A DNA stretch of 64,000 nt. Origin: Gimesia sp. (GTDB lineage: Bacteria > Planctomycetota > Planctomycetia > Planctomycetales > Planctomycetaceae). Positions within the stretch are counted from its first letter, which is position 1; every line of letters begins with the position of its first letter. The notes under the pieces are model-generated. The model had not been told where the DNA came from, made no database searches, and saw only the letters and a list, made by a program, of their open reading frames with translations. Positions 1 to 64,000 of this stretch are shown piece after piece. The translations under genes and the position numbers were made by a program. The stretch lies in NCBI RefSeq assembly GCF_040219335.1, contig NZ_JAVJSQ010000007.1, forward strand, positions 124,001-188,000, written 5' to 3'.

Positions 1-1921
1 CTCTGACGCCGTATTGAAGTTCGCGGCCTTTCAAGGGTTCCCCACTGGCGCCATCAATCAGAGTGCCGAAGGCTGATCCTGAGGGTTGGAGGGGGATGGT
101 CACGGTTTTGTCGTCCGGTCCGATCTCCACGACGCCTGTGAGCGTTTTATCTTTTTTGCGGGCATAGATGACCACCTTGTGGAGTTCACGTTCGACTTCG
201 AACTTCCCTGCTTTGTTGGTCGTGGCCTGCATGTCACGACCTGCGAGACCGTGGCGATAAATGCCGGAGATCGAAGCATCGGGTACGGGCTGGGCTGGAT
301 TGCCTGCAACGACTGTGCCGTTCAGGATGCCTTTCTCCGGACGGACGGTATGGAAATTGAATTCTTTTTCGGTCTCTGTGGTTATATCAAACTTCTCGAT
401 CTTGTTTTGTGACGGGCCGCGCAGATCGAACTTGCCGGAGCCTACGAACAGTTCGAAGTCGCCGTTTTTATCGGTCGTCGTGCGCCGAACGATCATGGGG
501 CGCACCGATTTCCGGCTCTTCTCCGGGTTCGGCAGATCGACGTCTTTCATATTGTGGGCGGCCTGACCGTACTGGTAGGAGTAGATCGTCTGTCCCTCGA
601 CCGGCTGATTGTCTTTGCCGGTCGTGACGCGACCAAAGAGACGGGTGGCGGGGCGGAGCTTAAAATCGAGACTGGTACGGGGCTGGTCCGGCTGGAGGGC
701 GAAGCCGGTTTGGGGTTCTGCGGCCCATTTCTCATTTCCGGCGGTCACGAGGTAAACCATGTTGGGGGCAGCTTCAATGGTATAGTGTCCCTGGTCATCG
801 GTGGTTGTCGTGCCGCGGAAGGAATCGATCATATAGCCTTCTCCGGATGCAGAAATCGGAATGCCTGCCGCCGGGGATCCATCGGGAAGGGAGACCTTGC
901 CCGAGAGGGGGACAAGTTTCTGCAGGCGCATGGTCAGCTTGCCTTTGTCTTTCTCCGGGTCATACATGGTGCGGAGGTGTGCGTATCCCTTCTCGCGGGG
1001 CCACATGGTAATGGGTGTCTGTTGCCAGTGCGGGATCCAGTCGAAGTTGACCGTGCCTGACTGATCGGTTTCCGCCTGAATCAGTTTATAGAAAAACGAG
1101 AGATTGACATCGCGGGGCTGACCTTCTTTTTTGAGATACCAGGGAGCGACGTTGACGCCGGGCAGCGGCTTACCGGCGGTGTCGACGACTTTGATTGACA
1201 GTGGCTGTGTGCCATCCAGGGTCAGGCGAATGGGATGGTCGGGGACCTCCGGCCGTTTAGCCTGCTGATCGTTGTATTGTTCGCGCGAGAGTTCATAAGA
1301 CCGGTAGTCGAGACCGTGCCCGTCGCTGAAGGCGAAGATGGTTTGAATATCGAGATCCTGAGGAATAAGGTAGGTTGCTTTACCGGTCTGATCGGTCTGT
1401 TGCGAACCCCAGCCCCGGTAATTCGCGAGCAGGGCTGTCGTAGCTCCGGGCAGGGGTTTTCCGTCACCATCCACCACTTCCAGGACCAGACGCCGCGGCG
1501 GTTTGAGTTGCAGGCGCAGCTTGTCGAGAGAGGGATCCTCTTCGATGGTCTGCCAGGGGAGACGAAAATGTGCCATCTGCTGATCGGGGCCGCTTACCTG
1601 GATGGTCTGACCGCGCAAGCGAGCGGACTTGCCTTTGAAGGTGAACCGGCCCCGGGCGTCGGTCTGCGTCTCAATATTGGAGTTGTCGGGAAAGCTCTGG
1701 GCTGAGAAATCGATCAAGACCTTAGCGTCGGCGACGGGCTTGTCCTGTGCATCAACGACGGTGCCCTTAATGGTCAGTTCGGTCTCTTCAGCGGGCTCCG
1801 CGGCGTGTAACACGACTGGTGTCAGCAGTGTTGATAACAGCAACAGGGAGCAGAGGAATCTGAGGGCGCGATTTTGTGAACGATTGAATGTGCAACGACT
1901 GAGCAGCGTTGAATGGACCAT
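1..1921 (-). CDS. Exported carboxypeptidase-regulatory-like repeat protein (3' end cut by window edge)
   Basis: The minus-strand frame is open from an ATG at 1921 to the left edge, about 640 codons without a stop, so the C-terminus lies outside the window. The N-terminus carries a hydrophobic signal peptide (core FLCSLLLLSTLLTP, ending near LHAAEP). It is followed by repeated CarboxypepD_reg-like beta-sandwich units, the first beginning TIKGTVVDAQDKPVADAKV, and later units with phrases such as VDGDGKPLPGA, VDTAGKPLPGV and NGTVVAGNPAQPVPDA. Such modules are common in exported planctomycete proteins and are thought to act in stability or carbohydrate/protein binding; no catalytic domain is seen here. 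No Shine-Dalgarno sequence precedes the ATG, so the exact start is uncertain. It is a paralogue of the gene at 2327-3418, which has the same order of motifs and a shared leader repeat. Function unknown. Confidence 0.8.
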   Translation of the reverse strand, partial: MVHSTLLSRCTFNRSQNRALRFLCSLLLLSTLLTPVVLHAAEPAEETELTIKGTVVDAQDKPVADAKVLIDFSAQSFPDNSNIETQTDARGRFTFKGKSARLRGQTIQVSGPDQQMAHFRLPWQTIEEDPSLDKLRLQLKPPRRLVLEVVDGDGKPLPGATTALLANYRGWGSQQTDQTGKATYLIPQDLDIQTIFAFSDGHGLDYRSYELSREQYNDQQAKRPEVPDHPIRLTLDGTQPLSIKVVDTAGKPLPGVNVAPWYLKKEGQPRDVNLSFFYKLIQAETDQSGTVNFDWIPHWQQTPITMWPREKGYAHLRTMYDPEKDKGKLTMRLQKLVPLSGKVSLPDGSPAAGIPISASGEGYMIDSFRGTTTTDDQGHYTIEAAPNMVYLVTAGNEKWAAEPQTGFALQPDQPRTSLDFKLRPATRLFGRVTTGKDNQPVEGQTIYSYQYGQAAHNMKDVDLPNPEKSRKSVRPMIVRRTTTDKNGDFELFVGSGKFDLRGPSQNKIEKFDITTETEKEFNFHTVRPEKGILNGTVVAGNPAQPVPDASISGIYRHGLAGRDMQATTNKAGKFEVERELHKVVIYARKKDKTLTGVVEIGPDDKTVTIPLQPSGSAFGTLIDGASGEPLKGRELQYGVR

Positions 1922-1973
1922 GGCAACAGAACTCGCGAGAGAGGAGTAGAGAATGGTTTCTCAGTTCACAATC

Positions 1974-1994
1974 CCCGGGTGTGCCTGAGCCCGG
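1974..1994. repeat. 21-bp leader repeat, copy 1 (identical to 3427-3447)
   Basis: Identical 21-bp sequence (starts CCCGGGTGTGCC, ends GAGCCCGG) lies upstream of both paralogous genes (starts 1921 and 3418), and weaker similarity continues for about 30 bp beyond it. The ends can pair (CCGGG/CCCGG). It is either a conserved part of a duplicated leader or an interspersed intergenic repeat. Confidence 0.6.
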
Positions 1995-2127
1995 CTGGTG
2001 TGCTGGCCGGCGTGAGTGGTGTCACTGACCGGGGGAATCTGAGACGCTACCCGCGGTTCGTTGCCGACACTTTTGATGATAGCGAATGGGATACAGGGGT
2101 TCAAATCTTTTCTGGTGGTTTCGATTT

Positions 2128-2306
2128 GCTACCACGAAATGCGTGAAAATGAACCTGTTACGATGAAACCGGCGAGCATCACTTAGTCGTACTCAGAATC
2201 CTGAAAACTGAAAGCGTGCTGTTTCCTGAGGTCTTTGACTACCACCAATTACGTGCGTGGAAACTAGTTTTTTTGCTACCACGAAAAGCACGAAAGACAC
2301 GAAAAT
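2128..2306. repeat. CACGAAA-type interspersed repeat, three degenerate copies
   Basis: Three related tracts occur at 2128-2151 (GCTACCACGAAATGCGTG), 2239-2263 (a decayed copy) and 2274-2306 (ACCACGAAAAGCACGAAAG, then ACACGAAAATGG). The last is preceded by a run of eight T. I recall similar CACGAAA strings between genes in many planctomycetes. Read on the minus strand they give a low-complexity FVSFVLFVV peptide, so open frames through here are not genes. The rest of the 1922-2326 gap holds only the leader repeat and no gene. Confidence 0.6.
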
Positions 2307-2326
2307 GGCCTGGTGGCAGACCTGTT

Positions 2327-3418
2327 TCAGGGTTTGCGGTCTTGTTCTGGTGCAGGTGGTTTGGGGGTGAGTTGGACTGTTAAGGTGCCCTTGTCTCTGG
2401 CTGGATCGTAAGCGATTCGGTGGGGGATGTATTCCCTGTTTTTGACCCAAAAGTAGATTCGCTGTTTCTGCCAGTGGGGAAGCCAGGCGAAGACAGTCGT
2501 GCCTGCGTTATCCGTGGTCTGTTCGAGCTGCCGGGTTACGTAGAACATGAGTGGCAGCGGCATGGGCAAAGGCTGGTCTGGTTTCCACACAGACTGCGGC
2601 TCAAGACCGATACCAGACAGCGGTTTGCCCTCGGCTGACTCAAGTTTGATTTTGAGGGGTTGGGCGCCTGCGAGCGTTAACCGCAGTGGATGATCGGGAA
2701 ACTTCGGTGGTTTGGCACCTGGTTTGTATTTGTCTTCCAGTTTCAGACGGTAAGCTCGATAATCGGCCCCGTAGCCTTCGCGGAGGGCGACGGCATATTT
2801 CAGATCGACATCCGGGGGGATCTGAAACGTAATCTTTCCTGCACTGTCGGTCTTGCCGATCCCCCAGGTTTTCGTGAGGGCCATGATGCCGGCAAGTGCT
2901 GCGGGAACCGGTTTGCCTTTCGCATCGACGACTTCCAGCTCGATGCGCTTCGGTGGTGTTAACTGCAGACGCAGGTCGTTCAATTCAAGTCGTTTCGGTT
3001 CCCTTAATGAAGGGCCGGGCAAAGAGAGTTGTGCCATCCTGTTTTGCGAATCCCTGGCCTGCAGGGTCTGTCCCTGAATCTGCCAGAGGTCGTCGGTTAA
3101 CTTGAAGCGTCCCTGGGCATCGGTGGTGGTCTCGAGGTTGGGCAGGTCTAACTCGAACCAGTCACGCGACTCGATGAAGACCCTGGCCCCGGCGACGGGT
3201 TGATTCTGTTGATCGACCACAGTGCCCTGGATCGTCTGCTGGAGGGGAGTTCGCGGGTTGTCGGCGCGACTCTGTAAGGGCGCCAGCAATGTGAGTGACA
3301 GGAGGAGTAAGTGCATTGCGAAAGGCGATCTGCCGACGCGGTTCGAGGCACGTAGAAAAACGGTAATGAGCTGAGACATGATGTGTGACGTTTTCAAAAG
3401 ATGGAACGATGTTTTCAA
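2327..3418 (-). CDS. Exported carboxypeptidase-regulatory-like repeat protein
   Basis: A 363-residue protein, complete. The start is taken as TTG at 3418 because GGGAGGG lies 4 nt upstream; an ATG at 3379 (MSQLITV) is the alternative. A signal peptide (core MHLLLLSLTLLAPL, then QSRA) is followed by carboxypeptidase-regulatory-like units: QGTVVDQQNQPVAGARVFIE, then units around VVDAKGKPVPAALAG and LESAEGKPLSGIGLEP. The C-terminal phrase IAYDPARDKGTLTVQLTPK matches the corresponding MYDPEKDKGKLTMRLQK of the neighbour at 1-1921, showing paralogy; this copy lacks the later half of the neighbour. No catalytic residues are recognisable. Probable role at the cell envelope, function unknown. Confidence 0.8.
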   Translation of the reverse strand: MKTSFHLLKTSHIMSQLITVFLRASNRVGRSPFAMHLLLLSLTLLAPLQSRADNPRTPLQQTIQGTVVDQQNQPVAGARVFIESRDWFELDLPNLETTTDAQGRFKLTDDLWQIQGQTLQARDSQNRMAQLSLPGPSLREPKRLELNDLRLQLTPPKRIELEVVDAKGKPVPAALAGIMALTKTWGIGKTDSAGKITFQIPPDVDLKYAVALREGYGADYRAYRLKLEDKYKPGAKPPKFPDHPLRLTLAGAQPLKIKLESAEGKPLSGIGLEPQSVWKPDQPLPMPLPLMFYVTRQLEQTTDNAGTTVFAWLPHWQKQRIYFWVKNREYIPHRIAYDPARDKGTLTVQLTPKPPAPEQDRKP

Positions 3419-3426
3419 TTCACCCT

Positions 3427-3447
3427 CCCGGGTGTGCCTGAGCCCGG
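3427..3447. repeat. 21-bp leader repeat, copy 2 (identical to 1974-1994)
   Basis: Second exact copy of the repeat. Here it overlaps the Shine-Dalgarno region of the gene starting at 3418 on the minus strand, so pairing of its ends could affect ribosome access. That regulatory reading is inference. Confidence 0.6.
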
Positions 3448-4072
3448 AGCGATGAGGTGCCGGTATGAGTAGTGTTTATTGGGCAGCGGTCTGGTGTGAT
3501 GCTGCGGACTGTTCATCTCCGGTCTGTGTGATGATATCGGGTAGAATACGGGGGTGCAATTTTTTTCGTCTTGGCGTGAGGAAAGTTCTGTTGTGATGTT
3601 GCGTGGCTCTGTTTTGATTGACTGTGGGTTGTCTGTTGCACGATGCCGTATTGTCATCCGTCTTTACCAAAACGTATTACCGGCAACTAGCGCTTTGCCG
3701 CTCACGATGAGGGAGGAGGGAGGCTGTCTGATGTTGTTGCATCATCGTGAAGGGGACAGGAGAGTCAAGACAGAATTTTGTCCTGGTGTGACCGGATTTT
3801 GTCCTGATTGGTCCGGGATTTTGTCCTGCTGTGTCCCGGTTCTGTCTCGAATTGCCCTGAACATGGAAGGGCTGATGCACTGTGTAGAGGACAGCAGTGC
3901 GAGATGTTCCAGTGAAGAGGGGGTGAAAATGGAGGGTGATTTCGGTGGTGATGAGTCACTGGTGCGACGTGTTCCGGTGATCGCGGACCTGCCTCGCGCG
4001 CGAGCCAGAGGGGGAAGAGGATACGTGGTGGCGGGGTGTCGTCAAGAGCAGGTTTGCACCCCAGGTAAACAG
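3448..4072. other. Gene-free stretch between two minus-strand operons
   Basis: I see no credible gene on either strand in these 0.6 kb. The plus-strand frame running through it continues antisense across the exported-protein gene at 4151-4840 and has no family features. The stretch holds the phased TTTTGTCCTG repeats at 3776-3849 and a GC-rich CGCGCGCG-like patch near 3992-4000. It may be a decayed mobile-element end. Confidence 0.5.
3776..3849. repeat. Phased direct repeats, TTTTGTCCTG, 21-22 bp period
   Basis: TTTTGTCCTG begins at 3776, 3797 and 3819, and a degenerate fourth copy (TTCTGTCTCG) at 3840. Each unit continues into a GGTCCGG-like tail, so spacing is two helical turns. Arrays of 20-22 bp subterminal repeats are typical of transposase binding sites at ends of Tn7/IS481/IS21-like elements, but no transposase is present, so an element remnant is only inferred. 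Confidence 0.6.
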
Positions 4073-4108
4073 CCAGAGCCACTGCCTGAAGTTCAGGAGT
4101 GGCTCTGG
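4073..4108 (-). terminator. Hairpin terminator of the exported-protein trio
   Basis: CCAGAGCCACT (4073-4083) pairs perfectly with AGTGGCTCTGG (4098-4108), and CCTGA/TCAGG extend the stem past one bulged G to a 3-nt loop. It lies 43 bp beyond the stop of the minus-strand gene at 4151. The following U tract is weak (only three T in a row), so termination efficiency is uncertain. Confidence 0.6.
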
Positions 4109-4150
4109 TGTCTGATGTTGACGAAATCGTTTCTGAATTGGGGTTCAGAA

Positions 4151-4840
4151 TTACTTCTCGTAAGAAGCCTGGTTCAGCTTGGAAGGCTCTGGCGGTACAG
4201 CAGGAGTTTCTTCCTGTTGCTGAGGAGCAGCTTCCGGCTGAGCTTCGACGGGAGCACCGGTGGAGTAGTAAACCGGTCCCTGTCCGTAGTAGTTATGACC
4301 GCGACAGTGCTTGCAGCCATGTCCGCGGCAGGCACGACAGTCACGTGTGTGGTACATGCTTGGATCTGGTGGCGGCGGAATCATGCCGGCCCGTGGTTGC
4401 CAGGTCGGTACACTCTGGTAGTAGAAACCAAGCTGGGTGGTATCGGTGGGCATGTAGATCTGTGGGTAGTTCGCCGGTCCGGTGGGGCCGGGCTGTCCCA
4501 TGTACTGGTTCGAGTAGTACCGCTGATACTGCACGGGGGTGCGTTGAATCATTTGAGCGGAAGGAGGACACCAGCCATGACCGGGTGAAGTATGACATTT
4601 TCTCAGGAAGGCCCAGCCTTCGCGTGAGTTATAATTGCGATAGACGCCATCCCCGTCAAAGCGGTCGGAATAGCCGGGGGGGCAGTTATAGCCGTAGCCA
4701 CCACCCCGCACGTGATGACCGACCTGCTGGATCTGTCCCGCGCCGGCGGTTGTTTTCTCTTCAGCACTTGCTGTCACAGTATGGAGCATGACGCCGGTTA
4801 CTGCCAGAATCGCAAGGCTTTGCACGCTTAAGATTTTCAT
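4151..4840 (-). CDS. Exported Cys/Pro/Tyr-rich protein with IQQV motif
   Basis: A 229-residue protein with a signal peptide (MKILSVQSLAILAVTGVMLH, cleavage near TASA). The mature part starts with AGQIQQVGHHV, then a Tyr/Gly-rich segment, a Cys pattern (YNCPPGYS, RKCHTSPGHGWCPPS, RDCRACRGHGCKHCRGH) and a Gln/Pro/Glu-rich tail. The paired cysteines near 168-178 look like a small metal or disulfide knuckle, but no named family is recognised. Start ATG has AGGAAG 6 nt upstream. It is last of three co-directional exported genes (gaps 41 and 85 bp) ended by the hairpin at 4073-4108. Probably periplasmic or cell-surface; function unknown. Confidence 0.75.
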   Translation of the reverse strand: MKILSVQSLAILAVTGVMLHTVTASAEEKTTAGAGQIQQVGHHVRGGGYGYNCPPGYSDRFDGDGVYRNYNSREGWAFLRKCHTSPGHGWCPPSAQMIQRTPVQYQRYYSNQYMGQPGPTGPANYPQIYMPTDTTQLGFYYQSVPTWQPRAGMIPPPPDPSMYHTRDCRACRGHGCKHCRGHNYYGQGPVYYSTGAPVEAQPEAAPQQQEETPAVPPEPSKLNQASYEK

Positions 4841-4881
4841 GTGAATCTTCCTGGACCCGATAAAGGCTACTGGGTTTTAAA

Positions 4882-5415
4882 TTACTGAACGATGCGAGAA
4901 ATGGGAGTAATGCGGCTGGAGGGAACGCCCCATCCGTAGTTGTAAGTCTGACGTACGGTCGGAGCCAGAGGCACAGCCACAGGAACGCCATAGCCCTGAG
5001 CACCGTACAGCTGTCCGTCACGACCATCGAAGTAGTAAGGATCGACGGCGTAAGTCATTTTGTAGTGTCCGATAGGAGCACAGCCTTTACCACCGCAGCC
5101 GGTGGGAATGAAATAACCGAATTTGCAACGGAAGAATTCGCGAAGCGATCCGCGTTTTCCGATGCCGGCTGAAGTCCGACAGTGCGGACAGTCGCCACCA
5201 CCCGAGTACGTAGCACCGTTCGAATAGGAGTAGACATGGTTGTGTTTACAACCACATTTATCATTGAGGTAGCCCACCTGCTGGATGGGAGCAGCCTGTT
5301 TCTGATTCAGTTTCAGGCCACCGGGCTCACCTGCCTGCAGGCCTTGAGCAGAGAGAACCGTCACGATGCCGGCGACTGCGACGAGCCCTGCGATTTTATA
5401 AGTTAACTTGTGCAT
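4882..5415 (-). CDS. Exported Cys/Gly/Tyr-rich protein with IQQV motif
   Basis: A 177-residue protein with signal peptide (core IAGLVAVAGIVTVLSAQ, then GLQAGEP). After it come APIQQVGYLNDKCGCKHNH, then CPHCRTSAGIG, a segment REFFRCKFGYFIPTGCGGKG, and a Tyr/Gly-rich C-terminus. CGCKH and CPHC could bind metal or form disulfides. The segment GKRGSLREFFRCKFGYFIPTG followed by GHYKM is a pattern I associate with planctomycete exported proteins of unknown role. AGGAAG lies 7 nt before the ATG. It is the middle gene of the trio and shares IQQV with both neighbours. Confidence 0.75.
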   Translation of the reverse strand: MHKLTYKIAGLVAVAGIVTVLSAQGLQAGEPGGLKLNQKQAAPIQQVGYLNDKCGCKHNHVYSYSNGATYSGGGDCPHCRTSAGIGKRGSLREFFRCKFGYFIPTGCGGKGCAPIGHYKMTYAVDPYYFDGRDGQLYGAQGYGVPVAVPLAPTVRQTYNYGWGVPSSRITPISRIVQ

Positions 5416-5500
5416 TTTATAACTTCCTGATCGTATCTCTGAGTGAATGGCTCAGCGTGATAAACGTTTTCCGGTTGCAACAACGCTCCGTGAGAGGCCG

Positions 5501-6265
5501 TTATCTCACCATAGGAGGAATGAACTTGGGGAAAAATCCGAAATCTGATTTGTACTTCACGTTGACGCGGGTACCTTCGAGTTCCCAGCGTTCGTGGGAA
5601 CGCATACCGAAGGGAGTCCAGATCCAGCCCCCTTTAACGTTGTAGAAGTAAGGGCCATACATGGCGTTGTACTCATGCGGATAGAGCATCTCATGCGGAG
5701 AGAACGCCTGGTTGGTGATAATGGTCCGTCCGACGTAATCGGGAATCCCCGGTTTGGGACTGGGATACATGGGAGCTCCCAGCTGCGGGTATCCGGGCAG
5801 GACGTTCATGCCGGCCATTGAAGGCATGGGCTGAGCGGCCTTGTAATGTTTATGATCTTTGAAATGTCCGTGGCTGATGGGTCGCGCCTGGACGGCATTG
5901 TCAAAGGGAGCCGGTGTGGAGGTAATGATCCGCGGCTGATTGCTGACCTGCTGAATCGGACCGTATCCCGAGGCACGACGTCCGAGCGTCGGACGCTTGA
6001 CGAACACTTTCTGGCTGGACTGCTGGGGAGCTGCCTGCTGTTCGTGAGCGACCTGCTTAACGTCAGCCGTCTGATCCTTGGATCGGCTGAATGTTCTTTT
6101 GAACCAGCTGACCGGATTATATTTTGACGTACTCGACTGGACTTCCTGCTGCACAACGGCATTATTGACCGCACCTGGCTCAGCAGCATGTAGTGCCGGC
6201 GCCATCAGAATAAACGCCGGTAACAGTCCTGTGAGCAGGGTTACCTTCAGACTCGTCTGAGCCAT
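5501..6265 (-). CDS. Exported protein with IQQV motif, first gene of the trio
   Basis: A 254-residue protein with a signal peptide (core VTLLTGLLPAFILMAPALHA, then AEPGAV). The middle is Gln/Ser/Lys-rich and contains GYGPIQQVSNQPRI near residues 99-112. The C-terminal third is Tyr/Pro-rich, with MLYPHEYNAMYGPYFY and GGWIWTPFGMRSHERWELEG, which looks like a folded domain. It has almost no cysteine, unlike its two neighbours. A strong Shine-Dalgarno (GGGAGGGA) precedes the ATG by 5 nt. As first gene of the cluster it is probably transcribed from a promoter near 6345-6374. Function unknown; envelope location inferred. Confidence 0.75.
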   Translation of the reverse strand: MAQTSLKVTLLTGLLPAFILMAPALHAAEPGAVNNAVVQQEVQSSTSKYNPVSWFKRTFSRSKDQTADVKQVAHEQQAAPQQSSQKVFVKRPTLGRRASGYGPIQQVSNQPRIITSTPAPFDNAVQARPISHGHFKDHKHYKAAQPMPSMAGMNVLPGYPQLGAPMYPSPKPGIPDYVGRTIITNQAFSPHEMLYPHEYNAMYGPYFYNVKGGWIWTPFGMRSHERWELEGTRVNVKYKSDFGFFPKFIPPMVR

Positions 6266-6344
6266 AACAATCCCTCCCTGGATTTTATTGTGGTTAATCC
6301 ACCAATGAGACTGCGGCGAAGGCTCGTCGGACCTCCGTCAGTCA

Positions 6345-6374
6345 ATTATAATGTTCAAATGTTTTGTGTCTGAA
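6345..6374 (-). promoter_or_regulatory. Possible sigma-70 promoter for the exported trio
   Basis: On the minus strand a perfect TATAAT (6350-6345) has TTCAGA 18 bp upstream (6374-6369). The -10 is strong, the -35 poor. The predicted start is about 70 bp before the ATG at 6265. Confidence 0.35.
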
Positions 6375-6823
6375 CCGGTACTGGTTCCCCGTTGTGGCTG
6401 AGTCATGTCACAAAGACCGCAACGAGCCCCGAAATAGATGAATTTTCAGTTTTCAGAGTTCCGGTCAATTTTGTATGTTTCAATCGCCAGATTGCGACCC
6501 TCTCGAAAAGAAAGCCACTAGTCCAAATTTCGGCTGGCAGGAATCGTCGGAATGAGTCATTTTGTAACTACGATGACGATTCGTCCTATTTTCCCGAATT
6601 ATTGTCTATTTAACGGGTTACGAGTGGCCTTATCTGTTCAATAATCGTTTCAACAGATACAATCCTCAATGTTTTCACAAACAGAAAATTCGACACATTT
6701 TTCTTAAACTACCAGCGGGGAATGACCCGAATTCTGAATAATAAGCCCATCTGAGATCGATAACCTGATGGTCGTCTGCTGACCTTCAGTCAGGACGGGT
6801 AATCGAAGTTTTTGGAGAGAGTC
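6375..6823. other. AT-rich divergent intergenic region
   Basis: About 450 bp between the exported trio (minus) and parC (plus). It is more AT-rich than its surroundings and must hold the parC promoter. I see no ORF with a ribosome site and no RNA gene. A short CTGACCTTCAGTCAGG inverted repeat lies at about 6779-6794, just upstream of the parC ribosome site. Confidence 0.4.
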
Positions 6824-9238
6824 TTGGCGAAACGAAAATCAGCCAGTAACGGCGCAGAGAATGGCACCAACGGAAACGCCAGCGTTGAAACGGACCGTAT
6901 TGAATATGTTCCCATCAGTGAGGTCACGCGACGACGCTATCTGAACTACGCGATGTCAGTCATCACTTCCCGGGCGTTGCCTGATGTCCGGGACGGTCTG
7001 AAGCCGGTACAACGCCGCATTTTGTATGTGATGTACCACGACTTGCGACTGGTGGCCAATGCGAAGCCCCGTAAGTGTGCCAAAATCTGTGGTGATACCA
7101 CGGGTAACTACCATCCTCACGGTGACGCTTCCGTGTACGATGCCCTGGTTCGTCTGGCTCAGGACTTCAACCTGAGGAACCCTCTGGTCAATGGTCAGGG
7201 GAACTTCGGTTCGATTATGGGTCTGCCGGCCGCTGCTGCCCGTTATACGGAAGCCCGTCTGACCGGCATCGCAGAGCATCTGATGAATGAGCTGCGATAT
7301 CAGACCGTCGAAATGCGTCCCAACTATGATGGTACCCGCAATGAGCCGGTTGTCCTGCCGGCCCGCTTCCCAAACCTGCTGGTTAACGGAGTACACGGGA
7401 TCGCCGTCGGGATGGCAACGAACATTCCGCCTCACAATCTGGGCGAAGTAGTCAAAGCCTGCACGCATCTGATCCATCATCCCGATGCGACCGTGGCCCA
7501 ATTAATGAAATACATTAAAGGTCCCGACTTCCCGCTGGGAGGTCGGATCGTCACGGACAAACGCTCTCTCACCAATGTCTATAAGGATGGCCGCGGACCG
7601 ATCAAGATCCGGGGCGAGTGGAAGATCGATACAGACAAAAAAGCCAGTTCGAAAAATGCCCAGCGACTGATCGTTTATTCGGTACCTTATGCCGTCGAAA
7701 CCGGATCTCTGCTGTCGGAAATCGGGGGCATTGTCGAATCGCGGAAGCTGCCCCAACTGCTGGATGTCGCTGACGAAACGGATGACAAGAACGGTCTGAA
7801 GATCGTCCTGGAGATCAAGCCGGATGCCGACCCTGAAACGGTAATGGCCTTCCTGTACAAGCACACGCACCTGGAACAGAACTTCGCCGTCAACCTGACC
7901 TGCCTGGTTCCCGATGATTCTGATGTACTGATCCCCCACCGTTGCGATCTGCGGGAGATGTTACAGTACTTCCTGGACTTCCGTTTCATTACGGTCCGCC
8001 GCCGCTTCGAATATCAGCTGGAACAGCTGGAACGCCGGATCCATATTCTGGAAGGTTTCGAAATCATCTTCAACGGGCTGGATAAAGCCCTGAAACTGAT
8101 TCGTGCCAGTAACGGGAAACAGGATGCCGCTCAGAAGCTGATGGCCGAATTTCCGCTGGATGAAATCCAGACCATGGCCATTCTGGAGCTGCAGCTGTAC
8201 CGCATCTCGAAACTTGAAATCAATACGATCCGCGAGGAACTGGAAGAGAAACGGGCCGAAGCGGACCGGATTCGCAAGATCCTGGCTTCCGACAAACGAC
8301 TCTGGAAGGTCGTGGAAACCGAACTGAAGGAACTGGGCGAGGAATTCCCCGAGAAACGCCAGACGAAGCTGGGTTCTTCGGACGAAATTACCGAGTTCGA
8401 TCCGCAGGCGTATATCGTCAAAGAAAACACGAACGTAGTGGTCACCCGCGAGGGATGGATCAAGCGCGTCGGACGGCTGCAGACCAAAGGCGATACCAGA
8501 GAGCTCGCCAAAACGCGTGTCCGCGAGGGAGACAGCGTGCTGGATGTCGCACCGGGAAGCACCCTGGATCATGTGGTGTTCTTCTCCAGTGATGGTGTCG
8601 CCTATACGCTGCCGATCGAGCAGGTTCCGGCTTCCTCGGGTTACGGCGAGCCGCTTTCAAAACATGCCCGCATGGGGGATGGGGCGAGCCTGGTGGCTGC
8701 GATTACCACAGACGCCCGGTTCACACCGGAAGATAAAGCGACGAAGAAAGAGCCGATTCCTACGCCGCACCTGCTGATCGTCACCGAAAAGGGGCAGATC
8801 ATGCGGATTTCGTTCAGCCTGTTCCGCCAGGCATCGACGAAAGCGGGCCGTAAATTCTGTCGGCTCGGAAAAGACGACCGGGTGGTCTATGCCGGCCTGG
8901 TGGATGAGGCGGAAACGATGTTTATCGCAACCAAAGATGCCCGTGTGTTACACTGTGAGATCGAAGAAGCAGCTCTGCTCTCGAATCCCGGTAAAGGGGT
9001 TAAAGGGATCAAGCTGGAAAAAGGGGACTCCGTCATGGGTGCCCTGCAGCTCACTCGACCCAGCGACTGTCTGCGGGTCATCAATACCAGTGGCAAGAAA
9101 ATGACGTTCGGGCAGATGAAGTACGGCGTCACGTCTCGCGGCGGTAAAGGGGTCAAAACCAGCCAGCGGAGCGGGTTCGCCGAGATCCTCTATCCGCCTA
9201 TCGAAGTGGTGGACTGGGACGAGATCGAACAGGAATAA
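6824..9238 (+). CDS. parC: DNA topoisomerase IV-type subunit A (ParC/GyrA family)
   Basis: The breakage-reunion subunit of a type IIA topoisomerase, acting with the next gene product to pass DNA strands and decatenate or relax DNA. Start TTG 6824 (804 aa) is preferred over TTG 6812 because GGAG lies 6 nt upstream of it. The N-terminal winged-helix domain has RALPDVRDGLKPVQRR, HPHGDASVYDALVR and the active-site Tyr in AARYTEARL (about residue 141). A coiled-coil tower follows, then a beta-pinwheel from about residue 525. The classical GyrA box is missing from the first blade (GWIKRVGRLQTKGD) and only GVTSRGGKGVKT appears in the last, which favours topoisomerase IV. At the position equivalent to E. 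coli GyrA Ser83 there is Ala. The ParE-like neighbour supports the call; a divergent gyrase is the alternative. Confidence 0.88.
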   Translation: MAKRKSASNGAENGTNGNASVETDRIEYVPISEVTRRRYLNYAMSVITSRALPDVRDGLKPVQRRILYVMYHDLRLVANAKPRKCAKICGDTTGNYHPHGDASVYDALVRLAQDFNLRNPLVNGQGNFGSIMGLPAAAARYTEARLTGIAEHLMNELRYQTVEMRPNYDGTRNEPVVLPARFPNLLVNGVHGIAVGMATNIPPHNLGEVVKACTHLIHHPDATVAQLMKYIKGPDFPLGGRIVTDKRSLTNVYKDGRGPIKIRGEWKIDTDKKASSKNAQRLIVYSVPYAVETGSLLSEIGGIVESRKLPQLLDVADETDDKNGLKIVLEIKPDADPETVMAFLYKHTHLEQNFAVNLTCLVPDDSDVLIPHRCDLREMLQYFLDFRFITVRRRFEYQLEQLERRIHILEGFEIIFNGLDKALKLIRASNGKQDAAQKLMAEFPLDEIQTMAILELQLYRISKLEINTIREELEEKRAEADRIRKILASDKRLWKVVETELKELGEEFPEKRQTKLGSSDEITEFDPQAYIVKENTNVVVTREGWIKRVGRLQTKGDTRELAKTRVREGDSVLDVAPGSTLDHVVFFSSDGVAYTLPIEQVPASSGYGEPLSKHARMGDGASLVAAITTDARFTPEDKATKKEPIPTPHLLIVTEKGQIMRISFSLFRQASTKAGRKFCRLGKDDRVVYAGLVDEAETMFIATKDARVLHCEIEEAALLSNPGKGVKGIKLEKGDSVMGALQLTRPSDCLRVINTSGKKMTFGQMKYGVTSRGGKGVKTSQRSGFAEILYPPIEVVDWDEIEQE

Positions 9239-9321
9239 GCCTGCAGTGGGGCGACGTTCCCTTCGCGAGCAGACAAACAATTCAGTTACAAGTTCATTGA
9301 GAAAAGACGACCAGTAAAATT

Positions 9322-11253
9322 ATGGCAACGGCAGCAAAATCATCTGACGCTAAAAAATACTCCGCTGATGACATCGAAGTTCTGGAGGGGCTTGAAGCGG
9401 TCCGCAGACGTCCTTCGATGTATATCGGGGGTGTAGACATTCGCGGACTGCACCACCTGCTCTGGGAAATCGTGGACAACTCGGTCGACGAATACCTGGC
9501 CAATGAAGCGGACACGATTGTGGTCACGCTGCATAAAGATGGTGCGTCGTGCAGTGTCAAAGACAACGGTCGTGGGATTCCGGTCGACAAGCACTCCAAG
9601 ACCAAGAAGTCGGCACTGGAACTGATTCTGACGACCCTGCATGCCGGGGGGAAATTCTCGGACAAGAACTACGCCCGCAGCGGTGGTCTGCATGGCGTGG
9701 GTTCATCAGTAGTTAACGCGCTGTCTTCCGAGATGGTAGCGACCGTCTACCGGGACGGACACCAGTATGTGCAGCGTTATAAGAAGGGCAAGCCGACGAC
9801 ACCGGTAAAGAAGGTTAAACCATTCCGCGGGCACGGTACGGAAATCCATTTCCGCCCCGATGATAGCATTTTCCGCCGCGTACACTTCAACGCCGATACG
9901 ATCCGCCAGCACCTGGAAGACATCGCCTTCATTCATGGCGGGCTGAAAATTACGTTCCGGGATGAAGTCAAAAAAGAGACACACGAACTGTCACATCCGG
10001 AAGGGATTCGTGGCTATCTGGACAAGCTGGCAACCGAACAGCAGAAGAAACCGGTTCACGAACAGCTGTTTTACGCGGAAAAAGAAGACGAACATATTCG
10101 CGTGGAACTGGCCCTGAGATGGACCGACGCAACCGATGAGCAGATTCGCAGCTATGTGAACGGTATCCGCACCCATGCCGGGGGAACACACGAAAGCGGC
10201 CTGCGCTCGGGGATCGCCAAGGCGGTCAAGAATTATATGGACGTGCATAACATCAAGCACAAGGGACTCCAGATTTCGACGGACGACATCCGCGAAGGCG
10301 TGCTCTGTCTGATCTCGGTGTTCCATAACGATCCAATGTTCCAGGGGCAGACCAAAGAGAAGCTGAATAACCCTGAGGTCAGCGGCTTCGTCGAAGGGAT
10401 TGTCCGCCCGCTTCTGGAAACCTGGTTGAACAATAACCCTTCAATCGCCGACGCGGTTGTGGGACGCATCGTTCTGGCGGCGCGGGCCCGGATGGCCAGC
10501 CGCGATGCCCAGAAAGAAGTCAGACGCAAAACACCTTCCAACCGCAAGTCGACCCTGCCGGGCAAACTGCTGGACTGCCGGTCCAACAAGCCGGAAGAGT
10601 CGGAACTGTTCCTTGTCGAAGGTCTGTCCGCCGGTGGTACCGCAGCGATGGGGCGTGACAGCCGCATTCAGGCCGTGCTTCCCTTACGCGGTAAGGTACT
10701 CAATACCGAATCGCTGGCCGTCTCCAAAATCATGGGGAACCAGGAAATCAAAGACCTGGTCGAAACACTGGGAACCGGCATTGGTGCGAACTTCGATATT
10801 CGCAACCTGCGTTACAACCGAATCATCCTCCTGATGGATGCTGACAGCGACGGTTACCACATCAGCACACTGCTGCTGACTTTCTTCTTCCGGCACATGA
10901 TGGAATTGATTCGACAGGGCAAACTGTTCCTGGCTCAGCCGCCGTTGTACTGCATCAGTGTGGGGAACGAAAAATATTACGCCCAGGATGATGTGCAGAA
11001 AGAAGAGATCATCGAGTCTCTGCCGGCGAATCGTAAATACGAAATCGGCCGCTTCAAAGGTCTGGGTGAGATGACCGCGAAGGAACTGAAAGAGACGACC
11101 CTGGATCCCAAGAAGCGGGTGCTCCTGAAAGTCGATATCGACAGTCAGCTGGACGCCGACGCAACGTTCTCCCAGCTGTTCGGTAAAGACGCCAGCCAGC
11201 GGTATGATCTGATTATGGAAGAGGCGATTGAAGCCGACGACATCGATTACTGA
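9322..11253 (+). CDS. parE: DNA topoisomerase IV-type subunit B (ParE/GyrB family)
   Basis: The ATPase subunit of a type IIA topoisomerase, 643 aa, 83 bp after parC. GHKL ATPase motifs are EIVDNSVDE (about 49-57), DNGRGIPVD and GGLHGVGSSVVNALS. The transducer has the GQTKEKL loop (about 342-348). The TOPRIM domain has VEGLSAGG (432-439), LPLRGKVLN, MDADSDG (505-511) and RFKGLGEM near the C-terminus. Matches such as KNYARSGGLHG, LPGKLLDC and DADSDG followed by H resemble E. coli ParE more than GyrB. The first TOPRIM motif is EGLSAGG where nearly all family members have EGDSAGG: the catalytic Glu is kept but the Asp used in the drug-binding pocket is Leu435. No GyrB insert is present. Confidence 0.9.
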   Translation: MATAAKSSDAKKYSADDIEVLEGLEAVRRRPSMYIGGVDIRGLHHLLWEIVDNSVDEYLANEADTIVVTLHKDGASCSVKDNGRGIPVDKHSKTKKSALELILTTLHAGGKFSDKNYARSGGLHGVGSSVVNALSSEMVATVYRDGHQYVQRYKKGKPTTPVKKVKPFRGHGTEIHFRPDDSIFRRVHFNADTIRQHLEDIAFIHGGLKITFRDEVKKETHELSHPEGIRGYLDKLATEQQKKPVHEQLFYAEKEDEHIRVELALRWTDATDEQIRSYVNGIRTHAGGTHESGLRSGIAKAVKNYMDVHNIKHKGLQISTDDIREGVLCLISVFHNDPMFQGQTKEKLNNPEVSGFVEGIVRPLLETWLNNNPSIADAVVGRIVLAARARMASRDAQKEVRRKTPSNRKSTLPGKLLDCRSNKPEESELFLVEGLSAGGTAAMGRDSRIQAVLPLRGKVLNTESLAVSKIMGNQEIKDLVETLGTGIGANFDIRNLRYNRIILLMDADSDGYHISTLLLTFFFRHMMELIRQGKLFLAQPPLYCISVGNEKYYAQDDVQKEEIIESLPANRKYEIGRFKGLGEMTAKELKETTLDPKKRVLLKVDIDSQLDADATFSQLFGKDASQRYDLIMEEAIEADDIDY

Positions 11254-11362
11254 TCGAAAGTCTGTGATCCGGCCTTGATCACTTCGCGCCCCTGCCGATA
11301 CTTCAGATCGGTCTCAAGAGGATTTGTCATCCCGGTTCAGCAGTTACGCGTTGAGCATCGCG

Positions 11363-11401
11363 CACAAAAAACGGGAGGCGAACCAGATGATTCGCCTCCC
11401 G
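11363..11401 (-). terminator. Strong rho-independent terminator
   Basis: A perfect 11-bp stem (11372-11382 with 11391-11401, CGGGAGGCGAA/TTCGCCTCCCG) with an 8-nt loop is followed on the minus strand by TTTTTTG (11370-11364). It terminates the gene at 11434-13698. On the plus strand no T run follows, so it is less likely to serve parE. Confidence 0.88.
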
Positions 11402-11433
11402 ACTTAAATTCAACTCAGTGGAAAACCGAGGGT

Positions 11434-13698
11434 TTATTTAACCGAAGCGGTTTTCTCAACTGGTGGTGGCAGTTCTGTCTCGTTTTTCTCCACAGTCAGG
11501 TCGTTACCGATGGTCAGGGTCAACCAGCCATCGTTGGCAACAATGTCTTTGATGTGCAGATAGACGGTCCGGTTTTCCAGTTTGGCTTTAATCTGTGCGT
11601 CTTCAACACGATCCGGAAATGCCTTTTCCATTTTGTTGCGAACCACGCCAGAGCGGGCGATCTGAGAAGCAACGCTCTTGGGCCGTTCAACGGGAGACGA
11701 TTTGATGGTTCCCCGTGTGATGGAAATCTTGTTGCCTTCAACTTTGAAGCTGAGAGGTACAGTGATTTCCTGAGTCGGAACGGCGGTTTCGCCTTTCTGC
11801 TCAAACCCACAGCGTAAAATCAGGTTGAGTGTGTTATCACTGATCTTAACCCGGATCGGATCATGATCATCGAATGCCAGAATGTTGGGACCTTTGTCAG
11901 GATCTACAGGTGGACGCTGCAGTTTGACCTTGCGGCCCAGAACGTCGGCGATCGATTTTTCAAACTCGGTGATCAGATCCTGATCGGAGATTTTCCGGCC
12001 TTCCAGGTTCATCCGGGAGAGGCTGTTGTTCATCAGCGATTCGTGCATCTGCAGGACAACGCTCTCGTCAGAAGCGATCGAGAGTGGCGGCGAGTTAGCG
12101 GCCAGTTCTCCGGTATCCATCAGACGGGTGCGGACATAAAGATGAGTATCGGTAGACGCATAGCTGCGGGCAGACGGGAACAGGCCGTTGTCACGCAGAC
12201 GCTTGTTGAACTTCTGACCGACTTCCTCATTGGCTTTCGTGATGCGTTCGTCAACTTCTTCATCGAAGCGGGGACGAACCCGATCGCGAACACGCTGAGC
12301 AGCGATGGCTTCAGCTTCAGGACGCAGTTCTTCAGTGCGGCGGTAGGCCATTTTGCGTCCCAGGCCAGCCAGCAGCGGGATGCCATCCAGCTTGGTGGAA
12401 GCACCCACGGTGGTGTTATTGGCCTGCACATCAACCCAGGCGGGATGTGTTGTGAACAGGTCGCCGTCGAAGTTGATATCTTTTGCACCCCAGAACTGGT
12501 GGTGACCAGAGGTGTAGATCGTAGCCTGGCTGGTCTGACCGGAGGTTTCACTGTTGGTGACACCGTTCAGAGTCAGAGCGAACCGCAGGGTCGCATCGCT
12601 GGGTTGGAAGTCGACGCCAACTTCAGTGGTCGTTGCCTGGTTTCCGGTAACATAAGCACCGAGGATACAGTCAACAACAGGACCGGTTTCGCAGGTGCTG
12701 TCTTTGATCAGACGATTCATGAAGTCTTCAGCAACCATAACCCGCAGGTTGTAGTTGAAGTAGTTATTCCGCAGAGCAGTTGTCAGCGGCTCCAAACCAC
12801 CTTCCAGTTCCTCACGCAGCAGAGCGTATGCTTTACGGGCTTCGAAAGCGTACTTGCTGTTCTGGGTGACTTCGTATTCTTCCAGATTTTCAACCAGGGC
12901 AGCGAGTTCTTCGCGAATCTTGCCTTTGTTGATCTGGGTTTTGCCTGGCTTGGCTTCTGCCAGGAAAGCGTTGATCGATTTTTCCAGGTCTTTGAACTGA
13001 GCACGGTTGAAGAACTTCCGCTGTTCGGCATCTTCAAGAGCTCCCCGGTTCTGGAATTTGTTTTTCAGAGCCTTGAGCAGATCCATCAGTTCGACTTCGG
13101 AGTAGCTGTTTTTCAGCTCTTTCTGCAACTGGTTCAGCTGCAGGTAGTCGACCCAGCCATTTCCATTCTGCAGGGTGCCCAGGTATTTTTTGAGTGCTGT
13201 AGCAGCAGCTGCAACCTGGTTCTGTTTGGCTTTCATCTGGGCTGCTTTGATCGTTCCGATGTTGACGTTCAAAGTTTTCAGAGCGGCATCAGCGATATCA
13301 ACGCGACGCTGCAGGCTGCTGGCGTATTCCCCCAGGGCCGGCTGACCCTTGGCTTCGTCGATCTTCGCCTGCAGGCTCTTCAGAGTTGCCTGCTGCTGTG
13401 CCACGGGCAGATCCGATTCGTAGAGTTTTACAAGCAGGTCAGAAACCTGTGTGCTCCACTTGGCCCATTTTCCCTCGAGACCTTCGGGGGCCTCGGAAAT
13501 TCCTTCAGGAACTTCGGCTGGCAAGATGCCTTGCAGTCCGACATCCGCTTTTTCTGGCTTCTTATCTTCAACAGCCAGAGTGGTTGTGACAACCAGCGCG
13601 AGGCTGGCGATACCCAGTACAGCAAAACTGACCATACCATAATAAAGCGAGCTTTTTCTGGCTGGCTTGAATTCCTTGAGAAGCATGTCTGATCGCAC
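11434..13698 (-). CDS. Large membrane-anchored or exported protein of unknown function
   Basis: A protein of about 754 aa starting at GTG 13698; ATG 13686 (MLLKEF) is an alternative with GGAG 11 nt upstream. One N-terminal hydrophobic segment (about residues 20-42, YGMVSFAVLGIASLALVVTT) suggests an inner-membrane anchor or uncleaved signal. Residues 80-330 are helical and Gln/Lys/Ala-rich, probably coiled coil. A globular part with CETGPVVDCILGAY and STKLDGIPLLAGLGRKMAYR follows, then a helical segment rich in Glu/Arg, and a C-terminal beta-rich region. I do not recognise a named family; length and style match conserved planctomycete proteins. The gene stands alone, with its own terminator and a structured leader at 13699-13770. 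Confidence 0.75.
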   Translation of the reverse strand: MRSDMLLKEFKPARKSSLYYGMVSFAVLGIASLALVVTTTLAVEDKKPEKADVGLQGILPAEVPEGISEAPEGLEGKWAKWSTQVSDLLVKLYESDLPVAQQQATLKSLQAKIDEAKGQPALGEYASSLQRRVDIADAALKTLNVNIGTIKAAQMKAKQNQVAAAATALKKYLGTLQNGNGWVDYLQLNQLQKELKNSYSEVELMDLLKALKNKFQNRGALEDAEQRKFFNRAQFKDLEKSINAFLAEAKPGKTQINKGKIREELAALVENLEEYEVTQNSKYAFEARKAYALLREELEGGLEPLTTALRNNYFNYNLRVMVAEDFMNRLIKDSTCETGPVVDCILGAYVTGNQATTTEVGVDFQPSDATLRFALTLNGVTNSETSGQTSQATIYTSGHHQFWGAKDINFDGDLFTTHPAWVDVQANNTTVGASTKLDGIPLLAGLGRKMAYRRTEELRPEAEAIAAQRVRDRVRPRFDEEVDERITKANEEVGQKFNKRLRDNGLFPSARSYASTDTHLYVRTRLMDTGELAANSPPLSIASDESVVLQMHESLMNNSLSRMNLEGRKISDQDLITEFEKSIADVLGRKVKLQRPPVDPDKGPNILAFDDHDPIRVKISDNTLNLILRCGFEQKGETAVPTQEITVPLSFKVEGNKISITRGTIKSSPVERPKSVASQIARSGVVRNKMEKAFPDRVEDAQIKAKLENRTVYLHIKDIVANDGWLTLTIGNDLTVEKNETELPPPVEKTASVK

Positions 13699-14345
13699 TC
13701 CATCGGCAAAAGGACTCGAATCACGGTGGCCACCGTTAAACGGAAACAGGGCCTGTCAGGCCCGCGTTCTCTCATGTGGTGGTGGAAACTACCGTTGTAA
13801 AATAATTTATCGTCATTTATCCGGTCGGGAGTGTGTTGAATTCCTACATCCCAACCGGCATTCAACTAATCCAGCTTCATAACCTGCAAAACCCTGTCTG
13901 GAAGTAATTTCCAGAAATAGAATGTTCCGCAGATCGAAATCTGGCGTTTTTTATTGGAGCGAATTTGAGCCGAAAACTCCGAGCAAACCTCCCAGACCCT
14001 GAAATCGATAGAGTCTGAGGTTGATTCTGCTTTAACTCTGGAGAGATCCAGATCATCATTCCATCTTAGCGCAGTCTAGTAGACCCGCAAATATTGTGCA
14101 ATCAACCAAAGCACCTTGAACTCACAACATTAACAAAACGTACGAAAGTTCACTATTATTTCCCATTCTGGTTTGATTTCTCAAGTCTTTTTTGCTTTTG
14201 ATGTCAAATTGCTCTCGAAACAGACTCTTTCTCAGTACGAAAACTGGGAATCCCTGACGGTTCGATTTGGAATTTGAGCCCCCTGCCCTTACATTGATGA
14301 TTTCAGAAACGGAACCATTCAGCTTCGCTTGAAAAGGATTTTGAC
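13699..14345. other. Divergent intergenic region with structured leader
   Basis: About 650 bp between the 754-aa gene (minus) and the helicase gene (plus). Next to the minus-strand gene are small inverted repeats: GGGCCT/AGGCCC with a 3-nt loop (13749-13763) and two palindromic patches at about 13729-13743, probably leader structure. From 14090 to 14330 the DNA is AT-rich and should hold the helicase promoter. No supported ORF. Confidence 0.4.
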
Positions 14346-16613
14346 TTGGATTTTCAGCAGGTCCTCACACCGGAACAATACGCCGCCGTCAGCCATCACC
14401 AGGGACCACTGCTGGTACTGGCTGGACCCGGTTCGGGAAAGACGCGCGTGATTACTCACCGGATTGCCTCGCTGATCCAGGCAGGCGTGCCCGCGAATCA
14501 GATACTGGGGATTACCTTCACCAATAAAGCCTCGGATGAAATGGGCGAACGGGTTCAGCAGCTGATCCCCGGTATCCGCGTGGAGATCTCGACCTTCCAT
14601 AAATTCTGCGTCCGCATTCTGAGACGGTACGGCAGAGCCGTTGGTCTCGACAGTAACTTTTCGATTTTTGACACGACCGATCAGCAACAGTTGATTCGCC
14701 ACGTGCTCAATGAACTGGACATCGACACGGTAGCCTACAATCCCTCGACCATCGCAGGCATGATCAGCCGTGCAAAGAATGACCTGATCACCGCAGAGCG
14801 ATATGCGGAAGCGTTTCAGGAATCGATCGGCGATCATTTGCAGGCGGTGGCCGCGCGGGTCTACCCCGTCTATCAACGACTGCTGCTCGAATCGAACGCC
14901 GTCGACTTTGATGATCTGCTGCTGCACGTCGCCAGCCTGCTCAAAGGTTCGCCCGAACTGCGAGCCACGCTCGACGAACGTTATCAATACATTCTGGTGG
15001 ACGAGTATCAGGATACCAACCTGGCGCAATACCAGATTGTGATGGGACTCTCGCTGAACACACGTAATCTGTGTGTCACCGGCGATCCCGATCAGTCCAT
15101 CTATGGCTGGCGTGGTGCCAAGATCGAGAACATTCTGCAGTTCGAACGCGACTTCCCGGACTGCCAGACGATTCGGCTCGAGCAGAACTTTCGCAGTACG
15201 AAAGAAATTCTGCGCGTCGCCGACAGCCTGATTGTGCACAACCAGCGACGAAAAGCCAAAACGCTGTTCACCGAGAACCCGGAGGGAACGCCGGTCGAAC
15301 TGCTCACCTATAACGACGAGCGACAGGAGGCGGAAGAGATCGCCCTGCATATCCGCCGTGCAGTCGACCGGGGTGAATACGACTATACCGACTTCGCCAT
15401 CTTTTACCGCGTGAACTCACTCTCCCGCGAGCTGGAACTGGCACTGGCCCGACATAAAATTCCCTACCAGCTTGCAGGCAGCGTCGCGTTTTACGAACGG
15501 ACGGAAGTCAAAGACCTGTTGTCGTACCTCAAGCTGATTAACAATCCGGATGACCGCGTGGCGTTTGGCCGGATCGTAAATAAGCCGCTACGGGGGATCG
15601 GTAAAACCACACAGAGAAAACTCATCCGCTGGGCCGACGAGAAAGGAATCAGCCTGCTCGAAGCCGCGCACCAGGCCGCAGACTGCTCGACGCTGTCCAA
15701 GCGCGCCGCGACGATGGTCGCCCGGTTCGCCAAAATGATCTCCGGATTTTCACTGGCCGACACCGGGTCTGTGGCCCAGCTGATGGAAGTGGTCATCGAC
15801 AGCACACGGATGATCGACAGCTGGAAAGAGAGTCCGGATGAAGACGATCAGCAGCGGATCGCCAACGTGAACGAGCTGGTCTCCACCGCCCGGAAGTACG
15901 ATCAGATCTTTGGTGACGAGACGACGCTGGAGGGGTTCCTCGAAGTCAGCACCCTCGCCAGTGCCACCGATCAGCTGGATGCGGAATCAGGTCAGGTGAC
16001 ACTGATGACGCTGCACGCCGCGAAGGGGCTGGAGTACCCAGTGGTCTTTATTATCGGCGTCGAACAGAATCTGATTCCTCACGAGCGGGTGCTTCGCGAA
16101 GAGCTCCGTGATGGTCTGGAAGAGGAACGACGGCTGTTCTTTGTGGGCATCACCCGGGCCGAACAGAGTCTGTACCTGACACAGACACGCGAACGCTCGC
16201 TGCGCGGGCGTCCCTGGCGGACGATTACCAGTGACTTCCTGAAAGAGATCGATGTCGAAGTCAAAGACATGACCGATTTCCTGGGAGAGCACCGCTCGCA
16301 TTTCGATGATTTCGTCGAGTCCGTTAAACGGGGTGAGGTCGACACCGAGGCACTGAAAGCGGCGACTCCCCAGAAAAAGCCTCTGCTGATGACCGGGGCT
16401 GACCTGCTGAAGCAAACCCCCGAAGCAGCCGAACTCCCGCAGGGATTCTCGGTGGGCATGCGGGTGCGTCATCCGCGGTACGGAGTCGGTACCGTCATGG
16501 GTATCAGCGGTTTTGCCCGTAAACGCATGGTGACAGTCCTCTTCGACGAGATGGAAGAGGGGCAGACCTTCGTTGCCGCCCACTGTCCGCTACAACCGTT
16601 GGGACTGCGATAA
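14346..16613 (+). CDS. uvrD: PcrA/UvrD-type ATP-dependent DNA helicase
   Basis: A superfamily 1A 3'-5' helicase that unwinds nicked or recombination-intermediate DNA in repair and replication. It has 755 aa; start TTG 14346 has AAGGA 7 nt upstream. Motifs in order: Q motif LTPEQYAAV (8-16), Walker A AGPGSGKT (26-33), motif Ia TFTNKASDEM (about 59-68), motif II VDEYQDTN (about 218-225), motif III GDPDQSIYGWRGA, motif IV RLEQNFRS, motif V LMTLHAAKGLEYPVVFI and motif VI EEERRLFFVGITRA. The C-terminal segment (FSVGMRVRHPRYGVGTVMGI) is the PcrA-type Tudor-like domain that contacts RNA polymerase in PcrA/UvrD. All catalytic motifs look intact. Rep is a less likely alternative because of that C-terminal domain. 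Confidence 0.93.
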   Translation: MDFQQVLTPEQYAAVSHHQGPLLVLAGPGSGKTRVITHRIASLIQAGVPANQILGITFTNKASDEMGERVQQLIPGIRVEISTFHKFCVRILRRYGRAVGLDSNFSIFDTTDQQQLIRHVLNELDIDTVAYNPSTIAGMISRAKNDLITAERYAEAFQESIGDHLQAVAARVYPVYQRLLLESNAVDFDDLLLHVASLLKGSPELRATLDERYQYILVDEYQDTNLAQYQIVMGLSLNTRNLCVTGDPDQSIYGWRGAKIENILQFERDFPDCQTIRLEQNFRSTKEILRVADSLIVHNQRRKAKTLFTENPEGTPVELLTYNDERQEAEEIALHIRRAVDRGEYDYTDFAIFYRVNSLSRELELALARHKIPYQLAGSVAFYERTEVKDLLSYLKLINNPDDRVAFGRIVNKPLRGIGKTTQRKLIRWADEKGISLLEAAHQAADCSTLSKRAATMVARFAKMISGFSLADTGSVAQLMEVVIDSTRMIDSWKESPDEDDQQRIANVNELVSTARKYDQIFGDETTLEGFLEVSTLASATDQLDAESGQVTLMTLHAAKGLEYPVVFIIGVEQNLIPHERVLREELRDGLEEERRLFFVGITRAEQSLYLTQTRERSLRGRPWRTITSDFLKEIDVEVKDMTDFLGEHRSHFDDFVESVKRGEVDTEALKAATPQKKPLLMTGADLLKQTPEAAELPQGFSVGMRVRHPRYGVGTVMGISGFARKRMVTVLFDEMEEGQTFVAAHCPLQPLGLR

Positions 16614-16753
16614 CCGGCCCCGCGTTCATGGCATCTGATGTTTCCTTCCGATAAAGCCTCTGGTCCCCGCTGCGCCGTCTGTTAAACATGAAGTAGCAGA
16701 CAGTGACATCCGCGCAGCAGCGACGTTGGACTCATCTGAAGCGAAGGACTTGC

Positions 16754-17704
16754 ATGCCTCCCCGAAAGCGACCGCCGGCAAATTCAAAATTCCAGGTTCG
16801 CAAACCGGCCGATCCCGGCGTGCATCTGGAACCGTTCCTGAATTACCTGGAAGCCGAATGTGGAATGGCGGCCAACACCGTCTCTGCCTATCGCTCCGAT
16901 ATCACACAGTTTCTGGACTGGTACCGCGGTCAGCCCTCCCGCCCCTTGAGCCAGGTCGACCTGAAGTTTCTGAGCGGGTATCTGCAACACCTCAACAAAC
17001 GCCGACTGGCCGCGACGACTGTTTCGCGACACCTGGTGACGATCAAGCTGTTTTTCCGCTACCTCGTCCTGGAAGGAATTCTCGCGGAGAGTGTCGCTGA
17101 TCTCTTGAATTCCCCCAAGCTCTGGAAGTATCTGCCGAAGGTCCTGAGCCCTGAGAAAGTAAACGAACTGTTGATGGCTCCCTGCAATGCCGATCGGTAT
17201 CCGCTCCGCGACCGAGCGATTCTGGCGATGATGTATGCCACCGGCTGTCGCGTGAGTGAGATTGTGAATCTCCCGCTGGACTCCGTCAAACTGGCGGAAG
17301 GCTATGCACGCTGCGTAGGTAAAGGGAACAAGGAACGCATGGTTTCACTGAACCCGGTTGCGGTGGCGGCCGTCGAAGCCTACCTCAAGTATGAGCGTCC
17401 CGATCTTACCCGACGCAACCCGGCAGAGCAGGCGCTGTTCCTGGGTCGAGGCGGTAAACAGCTCTCCCGGATCATGGTCTGGAACATCGTCAAGAAAAAC
17501 GCGGCTCGGGTTGGTTGCAGTAAAGAGGTTAGCCCGCATACGCTCCGGCACAGTTTCGCGACCCACATGATGGCCGGTGGTGCCGAGATCCGCGCGCTGC
17601 AGGAACTGCTGGGACACGCGAATATCCGCACGACCCAGATTTATACCCACGTGGATCACAGTCGCCTCAAAGCGGTACACCAGATGTATCATCCCCGCGG
17701 CTGA
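16754..17704 (+). CDS. xerD: Tyrosine recombinase XerD
   Basis: A site-specific recombinase that resolves chromosome dimers at dif with XerC. Start ATG 16754 (316 aa) is chosen because AAGGA lies 5 nt upstream; an upstream start at 16703 has no such site. The N-terminal SAM-like domain has LEAECGMAANTVSAYRSD. The catalytic residues are Arg in GCRVSEI, Lys in VGKGNKERMV, HTLRHSFATHM, LLGHANIRTTQ and the nucleophile Tyr in IYTHVD. The end, LKAVHQMYHPRG, matches the XerD ending (LRQLHQQHHPR) rather than XerC. It lies between the helicase and the convergent pseudopilus operon and has no integrase-like accessory genes, so a housekeeping role is likely. Confidence 0.9.
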   Translation: MPPRKRPPANSKFQVRKPADPGVHLEPFLNYLEAECGMAANTVSAYRSDITQFLDWYRGQPSRPLSQVDLKFLSGYLQHLNKRRLAATTVSRHLVTIKLFFRYLVLEGILAESVADLLNSPKLWKYLPKVLSPEKVNELLMAPCNADRYPLRDRAILAMMYATGCRVSEIVNLPLDSVKLAEGYARCVGKGNKERMVSLNPVAVAAVEAYLKYERPDLTRRNPAEQALFLGRGGKQLSRIMVWNIVKKNAARVGCSKEVSPHTLRHSFATHMMAGGAEIRALQELLGHANIRTTQIYTHVDHSRLKAVHQMYHPRG

Positions 17705-17717
17705 TTCGCGTGGTGGG

Positions 17718-18659
17718 TTAAAACGCTTTTTTCATCAGCTTTCCATCCGCGCGATTCCCCAGCTGATGCAACAGCGGCGCGTCGATACTCTCTGAAATGA
17801 ACTGCACCCTGCCATCTCCAAAGCCGAAATGGGCGCCCCCCACATGATAGCTGCCAAAGCCCCCCATCTTCAGTAGCATGTCACCCTTGTCTTTCTCAGA
17901 ATCAACATCCGAATCCGGCTCCAACCCGGGTGGCTGGCTGGAGCTGTTGTCTCTCCCCGGTTTGTCCCGATTGATAGAGCTTGTATTCCGTAATGTTGCG
18001 GAGGTGCCGGATAACCACCCCAGATTGTCTTTGGTATAGAAGTGTTCGCCGACAAAAATCGTGTTGGAACTGCCGTCTGTAATCTGGTCATAACGAATAC
18101 TGCTGTTGAGAAACATCACGCCGTTATTCTCGCTGTCCAGCGGTGCTTCAGTACCGTTGTAACAGGCACCGTAGTTGGTCTGAAACAATGGGACGCCTTC
18201 TTCGGAACTCGCGTACGTGTAATAGTTCATCGGGTCGGAGGGACAGTGCAAAACGACCATCTGCACTTCCCGAACGTCCTTGTTGGCGGGAGCATACACA
18301 CTCTGCTTGAAATCGATGTGCTCGAACACAGACGGCTGATCCAGATAGGGCATCAGCCCTGACAGCCAGTTCATGTGATACCCCTTGGGTTCGTTTTTGA
18401 TGGGCCCGGTATCGTTATAGACACCCGCCGGCAGCATTTCGTACGCCATCTCGTAATTCTGCAGCGCCAGGCTGATCTGGACGAGGTTGTTCTTGCAGGT
18501 AACCCGTCGCGCTGCTTCACGCGCCTGCTGAACCGCAGGCAGGAGCAGTGCGATTAAAATCGCGATAATGGCGATGACCACCAGGAGCTCAATCAAGGTG
18601 AAGCCAGGTCGTCGCCGTTCACGGGCGCTGCGAAATCTGAAAGGAACTTCGTTCTTCAT
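17718..18659 (-). CDS. DUF1559 protein with prepilin-type N-terminus
   Basis: A 313-residue protein of the large planctomycete DUF1559 family. The N-terminus has the prepilin leader and hydrophobic helix GFTLIELLVVIAIIAILIAL followed by LPAVQQAREAARR. The middle carries CPSDP and NYGACYNGTE. The C-terminal DUF1559 signature GGAHFGFGDGRVQFISESID, the so-called H-X9-DG motif, is present. Cleavage before Phe by a prepilin peptidase and assembly as a minor pseudopilin or surface protein are inferred from the family. It is the last gene of the sigma-ATPase-GspF-pseudopilin run, 79 bp after its neighbour, and could be part of that operon or have its own promoter in the AT-rich gap. DUF1559 genes are usually present in many copies. 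Confidence 0.88.
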   Translation of the reverse strand: MKNEVPFRFRSARERRRPGFTLIELLVVIAIIAILIALLLPAVQQAREAARRVTCKNNLVQISLALQNYEMAYEMLPAGVYNDTGPIKNEPKGYHMNWLSGLMPYLDQPSVFEHIDFKQSVYAPANKDVREVQMVVLHCPSDPMNYYTYASSEEGVPLFQTNYGACYNGTEAPLDSENNGVMFLNSSIRYDQITDGSSNTIFVGEHFYTKDNLGWLSGTSATLRNTSSINRDKPGRDNSSSQPPGLEPDSDVDSEKDKGDMLLKMGGFGSYHVGGAHFGFGDGRVQFISESIDAPLLHQLGNRADGKLMKKAF

Positions 18660-18738
18660 TTCAATTCCCCGGATTGTAGTTTCAATGATGTTCTATAAAG
18701 CATGATTTATGACATTCGATTCAAAATAAAAGTAACGC

Positions 18739-19152
18739 TTATAATATGATTTTTCGGGTCCGGGTGACGCTGAACGTTTCGTTTTCCGGATAGCGGATAC
18801 GGGCTTCAATCGACAGCCGATCTGTTTTCTCCGCCGGCTTGAGCTGAATGACAGCAGAAGCAGCATAGCGGGTCCCCAGATCTTCCGGCCTGATTTCCCA
18901 GACCTCGCCTTTATAGTTTGGATTTTTCAATCGCTGTTCGACGGCCCGCTCCAGGGCTGACTCAGCCAGCCATTCTGCCTGAACGCGTAACTGCTCGCGG
19001 ATGACCTGCCTGCGCTGCATCAGGGCGGACTTTAATAAGGAAGCCAGCAGCATGGTGACGATCAGCAGACAGACCATCACCAGAATCAGGACCGCACCGT
19101 TACGGTTCGCCTGCCGGTTCTGTAAAGTCTGTCGATTGATTATTCTCTGCAT
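18739..19152 (-). CDS. PilX/GspK-like minor pseudopilin
   Basis: A 137-residue protein with an N-terminal hydrophobic segment (about 19-40, GAVLILVMVCLLIVTMLLAS) after a basic stretch, then QAEWLAESALERAVEQRL, the helix typical of PilX/GspK-type proteins. A short beta-rich domain (AASAVIQLKPAEKTDRLS) follows. There is no classical prepilin GFTLIE motif. Position after two prepilin-like genes, 13 bp downstream of the GspJ-like gene, supports a minor pseudopilin role at the pilus tip. It is much shorter than true GspK (about 300 aa). Confidence 0.7.
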   Translation of the reverse strand: MQRIINRQTLQNRQANRNGAVLILVMVCLLIVTMLLASLLKSALMQRRQVIREQLRVQAEWLAESALERAVEQRLKNPNYKGEVWEIRPEDLGTRYAASAVIQLKPAEKTDRLSIEARIRYPENETFSVTRTRKIIL

Positions 19153-19165
19153 GAGTTTGGCCCTG

Positions 19166-19783
19166 TCAGTTCGTCTGGTTTGTTTCTTTTTCCGATTGCT
19201 CGAAAGAAATTTGTGTCAGCCGATAATCACGGCCAATTGTAGAAAGCACGGCAAGCTCGTGAGCGGCTCGAAGGCGACTTTCCGGCGTGTTCCCGCTCTC
19301 CTGTTCCGGCAGGACCGGGGAACCGGGTTCCCGGATACTGATGCCTGCCTGATTCAACCGCTGCTGCTGGATAAAATGCGCCTCGCTTCCCGCGGGAACA
19401 TAGAACATATCTTCGTGAAGAACTTTCCCTTCCCGGCTGACTACGCGATCGATGCGGAACTCATCAATCCGCCAGGTAATCTGTTCCCCATCCGGCTTCT
19501 GGATAACCAGTGTTTTCGGGTTGGCCACTTTCTCCGGTTCCAGCTGCACTGATTCTGCAGCATGAATATCGTCACGGAACAGTCTTGAGAAACGCTGGAA
19601 AGAGGCCCCCAGCCAGACCGCCTCACTCGATTCCCGCTCGGCCCGCATGATGGTATGCAGCGTGGTCATGCTGAGCCCCATGAGCACAGTCGCAATCGCC
19701 ATGGCCACGACGACTTCCACCAGAGATATTCCGGGCGGAATGCCATGCTGCCTGATCGAGATCATAAATCCACGTCGTCGCAT
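19166..19783 (-). CDS. GspJ/PilW-like prepilin protein
   Basis: A 205-residue protein with a divergent prepilin segment ISLVEVVVAMAIATVLMGLS preceded by PPG, so a prepilin peptidase could cleave before Ile/Ser. The body contains SRLFRDDIHAAESV and ITWRIDEFRIDRVVSREG, a pattern usual for GspJ/PilW minor pseudopilins (a strand-rich domain reporting on base-line residues). The start overlaps the stop of the upstream GspI-like gene by one base, so the two are translationally coupled. Function as minor pseudopilin is inferred from motif and neighbours. Confidence 0.75.
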   Translation of the reverse strand: MRRRGFMISIRQHGIPPGISLVEVVVAMAIATVLMGLSMTTLHTIMRAERESSEAVWLGASFQRFSRLFRDDIHAAESVQLEPEKVANPKTLVIQKPDGEQITWRIDEFRIDRVVSREGKVLHEDMFYVPAGSEAHFIQQQRLNQAGISIREPGSPVLPEQESGNTPESRLRAAHELAVLSTIGRDYRLTQISFEQSEKETNQTN

Positions 19784-20250
19784 TACTGCTTACCCTTTGG
19801 GGAGACCCAGGAAGTTAAGCGTACCGGCTGCTGGATGAGACCACGCTGATCACGCCAGCCCAGCTGAATCTGAATTTTTTTCATCAGCGGTAAATCTTTC
19901 GTCTCCTGGATGCGAATCCTCAGGTCGGCGTCAGGGAGTTGCTTCAAGGCACTCTCCGAGAGTGCGAACTTGTCGACTGTCGACTGCGTCATCTCCGGAA
20001 ATGGCAGGGCCGCGGTCCGTTCCATCAGGTTTTCCACTTCGACCAGCGCGACCTGTCTCTGCTCGGACTGTTTCTGTTCGCGATGGACCCAGTAAATCGA
20101 AGGCACCACAATCATGAAGACGGTCGTCAGTAGAACTCCCGAGACCATCATTTCAATCAACGTGAATCCCCGACGCCTACGCAGCTTCGGCCGAGTCACC
20201 GCTGAGAAATCCTGTTTCTGTCGATACTGTATTCGCACTATGCAACCCAT
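19783..20250 (-). CDS. GspI-like prepilin protein
   Basis: A 155-residue protein with a clear class III signal, RRRRGFTLIEMMVSGVLLTT, about residue 25, hence cleavage after Gly by a prepilin peptidase. The helix continues to WVHREQKQSEQRQVALVEVENLMER, resembling GspI/PilV minor pseudopilins, and a short C-terminal domain ends in LTSWVSPKGKQ. ATG start lies 10 bp after the GspF-like gene. No prepilin peptidase is encoded in this window. Confidence 0.8.
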   Translation of the reverse strand: MGCIVRIQYRQKQDFSAVTRPKLRRRRGFTLIEMMVSGVLLTTVFMIVVPSIYWVHREQKQSEQRQVALVEVENLMERTAALPFPEMTQSTVDKFALSESALKQLPDADLRIRIQETKDLPLMKKIQIQLGWRDQRGLIQQPVRLTSWVSPKGKQ

Positions 20251-20260
20251 GCCCGTGGGA

Positions 20261-21376
20261 TTACGCCAGGTGATGAACCAGGCTGATCAATGGTAAAAAT
20301 AAACCAATCACTATGATTCCAACCAGGGCTCCCAGCCCTACAATAAACGCTGGTTCCAGATATTCGCGTACCAGCATCATCCGATAATTAATTCGCCGCT
20401 CGATGCTTTTCGCGATCGCCTTCAATGCCCAGCTCAGGTTTCCCGCCCGCTGGGCTGACTGCAGCAGCCGCACCTCACTAGGCGTTAACAGACTAAAATC
20501 ATGCAGGGCCGTCCAGCAGTCGTTGCCTTTGTGAACATCCTGCAGAATTGCTTCAAACCGTTCTGCCAGCAGTCGGTTATTCGAAGTATGTGCCAGGGTC
20601 TCGAACGCCCCCATTAAAGGGCGCCCCGATTCAGTCGTGACGTGCAGGAACCGAAGCACATCCGGCGCCCTGCCCCGCGGATAGAGCAGGCCATAGACAA
20701 ACGCAGGACGCCAGCCGTTCTCCAGAAAGCCGCGGCGCGTCAGTATTTTCTGCATGATCCACAACATTAAAATCGCAACAGGCAGAACATAGAAATATTC
20801 GATGACAAAATCATTGGCTTCAATAATTTTCAGCGTCAGGCCCGGCAGTTCTACTTCAAAATCATGAAAGATTTTTTTGAATTTAGGGATGATCCAATAG
20901 CCGATAAATAGCAGGTTCAGCGCGACAACCAGGAAGACCGCCAGAATATAAAGCAGAACGCCTGCACGGCTCCGCACCTGCTCAGTCCGTTCCGCCATGC
21001 AGACTTCTGAAGCCAGCGAAAGCGCCGAGGGCAGCGTGCCCGATTCTGCTCCTGCTTTCACCAGAAAAAACGCATTCGCTGGCAACAGGTCCGGCACCTT
21101 ATCGATGGCATCCGCCAGGGGAACCCCACTGCGGAGCAAATCCACGAGACGGGAAATCTGCAGTCTCCAGCGGCCGTGCACGTCTTTTTCGAAGGTCTCA
21201 AGCACGTCGATCAACGACAGCTGTTTCTCTGTCGCCACAGCCAGAATTCTCAAGAGCGCCATCTGCTGTGAATGGGTGACACGTCCCGGAAGCCAGCGTG
21301 GTCCACGCAGGAGCGGACGATTGCCCCAGCGCCACAACTGATTCAGAGAATTAAAACGGGACGGCTTATTCATCAA
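20261..21376 (-). CDS. GspF/PilC-type inner-membrane platform protein, copy 3
   Basis: A 371-residue T2SS-F domain protein. The first cytoplasmic T2SSF unit has LLRSGVPLADAIDKVP and FFLVKAGAESGTLPSAL. Three membrane segments are visible at about 143-165, 191-210 and 343-366. The second unit has TESGRPLMGAFETLA, LLQSAQRAGNLSWALKAIA. The family forms the rotor-like platform that couples the GspE ATPase to pilin insertion. N-terminal 35 residues are basic and unlike the other copies. It lies 68 bp after the second GspF-like gene and 10 bp before the prepilin genes. Confidence 0.85.
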   Translation of the reverse strand: MMNKPSRFNSLNQLWRWGNRPLLRGPRWLPGRVTHSQQMALLRILAVATEKQLSLIDVLETFEKDVHGRWRLQISRLVDLLRSGVPLADAIDKVPDLLPANAFFLVKAGAESGTLPSALSLASEVCMAERTEQVRSRAGVLLYILAVFLVVALNLLFIGYWIIPKFKKIFHDFEVELPGLTLKIIEANDFVIEYFYVLPVAILMLWIMQKILTRRGFLENGWRPAFVYGLLYPRGRAPDVLRFLHVTTESGRPLMGAFETLAHTSNNRLLAERFEAILQDVHKGNDCWTALHDFSLLTPSEVRLLQSAQRAGNLSWALKAIAKSIERRINYRMMLVREYLEPAFIVGLGALVGIIVIGLFLPLISLVHHLA

Positions 21377-21444
21377 CGGGAGGTCGCTTGTAAACAGAAA
21401 TGAATGTCAGGAAAACGGCTTGAAATGCAATGCTGCATGACGAC

Positions 21445-22683
21445 TCAGGCCAGCATCGTCAGCAGTTTAAACAACGGAGCCAACAGGGATAAAAACAGGA
21501 AGCCCATCGTAATCGCACAGACAATAATGATCATCGGCTCCACAACGGTCGCGAAGAACGTGATCCGCACGCGGGTCTGGCCATTCAGCATATCTGCCAG
21601 CGCATTCAGAATTTCAACCGAGTAGCGGGGACTGTTCTGATTCGAATTACCTGACTGCGTCGCCAGGGTCTGTAGAAACGTGGCGGGAAATAACTTCAAC
21701 GAGGTCAACGCTTCAATCTGCATCTCCCCGGAAGAGATGGAGTCCGAAAATTTGCGACAGGCTTTGCGAATCTGATAGTTATTTGAACTCTCCCCTGTCA
21801 GCTTGAGTGCTTCCAGAAACGGAACGTCATTATCGACCAGCAATGCCAGCAGGTGAGAAAAACGGGAAACGGAAATCCCACTCAACAGTCCCCCCAGCAG
21901 GGGAATCCGAAACAGGATGCGCTGCCCCAGCGCCTGGCCTCTTTCCGTACGGAACAGGGCGAAAGAGCCCAACAGAAAAAGTAGAGTACCGGGTAGATAC
22001 CACCACCATTGCGTTCGGATAAACACGGACACCTCGAACATGAAATCGGTCACCCAGGGGAGTTCGATTCCAAAGTCCACGAAGATCGATTCAAACGAAG
22101 GAATGATCCAGAGCATGATCGCCAGAAACATTAACGAGGCGAAAAACATCAGAATCAGCGGATAGCAGAGGGCCATCAGTAACTGGCTTTTCATCTCGGA
22201 GAGCTGACGGGTATGTGCCACATAGTCGGCCAGAATCTCACTCATCTTGCCCGAACGGCTGCCGGCATGCACCAGGGCACAGAGCTCGCGCGGCGCCCTG
22301 GAATTGGCCAGCACCGTTTCCAGGTCATCGCCTGATTCCAGCTGGGTCGCCAGATCCTGTACCGCGGTCCGCAGACGTGTGTTCTCAATTTCATAAGAGA
22401 CCGCTTCCAGCCCCGACGAGAGCGGGAGCCGGGCACGTGTCAAATCGGACAGATGATCGGTGATGAGTTCAAAATCACGGGAGGAGAGCCTGGTCGTCGC
22501 GCCGGAGGCAGGTGCTTCCCGGGCGGCAAACGCCAGTTCACCTTCCTCTTCCAGCTCGATCCGTTCAATTTTGATCCCCTGACCCTGCAGCTGGCTGGCA
22601 ACTTCATCCCGGTCGGCAGCGTGAATCCGCCCCTTGATGAGCTTGCCTTCTGAATTAACGCCCTGATAGCGATACCAGTTCAT
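21445..22683 (-). CDS. GspF/PilC-type inner-membrane platform protein, copy 2
   Basis: A 412-residue protein of canonical GspF/PilC layout: an N-terminal strand-rich unit (MNWYRYQGVNSEGKLIKGRI) typical of the family, T2SSF unit 1 with LSDLTRARLPLSSGLEAV and LVHAGSRSGKMSEILADYV, membrane segments at about 173-196, 222-240 and 385-408, and T2SSF unit 2 with LLALLVDNDVPFLEALKL. Of the three copies this one is closest to the standard form and is the best candidate for the main platform protein. It may pair with one of the other copies as a heteromer (inference). Confidence 0.88.
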   Translation of the reverse strand: MNWYRYQGVNSEGKLIKGRIHAADRDEVASQLQGQGIKIERIELEEEGELAFAAREAPASGATTRLSSRDFELITDHLSDLTRARLPLSSGLEAVSYEIENTRLRTAVQDLATQLESGDDLETVLANSRAPRELCALVHAGSRSGKMSEILADYVAHTRQLSEMKSQLLMALCYPLILMFFASLMFLAIMLWIIPSFESIFVDFGIELPWVTDFMFEVSVFIRTQWWWYLPGTLLFLLGSFALFRTERGQALGQRILFRIPLLGGLLSGISVSRFSHLLALLVDNDVPFLEALKLTGESSNNYQIRKACRKFSDSISSGEMQIEALTSLKLFPATFLQTLATQSGNSNQNSPRYSVEILNALADMLNGQTRVRITFFATVVEPMIIIVCAITMGFLFLSLLAPLFKLLTMLA

Positions 22684-22764
22684 TGGAGAATCATCCCGTC
22701 ACTCAAATCATTATTATGGTGTCCAGCTGTCTGTAGCATCTGGTCACTGTCTCAGTCATGACCC

Positions 22765-23859
22765 TCAAGGGTTCCCTAATTGTTTAAGCATGTCGGTAAA
22801 CGGGAGAAATAATACCAGGCAATAACATAAAACCGTGCCACCTCCGATAATCGCTCCCGTGAAGATCGGAAAGATCACGCGGAACCAGCGGGTATAGTGG
22901 GCCGCCTTCCGCCGATACATATCGGCTGCATTTTTCAGCGCGAGGCTTAATTCTCCCTCGTGGTTCTTGGTCGTTAATAACCAGGTCAATAACGGAGGCC
23001 AGCCATAGAATTTCGCCGATTCCCCCGATTCCAGCTGCGAGCGGGCATGTCGATCCGCCATCAGTTCAGCCGATTGAACCAACTGGTCGTCGCCGGTCGC
23101 TTCAGCCGCCAGCACTATTGACTCGGAGAACGGAATCTGTTGCTGAATCAACAGTGCCATCAGCTCGGCAAAGTTTCCGTAACGATAATAACTGGCAATC
23201 CGCTTCACGCCGGGAATCCAGCCGATCAACCGACTGGTGCCTTTAAAATTCAATAACTGAGAACTGCGGGTCCGCATCCAGACCAGGGCAAACACAAACA
23301 GGACCAGCGGCGGGACCAGCGCCCAGTAGACCATCGTCGATTCCAGAAAATTCAACGCCTGCAGTGGGCGGGTCTCACCCAGGCGGAAAACTTCATACGC
23401 GGAATTGAACCGTGCCAGCATCTCAAACAGGAAGACCAGAAACAGACCATAGGCCAGGCTGAAGACAATCAACGGATAGATCAGCGCCATGCCGATCTGT
23501 CGCCTCAGATGAAACAGTTCCCAGGCATAGTTGGACATCTCCTCCAGTGCCACGGTCAACTTACCCGATTTGACCCCCGCTTCAACGATCACCCGATACA
23601 CGCGGGGAAAGCGTGAGCCTTCGGATTCCATCGCTTCAGCTAGCGTACTGCCCCGCTCCATCTTCACCGCCAGGTCCGAACTGATCTTTCCCAGCCGGTC
23701 GGGGAGTTCGTTGCCCATCTCCCGCAACCCCAATTCCAGCGGAATCCCGGCCTGCACGAGTGAAATAATTTCCTCGTTCAAGGCGATCAGCTCATCCAGC
23801 TCGAAGCGGGTTTCCCGTGTCGGTATGGCGTCGGAATCGTCTCTTGCGTTCATGTTCAC
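22765..23859 (-). CDS. GspF/PilC-type inner-membrane platform protein, copy 1
   Basis: A 364-residue T2SS-F protein. Unit 1 has IISLVQAGIPLELGLREMG and VIVEAGVKSGKLTVALEEM; membrane segments lie at about 125-150 and 176-195; unit 2 has LMALLIQQQIPFSESIVLA but a drifted second half (TTKNHEGELSLALKNAADM); a last hydrophobic stretch ends the protein (FPIFTGAIIGGGTVLCYCLV). It lacks the N-terminal strand unit of copy 2. It follows the ATPase gene by 61 bp and so probably is made with it. Confidence 0.85.
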   Translation of the reverse strand: MNMNARDDSDAIPTRETRFELDELIALNEEIISLVQAGIPLELGLREMGNELPDRLGKISSDLAVKMERGSTLAEAMESEGSRFPRVYRVIVEAGVKSGKLTVALEEMSNYAWELFHLRRQIGMALIYPLIVFSLAYGLFLVFLFEMLARFNSAYEVFRLGETRPLQALNFLESTMVYWALVPPLVLFVFALVWMRTRSSQLLNFKGTSRLIGWIPGVKRIASYYRYGNFAELMALLIQQQIPFSESIVLAAEATGDDQLVQSAELMADRHARSQLESGESAKFYGWPPLLTWLLTTKNHEGELSLALKNAADMYRRKAAHYTRWFRVIFPIFTGAIIGGGTVLCYCLVLFLPFTDMLKQLGNP

Positions 23860-23920
23860 ACTCTCTTCAGACAGAAACGATTTCAGTCAATGTCTCCATG
23901 TCAGTGCTGCCGGTGCACCG

Positions 23921-25141
23921 TTATGTTTCGCTCCGCGAAATGCCCAATACTCGACGGACTTCCGCGGGACTGGTCAATCCTTCGTTCACGGCCCGCAGCG
24001 CACGATTCCACTGCGTCCGTAGTCCGGACTCAACTGCCAGCCGGTGCAACTCGGTCGCATCAACCTGGTCCAGAATCGCCTGCCCCACGGCCCCCTGATC
24101 GGGCAGCAGCATTTCGGTCAGAACCAGGCGGCCCTGATAGCCGGTCTGTCCGCAGTCTGCACAACCCGTTGCGGTTTTCCACTGTTCGACAGGCAGACCC
24201 AGTCGATCTTCTTCCGCCTGTGATGGCTGAGCACAACTGCAGAGTCGACGCAACAACCGTTGACTCAATATCGCCAGCAGACCACTCCGCAGTAAATACG
24301 GTTCGATTCCCATATCCGACAGGCGGCTGACCGCTTCGGTCGCGCTGCCTGCATGGAATGTGGTGATCACCAGATGCCCGGACAGCGAAGCCTGGAAGAC
24401 TGTCTCGGCGGTTTCGCGATCTCGGATTTCTCCCACCATGATCACTTCCGGATCCTGCCGTAACAGGGACCGCAGACCCAGTGCCATATCAAAGCCCGCC
24501 GCCGGATTGACCTGCGACTGCGCCACGGTGGGCACCACGACTTCAATCGGATCTTCCAGGGAGGCCAGACTGCGGGCCCCCCGTGACTCGCGAATGATCT
24601 CCCGCAGACAGGCGTAAATCGTCGTCGTTTTGCCGCTCCCTGCAGGACCGGTCATCAGCACCACGCCGCCGGTCTGTCGTAACAGACCTCGCATCTCGGT
24701 CAAAATCTCTTCCGGCAGATTCAGGTTTTCCAGATGTTTGTATTGTCCCGAACCGACGAACAGCCGCACAACGACTTTTTCGCCATACAGGGTCGGAAAG
24801 GTGCTGATGCGGGTCTCGACCACCTGCTCGCCATCCCGGTGAATCCGCCCTTCCTGGGGGACATCGGTACGATAAGTGAGCAGCTGCGAGAGCACTTTGA
24901 GTCGGGCTGTGATCCGAGGTGCCAGCACCTGAGAAAAGTCAGCGACATGATGCAGTACGCCGTCAATTCGCCAGTCCATCCGCATCCGGTTTTCAGTGGG
25001 CAGCAGATGGATGTCGCTGGCATTGATAGCCTGCGCCTGGGCTAAGATCACATCGACCAGCTCCGTCACATACTCGGGATGATTTTCCGCTTTGTCAGGC
25101 AGTTGTTCCTGAAACTGTTGGGACAAGGTCTCCTGCATCAA
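23921..25141 (-). CDS. GspE/PilB-type assembly ATPase, short form
   Basis: A hexameric secretion/pilus ATPase that drives pseudopilin polymerisation from the cytoplasmic face. Motifs: N2D domain (ASDIHLLP, RIDGVLHH), VPQEGRI, Walker A TGPAGSGKTTT (164-174), Asp box SLEDPIE (194-200), Walker B DPEVIMVGEIRD (230-241) and His box TTFHAG. At 406 aa it lacks the N1 domain of usual GspE/PilB (500-570 aa). The zinc-binding cysteines are CSC (301-303) and CADC (327-330), so the first pair is CxC instead of CxxC. The start overlaps the stop of the upstream membrane-protein gene (4 bp). PilT is excluded by the cysteine region and gene context. Confidence 0.9.
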   Translation of the reverse strand: MMQETLSQQFQEQLPDKAENHPEYVTELVDVILAQAQAINASDIHLLPTENRMRMDWRIDGVLHHVADFSQVLAPRITARLKVLSQLLTYRTDVPQEGRIHRDGEQVVETRISTFPTLYGEKVVVRLFVGSGQYKHLENLNLPEEILTEMRGLLRQTGGVVLMTGPAGSGKTTTIYACLREIIRESRGARSLASLEDPIEVVVPTVAQSQVNPAAGFDMALGLRSLLRQDPEVIMVGEIRDRETAETVFQASLSGHLVITTFHAGSATEAVSRLSDMGIEPYLLRSGLLAILSQRLLRRLCSCAQPSQAEEDRLGLPVEQWKTATGCADCGQTGYQGRLVLTEMLLPDQGAVGQAILDQVDATELHRLAVESGLRTQWNRALRAVNEGLTSPAEVRRVLGISRSET

Positions 25142-25584
25142 TCGCCTCGAGTAAAGATCTGCTCGATCGTTCCGGCCCGTTCATTCCGGAAACGAACGAC
25201 GGCGTCAACCAGTCCCCATTCGCCGGACTGTTTGAGTGTGGCCTGCACGGAATTCCAATCGGTTTGAACTTTCTTCTCTCCGGGTGTGGCGGCCGAGATT
25301 CCCAGCACACGACTCCCTTTGGAATAGAGTGCACGGGACCAGCCGGATTCCGTATCGGACGCGACACGTAGATCGGCTCCTGAATCCCGGGTCAGAAATA
25401 ACAGTGTGAATGTCAGAAACAAAGTGCAGCAGACCAGCAGCGTTTTGCGCTGCACCTTGCGATTTTCCGCATGGCGGGCGGCAGCCAGTACCCGCTGACG
25501 ATGATCGCTGTGCGCGGGGACCGCCCCCTGGCCGGCCTTGAGTATCTGCTCTTCGAGAAAATGGTGATCTTCAAATTCAAACAT
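25138..25584 (-). CDS. Small single-pass membrane protein, possible anti-sigma factor
   Basis: A 148-residue protein. Start ATG 25584 is chosen because GAGG lies 6 nt upstream and the ATG overlaps the stop of the sigma-factor gene; a GTG at 25596 is less likely. A cytoplasmic N-terminus of about 50 residues (FLEEQILKAGQG, HRQRVLAAARHAENRK) precedes one hydrophobic segment (about 53-71, LLVCCTLFLTFTLLFL), then a periplasmic part of about 75 residues. Topology and location directly after an ECF sigma factor fit an anti-sigma factor, but no zinc anti-sigma motif (HxxxCxxC) is seen. A membrane assembly protein of the pseudopilus is the alternative. Confidence 0.7.
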   Translation of the reverse strand: MFEFEDHHFLEEQILKAGQGAVPAHSDHRQRVLAAARHAENRKVQRKTLLVCCTLFLTFTLLFLTRDSGADLRVASDTESGWSRALYSKGSRVLGISAATPGEKKVQTDWNSVQATLKQSGEWGLVDAVVRFRNERAGTIEQIFTRGD

Positions 25585-26146
25585 TGATATCCTCACGCGC
25601 CACGGGACGCAGGTAATTATCTAATTTCTGGAGCGCATAACGGTAACGACTGGCCACGGTGTTCGGCGATTCATCCAGCACACTGGCAATTTCCGCAAAC
25701 GTCATATCCTCCCAGATCTTCAGCACTACCACTTCAGACTGGTTCGTCGGCAGCCGCTTTAATGCCTGCCGAATCACCTGGGCCTGATCATTCTCTTCCA
25801 CGATTTCTTCATCTCGCGACCAGAGCTGTCTGCACTGGGCGAAGATCTGCAGCGGCTTCCGCTTCTGCAGAATCCGCAGGGCTTCGTTCCGGGCCACCCG
25901 TAACAGGTAGGCCCACGGCTGCTGAGCGGTCGCCAGAATTTTGGGTCGCATGGCAATCCGTACCATGGTCGCCTGAATCGCATCCTCCGCATCGGGAGTG
26001 TTGCGGGTCACTGTCACCGCATAACGCAGCAATCGCTCCGATGTCAAATCGTACAGCGGACCCAGGCGGTCCACCCCATGATCCTGCAGATCATTGGCAC
26101 AGCATCTTATCTGCGCTGCAAATTTGGCTGGCGACAGTTTATCCAC
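25577..26146 (-). CDS. ECF-type RNA polymerase sigma factor
   Basis: A 189-residue sigma-70 family protein with regions 2 and 4 only. Region 2: LLRYAVTVTRNTPDAEDAIQ and WAYLLRVARNEALRILQKRK. Region 4: LPTNQSEVVVLKIWEDMTFA followed by EIASVLDESPNTVASRYRYA, a clear helix-turn-helix for the -35 element. This layout matches planctomycete ECF groups. It heads the pseudopilus operon, so it may control that operon, with the next product as possible anti-sigma factor. Start ATG 26146 follows no strong ribosome site that I can see. Confidence 0.85.
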   Translation of the reverse strand: MDKLSPAKFAAQIRCCANDLQDHGVDRLGPLYDLTSERLLRYAVTVTRNTPDAEDAIQATMVRIAMRPKILATAQQPWAYLLRVARNEALRILQKRKPLQIFAQCRQLWSRDEEIVEENDQAQVIRQALKRLPTNQSEVVVLKIWEDMTFAEIASVLDESPNTVASRYRYALQKLDNYLRPVAREDINV

Positions 26147-26538
26147 GGTCCGATTCGATTCTTCTGGCGTTTGAAAACACTCAGCTTATCGCTAAAGAGC
26201 TTAACGATACTGTCCTGACAGAGCTGCCCGGATCTTTGACAAGTAAAATTCCTGTGAAATTCACACAAACTTCTGTTCCATGCTTGTGTTACCCTTCAGG
26301 GGAAAATCACAATTTAATTCTCACCTGAATTGTCACATAGTTCCTATTAGACCTGATTTGAGATATGATTTGTTTTCCTTTTCCCTGGATTTTAAAACTT
26401 TTCCAGGCTCCGGGGAAGGAAGCGAACCGAAGTCTTTGAAATGTATACAGATACGACTTTTTATATTTTGCCATTCGTTGCCCCTGTCCGCAGGAAATCA
26501 CCCTGGAGAGTGCACCTTTTTCTCCCGGGAGTGCCCGC
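26147..26538. other. Divergent intergenic region, sigma factor / shikimate kinase
   Basis: About 390 bp, AT-rich, holding the promoters of the ECF sigma gene (minus) and the shikimate kinase gene (plus). TATGAT at about 26366 and TATATT at about 26462 are possible -10 boxes but neither has a convincing -35 at normal spacing. No ORF with a ribosome site and no RNA gene is apparent. Confidence 0.35.
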
Positions 26539-27060
26539 ATGACCGCCGACAGCGAACCTGTCAAAACCGGAGTCGTTCTGACAGGCATGCCGGGCTCCGG
26601 AAAATCGACGGTGGGCAGACTACTGTCTGAACAGACAGGCCTTCCCTTTCTGGATACCGACGCATTAATAGAGGCTGGCGAATCCAAACGGCTGGCCGAG
26701 ATTATTGCAGATCACTCCCCGGAAGGGTTCCGCGCGATTGAAGCGGCCTACATCCAATCGATTCAACCAGCAGGATCCGTTATTTCTACCGGAGGAAGTG
26801 TCTGTTACAGCAGTGAAGCCATGCATCATCTGGCCGGTCTTGGTACGATAGTCTGGCTGGATGTGAAGCCGGATATCCTAGAGCAGCGGTTTGTCGATGC
26901 CTTCGATCGGGGCGTGCTGATCGAACCGGGTTCCAGCCTCGCCGACCTGTATGACAGCCGGTTTCCACTGTACGAACAATATGCACAATTGAAAATCGAG
27001 GCCTCGCCGCTGACGGCTGAAGAAGTCGTCTCACTGATTCGTCAGCAACTGGCTCTGTAA
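26539..27060 (+). CDS. aroK: Shikimate kinase family protein
   Basis: A 173-residue P-loop kinase; shikimate kinase phosphorylates shikimate at O3 in chorismate synthesis. Visible motifs: Walker A GMPGSGKSTVG (about 16-26), FLDTDALIEAG (the substrate-binding DTD and following residues), GFRAIEAAYI, the TGG motif in STGGSV, VWLDV, and RFPLYEQYAQ near the C-terminus. The usual GGG substrate loop reads GGS, and the lid arginine region is RGVLIEP rather than R.RPLL, so the enzyme is slightly divergent. GGGAG lies 7 nt before the ATG. The DAHP synthase gene follows after 58 bp, which supports the pathway. Another small-molecule kinase is possible. Confidence 0.82.
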   Translation: MTADSEPVKTGVVLTGMPGSGKSTVGRLLSEQTGLPFLDTDALIEAGESKRLAEIIADHSPEGFRAIEAAYIQSIQPAGSVISTGGSVCYSSEAMHHLAGLGTIVWLDVKPDILEQRFVDAFDRGVLIEPGSSLADLYDSRFPLYEQYAQLKIEASPLTAEEVVSLIRQQLAL

Positions 27061-27118
27061 TTGAAACTGATACAAAACTGAATCTTCTCCCCCAGTAAAC
27101 GAAAACGATTTAAACAAG

Positions 27119-28162
27119 ATGCTACCCATTCAAAACGTTAACATCATCGATTCGGTTCGCCTGGTTGCTCCTCAGGAACTGAAAGAGACAATCAAACGCA
27201 CTGACAAAGTGACAGAAACCGTCGGCGAATCACGGGAACAGATCAAGCATATCCTCTCGGGTGAAGATTCACGGCTGATCGTCGTTGTCGGTCCCTGCTC
27301 CATTCACGATCCCCAGGCCGCCATCGAGTATGCCAAACGCCTGAAAGAACTCTCCGAGAAAGTCAAAGACCGCATGTTCCTGGTGATGCGGGTCTACTTC
27401 GAAAAGCCGCGGACGACTGTCGGCTGGAAAGGTCTGATCAACGACCCTCACATGGACGGCACCTTCGACGTCGCCTCAGGCCTCAAAATCGCCCGCCAGC
27501 TGCTGCTGCAGATCGGTGAACTGGGACTGCCGGCCGCCACGGAAATGCTGGAGCCGATCACCCCGCAGTACATCGCAGATGCGATTTCCATCGCCTCCAT
27601 CGGCGCCCGCACGACCGAATCCCCGACGCACCGCCAGATGGCCAGCGGACTTTCGATGCCCGTCGGTTACAAAAACGGAACGGACGGCAGCCTGGACGTC
27701 GCGCTCAATGCGATGCTCGCCGCCCAGAGTCCCCACAGTTTTCTGGGAATCGACGCCGAAGGTCAGACCTGCGTGGTCAACACCACAGGCAACCCCTGGG
27801 GGCACCTCATCCTGCGTGGTGGTCGCTCCGGCCCGAACTATCAGCAGGAACATCTGGAAGCAGCCGCACAAAGCCTCGAGGCGGCGGGTCTTTCGCCCCG
27901 CTTCATGGTCGACTGCAGCCACGCGAATTCTAACAAGGATTACCGCAACCAGGGCAAAGTCTGGAATGAAGTCATTGATCAACGCGTCGCCGGCAACAAG
28001 ACAATCATCGGCCTGATGCTGGAAAGCAATCTGCACCCAGGCAACCAGAGCCTGCCCGAAGATCTCAGCCAGCTCCAGTACGGCGTCTCCGTCACTGACG
28101 AATGCATCGACTGGGACGAAACCGAACAGCTGATTCTCTCAGCATACGAGAAACTGGGCTAA
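27119..28162 (+). CDS. 3-deoxy-7-phosphoheptulonate synthase (DAHP synthase, class I)
   Basis: First enzyme of the shikimate pathway, joining phosphoenolpyruvate and erythrose 4-phosphate. The 347-aa length matches the E. coli AroF/G/H type. Motifs: VVVGPCSIHDPQAAIEYA (about 55-72), MRVYFEKPRTTVGWKGLIND (PEP/Mn site), LPAATEMLEP, GARTTESPTHRQMASGLSMP, GFKN-like GYKNGTDGS, HLILRGGRSGPNY and the metal site MVDCSHANSNKD, then DECIDWDET near the end. All metal ligands (Cys, His, Glu, Asp) appear present. Feedback inhibition by an aromatic amino acid is usual, but which one cannot be read here. Likely co-transcribed with the shikimate kinase gene. Confidence 0.94.
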   Translation: MLPIQNVNIIDSVRLVAPQELKETIKRTDKVTETVGESREQIKHILSGEDSRLIVVVGPCSIHDPQAAIEYAKRLKELSEKVKDRMFLVMRVYFEKPRTTVGWKGLINDPHMDGTFDVASGLKIARQLLLQIGELGLPAATEMLEPITPQYIADAISIASIGARTTESPTHRQMASGLSMPVGYKNGTDGSLDVALNAMLAAQSPHSFLGIDAEGQTCVVNTTGNPWGHLILRGGRSGPNYQQEHLEAAAQSLEAAGLSPRFMVDCSHANSNKDYRNQGKVWNEVIDQRVAGNKTIIGLMLESNLHPGNQSLPEDLSQLQYGVSVTDECIDWDETEQLILSAYEKLG

Positions 28163-28183
28163 GCGACTTAATTCCCGTCGTCA

Positions 28184-29731
28184 CTATTTCTGTTGTGCTG
28201 CCTGCAGAAAATATTCTGCCAGCTCTCGCTCTTCAGGGGTAAAGGACGATTTGAGTTGAGTCGAGGTGCCCTGTTCGGTCGGTATTGTCTCCATCGACAG
28301 AACCCCCTTCACTGAAAACAGAGGCGGCTTCTCACCAGACCGTTGGGAGGCCGCCACAGCTTCTTTGAGCACCGCAATTTTTTGATTATCCTCTCCCCGT
28401 GAATGAAGCGCCGAGGCGACCCGGTACAAGAGGCGGACTTTCTGATTGTCATATTGAAGCCGCTGTGTCGCTTCGAGCGCACCGTCGGCCTCGCCTGCAT
28501 TCAATAGCGCGGTAGCAACCTTGGCCAGCGCGTTCTCCTTCGTCTCTCGCTGGGGGATTTGCTGCACGACCTCCAGTGCCTGTTTTGACTTTCCCTGCTC
28601 TGCAACAGCGATCGCCACTTCCATCAGGTAGGTTGACTGCTCATGAGAACCCTCAATCAATGGAGCCACTTCGAGGGCCTGATTCAGATGGCCTGTTCCC
28701 ACCAGCGATTTCGCCAGTGCACGTAGAAACCAGGGCCGACGATGTAAAAACAGAATCTGCCGCACGACATCCAATGCCTGCTTATCCCTGCCTGCTTTCG
28801 CGAGCTCCAGCACAATTCCTTCCAATGCCTGAAATCGGATTTCCTCATTGGTAATCTGCTCAGTCAACGACAGCGCCAGGTTACAGGCATTCGACTTGGC
28901 AAGAACCAGTATTACTTGCTGGAGCGCCTGCGATTGAGAGTTCCGATCTGGAATGGTCTCGACAAAGTTCAGAGCCTGCTCGACATTTCCGGTTTTCGCA
29001 ATTTGCCCTGGAATGGAAATCAGCGTTTCTTCACGGAGATCGAGATTCGCGATTTGTTGTGCCACTTCGACAGCCTTGTTACCGTCTCCCGACCGCGCAA
29101 ATGCTTTTGCATACCGATGCAGAAGTTGCTCATGCCCTGCGGAATTTCGAGCCTGCGGAAGTAATTTCTCGCCTTGAACCAGCCAGGGTTTCGCCCGCTC
29201 GAAGGCTTCCTCAGCCAGCAAGGCATGGGCAATCGCGCAATAAGCGACCGCCCGCTGACCCGCATCGGGAATCGCTTCCACTTTCTGGATGGTGTCGTCG
29301 AAGTCAGCATTCGAGCCAGTAGCAACCAGGTTATAATACTGTGGAAACAAGTCTGGCTCAGTTTCCTGTTCTGATTCCCCCTCATCCAGTCCCAGCATGC
29401 TGCCCACAGTGATCGGCCTGCGGGCCTGCTTCGGCTGGCCTGAACTACGGGGCCTCCCACTTTGTGCTTGAGGAAGATTTCGTGCTTCCGACATCAGCTT
29501 CACCCACTCCTCGGGAGTCTCCCATTGTGGGAGAGGAGGCGTCGGCGCGTTCGGTGCAGAAATCACGCCTGGTTCTGCAGCACGGGCATCCGGTTTTCGG
29601 GCGGACTCCTGCTTCAGATCTGTTTCAGGAGCACTCCCCTGCTGACCACAACCCAGATTGGTAACCAGCGCCAGCATCGTACAGATCAAACAGTTGAAGC
29701 CAACTGGCATTCTTTTGAGAGATTCTGGCAT
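28184..29731 (-). CDS. Lipoprotein with TPR-like helical repeats
   Basis: A 515-residue protein. Start ATG 29731 is chosen because AGGA lies 6 nt upstream and a lipoprotein signal follows directly (hydrophobic LICTMLALVTNLGC, with lipobox NLGC). A Pro/Gln/Ser-rich linker to about residue 150 contains PITVGSMLGLDEGE. From about 165 on, helical repeats of roughly 35 residues are seen, with recurring phrases QALNFVETIPD, QALDVVRQILF, QALEVVQQIPQ and GALEATQRLQ. They resemble TPR repeats. Such proteins usually act as scaffolds; partner unknown. Transcription is divergent from the YjbQ gene across a dyad at 29811-29834. Confidence 0.8.
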   Translation of the reverse strand: MPESLKRMPVGFNCLICTMLALVTNLGCGQQGSAPETDLKQESARKPDARAAEPGVISAPNAPTPPLPQWETPEEWVKLMSEARNLPQAQSGRPRSSGQPKQARRPITVGSMLGLDEGESEQETEPDLFPQYYNLVATGSNADFDDTIQKVEAIPDAGQRAVAYCAIAHALLAEEAFERAKPWLVQGEKLLPQARNSAGHEQLLHRYAKAFARSGDGNKAVEVAQQIANLDLREETLISIPGQIAKTGNVEQALNFVETIPDRNSQSQALQQVILVLAKSNACNLALSLTEQITNEEIRFQALEGIVLELAKAGRDKQALDVVRQILFLHRRPWFLRALAKSLVGTGHLNQALEVAPLIEGSHEQSTYLMEVAIAVAEQGKSKQALEVVQQIPQRETKENALAKVATALLNAGEADGALEATQRLQYDNQKVRLLYRVASALHSRGEDNQKIAVLKEAVAASQRSGEKPPLFSVKGVLSMETIPTEQGTSTQLKSSFTPEERELAEYFLQAAQQK

Positions 29732-29810
29732 ATTGAATCCTGGCTTTCGAATGGAATTTCCTGCAATCAGATCATCGGCTAGATCCTGATTCGCATCAGG
29801 CACCAAATGC

Positions 29811-29834
29811 GTTATGATACGTCAGCATCATAAC
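29811..29834. promoter_or_regulatory. Perfect 8-bp dyad between divergent genes
   Basis: GTTATGAT (29811-29818) and ATCATAAC (29827-29834) form a perfect inverted repeat with an 8-nt spacer, centred between the lipoprotein gene (start 29731, minus) and the YjbQ-family gene (start 29859, plus). The symmetry suits a dimeric repressor; it could also be an RNA hairpin in the leader. Regulator unknown. Confidence 0.45.
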
Positions 29835-29858
29835 CAACTTTCAGGAGCAAGACACACC

Positions 29859-30293
29859 ATGAAATCACTGACCCGCGAACTCTGGATGGAAATCCCCCAC
29901 CGTCGGCAGATCGTTTCAATCCATAAAAACGTCGAACAACTGGTCACAGAAAGCGGCGTCCAGGACGGCCTGTGCCTGGTCAACGCCATGCACATCACCG
30001 CGTCCGTCTTCATCAACGATAACGAATCAGGCCTGCATGAAGACTACGATCGCTGGCTGGAACAGCTGGCCCCCTTCAATCCAGGTGGCGACCCCAATTC
30101 CGGCGGCTATCTGCACAACCAGACCGGCGAAGACAACGCCGACGCCCATCACAAACGCCAGATCATGGGTCGCGAAGTCGTCGTGGCCATCACCGACGGC
30201 CAGCTGCATCTGGGACCGTGGGAACACATTTTTTATTACGAATTTGACGGCCGCCGGCGGAAACGGATCCTGGTGAAGATTATTGGGGAGTGA
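29859..30293 (+). CDS. YjbQ/UPF0047-family protein
   Basis: A 144-residue single-domain protein of the YjbQ (UPF0047) family; family members have been annotated as secondary thiamine-phosphate synthases, though the physiological role is poorly defined. Motifs: [20 protein letters not shown] (about 46-65) with the conserved His and Asn-Glu, then [20 protein letters not shown] and [16 protein letters not shown] with the expected His and Gly-Pro-Trp. The ATG at 29859 is used since AGGAG is 11 nt upstream and the domain begins at once. Its stop is 7 bp before the next start, so it may head the operon through 32886. Confidence 0.9.
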
Positions 30294-30300
30294 GTGATAC

Positions 30301-30579
30301 ATGGAATTAGACGAATTGCTGGAGCGAGTAGATGGCCCTGAAACGTTTCTTGAATTTGTACGTGCCCTCTGTGCTGATCGTGAAGCGGGAGTCGGACAGA
30401 CTGTTGACCTGAGTGGTCGCGGGGCTAACGGCTGGGAAAACCATACCATTGAGGACTTCCTCAATGCCGCATTAGCCTGGGGCGAAAGTACTAATATGGG
30501 TGAAACTCAAGATATGGCTCATGAATCTCCCTGGAAACGATGTGCTGATTTTCTCTGGTGCGGAAAAATATATGAGTAA
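30301..30579 (+). CDS. Small acidic DUF7660-like protein, possible immunity protein
   Basis: A 92-residue soluble protein. The features TFLEFVRALCADRE, WENHTIEDFLNAALAWGES and the end PWKRCADFLWCGKIYE match what I remember of the DUF7660 family, small proteins common in polymorphic-toxin immunity arrays. No signal peptide or membrane segment. It starts 7 bp after the YjbQ gene and is followed after 20 bp by another small soluble protein. The immunity role is inferred from family and context. Confidence 0.75.
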   Translation: MELDELLERVDGPETFLEFVRALCADREAGVGQTVDLSGRGANGWENHTIEDFLNAALAWGESTNMGETQDMAHESPWKRCADFLWCGKIYE

Positions 30580-30599
30580 AACTGAGAGAGGAATCATAG

Positions 30600-31283
30600 T
30601 TGGCCAACCTGATCGAATTAAACGGAATCAAGCTGACACCGGTCATTGAATTCTTTCCGACGGACTTTTCCAGGCAAGACCGTAAGATGCCCGATGGCGG
30701 AGCTGCGTGCGCAGAATGGGAGTCCTACTGGAAGAGCTGTCTCGCAGACTCCGGCGTCGAAGAACTCAATCCCATTGAGTGCGGGTCCTGTTACGTTGAC
30801 ACTTCTGAGATCTCTACGGAACAGCTGGCCCGGGCCCTGCCGGTCTTCCTGGAAGACTGCGGAGGGCTGGCGGAGTTGCACGACACAGATTCCCGACCAA
30901 TCTTGAGCGGAGGTCTCGCTTTAAGTGCTTACCGGCATGGGATCCTCGTCCTGCCCACCTGCTGCAGCGATCTCAGTAATCTCGAAAGCTGGCAAACCGC
31001 AGCTGGGTACACAGGCCTCTCCTGGGAGATGTTATGGATCGGGCATCCCTGGTTATCCATGAAATTTCAGCAGCCCTGGCTGGTACTGAGTGACCTGCAC
31101 GAGTCTGATGATCCGGAGGCGCGCTGGATGGTCGATCCCGCTGATCTACGAAATGCCATCACAGTTGCCGAGGCTGAATTGAACCAATTCAGGGATCAAC
31201 TGGCCGGAGTGTTGGCAGACTTGGGCTTTGAAGGAGATGCCACAGCAGTCGCTACAGACCTTGCTGGCTTACGCACTGTATAA
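30600..31283 (+). CDS. Soluble hypothetical protein in immunity-like cluster
   Basis: A 227-residue acidic soluble protein starting at TTG 30600, with GAGG about 10 nt upstream. I do not recognise a family. Visible features: GGAACAEWESYWKSCLADSG, IECGSCYVDTSEI, LPTCCSDLSNLESWQTA and a helical acidic C-terminus. The several cysteines (CGSC, CC) are not in a clear zinc pattern. Sandwiched between a DUF7660-like and a CdiI-like protein, it may be an immunity protein too, but nothing in the sequence shows it directly. Confidence 0.65.
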   Translation: MANLIELNGIKLTPVIEFFPTDFSRQDRKMPDGGAACAEWESYWKSCLADSGVEELNPIECGSCYVDTSEISTEQLARALPVFLEDCGGLAELHDTDSRPILSGGLALSAYRHGILVLPTCCSDLSNLESWQTAAGYTGLSWEMLWIGHPWLSMKFQQPWLVLSDLHESDDPEARWMVDPADLRNAITVAEAELNQFRDQLAGVLADLGFEGDATAVATDLAGLRTV

Positions 31284-31460
31284 TCGATCTCTCAGTTACA
31301 AGCGGTATCTCGTCAATAAATGCTGACGGGGCCACACAGTTTGATGGATGACATTGACTGTCACTGCGATTGTCAGAGAGAATAAAACTGGAAAACAGCG
31401 ATCGTTTAAACAGGGGAAGCGATCACCTTGCGTGGATTCCATGAAAATCAGCAGGCAGAT

Positions 31461-31892
31461 ATGAAAATTAACTTCGACCGTCGCAAAAGCCTGCAGGAAC
31501 TTGAAGGCGAAGACTGGGGAGAACCGGAGGCCTCCAATACCAGTCTTGTCAAAACCTGCATGTGGTTACGACGCGTCCCCTTGCAAGACTTCACCACCGA
31601 AAATCTGCGGATCATAATCGACCAGAAGATCAGTCTGTGTTTCCTCGTTCCACTGGCACTGGAAACTCTTGATCAAGATCCGCTGGCTCAGGGAGACTTT
31701 TACGCCGGTGATCTGCTGAGCGCGGTACTCTCTGTGCCTGAGTCGTACTGGCGGCTGCACACCGAGCAGTGCGAGGTCCTCCGCCGGGTGATCGTCCGAG
31801 CCAAAACCATGCTGACAGAACTGGATGAGACGGAGTCCAACGCTCTCCGCAATAACCTCAAACAAATCCCCGACTTTCTGATCGATTCATAA
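31461..31892 (+). CDS. Contact-dependent growth inhibition immunity protein (CdiI-like)
   Basis: A 143-residue soluble protein. The segment RKSLQELEGEDWGEP, then LVKTCMWLRRVPLQDFTTEN and LRIIIDQKISLCFLVPLALE with DPLAQGDFYAGDLLSAVL, fits the CdiI_3-type immunity family, which binds and neutralises CdiA-CT toxins. The ATG at 31461 is preferred since the domain normally starts near the N-terminus; TTG 31428 is an alternative. No cdiA/cdiB or Rhs toxin lies in the window, so it is an orphan immunity gene. Family assignment rests on remembered motifs. Confidence 0.8.
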   Translation: MKINFDRRKSLQELEGEDWGEPEASNTSLVKTCMWLRRVPLQDFTTENLRIIIDQKISLCFLVPLALETLDQDPLAQGDFYAGDLLSAVLSVPESYWRLHTEQCEVLRRVIVRAKTMLTELDETESNALRNNLKQIPDFLIDS

Positions 31893-31927
31893 CAGGAGAT
31901 CTTCCCTTCAACACAGACGACGAGCGT

Positions 31928-32395
31928 ATGATCTCAACGGCCGAAACAAAGGTTGTGCAGGCCCTGGCAGAGCTGCTGCCCCTGACAGATACAGGAAAAG
32001 CTCTGCCCGACTCCGCAGCTTCTGGAAATCTCGTCTCAGCCCTGGGATATTTTATTCCCGAGGTGCTGCGGGAGCTGTATCCGGAATGGGAACACCTCTG
32101 CTTTGACGACGTCTACCCGCACGAGGCGCTCAAGCTCGGAGAGCGGGAAGCACTCATTTTTGGACTGGCTGATTTTCTGGATGACTTTCAACTGGCACCC
32201 GTCTATGCTCGTTTACAGGTCTCCAACAGCGGCCATTGCGTGAGCTGGCTTGAGTGCCGGGTGGGCGAATCTGGTCCACAGGGGATGCAGCGCTGGCCCA
32301 ACCGCCCCGCCATCGAAAAACAACTCTACCGCCTGGCAGGCAAGCAGGACCAGATTGACTGGGCTTACCACGTCACCTATGGTGAGAAAGACTGA
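31928..32395 (+). CDS. Soluble hypothetical protein in immunity-like cluster
   Basis: A 155-residue soluble acidic protein, 35 bp after the CdiI-like gene. Features: SALGYFIPEVLRELYPEWEH, CFDDVYPHEALKLGEREALI, then LQVSNSGHCVSWLECRVGE and RLAGKQDQIDWAYHVTYGEK. The composition, mixed alpha/beta pattern and lack of signal resemble other small proteins in immunity arrays, but I recognise no family. The C-terminal strand/helix part from 95 on could be a small domain of its own. Confidence 0.65.
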   Translation: MISTAETKVVQALAELLPLTDTGKALPDSAASGNLVSALGYFIPEVLRELYPEWEHLCFDDVYPHEALKLGEREALIFGLADFLDDFQLAPVYARLQVSNSGHCVSWLECRVGESGPQGMQRWPNRPAIEKQLYRLAGKQDQIDWAYHVTYGEKD

Positions 32396-32418
32396 CTCAA
32401 ACAGGAATACACAATCCC

Positions 32419-32886
32419 ATGTCTGCGAATCTTGACCTGGCCTCGCTCTGGGGTCGTCTGACCGCTGTCACCACGTTGACGTTCACGGCTCAATCCTTTG
32501 GTTCCGGCAGTGGCTGGAATGGTACGGGAGTTGGCACGGTGGAAGTTGAATCCATCCATGACCAGACGCTGCTCTTTCACGAATCTGGAAACTGGTCACC
32601 GCCGGAAGGAAAGTCTCTGCGTTTTACAAATGTCTATCGCTCGTGTGCCTATCCGGAACAGAAACAGTTGCGGCTGGAGCACTTGCGTTTTGGAAATGCG
32701 AATCCGGTGTATCTGTTTGATCTGCAACAGACCGCAGCCGATTGCTGGGATTCCATCGAGCCGCATGTCTGCAGCGAAGACCACTACACGGCTACACTGC
32801 GCCTCGAAAACGAGACACTGCACCTGGACTGGACCGTCAAAGGAAAGACAAAGAACGAACGGATTTCCTATGTCTATGAACAGTGA
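32419..32886 (+). CDS. DUF6314-like beta-barrel protein
   Basis: A 155-residue soluble protein, mainly beta-strands: LTFTAQSFGSGSGWNGTG, VEVESIHDQTLLFHESGNW, LRFTNVYRSCAYPEQKQLRL, LEHLRFGNANPVYLFDLQQ, HYTATLRLENETLHLDWTVK. This ordered set recalls DUF6314-type lipocalin-like proteins; ligand unknown. It is the last gene of the 29859-32886 run and starts 23 bp after the previous stop. The next gene has its own sigma-54-type promoter, so the operon probably ends here. Confidence 0.65.
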   Translation: MSANLDLASLWGRLTAVTTLTFTAQSFGSGSGWNGTGVGTVEVESIHDQTLLFHESGNWSPPEGKSLRFTNVYRSCAYPEQKQLRLEHLRFGNANPVYLFDLQQTAADCWDSIEPHVCSEDHYTATLRLENETLHLDWTVKGKTKNERISYVYEQ

Positions 32887-32921
32887 ATCCAGCTGAACCC
32901 TGAGTCGCAGTCAAATCAGTT

Positions 32922-32938
32922 TGGCACGCAATCTGCTT
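32922..32938 (+). promoter_or_regulatory. Sigma-54-type promoter for the DUF421 gene
   Basis: TGGCACG-CAAT-CTGCT matches the -24/-12 consensus TGGCACG-N4-TTGCT with one mismatch in the -12 box; the GG and GC are exactly 10 nt apart. The expected start is about 32948, 52 bp before the ATG at 33000. It needs an enhancer-binding activator; no activator gene is in the window. Confidence 0.75.
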
Positions 32939-32999
32939 ACTCTGAGTCACAGATCCGTTTTGTATTTCCACCCTGTTTCAGCTCAGAAAAGCGAGAACC

Positions 33000-33593
33000 A
33001 TGTTCGAAAAATGGATTACCTCACAATGGACTGAAATTCCCATGGTCCTGCTGTCGTGTTTCATTACTTATACTGTCATTATTGCCTATACCCGTTTTAC
33101 CGGTTTGAGAAGCTTTTCAAAAATGTCGGCGGGCGATTTTGCGATGACTCTGGCCGTCGGTTCCATCTTTGCGTCCACGATCTCATCAGCGAACCCCACA
33201 TTGGTAATCAGTCTGACGGCACTGGCAACGCTGTTTGTCGGGCAATGGCTACTGGCAATCTCGAGAAAGAAATTTCACTGGTTCAGCCGACTCATCGATA
33301 ACCAGCCGTTACTCTTAATGCATGGCGGGACCATGGTGGAAGAAAATCTTCGCAAAGCAAACGTCACCCGGACGGACGTGTATGGGAAACTCCGCGCAGC
33401 CAACGCCCTGAACTATGAACATGTTCTGGCTGTCGTCTTTGAAACAACGGGAGACATTTCCGTGCTGCATTCCGAAGATCCCGAAGTCAAACTGGAAGCG
33501 GAGTTTTTTGAAAACGTCGTCGGGGCAGAATTGCTGTACCATAGTGAGAACGTCAATGTGAATACCCGGGAACGCGCAGCCGCTGCATCGTAA
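33000..33593 (+). CDS. DUF421/YetF-family membrane protein
   Basis: A 197-residue YetF-type protein. Three membrane helices at about 14-31, 47-63 and 67-86 are followed by a cytoplasmic alpha/beta domain. The family signature is visible as TRFTGLRSFSKMSAGDFAMT and, in the soluble part, NQPLLLMHGGTMVEENLRKA and VTRTDVYGKLRAANALNYEH. YetF proteins are linked to spore-related or stress-related membrane functions in Bacillus, but no biochemical role is firm. The preceding sigma-54-type promoter suggests regulated expression. The downstream phosphatase-fold gene begins after 45 bp and may be co-transcribed. Confidence 0.88.
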   Translation: MFEKWITSQWTEIPMVLLSCFITYTVIIAYTRFTGLRSFSKMSAGDFAMTLAVGSIFASTISSANPTLVISLTALATLFVGQWLLAISRKKFHWFSRLIDNQPLLLMHGGTMVEENLRKANVTRTDVYGKLRAANALNYEHVLAVVFETTGDISVLHSEDPEVKLEAEFFENVVGAELLYHSENVNVNTRERAAAAS

Positions 33594-33638
33594 CCCCGAG
33601 TACGCATGATTGTCTTCCAGCAATAGGGAGATCAGGAA

Positions 33639-34769
33639 TTGGTCCCAACCGAAACAATAACTGAAGAGCATTCTGGCAGCTCGACGGAATCACCCATTCG
33701 TAAATGGGCTTACCGGTGTGTCCTCCTGTTGGCCAGCGTCGCGGTGTTGACCGCGTTGCTGCCCTTGCTTCCCGTTGACTGGTGGTGGGTCCGCATCGGG
33801 GATTTTCCCCGCGTTCAACTGCTGGTCGCTTATGTCGTCCTCCTGCTGGCACTCGTCCCCTTCTGCCGCAAAACCACCGCAAAAACAGGGATATTCCTGC
33901 TGTTTATCTCCAGCAGCATTCAACTATTCTGGATCTTTCCCTATCTGCCGTTCGCTCCAAATGAAGTGGAGTGGGCAGAGTCTGCTGATCCGCAAACCCG
34001 CCTGCGGATTATGACGGCGAACGTCTATCAGGAAAACCAGAACGCCGAAGCGGTGCTGTCTCTGATCGAGCAGGAACAACCGCATATCGTCGTGCTGTGT
34101 GAAGTCAACGCGCGCTGGATTCGCGACCTGAAACCCCTCGAAAAATCCTATGGCTGGCGATTAACGCATCCACTCGAAAATACCTACGGTATCGCCGTGT
34201 ATTCCCGGCTTCCCCTGGAGAGTGCCCGTATCCGGTCCATGATCAAGCAGGAGATCCCCTCGATTGATGTCCGCGTCAAACTTCCCTCAGGACAGTTCGT
34301 ACGCCTGTTTGCCGTACATCCTAATCCACCCCGTCCGGGTGAGGATACAACCAAACGCGACGCCGAACTCGTACTGGTCGGACGCGAAGTGCGCGACAGC
34401 CCCAGCGCTATCGTGCTGGGTGATTTAAATGATGTCGGCTGGTCACGTACGACAAACCTGTTTCAGGAAGTCAGCGGTCTACTCGATCCCCGTAAAGGAC
34501 GCGGACTCTATCCGACATATGACGCCACCTCGTCGATCTGGCGTTATCCACTGGACTATCTGTTTCATTCGGATGATTTTCGCATTGTGAAACTCACTAC
34601 GCTGCCTTCTATCGGTTCCGACCATTTTCCCCTGCTGGTGGAATTAAGTCATGAATCTGAAGCCGCAGTCACCCAGGAAGGCCCGCACCTGGATGGCGGT
34701 GATCAGGAAGACGCCAGCGATGCAGTAGATTCGGCGCGAGAGTTGAAAGAGACTCCTGAAGAACCCTGA
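33639..34769 (+). CDS. Membrane-anchored endonuclease/exonuclease/phosphatase-family protein
   Basis: A 376-residue protein starting at TTG 33639, with AGGGAG 8 nt upstream. Three N-terminal membrane helices (about 24-44, 52-76 and 83-102) precede an EEP-fold domain from about 120: RIMTANVYQENQNAEAVLSL, PHIVVLCEVNARW, VHPNPPRPGED, VLGDLNDVGWS and SDHFPLLVEL. The catalytic Asn, Glu, Asp-Asn and Asp-His of the fold are therefore present. The substrate could be a phosphodiester lipid, sugar or nucleic acid; the periplasmic location is inferred from the membrane segments. The C-terminus is acidic and low-complexity. Confidence 0.88.
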   Translation: MVPTETITEEHSGSSTESPIRKWAYRCVLLLASVAVLTALLPLLPVDWWWVRIGDFPRVQLLVAYVVLLLALVPFCRKTTAKTGIFLLFISSSIQLFWIFPYLPFAPNEVEWAESADPQTRLRIMTANVYQENQNAEAVLSLIEQEQPHIVVLCEVNARWIRDLKPLEKSYGWRLTHPLENTYGIAVYSRLPLESARIRSMIKQEIPSIDVRVKLPSGQFVRLFAVHPNPPRPGEDTTKRDAELVLVGREVRDSPSAIVLGDLNDVGWSRTTNLFQEVSGLLDPRKGRGLYPTYDATSSIWRYPLDYLFHSDDFRIVKLTTLPSIGSDHFPLLVELSHESEAAVTQEGPHLDGGDQEDASDAVDSARELKETPEEP

Positions 34770-34925
34770 GTTTTCTGTTTTCCGAGATCAAACTGACTCC
34801 CCAGCGTTCATGCTGCGCGGTCAGGCACCGCTTTAAGATGACAATTGCAAAGATTCTTTAATCGTCACTGTACCTGAATGAATGAAAGTCGAGGCAGAGT
34901 CACAATCTCTTGTTCCAGTACACTT

Positions 34926-34941
34926 TGGCATGCAGTTTGCG
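34926..34941 (+). promoter_or_regulatory. Sigma-54-type promoter for the Mn-catalase gene
   Basis: TGGCATG-CAGT-TTGCG matches the -24/-12 consensus with correct 10-nt spacing between GG and GC. The predicted start at about 34952 leaves a leader of roughly 110 nt before the ATG at 35065. Its position also argues against the longer reading frame that begins at 34882. Confidence 0.8.
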
Positions 34942-35064
34942 AATCTCTGCTTAGAATTATCTCGAACTCGAGGGACAGACGGCGATGGCCCGCCCAAGTC
35001 TGTAGGTTGCAAAGCTGTCCCCGTAATCAGTCTGTTATCGACACGATTTACGAAAGGACCAGGC

Positions 35065-35772
35065 ATGTATCATCATGTTAAAAAACTGATGTATAAAGTT
35101 GATGTGGGAGATCCCGACCCCCGCTTTGGGAAAATGCTGCTCGAACAGTTCGGCGGTGCGAATGGCGAACTGGCCGCAGCCATGCAATACTCGATTCAGG
35201 GTATGAACTGCGAAGACCCGGCCCGCAAAGACCTGTTGATGGATATCGGCACCGAAGAACTGAGCCACCTGGAGGTGATCGGTGCGCTGGCCCGCATGCA
35301 CCTCAAACCATTACGAAAAGCGGGAGATGCCGCTCTGGACGACCCACTAATTGCAGTGGTCGGTGGCGGTGGTGTGTCGCTGAGTAACTCACAGGGTTCT
35401 TCCTGGACTTCAGACTATATTGCGGTGACCGGTCAGCTCGAGGTTGATCTGCGTTCCAATATGGCGGCGGAAGCCCGGGCCAAGATCGTCTATGAACGTC
35501 TCATCGATCATACCGACGATCCGGGATCCAAGGATGCCCTGCGGTTCCTGATGACCCGAGAAATCACTCACCTTAAGGCCTTCGGTCAGGCACTGGAAAG
35601 TATGGATAAGCAACCGCTGGAAATCGGCGAACTGGAACCCGATTCCCAGTGGGTTGACAAGTACTTCAACGACTCGACAGAATCCGGTGATCTGGGTGAA
35701 GATTCCAGCGGCCCCTGGAATTCAGGGGATGAATGGAAAGTCGTTGATAATCCAGCCTTCAGTGGTACCTGA
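35065..35772 (+). CDS. Manganese catalase
   Basis: A di-manganese catalase that splits hydrogen peroxide into water and oxygen. The ATG at 35065 (235 aa) has AAAGGA 6 nt upstream and starts with the family-typical MYHHVKKLMYKV. Metal ligands by comparison with the Lactobacillus enzyme: Glu35 (GGANGELAAAMQ), Glu65 and His68 (GTEELSHLEV), Glu136 (MAAEARAKIVY) and His169 (REITHLKAF). All are present. The length is shorter than the 260-300 aa forms, with an acidic Ser/Gly-rich tail. It follows a sigma-54-type promoter and precedes an AI-2E-type permease by 11 bp, so it probably belongs to a stress response. Confidence 0.93.
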   Translation: MYHHVKKLMYKVDVGDPDPRFGKMLLEQFGGANGELAAAMQYSIQGMNCEDPARKDLLMDIGTEELSHLEVIGALARMHLKPLRKAGDAALDDPLIAVVGGGGVSLSNSQGSSWTSDYIAVTGQLEVDLRSNMAAEARAKIVYERLIDHTDDPGSKDALRFLMTREITHLKAFGQALESMDKQPLEIGELEPDSQWVDKYFNDSTESGDLGEDSSGPWNSGDEWKVVDNPAFSGT

Positions 35773-35783
35773 TAGACAATTTC

Positions 35784-36974
35784 ATGACAGAGCCCGAAGC
35801 TTCTTCATCAACTGCAGTGATGCTGAGCAGGACGATCACCACTCTGGTGGTGGTCGTCGTCTTAGCCGCTGCGCTGGTCATCACCTGGGAAATCATCTTA
35901 ACGCTATTCCTGGCAGTCCTGTTCGCTGTCTTTCTGACCTTTTCCAGTAATAGTCTGAGCCGGGTCTTGCCGATCCCTTACCAGGGAAGTCTGGCATTAC
36001 TCGTGACGACCCTGGTTCTGCTTTCCGCAGGAACCATTGCCTTATTCTTCGTACAGATCGAGCATCAGGTGCAGGAGGCCAGTCAACAGATCGAACGCGG
36101 TACAGAGAAAATTCAGAAATGGGCTGAAGAGTACACGACGGTCAAATCCGTGATTCAGTCGACCCCGTATTTATCCCAGTCACTGTTACCTGCATCCGAT
36201 TCACAAAAGAAGAAACACGATTCCAGTCCATCTGAAGACTCGAAATCCCCTGAGCAGACTAACGACTCCCCCCAAAAGAAATCCGAAAAATCACAGCAGA
36301 CCGATCTGAATTCACTGGCACAGCCTGCGAAACAGGCGGCCTCCTTTGTCGGCCAGATGTTCCGTACGACATTTGGACTTGTAGTGAATTCGGTGTTGAT
36401 TCTGTTTGTGGGTCTCTTTCTGGCGACCGCCCCTGCGACCTATCGAGACGGCGTAGTCATTCTGTTTGCTCCAGAGCGTCGCGAGCGGATCCGGCAAGTC
36501 ATGAACCAACTGGGAGGCACTCTCTGGCACTGGCTGATCGGCCGCTTCGGTTCGATGCTGGTAACCGGCCTGGGCGCCTGGCTGGTCCTGCTGCTGATCG
36601 GCGTTCCCATGGCGGGTACGCTGGGGTTCCTCACAGGACTGTTGACGTTCATCCCCAATATTGGTGCCGCGATCTCCTTTATTCTGGCAATCCTGGTGGC
36701 GCTCCCACAAGGCACCACCACAGCAGCACTCGTGATCCCTGCCTATATTGGACTGCAGCTGCTGGAGAGTTATGTGATCACCCCCCTGATTCAAAAGCAA
36801 CAGGTCTCACTCCCCCCGGCACTGCTGATCTCGTTCCAGGCCATTATGGGCGTCCTGTTCGGTTTTCTGGGAGCCATCATCGCCTCTCCCTTCCTGGCAG
36901 CAGTCAAAGTCATCGTTCAGGAACTTTACGTGAAAGATTATCTGGAGGGGAACGCCGACCACAACGGCAGTTGA
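35784..36974 (+). CDS. AI-2E-family transporter (TqsA/PerM-like)
   Basis: A 396-residue multi-pass membrane protein of the AI-2E/PerM family, whose members export autoinducer-2, or Na+/H+ ions in some cases. About seven to eight membrane helices: roughly 17-41, 42-60, 66-88, 198-216 and three to four between 250 and 375. Family features FIPNIGAAISFILAILVALP and LLESYVITPLIQKQQVSLPP are visible. A polar low-complexity insert of about 50 residues (around 132-182, rich in Ser, Lys, Gln and Pro) lies between helices 3 and 4, longer than usual. The gene starts 11 bp after the Mn-catalase stop and is probably co-transcribed. Substrate unknown. Confidence 0.87.
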   Translation: MTEPEASSSTAVMLSRTITTLVVVVVLAAALVITWEIILTLFLAVLFAVFLTFSSNSLSRVLPIPYQGSLALLVTTLVLLSAGTIALFFVQIEHQVQEASQQIERGTEKIQKWAEEYTTVKSVIQSTPYLSQSLLPASDSQKKKHDSSPSEDSKSPEQTNDSPQKKSEKSQQTDLNSLAQPAKQAASFVGQMFRTTFGLVVNSVLILFVGLFLATAPATYRDGVVILFAPERRERIRQVMNQLGGTLWHWLIGRFGSMLVTGLGAWLVLLLIGVPMAGTLGFLTGLLTFIPNIGAAISFILAILVALPQGTTTAALVIPAYIGLQLLESYVITPLIQKQQVSLPPALLISFQAIMGVLFGFLGAIIASPFLAAVKVIVQELYVKDYLEGNADHNGS

Positions 36975-37082
36975 CCTCATCAGCAGGATGACTTGGCCTG
37001 CCTGGTTTTCGATCGGATGCCTGCTGCTCTGACATATCATTTGCGCGTGAGTCAGTTACTCCCTGTGCACCCACCCAGCAGA

Positions 37083-37155
37083 CATCTTTTAATAAATTAA
37101 AAACAGTTCTTGACGGGCTGCTCTGCCGCCGTTACCATCTTTTAACGAATTAAAT
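37083..37155 (+). promoter_or_regulatory. Operator-like direct repeats flanking the blaI-type promoter
   Basis: CATCTTTTAATAAATTAAAA (37083-37102) and CATCTTTTAACGAATTAAAT (37136-37155) match at 17 of 20 positions and lie 53 bp apart (five helical turns). Each is near-palindromic, and AATTAAATTTAATT is fully so at the second site (about 37148-37161). They flank the -35 and overlap the -10, so they are good candidates for BlaI-type repressor sites. Confidence 0.6.
37110..37138 (+). promoter_or_regulatory. Sigma-70 promoter of the blaI/blaR1-type operon
   Basis: TTGACG (37110-37115), a 17-bp spacer and TACCAT (37133-37138). The -10 overlaps the second operator-like repeat. The expected start near 37145 lies 63 bp before the ATG at 37208. 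Confidence 0.55.
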
Positions 37156-37207
37156 TTAATTCCTGAATCACTCACCAGGTCTACCCGACCTGCCTGCAGG
37201 GAGCAGA

Positions 37208-37609
37208 ATGATGGCACGTCCCGTCTCCGAACATCCGACCGATCTCGAGTTGGAAATTCTCAAGATCCTCTGGTCTACCTCGCCGCTGACGGTGCGGGAA
37301 GTCAGGGATCAACTTGAAACTGGTGCCGACCGTCCTTTGACGCACAGCTCTGTGATCACGATCCTAAACATCATGTACCGCAAGGGTTATGTGAAACGCG
37401 AGAAGGCCGGTAAATCGTTCCAGTTCTCTCCGGCCCAGGAAAAGCAGACCGTCACAGGCAGCATCATGGGAGATCTGCTGAGCCGCGTGTTTGACGGTTC
37501 CTCCAGCGATCTGGTGCTGAATCTCCTCGAAACGGCTGAGCTCGATTCCGACGAACTCGCCGAACTCCGCAAGCTGATCACACGCAAGGCAAAGGAGCTG
37601 AAAGAATGA
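37208..37609 (+). CDS. BlaI/MecI-family transcriptional repressor
   Basis: A 133-residue winged-helix repressor. The N-terminal domain has PTDLELEILKILWSTSPLTV, REVRDQLE and LTHSSVITILNIMYRKGYVK, the BlaI/MecI recognition helix and wing. The C-terminal helices (SSSDLVLNLLETAELDSDEL, ELRKLITRKAKE) form the dimer part that is cut or released by the partner protease. The stop overlaps the start of the M56 receptor gene, a usual blaI-blaR1 arrangement. It probably represses its own operon through the repeats at 37083-37155. No beta-lactamase gene is near, so it likely controls other targets. Confidence 0.92.
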   Translation: MMARPVSEHPTDLELEILKILWSTSPLTVREVRDQLETGADRPLTHSSVITILNIMYRKGYVKREKAGKSFQFSPAQEKQTVTGSIMGDLLSRVFDGSSSDLVLNLLETAELDSDELAELRKLITRKAKELKE

Positions 37610-40600
37610 GCTGGCACACCCTGATCGATCCGACATTAAGCAGCCGCCTCTGCCTGTCACTGTTGCATTCCCTCTGGCAGATCACCCTGGTTGCCCTGCT
37701 GGTCTGGTGCATTGACCGGCTCTGGAAATCGCTGGCCGTGGAACAGCGTTATACACTTTATGTTTCGGCACTGGTCCTTGCCTGCCTCTCACTGCCGATC
37801 AACTTTCAATGGGTGCGTGTGACGGACGCCAATCAGGCTGAAGTCAGCCAGTCAGGCATTCCGGCTGTAATCAAGTCAGTCCCCCCTGCTGGGCCGGAAC
37901 TGGAATTACCAGCAGAACCGCTGCCTGTACCGCCCCAGGCGTCAGTCGCAGAAATAGCCGATACCCCGAATCAGCGCACAACGGCATCCCCGGCAACAGG
38001 CCGACTGCCTGACACACCGACTCCGTTTGACTGGAGAGTAGTGACTCCCTGGCTCGTTGTATTCTATCTGGCGGGCGTTGTGCTGATGCTACTGCGACTT
38101 TTGGCCGGCCATTTACGCATCGCCCGTGTGCGTGCCGCAGCCACACCAGTCTCGACAGGTCCCTGTGTGGAATTTCTTGCCCGTCTGACGGAACAATGGA
38201 ATCTGAAGGTCCGCCCCATATTGACCTGTGCCGAACAGATCGTCGTTCCGCAAGTAACAGGTTTGCTGCGTCCGACCATTCTACTGCCTGCATCCGTCAT
38301 GAGCAGTCTCTCCGCCGGTGAACTGGAACTGATTCTGGCCCACGAACTGGCTCACATCAGACGTTATGATCTCTGGATCAATCTCCTGCAGCGTCTGGCG
38401 GAGGTCGTCCTGTTCTTCAATCCCGCCCTCTGGTATCTCAGCCAGCGAATCAGTCTCCTGCGGGAATACTGTTGTGACGAAATGACCTGCCAGATTGAAG
38501 CCGAGGATCACCGTTCACTCGAGACAGCCCGCGTCGTCTATTCCACGGCCCTGCTCCGGGTCGCGGAACTGGCGCATCGCAGCCGCCTTTCCGAACCGCA
38601 GCTGACCTCGCTCTCTGCTACCGGCAAATCGCCTTCCGAAATCCGCCGTCGCGTGGCGCGCCTGTTTGGAGAACCGCTCCACGAACCGCTGCCCGTCTCG
38701 CGCGGGGGGTTCTGTACCCTGCTGGTCCTGATGCTGGCCCTGCCGGTGTTTCTGTTTCTGACTTCCACCACGGCGCAAACAGCAGAGCAGGAACAACCCC
38801 CTGAAAAGACCGTTACTGAATCACAAGACACGAAACCGGAAACGGACACAAGAGCAGTCAAGGACACAGAACGGCTGTTTCAACTGACGGTTGTCGACTC
38901 CACCGGTAAACCAGTGCCGCATGCGACGGTCGAAATTCGCAGCGATCCTTCACCCGCAGCAAAACAGATCATCCGCGGCAAGTTTCTGCGCGAAGCGACC
39001 TATGGTCCTTTCGCACAGACCAACGAACAGGGGGAACTGTTCTTCAAAATTCCGCAGAAGCTGAAGCGATTCAACCTCAGTATTAAAAAAACAGACTTCG
39101 GCCCCTACTGGGCCGGTTGGAGCGTCAGCGAGCGCCCTGAGTCCATGCCTGAAAAGTTTACCGCGATCCTTGAGACTGGCTGGTCGGTGGGAGGCATTGT
39201 GGTAGACGAAGCCGGGAAGCCGATTGAAGGTGCCCAGGTTTCTCCCGGCGTGAAATTTAAAAAACGGCCCGGTGATACAAGTGAATTATATGTTGGCACA
39301 AGAATCACCACCGATGCCAAAGGGCGTTGGCAATTTCATTATGTACCTCAATCAGAATCAGAGGTCTTTCTCTCCGTCAATCACCCGGAGTTCAGTCCCT
39401 GGAGAGAGCGCATCTCGCGTGATCAATTCGAAGTCAGGAAAAACAGGGGTCCCTCTGCGAAAGTCGAATTACAGCGGGGCCTTGATATCACAGGTAGTGT
39501 GACCGACGAAAAAGGTGCCCCCATTTCCGGCGCCCTCGTCAGAACGAAATTTATGAATGACATTCGAAAAGCCACCACGGACGAACATGGAATCTATGTA
39601 CTCACCGGTTGTGAGCCGCGTCTGACCAGGGTCGTCGTCTCAGCCAAAGGTCGTGCGCCGGAAGTGCAGGAAGTTCGGGTAAAACCCGGCATGGATCCGG
39701 TTGATTTTAAACTGGTACCAGGTCGAAAAATCCGGGTCCGCGTGGTTGATGAACAGGGGAAGGGAATTCCCAGGGCACGTATCTTCTTCCAGCAGTGGCG
39801 CGGCTCGTGGCTCGGTGTCTTTTTTGAATTTAGCTACGTCCATCAATACACGGATAAAAACGGCGTCTGGGAATGGGATGAGGCACCCGTCGATGAATTC
39901 CAGGCCGACATCTACCGACCAGGTGGAATGTCCCTCAGCCGACAGACGTTGATAGCTCGTGAGAAGGAATATGTATTTACTCCTCCTCAAGCGCTGGTTG
40001 CTTCAGGACGTGTCATCGATTCCCAAACGAAAGAGCCGATCAAAAAGTTTCAAGTAACCACCGGCTTTCGTGACTCACACCCTCAATCCCGTGTGATCTG
40101 GAATACAACTGATGCTTTCGAAGCACAGGGCGGCAGCTACCAGGTGCGAATCACCCGAGATGAACCGGCTCATTTTATCAAGTTGGCGGCTCTCGGTTAT
40201 CGAGTGGCCGTTTCGCGTCAGCTGAAAAACGATGAAGGCACTGTCAAGGTGGACTTCGAACTTGAGCCCGCACAGGATATTGCAGCAACGGTTTTGACTC
40301 CGGATCACCAACCCGCTAAAGAATCCAAAGTCGCCGTGGGAGTGAAAGACAGTTTTATCCGCATTCAAAACGGGGACATTCGCGAGAACTCCACTTATGC
40401 CACATTTGTCCGCACTGATGCTCAAGGACGCTTTCACACACCCGCCCCAAATGGGCCATTCCAGTTAATCATCACACATCCGACCGGTTTCGCGCATTAT
40501 AAATCAGACTCCGGTCCACTCCCTGATCCACATAAACTGACTCCCTGGGCACGGGTCGAAGGTCAGTTCCAGATCGGTAAGTCACCGGCACCGAAAGTAC

Positions 40601-41307
40601 CTTTGGAGATCCAGAGCTACAATTATTTCCCCTATGGAGATGATGGCCCCAGTATCACCATTCAACATCGCACCAGTACCGGCTCCGATGGCAAGTTTCT
40701 ATTTGAGCGCGTCTGGCCAGGTAGAGGCTATCTTGGTCGTGAGATCAGTTTCATGGTAAATGATGGCGTTTCCGATCCGATCTCGTCGATTCTGCTGCCG
40801 CTGGATTTCAAAGCAGGTAAAACAGTCGCACAGAACATGGGTGGCACTGGCCGTCCTGTGATCGGGAAACTGGCTCCCTCCGCAAATCACAAGGGGAAAG
40901 TACTCTGGCAATTCACCCTGATTAACGGACATCGTTTTCTCGATCCCCCTCCCGGGATGCTGGCTGTCGAAGAAATGCAAAAGCATCCGCAGAATTACCA
41001 GACTTGGTATAAAAACTGGAAGGCTTCGAATCGCTATGCAGATGAGAAAGCGATTTATAAGCAATACACGGCAGATCAGGAAAAACTGCTGTCTGAAACT
41101 CCCCACTTCAAAGCCAGCATTGCTACCGACGGTTCCTTCCGCATTGATGATGTACCGCCCGGTAATTACGCCTTAAGTGCTCACTGCTACGAACAGAAGA
41201 AAGCCGGCTTTCCTGGTCATCTTATCAATCACATCTTCACCGTCCCTCCTGTGAACCAGTCCGGCAACAACGAACCCGTTGATCTGGGCACGCTCACGCT
41301 GGAATAA
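37606..41307 (+). CDS. BlaR1-type M56 metallopeptidase with carboxypeptidase-regulatory repeats
   Basis: A 1233-residue membrane receptor-protease. The N-terminal part has about four membrane helices (near 18-37, 46-66, 148-168 and 372-388) and the M56 zinc site HELAHIRRYDLW (His246, Glu247, His250) with REYCCDEM as third-ligand region. In BlaR1 this part cleaves or relays a signal to the BlaI repressor. The external C-terminus of about 800 residues lacks the penicillin-binding sensor domain; instead it has carboxypeptidase-regulatory-like repeats: TVVDSTGKPVPHATVEIRSD, VVDEAGKPIEGAQVSPG, VTDEKGAPISGALVRT, VVDEQGKGIPRARIFFQ, ASGRVIDSQTKEPIKKF. These resemble the exported proteins at 1-3418. 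The sensed ligand is unknown. Overlap of 4 bp with the repressor gene. Confidence 0.9.
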   Translation: MSWHTLIDPTLSSRLCLSLLHSLWQITLVALLVWCIDRLWKSLAVEQRYTLYVSALVLACLSLPINFQWVRVTDANQAEVSQSGIPAVIKSVPPAGPELELPAEPLPVPPQASVAEIADTPNQRTTASPATGRLPDTPTPFDWRVVTPWLVVFYLAGVVLMLLRLLAGHLRIARVRAAATPVSTGPCVEFLARLTEQWNLKVRPILTCAEQIVVPQVTGLLRPTILLPASVMSSLSAGELELILAHELAHIRRYDLWINLLQRLAEVVLFFNPALWYLSQRISLLREYCCDEMTCQIEAEDHRSLETARVVYSTALLRVAELAHRSRLSEPQLTSLSATGKSPSEIRRRVARLFGEPLHEPLPVSRGGFCTLLVLMLALPVFLFLTSTTAQTAEQEQPPEKTVTESQDTKPETDTRAVKDTERLFQLTVVDSTGKPVPHATVEIRSDPSPAAKQIIRGKFLREATYGPFAQTNEQGELFFKIPQKLKRFNLSIKKTDFGPYWAGWSVSERPESMPEKFTAILETGWSVGGIVVDEAGKPIEGAQVSPGVKFKKRPGDTSELYVGTRITTDAKGRWQFHYVPQSESEVFLSVNHPEFSPWRERISRDQFEVRKNRGPSAKVELQRGLDITGSVTDEKGAPISGALVRTKFMNDIRKATTDEHGIYVLTGCEPRLTRVVVSAKGRAPEVQEVRVKPGMDPVDFKLVPGRKIRVRVVDEQGKGIPRARIFFQQWRGSWLGVFFEFSYVHQYTDKNGVWEWDEAPVDEFQADIYRPGGMSLSRQTLIAREKEYVFTPPQALVASGRVIDSQTKEPIKKFQVTTGFRDSHPQSRVIWNTTDAFEAQGGSYQVRITRDEPAHFIKLAALGYRVAVSRQLKNDEGTVKVDFELEPAQDIAATVLTPDHQPAKESKVAVGVKDSFIRIQNGDIRENSTYATFVRTDAQGRFHTPAPNGPFQLIITHPTGFAHYKSDSGPLPDPHKLTPWARVEGQFQIGKSPAPKVPLEIQSYNYFPYGDDGPSITIQHRTSTGSDGKFLFERVWPGRGYLGREISFMVNDGVSDPISSILLPLDFKAGKTVAQNMGGTGRPVIGKLAPSANHKGKVLWQFTLINGHRFLDPPPGMLAVEEMQKHPQNYQTWYKNWKASNRYADEKAIYKQYTADQEKLLSETPHFKASIATDGSFRIDDVPPGNYALSAHCYEQKKAGFPGHLINHIFTVPPVNQSGNNEPVDLGTLTLE

Positions 41308-41531
41308 ATCGTGATTGTTGCCAGGCTTGTAGAACCTCGACCATTCGAGTTGTGTCAGTCCATTCAATCTATTTAACCCAACCCTTTACAGAAGATTGAA
41401 CCCGTCTCTTAAGTTGCCCGAATTGAGTATGGAAAGAGCCTGAACGGAAGATTACAATCTGTTAATCAGTGATCCTGTTTCCAACATCCGCGTGTAGATT
41501 CCAACACGCTATCGAGATAGATTCTTTTGCC

Positions 41532-43280
41532 ATGACACATATGATTGGTATCGACCTGGGAACCTCCAACTCCCTGTGTGCCGTCTTTGAAGATGGTCAG
41601 CCCAGGCTCATCCCTAATGCCCTGAACTCGTTTCTGACGCCTTCTGTCATCAGTGTTTCGGAGGACAATCGCGTGCTCGTGGGCGCTGCCGCCAAGGAGA
41701 TGCGGGTCACACAACCGGAACGCTGCGCCTGGGTTTTCAAACGACTTATGGGGACCGAACAGAGTGTGAAAATCGGCACGCATACCTTCACCGCGCCGGA
41801 GATGTCGAGTCTGGTTCTGCAGTCACTTAAACAGGATGCAGAAGCCTATCTGGGAACCCCGGTGGAGGATGCCATCATTACGGTTCCCGCTTATTTCAAC
41901 GATCATCAGCGGAATGCCACCAAGCTGGCCGGAGAGCTGGCCGGTCTGAACGTCAGACGTATCATCAATGAACCGACGGCGGCAGCACTCACCTATGGTT
42001 TTCACGATCGAGGAGCCGACAAGCGACTGATTGTCATCGACCTCGGCGGCGGCACGTTCGATGTCACCGCGATGGAAGTCTTCGAAGGAACTCTGGAAAT
42101 CATCTCCACTGCAGGCGAGAGCATGCTGGGTGGCGAAGACTTTACCGATCGCATTCTGGCCTGGACACTCAGCACACAGAAAATGCAACTGGAGGTGGCT
42201 GAAATGAAAGCCCCCCTGCTCGTCGCACGACTCAAGCAGGAATGCGAGGCTGCTAAACATGCCTTCTCGACAGCTTCGGAAGCCAGAATTCGTTTCCCTG
42301 ATGTGCAGGGCGAAATTACCGAGCAGTCTCCGGTCATTATGATTTCACAGGAACAGTTCCAGAAACTGAGCGAACCTTTAATCAAACGTCTCTCGCGGCC
42401 CATCGCCCGGGCCGTTCGGGATTCGCGGATTCCGCCGCAGGAATTCACAGACGTGATCCTGGTCGGCGGTGCCACGCGCATGGAGGTCGTCCGCTCGTTT
42501 GTGCGCTCCTTCTTCGACACCGAGCCGCTCTGTTCTTATAACCCGGACGAAGTTGTGGCACTCGGCGCTGCAGTGCAGGCAGCGTTGATCCAGGATGAGC
42601 AGGCCGTCGACGACATGGTGATGACCGACATCTGTCCCTTCACGCTGGGAACGGAGGTCATTAAGGAATTTGGCCAGCGTAAAGTGGACGGTTATTTCCT
42701 GCCTGTGATTCATCGCAATACCACCATTCCGGTCTCCCGCGAAGAAGTAGTATTTACCGTCTCACCCAATCAGCGGCAGGTTGCTGTCGGTGTCTACCAG
42801 GGGGAATCGCGAAAAGTCGAAGACAATCTCTTCCTGGGCAAACTGGAGGTCAAAGGGATTCCCCCCGGACCGGCCGGTAAACCGGTTCATCTAAGGTTCA
42901 CGTATGACTTGAACGGTATTCTGGAGGTCGAAGCCTTCGTGCCGGAAACCGGTAAGAAATCGACGCTCGTACTCACTCAACACGCCCGGCTCTCCTCCAG
43001 TAAAGAGATCAAGTCGGCCGTGAAGAAGTTGCAGGCGCTCAAATTTTATCCGCGGGACGATGTGCGGAACCAGCATCTCCTCTCCTTTGCGGAGCGGATC
43101 ATCGGCGAAGTCAGCCCTTACCAGCGAGAAGATCTGGAAGCCATGATCGATCAGTTCGAGCATGCGATGTCTTCGGGCGATCGCGAATATTTCGACTCCG
43201 TACGTCAGAATCTGTTAACCTCCCTGGCAGCCCTGGGGTTCCACTACGATGAAGAGGAAGGCCGGGAACGCGAATCATGA
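41532..43280 (+). CDS. hscC: HscC-type Hsp70 chaperone
   Basis: An Hsp70-family ATPase chaperone, 582 aa. The ATG at 41532 ([11 protein letters not shown]) is used; ATG 41541 is the alternative. Nucleotide-binding motifs: [71 protein letters not shown] and [13 protein letters not shown]. The substrate domain has [24 protein letters not shown] and [22 protein letters not shown] and LALKIYPRD-like [10 protein letters not shown] match E. coli HscC much more than DnaK; the C-terminal lid is short. HscC works with J-proteins DjlB/DjlC in E. coli, and a J-like protein lies two genes downstream. It overlaps the next gene by 4 bp. Confidence 0.9.
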
Positions 43281-43972
43281 CAACAGCGCGCGAGAGCGAA
43301 CAGGACTATCTCAGCCGACTGTTGCAGATGAACCCCCTGGATTGTACCGAAGAAATTCTGGCACGGCGGCACCACTTTCTGAATTCCCATTCGGTGGAGC
43401 ACCCATTCCTCGCTGATCTGGATCTGAATTTTCTTGATCGCAAACAGCGAGCAAGAAAAAAGTTAGAGACCATCCGCAGGAATTTCTGGCAGGTCAATGC
43501 ACAATCACTGCTGGCGCAGCTCGAGAAACTGGATGTCCACGAATTTCCCGAACTGGGTTTTTCCGTCAGTCGCCTGCAACAGGTTGCCCGGCTCAAAGGC
43601 GAATTCGCACGTCTGCAACAACACCATGCCTGCTTTGAAAATTTTTTCGATCAGTTCACTCAGCTGGTGGTCGCATCTCCGGAAGAGGCGGAACGACTCC
43701 GCACTCGTAATGGGGAGTCCACCAGCATAGAGCTGGTCGATCTTGATCTGAATACACCACGCGAGTACCAGCGCATTGCGGAAGTCGTTCAAAAACAATT
43801 CCCCGAACTCTATGAACTGGAAAAATACTGGTTGAACCAGGTCGCCGTTTCGGGCAGGGAACGGTCTTCAATCAATCGCACGGTCAATGTCCTGTATGCC
43901 CTGATCATCGCCTCCATCGGTCTGGTCCTGCTGCTGGCGCTGTTCTATCTTCCTGAAACTCTCACTGGCTGA
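43277..43972 (+). CDS. Membrane-anchored hypothetical protein in the hscC cluster
   Basis: A 231-residue protein not assigned to a family. The N-terminal 200 residues are helical and charged: [60 protein letters not shown] and a C-terminal hydrophobic helix at about 206-226 ([20 protein letters not shown]), giving a tail-anchored topology with the body in the cytoplasm. The ATGA overlap with hscC and the 14-bp gap to the J-like gene suggest a dedicated three-gene chaperone unit; it could hold HscC or its client at the membrane (inference). Confidence 0.75.
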
Positions 43973-43986
43973 TTCCGGAGACTGGC

Positions 43987-45660
43987 ATGAGCGAATCTGA
44001 CGAACCACGGTGGGACCTGTTACCGGATGCCCCCGAACAGTTTTTTTCCCTGTCCGGCGATTACGATGTGCGCGACCTCAAACGTAGCTACAACGCGCTG
44101 ATCAAACGCTTTAAGCCGGAGAAATGCCCCGAAGAATTCCAGCGCATCCGGGCCGCTTACGAACGACTGAACGATGCACTCCGCTATGGAGAAACACTGA
44201 ATCCGGGAAGCTTACCACCCCAGGCCCAGTTTGACTGGTCAGCCCCGCCCACTCCCGGCAACCAGACTCAGGAACCTTCCGACGAACAGACCATCCTGCC
44301 TCCCTCAGACATCGAGCACGGTGAGTCGGAATCGGAATCCGCACCGCTGCTTGAATTCCCCGAGCTCTACGAACGCGTCCAGCAGGAACCGCTGCAGCAC
44401 ATCTACGAGGAACTCAAGTCCCTGCCGCACAAAACCCCCTACGATTATTATGCACTCGCATTGATGTCGGATCTGATTTCTGACGAAGAGCTGTCATTCC
44501 CGTTCTGGCTGCTCAAAGGGCTGAAAGCCCATCCGGAAGAGCCGGCCCTGTTTGAACTGCTGCACCAGTATTTTCTGACCGACCAGACCGTTAAGGGTTT
44601 GGGCAAGCTGCTGGTCGAGACGGCGCGGGTCATTCGTAACGACCGTTTCTACTATCTCACGGAAAATGCCTGGGACCGTCTGCTCAGGGAAGTTCCCTTC
44701 AACCAGTTTCGCCAGGTGCTGGAGGCCTGTGAATCAAACCTGCTCGATCACGAAGTCGATCACATGCTGGTGTTCTACGTGCATCTGCTCAAAGCGGGTC
44801 TCTGGAAAGCGGACCCCGACTGGATTCGCATGATTCTCGCCCAGATCGACGAATACCACGAACGGATGTCGTACTGGCTCGAACTCGAATACGAATTCCT
44901 GTTTCTGATTCGCAGCTACCGGGAACAGCGCGAGGAGTTTTTAAAAGGTGGACCGATCAGAAAGCTCATCGATCAAACCATCATCGACTACTGCACCCAG
45001 AGCGAACAGGTTGCGGACCGCCGGTTTCTGGAATGTCAGCAGACGCTGGTCTCACAAAGGGATGAACTTCTGAAAGAATTCAATGTGCCCAGCCGGGGTT
45101 GTGAAAACGTGATCTACCTCTGGGAGACCATCGCCGCGGATGTCTCCGAACGCATCGACACCGAATGGTCCCCCGATGATCCGGCGACCTTACCGGAACA
45201 GACTCACCGTCTGGCCGGTCAGTTGTTTGCCGAAACGGAAGGCGCCGAGTATCGCAAAGCCGTGAAGATCCCCACGCTGGCTTTCGTGCTGATCTTCCTG
45301 GTCTCGATTATCGTCGGTCTGCTCTTCGCGTTGAATAAATCGGACTCGATCTCGGCGATTCTGCTGATCGCAGGCTGCCTGCTGCTCTTTAACGGCGTGA
45401 CGTTCATCATCAGTTACCTGGTCGCAGACGTGGTCACCCAGGAATTCTACCTCTCCTGGTGGCGACGACAGCTGTTAACCTTCTACCAGTCACACTGGTT
45501 TCCGCTCCCCTTTCTGGCGGCAGAGTTAAAGCGGCTGAACGGGACCGGGGTCGGCAAGGAAAAGTTCCGCGGCATGAGCGAAGTAGCCCACATGGTCCGC
45601 AACGATGCCGGTCTCTGGTTTTACTCCACCGCCCAGCGGCTGCTGGCTGCCTGTCGTTGA
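43987..45660 (+). CDS. J-domain-like protein with two membrane helices (DjlB/DjlC-like)
   Basis: A 557-residue protein. Residues 15-66 look like a J-domain: VRDLKRSYNALIKRFKPEKC, then PEEFQRIRAAYERLNDALRY; the HPD motif that stimulates Hsp70 reads Lys-Pro-Glu at 43-45, so the key His and Asp are missing. Residues 120-420 are a long helical region with no known motif (TPR-like in feel). Two membrane helices at about 428-447 and 452-478 precede a short C-terminal helical end. E. coli hscC is also flanked by J-like djlB/djlC, which is known to give HscC partners, so a co-chaperone role is plausible though the degenerate HPD needs explaining. Confidence 0.8.
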   Translation: MSESDEPRWDLLPDAPEQFFSLSGDYDVRDLKRSYNALIKRFKPEKCPEEFQRIRAAYERLNDALRYGETLNPGSLPPQAQFDWSAPPTPGNQTQEPSDEQTILPPSDIEHGESESESAPLLEFPELYERVQQEPLQHIYEELKSLPHKTPYDYYALALMSDLISDEELSFPFWLLKGLKAHPEEPALFELLHQYFLTDQTVKGLGKLLVETARVIRNDRFYYLTENAWDRLLREVPFNQFRQVLEACESNLLDHEVDHMLVFYVHLLKAGLWKADPDWIRMILAQIDEYHERMSYWLELEYEFLFLIRSYREQREEFLKGGPIRKLIDQTIIDYCTQSEQVADRRFLECQQTLVSQRDELLKEFNVPSRGCENVIYLWETIAADVSERIDTEWSPDDPATLPEQTHRLAGQLFAETEGAEYRKAVKIPTLAFVLIFLVSIIVGLLFALNKSDSISAILLIAGCLLLFNGVTFIISYLVADVVTQEFYLSWWRRQLLTFYQSHWFPLPFLAAELKRLNGTGVGKEKFRGMSEVAHMVRNDAGLWFYSTAQRLLAACR

Positions 45661-45678
45661 GAGACTCTGCTCAGCCTG

Positions 45679-46179
45679 CTACACCCCCACTGGACCGGTC
45701 AACACGCTGGATTCGATGTTCGTCAGCTGAAAGCGGTTCCGCATGATGATCTTGTCCCCGACATCAATGGTTGCCCGGAAATCGAAGATCCCACTCAACC
45801 GCTCGTTCAGATTCACCCGGATTTCCAGCTGATCCCCGGGGCGGGCGAAGCCTTTAAAGCGGGCCTGTTCCACCTTGACCAGCACACCCAGGGCGTACTC
45901 ATTAAAGTGTGGATCGTGAGTGTTATATTCCGGCATCGGATTATAGCGTGCCGCGATGAGGATCCCCGCGGATTGCGTGGTCATTTCCTGCATCATCGCT
46001 CCCGGCACCACTGGCGCCCCCGGAAAGTGTCCCTGCAGAAAATACTCCTCACCCGTGACCCGCCGGGAGGTGACAATCTCACTGTCCGAAATCGACTGGA
46101 TGGCATCGACCATCAGGTAAGGGGCTCGATGGTGCAGGTAGTCTTCAACGGACGGAAATTCGTGGCGGTATGTTTGCAT
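45679..46179 (-). CDS. FabZ-like 3-hydroxyacyl-ACP dehydratase
   Basis: A 166-residue hotdog-fold protein. The catalytic motif GHFPGAPVVPGAMMQEMTTQ (50-69) supplies His51 and Glu65 as in FabZ; HRAPYLMVDAI near the N-terminus is also FabZ-like. C-terminal strands include VEQARFKGFARPGDQLEIRV. FabZ dehydrates 3-hydroxyacyl-ACP in fatty acid elongation. The residues between the two halves (ARYNPMPEYNTHDPHFNEY) are an unusual insert, so the acyl substrate may differ from that of housekeeping FabZ. It stands alone, convergent with the J-like gene. Confidence 0.87.
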   Translation of the reverse strand: MQTYRHEFPSVEDYLHHRAPYLMVDAIQSISDSEIVTSRRVTGEEYFLQGHFPGAPVVPGAMMQEMTTQSAGILIAARYNPMPEYNTHDPHFNEYALGVLVKVEQARFKGFARPGDQLEIRVNLNERLSGIFDFRATIDVGDKIIMRNRFQLTNIESSVLTGPVGV

Positions 46180-46402
46180 ACTGTGGACTTTCTGAGGAGA
46201 GATAAGATCTTAACGTACTATTTCTACTCAGCTTGTTGATTTTGGGAAGCCCTTAATTCGTGGAGAAAAGAGGCAGGAGGGAAACGAATATCATTGGAAT
46301 GGATATCCACATCAGCAGACCAAAGCGCTTGATCACTTGTGCACATATAACTAAACTGAAACTCATAACCACATAAGAGTTTTAGATCAAAGAGGAATCC
46401 TG

Positions 46403-46888
46403 ATGGCTATTTTTATCTGCTCCGAATGCGGACATTCCGAAGAAACACCCGAAGAATATATTGGTAAAAAAGCTCGCTGCCTTAGCTGCCAGACGATGGG
46501 AACGGTCCAGGCCAAACCACCTGCCCCTCCTCGGCAGTCTCCCCAACCCGTGGTGAAGGAGTCGAGTGCCGCTCCGCCTCCTCAGGATTTTGTGAAAGAG
46601 GAGACGCCTGCCCCCCAGGCACCAGCGTCTGCCTCCAGGTCAAATTCACTTACATTTGTGCTGATTGGACTGGTGGCTGCTATACTTGTCATTCAATTGC
46701 TGAGTATCCAGCTCAACATGCCTGCGTCAGTCCAGTGGGAATATAAGATTGTTTCCCCGAAAGACTCCGTCATCATTGAGGAACTCGATGACCTGGGTGA
46801 ACAAGGCTGGGAAGTTGTGACAGCCAGACGCGCTTCAGGCTACAATGACTCGTACTCATATGAAATGATTTTGAAGCGGGCTAAATAG
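46403..46888 (+). CDS. Zinc-ribbon protein with membrane helix and DUF4177-like domain
   Basis: A 161-residue protein. An N-terminal zinc ribbon has two CxxC pairs (FICSECGHS and ARCLSCQTM), followed by a Pro/Ala-rich linker, one membrane helix (about 87-105, TFVLIGLVAAILVIQLLS) and a C-terminal DUF4177-type fold (QWEYKIVSP, LDDLGEQGWEVVTARR, YSYEMILKR). DUF4177 has no known role. Proteins of this order occur often in planctomycetes. A clear ribosome site (AGAGGA) lies 7-8 nt before the ATG. No operon partner. Confidence 0.8.
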   Translation: MAIFICSECGHSEETPEEYIGKKARCLSCQTMGTVQAKPPAPPRQSPQPVVKESSAAPPPQDFVKEETPAPQAPASASRSNSLTFVLIGLVAAILVIQLLSIQLNMPASVQWEYKIVSPKDSVIIEELDDLGEQGWEVVTARRASGYNDSYSYEMILKRAK

Positions 46889-46938
46889 GTCGGTTTCAAT
46901 CACCGGCCGATTCCTCACTCTTTCGGAGCAGTTAATCC

Positions 46939-48078
46939 ATGCGAATTCTCATTGTCGGAGCCGGTATCGGGGGGATGACGCTGGCGGCGCTGCTCAAACA
47001 GCGTGGTTATCATCCCACGCTCATCGAGCGTGCTCCTGATTTTGAACACGCCGGCTACATGCTGGGTCTCTGGCCCCTCGGTTATCGGGTGCTGCATGGC
47101 CTGGGTCTCTATGAGCAGTTCGCCGCCGAGACTCTCGAATGCAGACATTACGAAGTCCGCGATAATCATGGCGAACTCGTCAAGCACTGGTCGATGGCAC
47201 CGATCTCGGATCGCTTCGGCCCCAACCTGAGTTGCACGCGTCCCCAGTTGATCAAGCTCCTGCATTCGGCTATCGACGATCTCGATCTCCGTTTCAATAC
47301 CACTCTGGATACGCTTTACGATGACGGCGAGACGGCAACCGTTGCATTCAGCGATGGCCGTACCGAGACATTCGACCTCGTCGTCGGTGCGGACGGCATT
47401 CATTCGAAGGTGCGACGGATGATCTTCGGCGATCAACCTTATTACCACACCAACTGGGGTGGCTGGGTCTGGTGGGTCGGCCTGGATCAAGTGCCGCAGG
47501 AAACCTTCATCGAACACTGGGGCGCGGGACGCTTCTTCGGGATCTATCCCACAACTCAAGGCGCGGGCGTTTATGCCGGTGCGCCGGTGACTGACGACTT
47601 CAGTCAGCCGGGACCGGGCCGCAATCAGAGGATTCGAGACCGGTTCACCGGGATGGGAGAACTGGTCGAGACCTGCCTGGAGTCGCTTCCCAATGACAAT
47701 TCCGATCTCTTCTTCTGGAAACTCTCCGACGTGCGAGCCAAAGAGTGGACCCGCGGCCGCGTGGTGCTGCTGGGTGATGCGGCAGCCGGCTTCCTCCCCA
47801 CCGCCGGCATCGGTGCATCAATGGCAATGGAGTCTGCAGCAGTTCTGGCCGATGAACTTTCCCGCACCAATACACAGTTTCTGGAACATGCCCTCGCGCT
47901 GTATGTCAAACGCCGCCAGCATCGCGTGGAGAGTACTCAAAACGATTCGCGCCACCTGGCGAAGATGATGTTCATCAAATCCGCCACCGTCTCGCACATC
48001 CGCGACGTCGCCACGAAATTCTATTCCCTCGAACAACTGGCCGGTTCGATCGCGAAAGCGTTTGACGAACCAATCTGA
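46939..48078 (+). CDS. FAD-dependent monooxygenase (PHBH-type)
   Basis: A 379-residue class A flavoprotein monooxygenase/oxidoreductase. FAD motif GAGIGG with VGAGIGGMTLAALLKQRGY at the N-terminus, the DG motif region VVGADGIHSKVRRMIFGD (about 149-166) and the GD motif VVLLGDAAAGFLPTAGIGAS (about 273-292), followed by AMESAAVLADEL. Fold and motif order fit salicylate/3-hydroxybenzoate hydroxylase-like and UbiH-type enzymes. The aromatic or isoprenoid substrate cannot be read from sequence. Trp-rich GGWVWWVGL may line the substrate pocket. Stand-alone gene; the next starts 45 bp on. Confidence 0.87.
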   Translation: MRILIVGAGIGGMTLAALLKQRGYHPTLIERAPDFEHAGYMLGLWPLGYRVLHGLGLYEQFAAETLECRHYEVRDNHGELVKHWSMAPISDRFGPNLSCTRPQLIKLLHSAIDDLDLRFNTTLDTLYDDGETATVAFSDGRTETFDLVVGADGIHSKVRRMIFGDQPYYHTNWGGWVWWVGLDQVPQETFIEHWGAGRFFGIYPTTQGAGVYAGAPVTDDFSQPGPGRNQRIRDRFTGMGELVETCLESLPNDNSDLFFWKLSDVRAKEWTRGRVVLLGDAAAGFLPTAGIGASMAMESAAVLADELSRTNTQFLEHALALYVKRRQHRVESTQNDSRHLAKMMFIKSATVSHIRDVATKFYSLEQLAGSIAKAFDEPI

Positions 48079-48122
48079 AAGAATCCAGAGCGAACACGAC
48101 AAACTCTGTAAAGAGATCACAT

Positions 48123-48839
48123 ATGAATGTAAATCAGACCCCCACCACGCTCGACAGACAACTCGCACGACTGGCGGATGAGACGACCTTAGCGGAACGT
48201 TTTGACATCTTGAAAACGCTCGTGGAATACTGGCATGGAGCAATACAGGCCGAAGACGCATTGACAGAAAATGAATTGAGCGAGATCGCGATGCCTGCTG
48301 CTCTGAAAAAATGGTATCTGTGGGCTGGCAAGCGTAAGAGTATTATGAGCGGACAAAATCATTTCTTCGATCCTTCAAGGTTGCATAAACATGGAAATCA
48401 CCTTGTTTTTCACCTTGAAAACCAAGGTTGTTTTGAGTGGGCAACAACGGTCGAGGAGGAAGACCCTCCTGTATTTGGACGCGAAGATGAACTTGATCCC
48501 TGGCAGCCCCAGAATTTGCGGCTCTCCGAGCATTTAATACAAACCTGTTTATTTGAAGCGATCACCTGTCATGCCAAATACAGTGCAACTGTAGCCTGGC
48601 TGGAAGAAACGAAAGTGGCATTTTTCAGGGAACACATTCCTGAAATCCCGATCTCTCCCTGGACCTGGTTGGAAGAAATTCGGTTCTTTGCTGGCCAGGA
48701 TCGTTTCATGTACACAATTCAAAATGGCGAATATGAAGGAATCCCCGGTTATAATGTCTGGATCGCCACTAAGACGAAGGAGCCACTGCAGTTCGCAAAA
48801 GAAATGATTGATGAAACATGGGATTATGTTTCACTTTGA
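48123..48839 (+). CDS. SMI1/KNR4 (SUKH)-like hypothetical protein
   Basis: A 238-residue soluble protein. The pattern LTENELSEIAMPAALKKWYL, WAGKR, QNHFFDPSRLHKHGNHLVFH, LENQGCFEWATTVEEEDPPV and SEHLIQTCLFEAITCHAKYS resembles SUKH-superfamily immunity proteins, which bind nuclease toxins. A C-terminal extension of about 70 residues (WTWLEEIRFFAGQDRF) is extra. No toxin gene is next to it. The assignment is tentative and based on pattern only. Confidence 0.65.
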   Translation: MNVNQTPTTLDRQLARLADETTLAERFDILKTLVEYWHGAIQAEDALTENELSEIAMPAALKKWYLWAGKRKSIMSGQNHFFDPSRLHKHGNHLVFHLENQGCFEWATTVEEEDPPVFGREDELDPWQPQNLRLSEHLIQTCLFEAITCHAKYSATVAWLEETKVAFFREHIPEIPISPWTWLEEIRFFAGQDRFMYTIQNGEYEGIPGYNVWIATKTKEPLQFAKEMIDETWDYVSL

Positions 48840-48853
48840 CGTGAATTCCTGAA

Positions 48854-50386
48854 TCAGCTGTCTCCCCCGCGATTCACCCGGTTATTATCTTCCGCGCGGG
48901 CCTTCTTGATCGCCGTGCGTTGCTGGTCGTTGTAGAAATCGGTTGTTAACGGCTTGCGTTTCTCACCCGACAGGGTTTCCATCAGTTGCAGCAGTTTGTC
49001 GACGATCTGCGGCTCCGCCTGAACTTCCAGGCCGGCGGTGCGGGCAGGCCAGGTGGTGTAGCCTCCCAGGTAATGCTGTTCGGGAGGCGGAATGTAGCCC
49101 GCGGCGCCGTTGGCCAGCCCCATGTTGAAGGTCTGCTTGAACGGACTCTGGGCTTTGAGCTTAAGCCCGGTAATCCCGTAGACTTCGTTCGGAATCGCCG
49201 TGATCCCCAGGTCGCCGATCCGAATCACCTGCAGCACGATCTGCTCCTGTGGATGCTCGTGAATCCACTGTGCCTGTTCCGCATAAACTTCTTCTTTCGA
49301 TTTCGGACGACGTTCGCCCCGGGCCTGGTTGTACTTGTCTGCCCAGGCCAACCGCTCCTTGTTCGGCAGCCGGCGCTTGATAAGCAGCGACGATTCCGCC
49401 ATCTTCAACTGTGACTCGGAACTGTCGTACTCGATCTGTTGATACGCTTTCCAGGCAATGTCGGCCAGTTCGCGGGCATACTGGTCGATCGAGTAATCGG
49501 TGCGGCGGGGCGCTCCATAATTCATCCATTGCAGATCACCGGAGGTTCCCTGAGACATGGCGGCCACGAACGGCTTCTCTCCTTTTGTACCGATTTTCTG
49601 TTCCAGCTCGTTACAGAACCGGCCGTAGTAATCGGACGAAAATCCACCCCGCGCGCCGAAATAGTGCATCGAATAATTGGCCAGCAGACCAATGGGTCGT
49701 TTGCCATCCGCAGACTGAATACTGAGTAGTGACAGTCCCGTATCAGCGGGACCGGCGGGGCCGATGAAGGCGGGATTCTGATAGCCCGGGTGCATGATCG
49801 CCCGGACCGTTTTGTCGCCGAAGGGATCGACGCCGTACTGCTCGGGATCCCGTAACCAGCGACGGCAGTGCGTATGCTCGGGTGCATCAATGCTGGTATA
49901 GCCGACGCGTGCCGGCTCCAGGTTGGCGTATGCCTGTGCGATCCCTTCCGCCAGTTTCGGAGGCAGGAAACGCTCATAACTGGGATCACTGCGGGTGCCC
50001 AGGCAATAGTTCATCACGCTGGGAGCAGAGTGCGTATGCGTGGAGGCGATTAGCATCCGATGAATGGGAATGCCGGTCTGTTTGCTGGCCAGCACTTTGG
50101 CCCGCTCGCAGACATCGCGGGGAATCATACAGGAATCGACGACGACAATGGCGATCGCCGCCCGGTCATTCTGCAGGACGAAACAGCGGGCTTTGAGACG
50201 ATCCAGGACTTTGTCCTGATTCTGTTCCAGAAACAATCCGTTCTGAATCGCAGGCAGCGTGGGCGGCGTCACATCGACCGTGGCCGCTCCCGCAGAGAGC
50301 CCGCACTCACCGGGTGTCGTCATGACAAACAGTGTCGCAAGCAAAATCAGGCTGGCTGTAACAGGTGGCATCGAAATTCGCATCAT
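48854..50386 (-). CDS. Exported neutral/alkaline ceramidase-like protein
   Basis: A 510-residue protein with a signal peptide (core VTASLILLATLFVMTTPGEC). The domain resembles the N-terminal domain of neutral/alkaline non-lysosomal ceramidases, common in planctomycetes: LSAGAATVDVTPPTLPA, VVDSCMIPRDV, LIASTHTHSAPSVMNY (zinc-binding THTH), LANYSMHYFGARGG, AAMSQGTSGDLQWMN and TAIPNEVYG. The two His of the THTH motif and the MHYFG His could bind the zinc. Natural substrate may be a sphingolipid-like or other amide; not shown here. The gene follows the SGNH hydrolase gene by 24 bp and is probably co-transcribed with it. Confidence 0.85.
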   Translation of the reverse strand: MMRISMPPVTASLILLATLFVMTTPGECGLSAGAATVDVTPPTLPAIQNGLFLEQNQDKVLDRLKARCFVLQNDRAAIAIVVVDSCMIPRDVCERAKVLASKQTGIPIHRMLIASTHTHSAPSVMNYCLGTRSDPSYERFLPPKLAEGIAQAYANLEPARVGYTSIDAPEHTHCRRWLRDPEQYGVDPFGDKTVRAIMHPGYQNPAFIGPAGPADTGLSLLSIQSADGKRPIGLLANYSMHYFGARGGFSSDYYGRFCNELEQKIGTKGEKPFVAAMSQGTSGDLQWMNYGAPRRTDYSIDQYARELADIAWKAYQQIEYDSSESQLKMAESSLLIKRRLPNKERLAWADKYNQARGERRPKSKEEVYAEQAQWIHEHPQEQIVLQVIRIGDLGITAIPNEVYGITGLKLKAQSPFKQTFNMGLANGAAGYIPPPEQHYLGGYTTWPARTAGLEVQAEPQIVDKLLQLMETLSGEKRKPLTTDFYNDQQRTAIKKARAEDNNRVNRGGDS

Positions 50387-50410
50387 CGGTTTCCTCTGAT
50401 CCTCGGTGAA

Positions 50411-51253
50411 TTACTGTTTTGATTCCTGCGCCGGTTTGTGGGCTCGCAGTTTGGGTGCGAGATATTTCGCGGTCTCGTCAGCGATCACATTGTAACCTGC
50501 CAGGTTCGGGTGCCGGTCCGAATACCAGCCGGGCAGATGTCCCAGGATCGGATCGAGCTCATTAGCCATCACGACCACCCGGCCTCCCGAGATGAAGGGT
50601 TTGATCAGAGCCTGATACTTTTCGGGAACCTTTTCCACCGGATATCGGCGGTAGTTGAGCATGTTAAAGCCCTGTTTGAGCTCAGCGGCATATCGTGGAT
50701 AAATATCGAACACCTCCAGCCCTTCTGCTTTCGCGACGCCGAAGATCAGATCGTTGATCTCTTTGCTCACCTCTTCATTGGCAAACGGAATCACCGTCAT
50801 GGGAATCAGCACTGCCTGTGGATGGTCTTTGCGTAGACGGTCCAGCATCGCATGGAAATCTTTGGGGAAGTTCTCCGTGAAGTTCTCCCGCTTCGCCCGG
50901 TCATTCAGTCCATAACGGATGAAGATATAATCTACGCCCGGCAGCTTGGCCGCATCCCGATCGTAGCGGCCCGAGTCAAACAGCCGCTTGATGTATTCAC
51001 CGCTCAAGCTGGAGTTGATCACATGACAGGCTGGCAGATCACCTTCCGCGGCCAGCAGCTGTTCGATGACTGATTCCAGATGCGGTCCTGCCGGTTTCAA
51101 CCGGCGGGGAATACTGCCTTCGGTTGTGCTGTCGCCCAGCAGCAGGATTTGAATCTTGCCCTCATGCTCCGCTCGGGCAGAAGTCACAAGCAGCAAGAGC
51201 AGGCAGCACAGCGGCAATAGAAATTTCAGGGAACGAATGCGGGGTGAGTTCAT
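50411..51253 (-). CDS. Exported SGNH/GDSL-family hydrolase
   Basis: A 280-residue protein with a signal peptide (LKFLLPLCCLLLLLVTSARA). SGNH blocks: LLLGDSTTEGS (Ser), SSLSGEYIKR (Gly region), YIFIRYGLNDRAK (Asn in GLND) and YSDRHPNLAGYNVIAD (Asp-x-x-His style DRHPN). It is a serine esterase or lipase-like enzyme, perhaps an acetyl-ester remover on polysaccharides; the substrate is unknown. It is likely first in a two-gene operon with the ceramidase-like gene. Confidence 0.87.
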   Translation of the reverse strand: MNSPRIRSLKFLLPLCCLLLLLVTSARAEHEGKIQILLLGDSTTEGSIPRRLKPAGPHLESVIEQLLAAEGDLPACHVINSSLSGEYIKRLFDSGRYDRDAAKLPGVDYIFIRYGLNDRAKRENFTENFPKDFHAMLDRLRKDHPQAVLIPMTVIPFANEEVSKEINDLIFGVAKAEGLEVFDIYPRYAAELKQGFNMLNYRRYPVEKVPEKYQALIKPFISGGRVVVMANELDPILGHLPGWYSDRHPNLAGYNVIADETAKYLAPKLRAHKPAQESKQ

Positions 51254-51647
51254 CAGTGGAGTCCTGTACGGTGAGTCATTCTGAGCGGGAAGGTTGAAAA
51301 CGTTTGTCTGGTTGATTCATTATGCTCTACGGAGACGGGAAGATCAATTTACTGATCGGTGGCTCTCCGCGCAAACCGGGGGCTGAGCATCCAGATGCGA
51401 CGGTGTCTCATAGAAAACACACATTTTTCTACCTGCCTGACTGCCAACACTTTGACGCAAACGCTGCCCTGCTCTGCACATCACTGGCATAGGTTTTGCG
51501 TAACTTAATTATTTACAAATGCGGACACCTCACCCGAATCATACTCAGGTAGATTCACTTGCCTCAGATATCACCGCTGACACCGCCTGAGATATTCCTC
51601 ACCAGAATCAATGAAACGAATTAACTCACATGAAAAAGGAGGCAGCA
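51254..51647. other. Divergent intergenic region with sigma-54-type promoter
   Basis: About 390 bp between the SGNH hydrolase (minus) and the BON protein (plus). It holds the -24/-12 promoter at 51485-51500 and a strong ribosome site at 51636-51642. A 56-codon ATG frame at 51322-51492 has no ribosome site and runs into the promoter; I do not call it. Sites for an enhancer-binding protein should lie 80-150 bp upstream of the promoter, but I see no clear inverted repeat. Confidence 0.45.
51485..51500 (+). promoter_or_regulatory. Sigma-54-type promoter for the BON-domain gene
   Basis: TGGCATA-GGTT-TTGCG agrees with the -24/-12 consensus, with exactly 10 nt between GG and GC. The start near 51511 gives a 137-nt leader. 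Similar elements precede the Mn-catalase and DUF421 genes, pointing to a shared sigma-54 stress regulon. Confidence 0.7.
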
Positions 51648-53174
51648 ATGGTTTTACTTACCTCTCAAAGTCGAAGAACCTGGCTCTGTGTTCTAACGAC
51701 GCTAGTGCTACTCTTGGGATGTATTCCTCATCGCGAGGTCCAGGCAGAGCCCGAAATGACCAACCAGACCATCAGTGACAAAATCAGTGATGAAATGCTA
51801 CTCGACCCGGGTGTGGTCTCGACCAGGCTCGACATCCAGACCGAAGATGGCATCGTCACGCTCTCCGGTCAGGTCAATAACATCCTGGCTAAAGAGCGAG
51901 CAGTGCGGATTGCTGAAACTGTCAAAGGGGTTCGGGCCGTGGTCAATCGGATTGAAGTCAAACCCTCACCGCTGCGAACGGATGACGCAATCAAAAAAGA
52001 TATCAAGACAGCGCTACGTACCGATCCAGCAACGGAAGCCCGGGAAATTGATGTCAGCGTGAATGAAGGCGCTGTCAAGCTGACGGGGAAAGTGGAATCG
52101 TATCAGGAACTGGATCTGGTTAAGAAAGTGGCCCAAGGAGTACGCGGTGTTGTTGATCTGCAGGAAGAGATTCACGTCTTTTACAAGGATGAACGTCCGG
52201 ATCAGGAAATCGAAGAAGAAGTGCAGGAAACCCTCCGCTGGGATTCACAGATTAATGACCACATGATTACCGTCACCGTCGATCAGGGTCAGGTGAAGCT
52301 CGCAGGGGTGGTCGGTAGCGCTGCGGAAGTAAGAATGGCGAAAGCCGATGCCTGGGTCGCAGGCGTGAACGATGTGGACACAGAACACCTGGAAGTTGAT
52401 CCCTGGATACATGAAGAAAAACTGCGCGGCAATAAATTCGTGAGTAAATCAGAAGCAGAAATCAGCAGCGCCGTGCAGGATGCGCTCCAGAGAGATCCGC
52501 GGGTGAAATCCTTCAACGTCGATGCCGAAGTAACAGGCCGTACCGTGACCCTGCGGGGAACGGTCGACAATCTCAAAGCCCGTCGCGCAGCCGCCCGGGA
52601 TGCGAAAAATACGGTGGGCGTCAGCTATGTGGAGAACCGGCTGAAAACGAGGTTCAATCAGAACCGTGAAGATTCAGCCATCGCCGCGGATGTCCGCGAC
52701 ACCTTCTATCGTGATCCTTATATCGAACGGTTCGACATTAATGTCACCGTCCTGAATGACACCGCGTACCTGTATGGGAAGGTCGACTCGCAGTATGAAA
52801 AGAACCGCGCCGATGATCTGGCGTCACGGGTTCCCGGCGTCGTGGATGTCAGGAACTTCCTGAGCGTTGCGGAACAGCGGCCCTACATTTCCGATCCCTA
52901 CATTGATGATCTGTTCATCGATCAGGATGCCCTGGTGCGCTATGACCGCAGGTCACCCTACCAGTCGGATAAGGAAATTAAAAATGACATTCAGGATGAG
53001 CTCTGGTGGAGTCCGTTCGTCAGTTCCGAGAAGATCAAGGTCTCCGTGGACGACGGCATCGCGACCTTGAAAGGGCAGGTCAGTTCCTGGAGCGAAAGGA
53101 GGGCCTCTACTGAAAACGCTTACGAAGGGGGCGCCCTACTCGTTGATAACGAACTGGTGGTGAAAAGCGACTAA
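51648..53174 (+). CDS. Exported protein with six BON domains
   Basis: A 508-residue protein. The ATG at 51648 is chosen because AAGGAGG (51636-51642) lies 5 nt upstream; ATG 51630 is an alternative. Signal peptide with possible lipobox (TLVLLLGC). Six BON (OsmY-type) domains follow, each with the alternating helix and strand pattern and a GxV core: VTLSGQV, VKLTGKV, VKLAGVV, VTLRGTV, AYLYGKV, ATLKGQV. OsmY-like proteins bind or stabilise envelope lipids and respond to osmotic stress. Six copies is more than the usual two. A strong hairpin at 53212-53242 follows the gene. Confidence 0.9.
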   Translation: MVLLTSQSRRTWLCVLTTLVLLLGCIPHREVQAEPEMTNQTISDKISDEMLLDPGVVSTRLDIQTEDGIVTLSGQVNNILAKERAVRIAETVKGVRAVVNRIEVKPSPLRTDDAIKKDIKTALRTDPATEAREIDVSVNEGAVKLTGKVESYQELDLVKKVAQGVRGVVDLQEEIHVFYKDERPDQEIEEEVQETLRWDSQINDHMITVTVDQGQVKLAGVVGSAAEVRMAKADAWVAGVNDVDTEHLEVDPWIHEEKLRGNKFVSKSEAEISSAVQDALQRDPRVKSFNVDAEVTGRTVTLRGTVDNLKARRAAARDAKNTVGVSYVENRLKTRFNQNREDSAIAADVRDTFYRDPYIERFDINVTVLNDTAYLYGKVDSQYEKNRADDLASRVPGVVDVRNFLSVAEQRPYISDPYIDDLFIDQDALVRYDRRSPYQSDKEIKNDIQDELWWSPFVSSEKIKVSVDDGIATLKGQVSSWSERRASTENAYEGGALLVDNELVVKSD

Positions 53175-53211
53175 TTTCACAGAACCGCTTTACAACACAG
53201 TTTCACTTTCA

Positions 53212-53242
53212 GTGAGCCGCGTCAGCATCTGGCGTGGCTCAC
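53212..53242 (+). terminator. Long near-perfect hairpin between the BON and cupin genes
   Basis: GTGAGCC (53212-53218) pairs with GGCTCAC (53236-53242), and the inside continues with GCGTCAG/CTGGCGT, giving a 14-bp stem (two G-U pairs) with a 3-nt loop. Only three T follow (CCCATTT), so it may be a weak terminator, an mRNA-stabilising end for the BON transcript or a processing site. No cupin-specific promoter is seen. Confidence 0.5.
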
Positions 53243-53270
53243 ACCCATTTCAGCAGAAAGGAATTCAGAA

Positions 53271-53612
53271 ATGAATGATACCACTGTCAAAAAAGTAGAC
53301 TCAGCCCATTCCCCCGAAGGAACGATGGGACAGAAATACCTGGCTTCCGGAGTTTCGGTTTCGATGCGACTCTGGGAAGAATCACCTGGATCGGTCGACC
53401 CGCAACCAATGAGCCGGGATTATGAGGTCGTCGGATTCGTCATCAAGGGAACGGCTGAACTGGAACTGGAAGACCAGAAGCTGCTACTCAATCCGGGCGA
53501 AAGCTGGCTGGTGCCGAAACATGCGGTTCACCGCTATCGAATCCTGGAACCGTTCGTCGCGATCGAGGCCACGGCTCCTCCGGCGCATGTGCATGATCGT
53601 GACAGTAAATAG
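53271..53612 (+). CDS. Small cupin-domain protein
   Basis: A 113-residue protein with a single cupin barrel. Core motifs: SRDYEVVGFVIKGTAELELE and LNPGESWLVPKHAVHRYRIL; cupin motif 1 usually has G(X)5HXH, and here the His pair is replaced by DYEVV, so the metal site may be reduced to the His and Glu in the second motif (PKHAVHRY). The C-terminus HVHD could add a ligand. AAAGGA lies 9 nt before the ATG. Role unknown; such small cupins are sugar, hormone or metal-binding in different cases. Follows the BON gene and may be part of its stress response. Confidence 0.82.
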   Translation: MNDTTVKKVDSAHSPEGTMGQKYLASGVSVSMRLWEESPGSVDPQPMSRDYEVVGFVIKGTAELELEDQKLLLNPGESWLVPKHAVHRYRILEPFVAIEATAPPAHVHDRDSK

Positions 53613-53741
53613 CTCCTGTAGGATAGCAGGCTGAATTCGGCTGCGTTGATGGCCCCGTCTGATATTTCCGACTGGTCTGAAGGTAGGGTACCCCCTAGAA
53701 TCCAGGAAGATCATCAATCCTGGAAACGGGGGCCTTTACCC

Positions 53742-53888
53742 ATGACGCACCGCAAGTCAGAGCTGCCACAAAAGCGCTGCGCCGCCTGCGGGCGGCCTTT
53801 TACCTGGCGTAAAAAGTGGGCCCGTGTCTGGGAGAAAGTCAGGTACTGCAGCACGCGCTGTCGACGTAACCGAGGACAGACAGAGTGA
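53742..53888 (+). CDS. DUF2256 small zinc-binding-like protein
   Basis: A 48-residue protein; the ATG at 53742 is used because the motif starts just after it and the frame upstream has no family features. The DUF2256 pattern is complete: [20 protein letters not shown] with CxxC, then [10 protein letters not shown] with a second Cys pair. The function of DUF2256 is unknown; zinc binding is inferred from the cysteines. Its stop overlaps the start of the phosphoesterase gene, so the two are coupled. Confidence 0.85.
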
Positions 53889-54373
53889 AAATCGGCATCC
53901 TCTCAGATTCACACAATCACCTGGAACGGACCGAACGCGCCGTCGCGATGCTGCAGGAAGCGGGTGCCGAGGCGCTGTTTCATTGTGGTGACCTGGCAAC
54001 ACCTGAGATTGTCTCTGCCTGCGCGGTGCTCCCCTTCTTTTTCACCTTTGGCAATCACGACGCCGACTCTGTCCCTCAACTCGAACAGGCGACACGGGAA
54101 CAGGACGTTCATTGTCTGCGCTGGGGCGGCGAAGTCAAACTGGCCCAAAGACGCATTGCCCTGGTGCACGGTCATATCAGCCGTGATCTCAAACCCCTGC
54201 TGGCTGCCGAACCCGATTACCTGCTCACCGGCCATTCACACCAGACCCACGACTTCCATGAAGGCACTACCCGCCGCATTAACCCGGGCGCCCTGTTCCG
54301 GGCGAAAGTCTTCACCGTCGCCACACTCGATCTGGCAACCGACGATCTGCAGTGGATCGAGGTACCCCGATGA
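53885..54373 (+). CDS. YfcE/MJ0936-type metallophosphoesterase
   Basis: A 162-residue calcineurin-like phosphoesterase starting at GTG 53885, overlapping the DUF2256 stop. Metal-binding blocks: [13 protein letters not shown] (Asp and His), [11 protein letters not shown] (Asp), FTFGNHDAD (Asn-His), ALVHGHIS (His) and [11 protein letters not shown] (His-x-His). All five blocks are intact. Family members hydrolyse phosphodiesters in small molecules in vitro; the physiological substrate is unknown. No gene partner of known function other than DUF2256. Confidence 0.9.
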
Positions 54374-54389
54374 AGATTGCTGCAGTATA

Positions 54390-55469
54390 TCAGTCTCGAA
54401 GAAGATAGCCAGCTACTCCCATGTCCCGGGCAATTGCCAATTGCCGGGAATCGGGTGAGAAACAGAGGGCATACGCGACAGAACGAATCCGGCTGCTTAT
54501 TTGAAGGTCAGCCGCACACAGCACCAGCACATCCCTGCCCGTGCAACAGGCAACCCAGCGGCCATCGGGTGAGATTGCCAGACATTTTCCATAGGCATTG
54601 ACATCAATGGATGTTTTAAACTGCGACTCCTGCTGGTAGTCACTGCTCGCCCAGTCGTACTTAATGAGTCCCTCAGAACTTAGTATGACGAGAAAACGAC
54701 CATCTTCGCTCAAGGCCACACGGGAGCCCTCGGGGACTGCAAATTCCTGAATCAGATCGACCATGAGAAAGGGCGGGCAGCGTTCTTGATTAGCAGATTC
54801 TTCAGTCATTGTCAGAGTACAGATTTTGGCCGGGCAATGCGAATCGTAAGTGACGGCGATCCGATATTGATCATCTTCAATCCGGCACGCTGTAATGGAG
54901 CGACCGGAGTCGTCGTCACAGTCGAGGATACGTTGGACTTCACCGTCAGGATTTTTAAAAACAAACTCTCTCAAGTCTGCACGTCGCAGCACAAATGGTT
55001 GACCGAAACCTGAAAAGTCTTTCAATACATGGCCACCCGTCCCCACCACAAGTTCGCCGCAACAACAGACGTCAATACAACCAGCAGCATAAATTGATTC
55101 TTCGAGTTGAGTTCCCTTCTCACGTGAATAGACTGTCAGGTCCCACGCCCTTTCAGAGGGAACCGCAAGCACTCGTTCGTTATCGAACCAAGCAATGGCT
55201 GGCAGAAAACCTTTCTCAATCTGCCAATACCGCTGTTTCGTTTTCAGATCGAAGAGTTCCAGGCAATTATTCTTGACGCCAAGCAGGCTCTGGCCATCAG
55301 GAGAGATCTGAATCTCAAAATAATTTCCACTTTCCCCGGGGGGTAGAGACCAGGCGGCTTCATAATCCGGACGGGTAATGATGAACAGCAGCAGGATCAA
55401 TACCGTCAACGTTGTCAGCAAACCAATCCACTTCCGGTTTTGGGTGAATACTGTCAGACTCATCATCAT
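54390..55469 (-). CDS. WD40/beta-propeller-like membrane-anchored protein
   Basis: A 359-residue protein. Start at ATG 55469 (the first of three ATG in a row), overlapping the stop of the upstream FGE-like gene. One N-terminal membrane helix (about 16-33, LLTTLTVLILLLFIITR) is followed by repeated propeller-like blades: FEIQISPDGQSLLGVKNNCL, LRRADLREF, GSRVALSEDGRFLVILSSEG, KCLAISPDGRWVACCTGRDV, YALCFSPDSRQLAIARDMG. The SPDG repeats mark it as WD40-like. Function unknown, but the tight coupling with an FGE-like protein suggests a joint role at the envelope. Confidence 0.82.
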   Translation of the reverse strand: MMMSLTVFTQNRKWIGLLTTLTVLILLLFIITRPDYEAAWSLPPGESGNYFEIQISPDGQSLLGVKNNCLELFDLKTKQRYWQIEKGFLPAIAWFDNERVLAVPSERAWDLTVYSREKGTQLEESIYAAGCIDVCCCGELVVGTGGHVLKDFSGFGQPFVLRRADLREFVFKNPDGEVQRILDCDDDSGRSITACRIEDDQYRIAVTYDSHCPAKICTLTMTEESANQERCPPFLMVDLIQEFAVPEGSRVALSEDGRFLVILSSEGLIKYDWASSDYQQESQFKTSIDVNAYGKCLAISPDGRWVACCTGRDVLVLCAADLQISSRIRSVAYALCFSPDSRQLAIARDMGVAGYLLRD

Positions 55470-56548
55470 CACCCCCGGGGGACACCCAGGCAAATGCGAA
55501 AGCCATCGCGTGAATCGGAATAATAATCGCTCTTGAGTCCCAGGCGGACGGCGCAGCGGGCATTGCCGGGCACGTCGTAGTAGTTCCCACCCCGACAGAC
55601 CGGGCGGCGATTCTGGTCTACTAGATAGACTTCTTCATGTCCCCCCGTGGGATCGAAATGATCGAGGACGATTTCCCAGACGCCGCCACACATGTCGGCC
55701 AGCCCGAAACCGTTGCGTCCCATCTCGCCATAATGGTCGACAGGAGAGACAAACGCAAAGCCATCACTCCACGGGGCATTCGCCAGCGGCCAGATCTTGT
55801 TGCGTCCGGGCAGGAAATCGACGGCGGAGATATTCAGGCGACCTTCGCCATCCCGCAGATCATCGCCCCACCAGAAATAGTGGCTCTCGGTACTTCCCCC
55901 CCGACAGGCATACGCCCACTCGGCTTCGGTGGGCAGGCGGTACTCCAGACCTTCCGGCAGGCGTCCCGCTTTACGCTCACGCTCGGTCAGCCACTTGCAG
56001 AACGCGCGGCCGTCGTTCCAGCTCACACAGACGACCGGATAGCAGTCGCGCAGTGGAAATCCGAAACCCGGATCACGCCAGCTTTTGCCTTTTACCGAAA
56101 TCCAGGGGTGCGGCGGGGCTTTGGCCGTGATCTTCCAGTTGGGATCAAAGACCTGCGTTTTTCCATCCGGCTTCTCGGCATCGGTCACGTAGCCACTCTC
56201 TTCAACAAAACGTTTGAACTGGCCGACGCTGACCTCGGTCCGTCCCATCCAGAAACCGTCTTTAACCTGCATCGCGCGGGGCTTTTCTCCTTCGTAGGAC
56301 TCGCGCACGGTGCCCGGTGTCGCACCCCCTTCAATCCCTGTTGCCCAGGCTTTTTCCTCCGGAGTACTGCCCATCATGAACTTACCCGGCGGAATATACA
56401 GGACCTCCAGTGAAACGTCTGCTCCCAGATCAATCTGTTTTGAAGTGCCCTGCGCTGGTGGATCAGCGGCGGATGATTTCGCGGGCAGAACGACATTGAA
56501 AATGACTCCAGATAACAACAGCAGACGCAGCACATTTGTGATTCTCAT
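55469..56548 (-). CDS. Exported formylglycine-generating-enzyme-like (SUMF1) protein
   Basis: A 359-residue protein with a signal peptide (VLRLLLLSGVIFNVVLP, ending AKSSA). The FGE-sulfatase domain shows FMMGSTPEEKAWATG, WMGRTEVSVGQFKRFVEESG, YPVVCVSWNDGRAFCKWLTE, RLPTEAEWAYACRGGSTE, FGLADMCGGVWEIVLDHFDP, CRGGNYYDVPGNARCAVRLG and SDSRDGFRICLGV. True FGE uses copper and Cys residues in the C-terminal part (RGGSW.. CR); the RCAVR Cys here is kept, but not all FGE residues can be judged. The domain is widespread in planctomycetes with many sulfatases; no sulfatase is in this window. Overlaps the propeller gene at its end. Confidence 0.9.
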   Translation of the reverse strand: MRITNVLRLLLLSGVIFNVVLPAKSSAADPPAQGTSKQIDLGADVSLEVLYIPPGKFMMGSTPEEKAWATGIEGGATPGTVRESYEGEKPRAMQVKDGFWMGRTEVSVGQFKRFVEESGYVTDAEKPDGKTQVFDPNWKITAKAPPHPWISVKGKSWRDPGFGFPLRDCYPVVCVSWNDGRAFCKWLTERERKAGRLPEGLEYRLPTEAEWAYACRGGSTESHYFWWGDDLRDGEGRLNISAVDFLPGRNKIWPLANAPWSDGFAFVSPVDHYGEMGRNGFGLADMCGGVWEIVLDHFDPTGGHEEVYLVDQNRRPVCRGGNYYDVPGNARCAVRLGLKSDYYSDSRDGFRICLGVPRG

Positions 56549-56681
56549 CAGGCGGGTCCCTTGTTAAGGTAGGCTATGCGAGCAGGCAGGATTTCTCCGA
56601 TTATTAACCATAAGGAATCGTAGCCAGCGGATCAACAATATTTTTTTGTCCGGTCTCCCGATTCGATGAAAGTGATGGCCT

Positions 56682-57140
56682 ATGAGTCTTCAGAAAAAAC
56701 AGGATGGTTACTGGTACGGCGACGATCATGCAGACCTGCGTCAGGAACTGCAGCGGTACAGCGAACTGAATGGTTACCCGATTGATAATTTTGCAGATGT
56801 CCGTTGTACCTGCGGGAACGATTCGTTCTACTTCGGTACCGATGAAGACGAAGGGGTGGCACTGCGAATCTGCGGCAGATGTGAAGACGAACATCTGATG
56901 GGTGACAGTGAAGAGTACGCTGAGGAAGCGGACATCGAGAAACATGGCTGCGTCTGCGGCGCGGAAGTCTTTCAGATCACGGCCGGCATATATCGCTACC
57001 GCAATGAGGATGATTCGCTGTCCCCGGATGTGAAATGGCTTTACCTCGGCTGCCGCTGCGTGGCCTGTGGACTCGTCGGCTGTTATGCCGACTGGAAAAA
57101 CGAATTTAATGGATATGAAGCGCTGCTCGCGAAGATGTGA
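56682..57140 (+). CDS. Small Cys-rich acidic hypothetical protein
   Basis: A 152-residue acidic soluble protein of no recognised family. Possible zinc sites: VRCTCGNDS with ICGRCEDEH, and GCVCGAEVF with GCRCVACGL. The four Cys pairs suggest two zinc knuckles, with a strand-rich pattern (FQITAGIYRYRNEDD, WLYLGCRCVACGLVGCYADW) in between. It lacks a signal peptide. It resembles small proteins seen near toxin-immunity clusters but that is only an impression. No operon partner within 85 bp. Confidence 0.65.
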   Translation: MSLQKKQDGYWYGDDHADLRQELQRYSELNGYPIDNFADVRCTCGNDSFYFGTDEDEGVALRICGRCEDEHLMGDSEEYAEEADIEKHGCVCGAEVFQITAGIYRYRNEDDSLSPDVKWLYLGCRCVACGLVGCYADWKNEFNGYEALLAKM

Positions 57141-57226
57141 ACTCCTGATCTACAGACTGTTTTCACTCTACGTCCAGATATGAACTGATTCAACATTCTC
57201 ATAATCACTCTATAAAGACACGCATC

Positions 57227-57877
57227 ATGAAAATAAGCGGCTTGTCCATTGGATGGGGAGATCGACTATGGGATCAGTTGGAACCTGATCTCGAAGCACT
57301 TCAGGAAGATCAGGAACGCTCTCGTGGTTGTCTACAATTCCTGAGATATCTTGAATCAATCGAAGGCCCCGACCTGTGGGTCGGAACTTCTCACTCTACT
57401 CTCGTTTTCTTTCTTAGTGATATACAGGAAGATCATATCGAGGTTCCGTATGTGGCCTGCGTAGATATCAGTGCAGGGACCCCACCTGCCTTGTACATGA
57501 TAAGTTATCCCCTCCCACGCGAAATTCGCCCCTGGATGAAAAGGGATCCAACAGAGATCCCTGATCTGGAAGAGATCAAGAAAGATTGTTGGAAGGTATA
57601 TACACATCAAGAAAACAAGGAGGACGCAGCTGCTGCGTTATTAGGTGCGATTGCTGTCTCAGGAACCAATCCCATACGACCACAATCTGATTGGTTGTGG
57701 TATATTTGCCCCAATTGCGATCTGCACTCCCCCCATTATCAATCTCATTGTCGGCGTTGTAAGTATGTCTTTCCACCTCAGAAAAAAATGGAATTGCTGG
57801 GTCTCTTTCGGAAAATATCACTTTCTGAAGGAACAAGATCTTCTACCAAAACGAACACAGAGAATACCGAAATCTAA
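57227..57877 (+). CDS. Hypothetical protein with C-terminal zinc ribbon
   Basis: A 216-residue protein of no recognised family. The N-terminal 150 residues are alpha/beta (LKFLRYLESIEGPDL-like QFLRYLESIEGPDLWVG, STLVFFLSDIQEDHIEVPYV). A C-terminal ribbon has CPNCDLHSPHYQSHCRRC (about 165-182), a CxxC plus CxxC pair. AT-rich composition and different codon use compared with the neighbours hint at foreign origin. It lies in front of the RNA-like element at 57960-58049, but an 80-bp gap with a small hairpin separates them. Confidence 0.65.
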   Translation: MKISGLSIGWGDRLWDQLEPDLEALQEDQERSRGCLQFLRYLESIEGPDLWVGTSHSTLVFFLSDIQEDHIEVPYVACVDISAGTPPALYMISYPLPREIRPWMKRDPTEIPDLEEIKKDCWKVYTHQENKEDAAAALLGAIAVSGTNPIRPQSDWLWYICPNCDLHSPHYQSHCRRCKYVFPPQKKMELLGLFRKISLSEGTRSSTKTNTENTEI

Positions 57878-57959
57878 TTCGGGCAGGCGAACTTCCCTGC
57901 AACTTGCCCTGTCTTAAATCTGAGCTTGCTATACCCGCCGTGGCGCGGGATACTCGAAC

Positions 57960-58049
57960 ATCCGTTCGTGGGACTTGAGAGTGACTTCCGCGTGAGCATC
58001 TGCAGCTTTTCAGCCCGTCGCTGTCTGCATTCCCCGAACGGATTTTTTT
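57960..58049 (+). ncRNA. Candidate structured small RNA upstream of the vWA gene (Y-RNA-like)
   Basis: ATCCGTTCG-T-GGG (57960-57972) pairs with CCCCGAACGGAT (58032-58043) to give a 12-bp stem with one bulged T. The 59-nt interior contains a second stem (GCAGC 58002-58006 with GCTGT 58020-58024, extended by GCA/TGC), and a run of seven T (58043-58049) follows the closing stem. End-to-end pairing with a bulge, an internal hairpin and a 3' oligo-U tail is the Y-RNA layout; the alternative is a terminator or attenuator of the vWA gene, whose likely start is at 58060. TATACC at 57930-57935 is a possible -10 box but its -35 is poor. No folding programme was run. Confidence 0.5.
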
Positions 58050-58059
58050 GACTCAGGGA

Positions 58060-59538
58060 ATGACTCTGGTGACCAACGGAACCTATTCAACATCGTCTCC
58101 CGAACGAACTCGCCTGCGCGATCAGTGCGAACGGGAAGACCTCGTGATGTTTATCAACTCCTGTTTCGCCGCCACCCGGCAGAACGAGTATTATACCGAT
58201 CGGTATCTCGCCACCGTTTCGATTGAATTCCTACACCAGTACACGCTGATTAACTATCGCCTGCTTTACGCACGAACGCTGGCAGCCGGCATCAATCATT
58301 TTAACCAACTGCAGATTCTCTTTAATCTTCTCCAGTCCGGCGCGCCGGCTGATCTCACGCAGCGGTCTGAAGAAGGAGCACTGATCGCTGCTGCGCTGCG
58401 CGGACTGCCTCCCAACCGGGTGTATGGGCTATTTACACGATTGCAGCAGGCCCGAATCAATAATCGTCGCACGCGTGCCGTGATTAAGACATACCTTAAC
58501 TGGCGACGAGAACCGGATTTTGATGCCATCAAATATCGCAACAAGTTTTGTTCTGCAGCAGCACACATCCATTTTCAACTCGATGCTGAACTGGGACGGT
58601 TTCTCTTTGATCCTTCCAGCCAGAAGACTTACACGCGGCCCCTGCTCAATCAGTATCGACAGGCGCAGTACAGTGCCGCTGCCATCTACGAACTGCCCTT
58701 CACTGTCGCGGAATCACTGGCACAGAAGCATCAGATTCCTCGCGAGGTCTTCCTGCAGAAGATTCAACCGAAAATGACCGCAGCGGAAAAGATGCGCTAT
58801 CAGTCTACTGCTGCACGGACGAAAGGGGTTGAAATTGAATTTGACCTGAGTCGCGCAGGACTGACGAAACTGGCACTCTATATACTCTCGCTGAAGCAAA
58901 GCGAGCGACGGGACCGCGCTGTAGAACTGCAGGCTGCCCTGAATTCCGCTGCAACAAAAGCACTCCGTCGCGCTCCCCTCGCGCTGGGACGTGTCGCAGC
59001 CGTCCTTGATCGCAGCCGGTCTTCCCTGGGAAGTCGTGAGCGGCGAAACCGTCCACTGGGCGTGGCCCTGGCAGCCAGTTGTCTGCTCAGAAATGCAGCT
59101 CGGGAATACCGGTCTTTCTGGACACCGGAAAACGAAGAAACGGAATATGAATTTCTGACGCGACCTGCGGGACAGACGGCTCTGGCCGAACCATTGCTTG
59201 CCGCGCTGGAATGGGGGCCAGACCTGATCGTAATTGTTTCGGATGGATACGAAAACGATCCTCCCCAGCTGGTCGATCAGGTGGCGCGCGTGTACCGGAA
59301 AACGATTGGAAAAGGGAATACTCCGGAGATTGTGCATATGAACCCGGTCTTTGATGCCGATCATTATTCACCGCGTCGACTTGGCCCCACGATCCCCACC
59401 GTCGGACTGCGGGATGCAGAAGACATTCCCACCATGCTGGGCTTTGCCCGGTTCACTGCCGGAACGACGAAACTGGAGGATCTGGAAGCGTATCTCTCAC
59501 ACCGTGTCAACAGGATGCTGAACTCCGATGAAACCTGA
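58060..59538 (+). CDS. vWA protein with alpha-helical N-terminus (Ro60/TROVE-like architecture)
   Basis: A 492-residue protein. The start is taken as ATG 58060, since the TTG at 58048 sits in the T run of the upstream element; AGGGA abuts the ATG, and GTG 58069 is an alternative. Residues 1-300 are helical repeats, containing KTYLNWRREPDFDAIKYRNK near 160-180, a place where TROVE proteins have a W..KYR motif. The vWA domain from about 312 has an intact MIDAS: DRSRS (Asp317, Ser319, Ser321), Thr373 in GQTALAEPLL and Asp395 in IVSDGYEN. This order matches Ro60, which binds Y RNA and misfolded RNA. The TROVE signature itself is only weakly visible, so the assignment is inference. It overlaps the next gene by 11 bp. 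Confidence 0.75.
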   Translation: MTLVTNGTYSTSSPERTRLRDQCEREDLVMFINSCFAATRQNEYYTDRYLATVSIEFLHQYTLINYRLLYARTLAAGINHFNQLQILFNLLQSGAPADLTQRSEEGALIAAALRGLPPNRVYGLFTRLQQARINNRRTRAVIKTYLNWRREPDFDAIKYRNKFCSAAAHIHFQLDAELGRFLFDPSSQKTYTRPLLNQYRQAQYSAAAIYELPFTVAESLAQKHQIPREVFLQKIQPKMTAAEKMRYQSTAARTKGVEIEFDLSRAGLTKLALYILSLKQSERRDRAVELQAALNSAATKALRRAPLALGRVAAVLDRSRSSLGSRERRNRPLGVALAASCLLRNAAREYRSFWTPENEETEYEFLTRPAGQTALAEPLLAALEWGPDLIVIVSDGYENDPPQLVDQVARVYRKTIGKGNTPEIVHMNPVFDADHYSPRRLGPTIPTVGLRDAEDIPTMLGFARFTAGTTKLEDLEAYLSHRVNRMLNSDET

Positions 59539-60718
59539 AGATCTGCAGCAGACGATTTCGCTGAAAGGACTGAAGCTCGCTCCGTCACAAGTCCTGGGAG
59601 GAGTGCGTCTGGCGCCCGTAATACGTAAACAGGTTCGTGAAGATCTCCGTTTGACGCGGCGTCCCTACCATGAGGATATTGCCGCCGTTCAACTCGATCA
59701 GAAAACGGCATATTACTCCTACATTCCACATGCATTTATCGCGGACTGGTCAGACGATGGCTCACCGGCCGTCGCCTACGGTACACAGCTACGCCGTCTG
59801 CAGAAAAGGCAGAAAAACAGCGATGGCCGGGTTCATGACCTGGGCTTCATGACGGCGCGGGTGATGAAAAAAATGCGAAAGCGGGAAGACCGCAATCGAT
59901 TGCGGTTTCTTCCGATGGATCTTTCACTCGAAGGATTTCTTTCGCTCCATTTTGGTGGACCGGATGTGATCTGGGAAGAATACTCGCGCGCAGCAATCCG
60001 CGATGGTTTGAGCCCGCGTTGTGAGATGTCGGTTCCCGGCCGCTGGATTAAAGGGCTGGAAGATGCCCTCCGTGTTTTCGAAATTCATGAGAATCAGGTT
60101 GGTTCACTGGTTTTTGTGGGGGATGCCCTGGCGTCTGCCTTTATCGTACCTCATCCGGATGATTATCGTGATCTGCACGAAACACTGTTGACCGATGATT
60201 ACGGTGAGCTGCTCTATTTCTACGGACTTTACGCACAGGAAAACCGGTTACATCCAGCGGACATCGATGCCAAGCGGGTGGCGTCACTGGAAGACCTGCG
60301 TCGAGAAGTCAAGCGTGTGCGTGGCGACTGGTCAACGCTGCACACACTGATGTCTGATAATCTGCTGGATTGTCCGGTCCACAATGAAATGGTTTACAAG
60401 ATGGGCCCCTTTCAGTTGCAGCGGTTCATGACGGAATTGAATCCGAAGGTGGAAAACCACATCGGGGAAGCCATCGTCCGCAAGAATGGAACGTTGGAAT
60501 ATTTGAAATCGTATCGACTCTCTGCCGCCCAGTGCCGACGTGCTTATCTGCTGATGCAGCTCGCTGACAGCAACTGGTCTGTCGAAGCCTGCGCTGAAAA
60601 ACTGAGTTGCACAACTCACGAATTGATTTACCGTCTGGAAAAAGCGGGCTTCGGTCACCTGTTCCATCAGCATGTGCATGACAAAGTTCAGAGCATGCTG
60701 CGAAATGACCCCTGGTAA
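59528..60718 (+). CDS. ARPP-like protein with C-terminal Fis-like HTH
   Basis: A 396-residue protein overlapping the vWA gene by 11 bp, so co-translated. The N-terminal region (SLKGLKLAPSQVLGGVRLAP, FLPMDLSLEGFLSLHFGGPD, VPGRWIKGLEDALRVFEIHE, VGSLVFVGDALASAFIVPHP) recalls the ARPP domains reported by others in RNA-repair-like gene neighbourhoods; I recall this only roughly. Residues about 280-345 are helical. The last 50 residues, DSNWSVEACAEKLSCTTHEL with IYRLEKAGFGHL, look like a Fis-type helix-turn-helix as found in sigma-54 activators, but no AAA+ domain is present. Function unknown; nucleic-acid binding inferred. Confidence 0.65.
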   Translation: MKPEDLQQTISLKGLKLAPSQVLGGVRLAPVIRKQVREDLRLTRRPYHEDIAAVQLDQKTAYYSYIPHAFIADWSDDGSPAVAYGTQLRRLQKRQKNSDGRVHDLGFMTARVMKKMRKREDRNRLRFLPMDLSLEGFLSLHFGGPDVIWEEYSRAAIRDGLSPRCEMSVPGRWIKGLEDALRVFEIHENQVGSLVFVGDALASAFIVPHPDDYRDLHETLLTDDYGELLYFYGLYAQENRLHPADIDAKRVASLEDLRREVKRVRGDWSTLHTLMSDNLLDCPVHNEMVYKMGPFQLQRFMTELNPKVENHIGEAIVRKNGTLEYLKSYRLSAAQCRRAYLLMQLADSNWSVEACAEKLSCTTHELIYRLEKAGFGHLFHQHVHDKVQSMLRNDPW

Positions 60719-60738
60719 ATCATTTATTAAACCCCGGT

Positions 60739-61158
60739 TTGACAGAGCCTCTCCGTGTAGTACCATGGGTGGCTGTTTCATCCCGCCAGGATGATTGGTC
60801 TGTTGATGTGATCGCGACCGGAGGGTTTATGGGTTATCGAGCTTTCTATTGCTGTTATAAAACCGATGAAACGCTCAGCGCGGAAGAAGCCTGTGAGATG
60901 GATCTGTCTCTCGCCGCCGATCGGATTCTGGAACTCCTCCAGGGCGATGAAGATTTCTTCGGGCTGATCGACGAACACAACAACACGCTGCAATTCCTCC
61001 GCAACGGCGAGACAATCTGGATGGAAATTCCGATTCCGGACAAGCAGGGAAGTTACGGAAAATACATCCCGCTCAGTGAAGTGAGCGCGCTGGTCGCTGG
61101 CTTACCCGCCCAGATCGATCTTAATGATTTCTCAGAAATGCAGTTTCAACCCTGGTGA
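60739..61158 (+). CDS. Small soluble hypothetical protein
   Basis: A protein of up to 139 residues from TTG 60739; ATG 60829 (MGYRAFYCC) has GGAGGG 3-4 nt upstream and is a possible shorter start. Features: WSVDVIATGGFMGYRAFYCC, DLSLAADRILELLQGDEDFF, GLIDEHNNTLQFL and SEVSALVAGLPAQIDLNDF. I recognise no family. It lies 20 bp after the ARPP-like gene, in the same direction, so it could be a third member of that operon, or an unrelated immunity-like protein. Confidence 0.6.
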   Translation: MTEPLRVVPWVAVSSRQDDWSVDVIATGGFMGYRAFYCCYKTDETLSAEEACEMDLSLAADRILELLQGDEDFFGLIDEHNNTLQFLRNGETIWMEIPIPDKQGSYGKYIPLSEVSALVAGLPAQIDLNDFSEMQFQPW

Positions 61159-61192
61159 TCCGACAGGCTGTCTGCAGCAGTTCCACAGTTAA

Positions 61193-61221
61193 TTGACGCT
61201 GGTCAGGCCGCTTCCTATATT
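61193..61221 (+). promoter_or_regulatory. Sigma-70 promoter of the beta-helix gene
   Basis: TTGACG (61193-61198), a 17-bp spacer and TATATT (61216-61221). The start near 61228 precedes the ATG at 61295 and argues against translation from the TTG at 61193. Confidence 0.75.
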
Positions 61222-61294
61222 CGAGGCAGGTCGTGCTGTGATTACGCAGTCATGCAAACAACCCTCCCACTTGTTAACAACCTCAGGTTCCTCA

Positions 61295-63502
61295 ATGAAC
61301 GTGTTTCGATTATTTCTCACCAGTCTGATGGTCTGTTGTCTGACTTGCCGGACGCAGGCAGATCTCAATTTGTATGTTAAAGCCGATGGAGGTCCCGGGG
61401 GCGATGGCAGTCAAGCGAAGCCGTTTCGTCAGATCGAGCAGGCACGCGATGCGATCCGCCGGTCTCGTCAGAATGGTCAGCTGAAAGTGGGTGCTGGGGC
61501 AACGGTCCACATCCAGCCCGGTGTTTATCAAATCAGTAAGTCGTTGGAATTCAACAAGACTGACAGCGGCACCGCCGCGTCGCCGATCGTCTATCGTGGA
61601 ACTCAACAGGGCCAGGTACTGATTCAGGGGGGCATCGGTCTCGATCCCGCATCGTTTCAGCCTGTCACCGATGCTGCCATTCTCAAACGGCTGCCTGCTT
61701 CCGCTCGCGATAAAGTCCGGGTCTGTGATCTATCGTCCATCGCAGACGGCTCTTTCGCGGAACTCAAACGCTCCTACCGGGGAGTACCCGTCGGTCCCTG
61801 GCTGTATGTGAACGGCGCGCCGATGACGCTCGCCCGCTGGCCGAATGCCGATGCAGATCATGGTGGCTGGGCTTCGTTTTCCAAAGTCGTTGATAAAGGG
61901 CTGCCCAACCCCAAGGCCGAAGATCCGGAACAACGCAAACTGCACCCCGGTGCGTTCATCTTTGATGATCCCCGGCCCGCCCGCTGGAACCTTGAAGATG
62001 GCGTCTGGCTGCTCGGTTACTGGACTCATGACTGGAGCGACGAAGTCATCCGGATCGCCGATTATGATGCAAACCAGAAAACGATCCGGCTGGCAGCCCC
62101 TCATAACTACGGCATCATGGGTGGCACCTGGGGATCCAAATCACGTCGCTTCTTCGCACTCAACGTTCTGGAGGAACTGGACGCACCTGGCGAATGGTAT
62201 CTCGATCGCAGGCAGAAGCAGCTTTATTTCTATCCCAACCAAAATCAGCAAGAGGCATCGATTGTCCTCGCGACGTTGACGCAGCCCCTGCTCAAACTGC
62301 AGGACACGCAACATGTCCGCTTTGAGAACCTGAACCTGGAGTATGGTCATTCAGAAGGTGTCTCGCTGAAGAATACCACCGGCATTGAACTGGCCGGGTG
62401 CGTGGTCGCGAACCTCGCCAGTGGCGGTATCTCCGTGAATGGTAAGCAGAACACGATCCGCAGCTGCGATCTGTATCACCTGGGAACACGCGGGATCGCC
62501 TTGTATGGAGGCGACCGTAAACAGCTCACACGCGCCGATAACCGTGCGATCAATAACCACATTCACCATTATGGACTCTTCCAGCGAACCTATGCCCCGG
62601 GCATCTATGCGAATGGTTGCGGGCAGATCGTTCAGAACAACTGTATTCACGATGCCCCTCATAACGCGGTCCTGTATGGCGGTAATGAGAACCTGTTCGA
62701 ACGGAATGAAATCTACCGCGTCGTCATGGAGACGGGTGACTCGGGCGCCTTTTATACCGGTCGCGACTGGACCAGCCAGGGAAACATCCTGCGGCACAAC
62801 TTCATCCACCACCTCGGAGGCGGCGATGCAGAGCATGTCAACACGATGGGCGTCTACCTGGATGACTGCGACAGCGGCGACACGGTGGAAGGCAACGTGT
62901 TCTACCAGACCGGCCGGGCCATTATGATTGGCGGCGGTCGCGATAACCCTATTCTGAATAACCTGGTCTTCGACTGTCCTATCGGCCTGCACGTCGATTC
63001 CCGGGGCATGACCTGGAAACAATGGAACAATCCTAATGAACCAAGCTGGCAGCTCGAAAAGAAGGCGGAAGCGATGAACTACCAGAGCCCGCCCTGGAGC
63101 GAACGCTATCCCCATCTCGCTAAAATCATGCAGGACTCGCCTCGAGAACCGCTCTATAATCCGATCCTTCGGAACGTGTTCGTGAACTGCTCAAAGGAAG
63201 TCGCACATCTGGACGGCAACGTAAAGAAGCTGCTTGACAAGTTCGACATGCAAAATAATCTCGCCGTGAATACGCGTGGCACATCACGGGGTATCGCCAT
63301 GACCAACGATCTCAAAGGCTTCACCAACCTGAGCGGGACCCCTGACAAACACATTCCACTGGGCCTGACAATAAATTCACAAGGCAAATGGGAACTGCAC
63401 CAGGATCCCTCCCTGCTGACGAAAGAGATCGGTTTTGAGCCGATTCCTTTTGACAAAATCGGTCTTTATCTGGATGACTATCGTCACAAACTGCCAGAGT
63501 AA
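61295..63502 (+). CDS. Exported right-handed parallel beta-helix protein
   Basis: A 735-residue protein; the ATG at 61295 directly starts the signal peptide (MNVFRLFLTSLMVCCLTC, then RTQA). The mature N-terminus LYVKADGGPGGDGSQAKPFR is the usual start of beta-helix polysaccharide-lyase-like proteins, followed by VHIQPGVYQISKSLEF. From about 380 to 600 come regular right-handed beta-helix rungs (GIELAGCVVANLASGGISVN, RSCDLYHLGTRGIALYGGDR, NRAINNHIHHYGLFQR, GNILRHNFIHHLGGGDAEHV). It could be a lyase, glycoside hydrolase or epimerase acting on polysaccharide; no catalytic residues are assigned. Planctomycetes carry many such exported proteins. Confidence 0.87.
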   Translation: MNVFRLFLTSLMVCCLTCRTQADLNLYVKADGGPGGDGSQAKPFRQIEQARDAIRRSRQNGQLKVGAGATVHIQPGVYQISKSLEFNKTDSGTAASPIVYRGTQQGQVLIQGGIGLDPASFQPVTDAAILKRLPASARDKVRVCDLSSIADGSFAELKRSYRGVPVGPWLYVNGAPMTLARWPNADADHGGWASFSKVVDKGLPNPKAEDPEQRKLHPGAFIFDDPRPARWNLEDGVWLLGYWTHDWSDEVIRIADYDANQKTIRLAAPHNYGIMGGTWGSKSRRFFALNVLEELDAPGEWYLDRRQKQLYFYPNQNQQEASIVLATLTQPLLKLQDTQHVRFENLNLEYGHSEGVSLKNTTGIELAGCVVANLASGGISVNGKQNTIRSCDLYHLGTRGIALYGGDRKQLTRADNRAINNHIHHYGLFQRTYAPGIYANGCGQIVQNNCIHDAPHNAVLYGGNENLFERNEIYRVVMETGDSGAFYTGRDWTSQGNILRHNFIHHLGGGDAEHVNTMGVYLDDCDSGDTVEGNVFYQTGRAIMIGGGRDNPILNNLVFDCPIGLHVDSRGMTWKQWNNPNEPSWQLEKKAEAMNYQSPPWSERYPHLAKIMQDSPREPLYNPILRNVFVNCSKEVAHLDGNVKKLLDKFDMQNNLAVNTRGTSRGIAMTNDLKGFTNLSGTPDKHIPLGLTINSQGKWELHQDPSLLTKEIGFEPIPFDKIGLYLDDYRHKLPE

Positions 63503-63525
63503 GATCCCTCTCGAAACTAAGAAGT

Positions 63526-64000
63526 TCAACCGGCAACCGGTGCATGCTCTTGCGCCGGTTGCAGCGCGGCTTCTGCTGTTTTCTCCCGGGTCACACGAAA
63601 ATGGCGACTGAGCAGAAAACCGATGATGCCGAGAAACAGAAACGTGGAGGTATGGTAAGTTCCCAGTAGCTCACTATAGAACTTGCCGATAAATGCGCGG
63701 TTCAAAATCAGCACCAGGAACACAAACAGACCGATGCCGACCTTCAGCGGTTTCGTAAAATGTTTCTGACTCATGGAAGAGCGGATCAGCAGATAGACAC
63801 CCGGAAATATCCCCACGCAATGCTGTCCCCAGGTGACCGGCGAATATAACAGGATCAATATCGACAGCACCGCACATTCCCAGAGAATGCGTTCATCCGA
63901 ACGGTCGTCGTAATGCCTGCGGAATAGCCACGCAATAAAAATCAGAAACACCAGCATACTCAGCGAGATGATCCGTCCTGCCGTCACCGGAGGCAGATTC
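63526..64000 (-). CDS. DUF2029/GT87-type membrane protein (5' end cut by window edge)
   Basis: The minus-strand frame is open to the right edge; only the last about 158 residues are seen. Hydrophobic helices: ISLSMLVFLIFIAWLFRRHY, ILWECAVLSILILLYSPVTW, VGIFPGVYLLIRSS, VGIGLFVFLVLILNR and STFLFLGIIGFLLSRHFR. The phrase LLYSPVTWGQH fits the GT87/DUF2029 family (mannosyl- or arabinosyltransferase-like, using lipid-linked donors), where SP-x-W is typical. The apparent GTG start at 63987 is internal, since the frame continues as NLPP upstream. Convergent with the beta-helix gene, 23 bp apart. Confidence 0.7.
   Translation of the reverse strand, partial: NLPPVTAGRIISLSMLVFLIFIAWLFRRHYDDRSDERILWECAVLSILILLYSPVTWGQHCVGIFPGVYLLIRSSMSQKHFTKPLKVGIGLFVFLVLILNRAFIGKFYSELLGTYHTSTFLFLGIIGFLLSRHFRVTREKTAEAALQPAQEHAPVAG

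What the first reader, a model, noticed from the sequence alone, without database searches (positions are those of the whole stretch)
57960..58049. Y-RNA-like structured element just upstream of a Ro60-like vWA gene
Seen: a 13-nt 5' arm (57960-57972) pairs with a 12-nt 3' arm (58032-58043) with one bulged T, enclosing 59 nt that contain an internal hairpin, followed by seven T. A normal terminator has adjacent arms; this has long-range terminal pairing, a bulge and a 3' oligo-U end, the architecture of Y RNAs, which bind Ro60. Known: in bacteria such as Deinococcus a Y RNA is encoded next to rsr, the Ro60 gene. Inference: a divergent Ro60-Y-RNA pair in a planctomycete. The alternative is an attenuator of the downstream gene.
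Basis: partly seen in the sequence, partly recalled or inferred. Interest (0 to 1): 0.8.

Follow-up and report, generated by a model that had tools for sequence, protein, structure and literature searches.

The report
Y-RNA-like partner of a Ro60-like protein
Just upstream of a distant relative of the human autoantigen Ro60, this planctomycete carries a gene for a small folded RNA, and the same RNA goes with the same protein in at least five bacterial phyla, which points to an undescribed bacterial counterpart of the Ro60-Y RNA particle.

Summary
The element (57960-58049) looks like a small-RNA gene: promoter-like TTGCTA-N17-GATACT, a 13-bp end-to-end stem with one bulged pyrimidine, two inner helices, a T run. 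The same RNA lies upstream of the same protein in 76 of 80 loci from Planctomycetota, Cyanobacteriota, Myxococcota, Actinomycetota and Pseudomonadota. Of the other four, two are contig ends; in two the RNA lies on another contig, so it probably acts in trans. Compensatory changes are strong (19 of 25 pairs; 0/500 shuffles). Among 294 Planctomycetia genomes, the 11 with the RNA are the 11 with the close protein homologue. That protein (58069-59538) misses Pfam TROVE, but its predicted fold matches Ro60 over nearly its whole length (Z 13-17). An ARPP-2 gene follows in nearly all loci. The RNA matches no Rfam family, including YrlA. Best reading: a divergent Ro60-class ribonucleoprotein with its own Y-RNA-like family. 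Binding, transcription and function are untested. By position and architecture it works like a Y RNA; by sequence it belongs to no described Y RNA family.

The parts
57926..57954 (+). promoter-like site: TTGCTA (57926-57931), 17-nt spacer, GATACT (57949-57954), placing +1 near the first base of the stem
   Evidence: GATACT conserved in all eight Gimesia-type loci; across phyla a TANNNT box ends 4-13 nt before the stem in 37 of 51 loci, against 2-14 in control windows. Promoter activity is inferred.
57960..58049 (+). Y-RNA-like small RNA (about 85-90 nt), including the T run 58043-58049
   Evidence: covariation; covariance model R1 63.1 bits (the window sequence is in the training set); single copy in the 7.9-Mb genome
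57960..57973 (+). stem P1, 5' arm, with bulged T57969 and conserved GGGA 57970-57973
58031..58043 (+). stem P1, 3' arm (TCCCCGAACGGAT)
57980..57985 (+). helix P2, 5' side (AGTGAC; pairs with GTCGCT 58017-58022); followed by conserved TTCCG 57986-57990
58017..58022 (+). helix P2, 3' side (GTCGCT)
57994..58008 (+). hairpin P3 (GAGC 57994-57997 with GCTT 58005-58008)
   Evidence: all four pairs of P3 covary across phyla
58069..59538 (+). Ro60-fold protein (TROVE-like helical ring + vWA domain with MIDAS). Conserved start GTG 58069; ATG 58060 is CTG in L004, so it is less likely the start
59528..60718 (+). ARPP-2 protein (PF22549, E 7.2e-112), overlapping the Ro60-fold gene by 11 bases; predicted C-terminal Fis/NtrC-type HTH

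Best explanation
57960-58049 is the gene of a small non-coding RNA that is the dedicated partner of the Ro60-fold protein encoded next to it; together they form a Ro60/Y-RNA-class particle. Shown by computation: a conserved, covarying RNA with paired ends and a bulged pyrimidine beside a conserved GGGA/UCCC helix; near-perfect co-occurrence with a Ro60-fold, MIDAS-bearing protein; a conserved third gene (ARPP-2). Inferred: transcription starts at the stem and ends at or after the T run; the bulged lower stem is bound on the outside of the protein ring, as in Y RNAs; the inner loop (conserved UUCCG and hairpin P3) gates the channel or recruits another factor; the particle acts in structured-RNA handling or an RNA-damage/conflict response together with ARPP-2. 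The function is the least certain step.
For: RNA upstream, same strand, in 76 of 80 loci that were found by the protein alone; all four remaining genomes also hold the RNA. Covariation: 19/25 pairs, 0/500 shuffles. Bulged pyrimidine in 57/57. The 11 of 294 Planctomycetia genomes with the RNA are the 11 with the close protein homologue. Protein: Foldseek hits below 0.001 are 2nvo (Deinococcus Rsr), 1yvr and 2i91 only; the ten best entries of the second aligner are all Ro60/TROVE, Z 17.3-13.1 over 400-413 residues, and the next rows match the vWA domain only. MIDAS D317/S319/S321/T373/D395 conserved. Profile comparison puts invariant H171 on human H187, the residue needed for Y RNA binding (PMC11277228). 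-10-like box just before the stem. RNA on a different contig from the protein gene in two genomes.
Against: No transcript or binding data. The U run is strong only in some loci. The sequence test for TROVE is negative in Pfam, and hhalign against a narrower TROVE alignment matches only the vWA part. Alignment rows were chosen with a pattern, so the invariance of GGGACT, TTCCG and CCC is partly by construction (the outer stem, P2 and P3 are not). Co-occurrence of adjacent elements in related genomes is not independent evidence. The two trans cases come from draft assemblies.
Confidence: 0.78

Rival explanations
1. The element is a cis-acting 5' leader (attenuator or autoregulatory site bound by the protein) of the vWA-ARPP-2 operon, with no role as a separate RNA.
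For: It lies close before the gene in most loci (median gap 57 nt to the protein match), always on the same strand, and in the window a T run lies between the stem and the start codon.
Against: Gaps up to 601 nt and two copies in seven loci; RNA on another contig than the protein gene in two genomes; the distal stem pairs the predicted 5' end with the terminator region, which suits a free RNA.
Confidence: 0.12
2. The RNA and the two proteins form a defence or conflict system in which the RNA is a decoy or sensor (for example for RNA-cutting enzymes of invaders), rather than an RNA quality-control particle.
For: ARPP proteins were described in ADP-ribose-centred conflict systems (PMC9503650); the unit is patchy within a genus and found on plasmids, in one case flanked by transposase genes.
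Against: No PADLOC match; the sequences are well conserved across phyla (50-57% identity), unlike fast-evolving defence genes. It is not exclusive of the best explanation.
Confidence: 0.2
3. A plain transcription terminator of the upstream gene or a chance fold.
For: Single-sequence folding energy is only z = -2.05 and a T run follows.
Against: Upstream genes differ between genomes while the element is conserved; covariation and conserved loops across phyla; the arms enclose 57 nt that are themselves conserved.
Confidence: 0.01

Closest known systems
Bacterial Ro60 (Rsr) with Y RNA / YrlA (RF02553), as in Deinococcus, the Salmonella rsr-yrlBA-rtcBA operon and actinobacteriophages
   Same: Ro60 fold with vWA/MIDAS; a small RNA with paired ends encoded beside the gene; bulged stem
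   Different: Protein invisible to Pfam TROVE; the RNA shows no match to YrlA and no tRNA-like module; the neighbour is ARPP-2 in nearly all loci. Positive control: YrlA is found at phage Ro60 loci, where the new RNA model finds nothing.
Vertebrate Y RNAs (RF00019) and nematode stem-bulge RNAs
   Same: Paired 5' and 3' ends, bulged pyrimidine in the lower stem, variable inner loop, about 90 nt, 3' U run in the window
   Different: No Rfam match; the vertebrate site has a seven-pair helix with a three-nucleotide bulge opposite the bulged C (PMC4726728), not seen here
ARPP proteins in ADP-ribosylglycohydrolase-centred systems (PMC9503650)
   Same: An ARPP-family protein; vWA proteins are reported in those neighbourhoods
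   Different: In the passages found by search, the three other ARPP neighbourhoods are with HIRAN, WYL and a deacetylase; Ro60, TROVE and Y RNA do not occur in the text

Membership tests
Ro60 / Rsr protein | TROVE helical ring plus vWA domain fold | tested here: met
   model pLDDT 84.5; best PDB matches all Ro60/TROVE, Z 13-17, 400-413 residues
Ro60 / Rsr protein | sequence match to Pfam TROVE (PF05731) | tested here: not met
   no match in the window protein or in any of 44 homologues; it is therefore described as Ro60-fold, a divergent sister family, not as a Pfam TROVE member
Ro60 / Rsr protein | remote profile similarity to canonical TROVE proteins | tested here: inconclusive
   hhalign 92% probability over 274 columns with A6, but 17% and the vWA part only with A7
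Ro60 / Rsr protein | MIDAS DxSxS...T...D | tested here: met
   D317, S321, D395 invariant; S319, T373 at least 90% in 44 sequences
Ro60 / Rsr protein | histidine needed for Y RNA binding (human H187) | tested here: inconclusive
   invariant H171 aligned with it in one profile alignment; no structure superposition by residue was available
Ro60 / Rsr protein | binds Y RNA | not testable with these tools
   needs pull-down or gel shift
Y RNA (general) | gene beside a Ro60-class gene | tested here: met
   76 of 80 loci
Y RNA (general) | paired ends with a bulged lower stem, variable inner loop | tested here: met
Y RNA (general) | discrete small transcript | tested here: inconclusive
   -10-like box directly before the stem; T run in the window and some loci only; no transcript data
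Rfam Y_RNA (RF00019) and YrlA (RF02553) | match to the family covariance model | tested here: not met
   none at gathering threshold nor up to E 10
YrlA | tRNA-like module | tested here: not met
   no tRNA call in L001, L027-L029 and no Rfam tRNA match at the element

The most novel reading that the evidence does not exclude
A second, sequence-unrecognised class of bacterial Ro60 ribonucleoprotein, with its own Y RNA family and ARPP-2 as a dedicated third component, spread across five or more phyla and partly on plasmids, acting as an RNA-damage or invader sensor rather than in general RNA quality control.
Probability: 0.35. Interest if true: 0.9.

Novelty: new variant of a known kind. Interest (0 to 1): 0.78.

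Why it matters
Ro60 homologues were reported in about 5% of sequenced bacterial genomes (PMC4726728), and as of 2020 the bacterial particle's function had been studied only in Deinococcus (PMC7790460). A conserved RNA-protein-enzyme unit in Nostoc, Calothrix, Myxococcus, Streptomyces and Gimesia would widen the known range of Ro60-class particles, offers tractable hosts, and brings a third component (ARPP-2) that may tell what the particle does. A covarying RNA family without an Rfam match is a new entry in itself.

Tried and rejected
Terminator or chance fold: rejected by comparative data. Known Rfam family: none at gathering threshold; permissive scans gave only unrelated, chance-level matches. 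Sequence searches of the PDB with the protein or its profile found nothing significant, so homology rests on fold and profile. Viral contigs held no relative, phages only one remote partial match. The divergent relatives at 25-35% identity (L009, L010, L030, L031) lack the RNA (a 16.9-bit match in L009 is at chance level). Canonical TROVE loci lack it too. ARPP-2's main domain gave no convincing PDB match. My first DNA alignment was wrong because loci lay on opposite strands; redone. In A5, MAFFT shifts the Gimesia rows by one base on the 3' side of P2, which lowers the P2 score slightly; window pairs are given from the single-sequence fold. The main paper on bacterial Y RNAs (Chen 2014) is not held, so its alignments could not be compared.

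Full report
What is there. On its own the fold is only modestly better than shuffled sequence (z -2.05), so the case had to be settled by comparison.

Near relatives. The protein search found the vWA gene in eight genomes of the genus, the window's own included. In all eight the same element lies upstream, behind differing upstream sequence, while the two arms, the GGGACTT and TTCCGCGT segments and the promoter-like GATACT stay almost unchanged. The nine other same-genus genomes have neither the element nor a close homologue. The alignment also favours GTG 58069 as the start codon of the protein, because ATG 58060 is CTG in L004.

Distant relatives. Three planctomycete homologues at about 50-55% identity carry the RNA with exchanged but still complementary arms. 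A scan of species genomes, made with the protein alone, returned 80 loci from Myxococcota, Cyanobacteriota, Actinomycetota, Pseudomonadota, Planctomycetota and a Sericytochromatia bin. A pattern found the RNA upstream on the same strand in 73 of them and never on the other strand. The covariance model found it in three more (L074, L080, L084). Two of the remaining four (L057, L083) are contig ends, where the RNA turns up at the end of another contig; the last two (L045, L105) have the RNA elsewhere in the genome. Seven loci carry two copies.

Covariation. In 57 sequences, 19 of 25 pairs show changes on both sides with pairing kept; 93.6% of cells pair, against 77.0% after shuffling and 34-50% after sliding; the covariation score is 0.551 against 0.224. 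The selection words GGGACT, TTCCG and CCC make those columns invariant partly by construction; the outer stem, P2 and P3 are not affected. The bulged base is C (40) or U (17) in all 57.

Gene, not leader. A TANNNT box ends 4-13 nt before the stem in 37 of 51 loci, against 2-14 in ten equal control windows further upstream, so transcription probably starts at the stem itself. Gaps to the protein match range up to 601 nt. In Nostoc sp. 106C (G310) the RNA is on contig C240 and the protein gene lies in the interior of the 236-kb contig C72. In a Myxococcales bin (G311) a divergent but complete copy (31.8 bits) lies on a different contig from the protein gene, between reading frames that by my reading resemble dnaK and an rRNA methyltransferase. 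Both are draft assemblies. This argues for action in trans.

The protein. There is no Pfam TROVE match. The AlphaFold2 model (44 sequences, pLDDT 84.5) gives Ro60 proteins as the only Foldseek hits below 0.001. In the second aligner the first ten entries are all Ro60/TROVE (Z 17.3 to 13.1 over 400-413 residues), followed by proteins that match the vWA domain only. Profile comparison with a canonical TROVE alignment covers 274 columns at 92% probability and aligns invariant H171 with the histidine of the LRLaHpk motif, human H187, the residue whose change to serine abolishes Y RNA binding (PMC11277228). With a narrower TROVE alignment the match shrinks to the vWA part, so sequence homology alone is not conclusive. 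The MIDAS residues are conserved.

The neighbour. An ARPP-2 protein follows in nearly all loci, sometimes after an insert. The ARPP family was proposed to act on ribose moieties in ADP-ribose conflict systems (PMC9503650). Here it has a predicted C-terminal Fis/NtrC-type helix-turn-helix, weakly supported. On a Nostoc conjugative plasmid both protein genes are annotated only as 'hypothetical protein'.

Co-occurrence. In 294 Planctomycetia genomes the covariance model hits 11; these are the same 11 genomes that hold the close protein homologue. Because gene and RNA are adjacent and the genomes related, this is not 11 independent events.

Comparison. Vertebrate Ro60 binds a lower stem with a seven-pair helix, one bulged C and a three-nucleotide bulge opposite (PMC4726728). 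The present RNA has a bulged pyrimidine and a conserved helix, but not that arrangement. Phage loci with canonical Ro60 contain YrlA by Rfam, below its curated score but at E 1.7e-6 to 3.4e-4, and give no match to the new model; the new loci give no YrlA. By position and architecture it works like a Y RNA; by sequence it is a separate family.

Verdict. I could search only open-licence papers, and the main paper on bacterial Y RNAs was not available, so a prior description elsewhere cannot be fully excluded.

Noticed in passing
L009 (G002), L031 (G068), immediately upstream of the vWA gene: Divergent relatives of the Ro60-fold protein (25-35% identity) lie right after tRNA or tRNA-like sequences, which may be tRNA-mimic Y RNAs of another kind.
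   Followed up: partly
L115, L121, L124 (canonical TROVE genes of Planctomycetia): tRNA genes are called upstream of some canonical TROVE genes, and frames upstream of others read like translated tRNA, consistent with tRNA-like Y RNAs there.
   Followed up: partly
L139 (G000:C7:7589-10816), outside the window: The same genome has a second, canonical-type TROVE/vWA_Ro60 protein (537 aa) without the new RNA.
   Followed up: no
L148 (Nostoc edaphicum plasmid pNe_3); L058 and L061 (cyanobacterial plasmids): The RNA-vWA-ARPP-2 unit occurs on plasmids; on pNe_3, predicted conjugative, it is flanked by transposase genes and has XisH/XisI genes inserted between the two proteins.
   Followed up: no
L039, L048, L049, L061, L078, L079, L089: Two tandem copies of the RNA upstream of one protein gene in cyanobacteria; in several the two copies have different inner loops (TTCCGAACC and TTCCGTTCC types), as if two subtypes were kept side by side.
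   Followed up: partly
L149 (G310:C240) and ten cyanobacterial loci such as L048 and L061: A small gene of about 120-135 codons precedes the RNA in ten cyanobacterial loci; in Nostoc sp. 106C, where the RNA is away from the protein gene, a 134-codon frame also lies directly before it. Whether it is the same family was not tested.
   Followed up: no
L076 (BNCN01000010.1): A record titled Comamonas sp. KCTC 72670 carries a locus whose RNA and neighbouring genes cluster with Myxococcus and Pyxidicoccus, so the label may be wrong.
   Followed up: no

Follow-up and report, generated by a model that had tools for sequence, protein, structure and literature searches.

A divergent Ro60-like protein, its ARPP-2 partner and an upstream Y-RNA-like small RNA form a probable Ro RNP module in Gimesia and other bacteria

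The closest described systems are the Ro RNPs and the operons that encode ARPP domains. In vertebrates, the Ro60 site in Y RNA is a 7-bp helix with one bulged C and a 3-nt bulge opposite (PMC4726728), and for bacterial YrlA it has been suggested that the RNA is a competitive inhibitor of an anticodon nuclease (PMC7790460). ARPP domains were defined in ARG/rhodanese-phosphatase operons, sometimes together with vWA genes, and the vWA proteins of these ARG/ARPP operons have been proposed to be peptide-binding chaperones; section 3.8 of the same paper reports ARPP beside ARG, HIRAN, WYL, and deacetylase genes and mentions neither a Ro60-like partner nor an RNA (PMC9503650).

The locus described here lies in a window of 64,000 nucleotides, which is the whole stretch of Gimesia sp. 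DNA that was analyzed (contig NZ_JAVJSQ010000007.1), and all of the features described are on its forward strand. It probably encodes a divergent Ro RNP module, in which a Ro60-like ring protein is joined by a trans-acting Y-RNA-like RNA of its own and by a partner protein, ARPP-2. The main new element is the upstream RNA family, which is absent from Rfam 15 and occurs with the gene pair across several phyla. The 11-bp overlap of the genes (59528-59538) is as the initial annotation had proposed, and both reading frames are open at this place, with the stop of the Ro-like gene at 59538 and the ARPP-2 reading frame extending from 59528 to 60718. The first reading frame also stands, but its start, placed at ATG 58060, is probably GTG 58069 (giving a coding region of 58069-59538), because this GTG sits 9 nt after an AGGGA (58055-58059) and in a relative (L072) CTG stands in place of the ATG and the GTG is retained, again preceded by a comparable AGGA stretch. 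Of 67 loci with a gene for a relative of the Ro-like protein, 55 show the vWA gene followed by ARPP-2 on the same strand, and among the remaining 12 several are truncated at a contig end or contain only fragments; the pairing of the two genes is far above chance.

Pfam, NCBIfam, and PADLOC scans of the window's vWA protein give nothing useful. Pfam TROVE and vWA_Ro60 match none of the 53 Ro-like family members (the window's protein and 52 aligned relatives), and apart from one stray Pfam match in one member no family is assigned to any of them. A TROVE search of the same genome finds a gene at C7:9089 only, and not the Ro-like gene. The AlphaFold2 model (53 sequences; mean pLDDT 82.6) contains helices at residues 14-304 and a vWA domain from residue 309, and thus has the helical N-terminal half joined to a vWA domain that had been read from the sequence. 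Foldseek returns five PDB matches at E<=0.001, exclusively to Ro60/Rsr chains, and the top 10 VIA-align rows are all Ro60/TROVE structures (Z 13.1-16.8, with 399-412 residues aligned); the rows that follow are vWA-only, with Z<=11.2 and at most 175 residues. Against Ro60, TM-scores reach no more than about 0.5 and identity is 10-15%, and an hhalign comparison of the Ro-like profile with 18 TROVE proteins gives a match that is moderate only (E 5.4e-6, probability 85.7, 357 columns). Because these structure and profile matches come without a Pfam match, the modeled protein is described as having a Ro60 fold over its full length yet lying outside the Pfam TROVE family. The comparison with Ro60 that had been recommended therefore yields a full-length match to Ro60/Rsr with an RNA gene upstream, and not an unrelated scaffold that is never near RNA genes. 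The MIDAS had been called complete, and residue conservation bears this out: counting residues from ATG 58060, D317, S319, and S321 of the DxSxS motif (59008-59022) and D395 (59242-59244) are present in 53/53 aligned Ro-like proteins, and T373 is present in 51/53, with Ser in the other two.

The second protein, of which the initial annotation said only that its N-terminal region was reminiscent of ARPP domains, is an outright match to Pfam ARPP-2 (PF22549) over residues 10-293 (E 7.2e-112, 373.4 bits against a cut-off of 27). The Fis-like HTH proposed for the same protein fares less well. At E<0.01, HTH_8 (Fis) is found in 2/46 aligned ARPP proteins and HTH_28 in 3/46, and the window's own protein has no HTH match at this threshold in its own table; the helices of the model at residues 333-372 (60524-60643) mark a C-terminal region that may be a Fis-type HTH. 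The ARPP-2 structure model is of low confidence (pLDDT 69.8) and its fold search against the PDB gives no match at E<=0.001, so no fold is named for it. Three residues, E185, Q190, and G192, are conserved in 61/61 proteins of the ARPP-1 and ARPP-2 classes. A cysteine, C107, is present in 17/17 ARPP-1-class proteins, and no Cys column runs across the 44 ARPP-2 proteins; the covalent chemistry that has been suggested for ARPP is therefore not transferable to ARPP-2 (PMC9503650). Our literature search found neither the name ARPP-2, nor ARPP-1 linked with RNA repair, nor a treatment of at least three of ADP-ribosyl glycohydrolase, rhodanese, TROVE, and vWA together. We know of no tested activity for ARPP domains.

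The RNA-like element that had been noticed upstream of the pair is real and conserved. It occupies 57957-58049 (z -3.5), in the space from the preceding gene to the vWA start, and is about 90 nt long. Its two ends pair with each other, and inward from this closing helix come one bulged pyrimidine, a short helix of GGGA with UCCC, an internal loop, another helix, and a stem-loop at the apex. In the window's copy, the closing helix is formed by 57960-57968 and a 3' strand that ends at 58043, and is followed by a bulged U (57969), the GGGA (57970-57973), the second helix, and the apical stem-loop (loop AUCUGCA), with a T-run at 58043-58049. An RNA model built from 48 sequences, one of which is the window's own RNA, matches 57957-58049 with 63.6 bits (E 5e-15), its sole match in the window. 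The RNA is found at 62 of the 67 loci, a count that uses this model of pattern-found RNAs (48 of 79 distinct), and its hosts are cyanobacteria, planctomycetes, myxobacteria, and other proteobacteria. Of the five exceptions, L022 and L040 have little sequence ahead of the gene, L068 is matched only as a 31-residue fragment, and L010 and L061 have the RNA elsewhere in the genome.

Covariation supports the structure. In the 48 aligned RNAs, double changes are seen in 18/23 pairs and number 198, compared with 56.8 after shuffling, and 92.7% of cells are paired, compared with 76.9% in shuffled and no more than 50.5% in slid controls. The inner core is strongly conserved, with the invariance of GGGACU and UUCCG being partly by construction because the RNAs were first found by a typed pattern that allowed up to 3 substitutions and then 2. 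The RNA matches no family in Rfam 15, and an earlier description in the bacterial Y RNA or RNA-repair literature is possible. At five RNA-bearing loci there is no YrlA match at E<5, and such Rfam matches as reach E<5 are chance-like and located elsewhere; at canonical TROVE loci, a search of this kind does recover YrlA. The new RNA has a Y RNA plan but, judged by the Rfam model, is not YrlA. A promoter and terminator scan gives results close to the chance level.

An anticodon loop has 7 nt with Y32, U33, R37, and A38. Apical loops of this kind are present in 32/48 of the RNAs, compared with an average of 1.7 when the loop letters are shuffled, although the count is inflated because the sequences are related; U33 is present in 46/48 and U35 in 38/48. 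Neither the window's loop, AUCUGCA, nor 7 of the 14 lineage representatives listed fit the pattern fully, the other 7 doing so, and several Gimesia copies could form an alternative 5-bp stem with a 5-nt loop. The commonest loop triplets are GUU, GUA, UUG, and GUG; a reading of these triplets as the sign of a particular tRNA was set aside, since a simple rule finds a 7-nt loop in only 40/79 sequences. ARAGORN predicts no tRNA in the window and, across the ARPP-2 loci scanned, none at the RNA, and among 60 loci tRNA genes are near the pair only at L021 and L062, away from the RNA.

Whole tRNA-like elements are found in a sister class, in which weaker Ro-like relatives (27-35% identity) are followed by an ARPP-1 gene. 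The two genes are adjacent at all 14 cyanobacterial loci fetched (L217-L230; Pfam ARPP-1 checked for two) and side by side at two planctomycete loci (L077 and L079). Three planctomycete ARPP-1 loci (L231, L233, and L079) have tRNA-like elements in their upstream DNA. At L231 and L233 several of these lie inside outer helices, with a GGRACU-like start as in the ARPP-2-class RNA, and one of six elements (L231a) has no clear closing helix. Upstream of the cyanobacterial loci, ARAGORN finds no element (in 252 nt only for L227) and R1 finds none either; an Rfam search of 12 of the 14 gives a tRNA group about 1.3 kb from the L230 gene and weak matches that are probably due to chance. Of the cyanobacterial ARPP-1 loci, the 13 for which a long upstream stretch is available show no clear RNA beside the gene.

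One reading of the apical arm casts the tip of the RNA as a decoy or bait in the form of an anticodon arm, which competes for, or reports, anticodon nucleases or tRNA-modifying attack, with the Ro-like ring and ARPP-2 handling the broken RNA; this would be a more specific form of the Ro RNP explanation. It draws on the excess of fitting loops over shuffled ones, the frequent U33 and U35, the whole tRNA-like parts of the planctomycete ARPP-1-class RNAs, and the anticodon nuclease inhibition suggested for YrlA (PMC7790460), but is weakened by the incomplete fit of the window's loop and of half of the lineage representatives, by the alternative stem in Gimesia, and by the lack of a consistent nuclease gene nearby, and we consider it possible but doubtful. 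Just as tentatively, the Ro60-like and ARPP proteins may constitute a Ro RNP clade separate from TROVE/YrlA, found mostly in complex and often multicellular bacteria, in which the RNA tip is an anticodon-arm or tRNA mimic that serves as bait for sensing or processing anticodon-loop damage.

The RNA and the Ro-like gene co-occur closely. Of 99 related genomes, the RNA is present in exactly the 8 that have a full-length Ro-like gene (8/8) and in 0/91 others. It is also present in 40/40 genomes that were drawn from the hosts of the 67 loci because they have the gene; the genome-wide searches of the relatives and of a cyanobacterial order are the fairer test, with sets that include some model genomes. 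In the cyanobacterial order (195 genomes), the gene is matched at E<1e-40 in 20 genomes and the RNA is present in 20/20, and one genome (G315) has the RNA (43.5 bits) without a gene match. ARPP-2 is matched at E<1e-40 in 19 of the 195, of which 18 have the RNA; G294, in which ARPP-2 has internal stop codons, is without it. Two RNA-positive genomes (G184 and G319) have partial genes, with no ARPP-2 among the matches listed.

At all 62 loci the RNA is upstream of the gene and on its strand, but the linkage is loose. The spacing to the vWA gene ranges from about 0 to 600 nt, another gene lies between the two at L005 and L023, two or three differing RNA copies are present at 12/62 loci, and in two Nostoc genomes of the 40 (G105, which is Nostoc sp. 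106C and contains L010, and G137) the intact RNA and the gene pair are on different contigs, and the surroundings of the RNA, covering 12.0 and 7.7 kb, contain neither a vWA nor an ARPP gene. This loose linkage suggests action in trans, and because the RNA is unlinked from the pair in the two Nostoc genomes, it is probably trans-acting. A cis-regulatory leader of the Ro-like/ARPP-2 operon (riboswitch, attenuator, or autoregulatory site), with the closing helix and T-run forming a terminator before the gene in Gimesia, would accord with the same-strand upstream position at 62/67 loci, with a T-run that stops just before the ribosome site in the window, and with the strong conservation of the inner core. 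It is unlikely, however, in view of the unlinked RNAs (which are still a minority, 2/40 genomes), the intervening genes, and the differing copies, and no other gene family was found behind the RNA in the genomes searched.

The initial annotation also suggested an RNA-surveillance or RNA-repair system. Its components hold, in that the unit contains a Ro60 fold, an ARPP partner, and an RNA gene, whereas a role in RNA surveillance or repair would follow by analogy with bacterial Ro60/Y RNA operons only, because RtcB is elsewhere in the genome (contigs C24 and C29, with the Ro-like locus on C7) and repair families are absent among the commonest neighbors. For 82 neighboring proteins, chosen from 153 with at most two per sequence cluster, the 25 commonest of 134 Pfam families do not include RtcB, RtcR, ADP-ribosylglycohydrolase, rhodanese-phosphatase, or ARG, and neither these 25 nor 25 of 41 PADLOC families reveal a further partner shared by the loci. 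No nuclease gene is consistently near the pair. Cyanobacterial loci have two companions that are regional, a protein of about 120 aa that belongs to no Pfam family (20 loci) and, upstream at 11 loci, a divergent EAD4-NACHT-HEAT gene. A role of the vWA protein as a peptide-binding chaperone in a conflict system related to ADP-ribose, its likeness to Ro60 being uninformative on RNA, would suit the definition of ARPP in ARG operons with occasional vWA genes (PMC9503650) and the EAD4-NACHT-HEAT neighbor, but is more improbable still, as the fold match includes the helical N-terminal half and is with Ro60 only, an RNA with Y RNA anatomy co-occurs nearly one to one with the gene, and neither ARG nor rhodanese-phosphatase is among the commonest neighbor families.

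If the locus is a divergent Ro RNP module, as we prefer, then known Ro RNPs suggest that the ring protein would bind the lower helix of the RNA (GYGGGACU/UUCCCC) and that the RNA would gate and tether the ring in the manner of Y RNAs; Ro60 itself takes up Y RNA on the outside and RNA 3' ends within its ring. More speculatively, the apical arm, which is anticodon-arm-like in most of the RNAs and has tRNA-like domains as its counterpart in the sister class, may offer a tRNA-like surface meant for whatever handles tRNAs or tRNA fragments. In the least certain step, ARPP-2 might act on the bound RNA or its damaged ends, or might regulate the response. A second Ro clade that brings an RNA of its own, a fixed partner, and an anticodon-like loop would be a compact, testable three-part system for which cultured planctomycetes and cyanobacteria can be used, and it bears on the role of bacterial Ro60/Y RNA complexes and on the activity of ARPP.

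The module resembles Ro60/Rsr with YrlA (RF02553), with which it shares a Ro60 fold of about 400 residues, an intact MIDAS, and an upstream hairpin RNA with paired ends. It differs in that the Ro-like protein has no Pfam TROVE match (TROVE, PF05731; vWA_Ro60, PF25045), the ARPP-2-class RNA has no Rfam match and a short apical stem-loop in place of the D- and T-arm tRNA-like domain of YrlA, and the fixed partner gene is ARPP-2. A canonical TROVE gene (C7:9089) is present in the same Gimesia genome as well, preceded by two YrlA-like matches with E values of 1.8e-7 and 0.02 that do not reach the gathering score. With its 9-bp helix and one bulged pyrimidine (C or U), the new RNA recalls the Ro60 site of Y RNA; a conserved step of 4 bp precedes its internal loop, and the 3-nt bulge of the opposite strand is not matched one to one. 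The rsr-yrlBA-rtcBA RNA repair operon (PMC7790460) similarly combines a Ro60-type protein with small RNAs that have tRNA mimicry, but the locus in the window is without RtcB and RtcA. ARPP-1 (PF20208) of the ARG/rhodanese-phosphatase operons (PMC9503650) is a homologous domain that shares E185, Q190, and G192 with ARPP-2, whereas ARPP-2 lacks its cysteine and has as its partner a Ro60-like protein with an RNA gene.

The unit of small Y-RNA-like RNA, divergent Ro60-like (Ro-like) gene and ARPP-2 gene is flanked in the window by two ORFs. Upstream and directly before the RNA is a 216-aa ORF (57227-57877), which codes for a CxxC-type tail and has weak zinc-ribbon matches, and downstream of the Ro-like/ARPP-2 pair is a 139-aa ORF (60739-61158), which has a promoter-like site at its start and for which family searches gave no match.

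A divergent STAND gene with an EAD4-NACHT-HEAT-NCC-H organization lies upstream of the RNA/Ro-like/ARPP-2 unit in 11 cyanobacterial loci (L004, L005, L011, L013, L015, L016, L023, L027, L037, L059, and L062), its domain content having been checked in three of these. A small protein of ∼120 to 134 aa without a Pfam family, family F2, is present in 20 of the loci compared (F2-type ORFs include L148:1080-1481 and L158:1614-2015), and it still adjoins the RNA where the RNA and the Ro-like/ARPP-2 pair are apart. Stop codons interrupt the ARPP-2 gene in Microseira (genome G128, locus L040), although this genome retains the Ro-like gene and a copy of the RNA.

In the sister class, the Ro-like gene is paired with ARPP-1, and the two are adjacent in all 14 cyanobacterial loci (L217 to L230), at which no clear RNA was found. 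The planctomycete Ro-like/ARPP-1 loci L231, L233, and L079 are preceded by tRNA-like RNAs, some of which are enclosed by an outer hairpin; the tRNA-Asn(att) predicted at L077/L231 is probably one of these rather than an ordinary tRNA.

The Gimesia genome also codes for a canonical TROVE/vWA_Ro60 protein, outside the window at ∼9.1 kb of the same contig (C7; locus L001). Two YrlA-like matches, both under the Rfam gathering score, lie upstream of this gene, and together they constitute a second Ro system in the genome that carries the window's unit.
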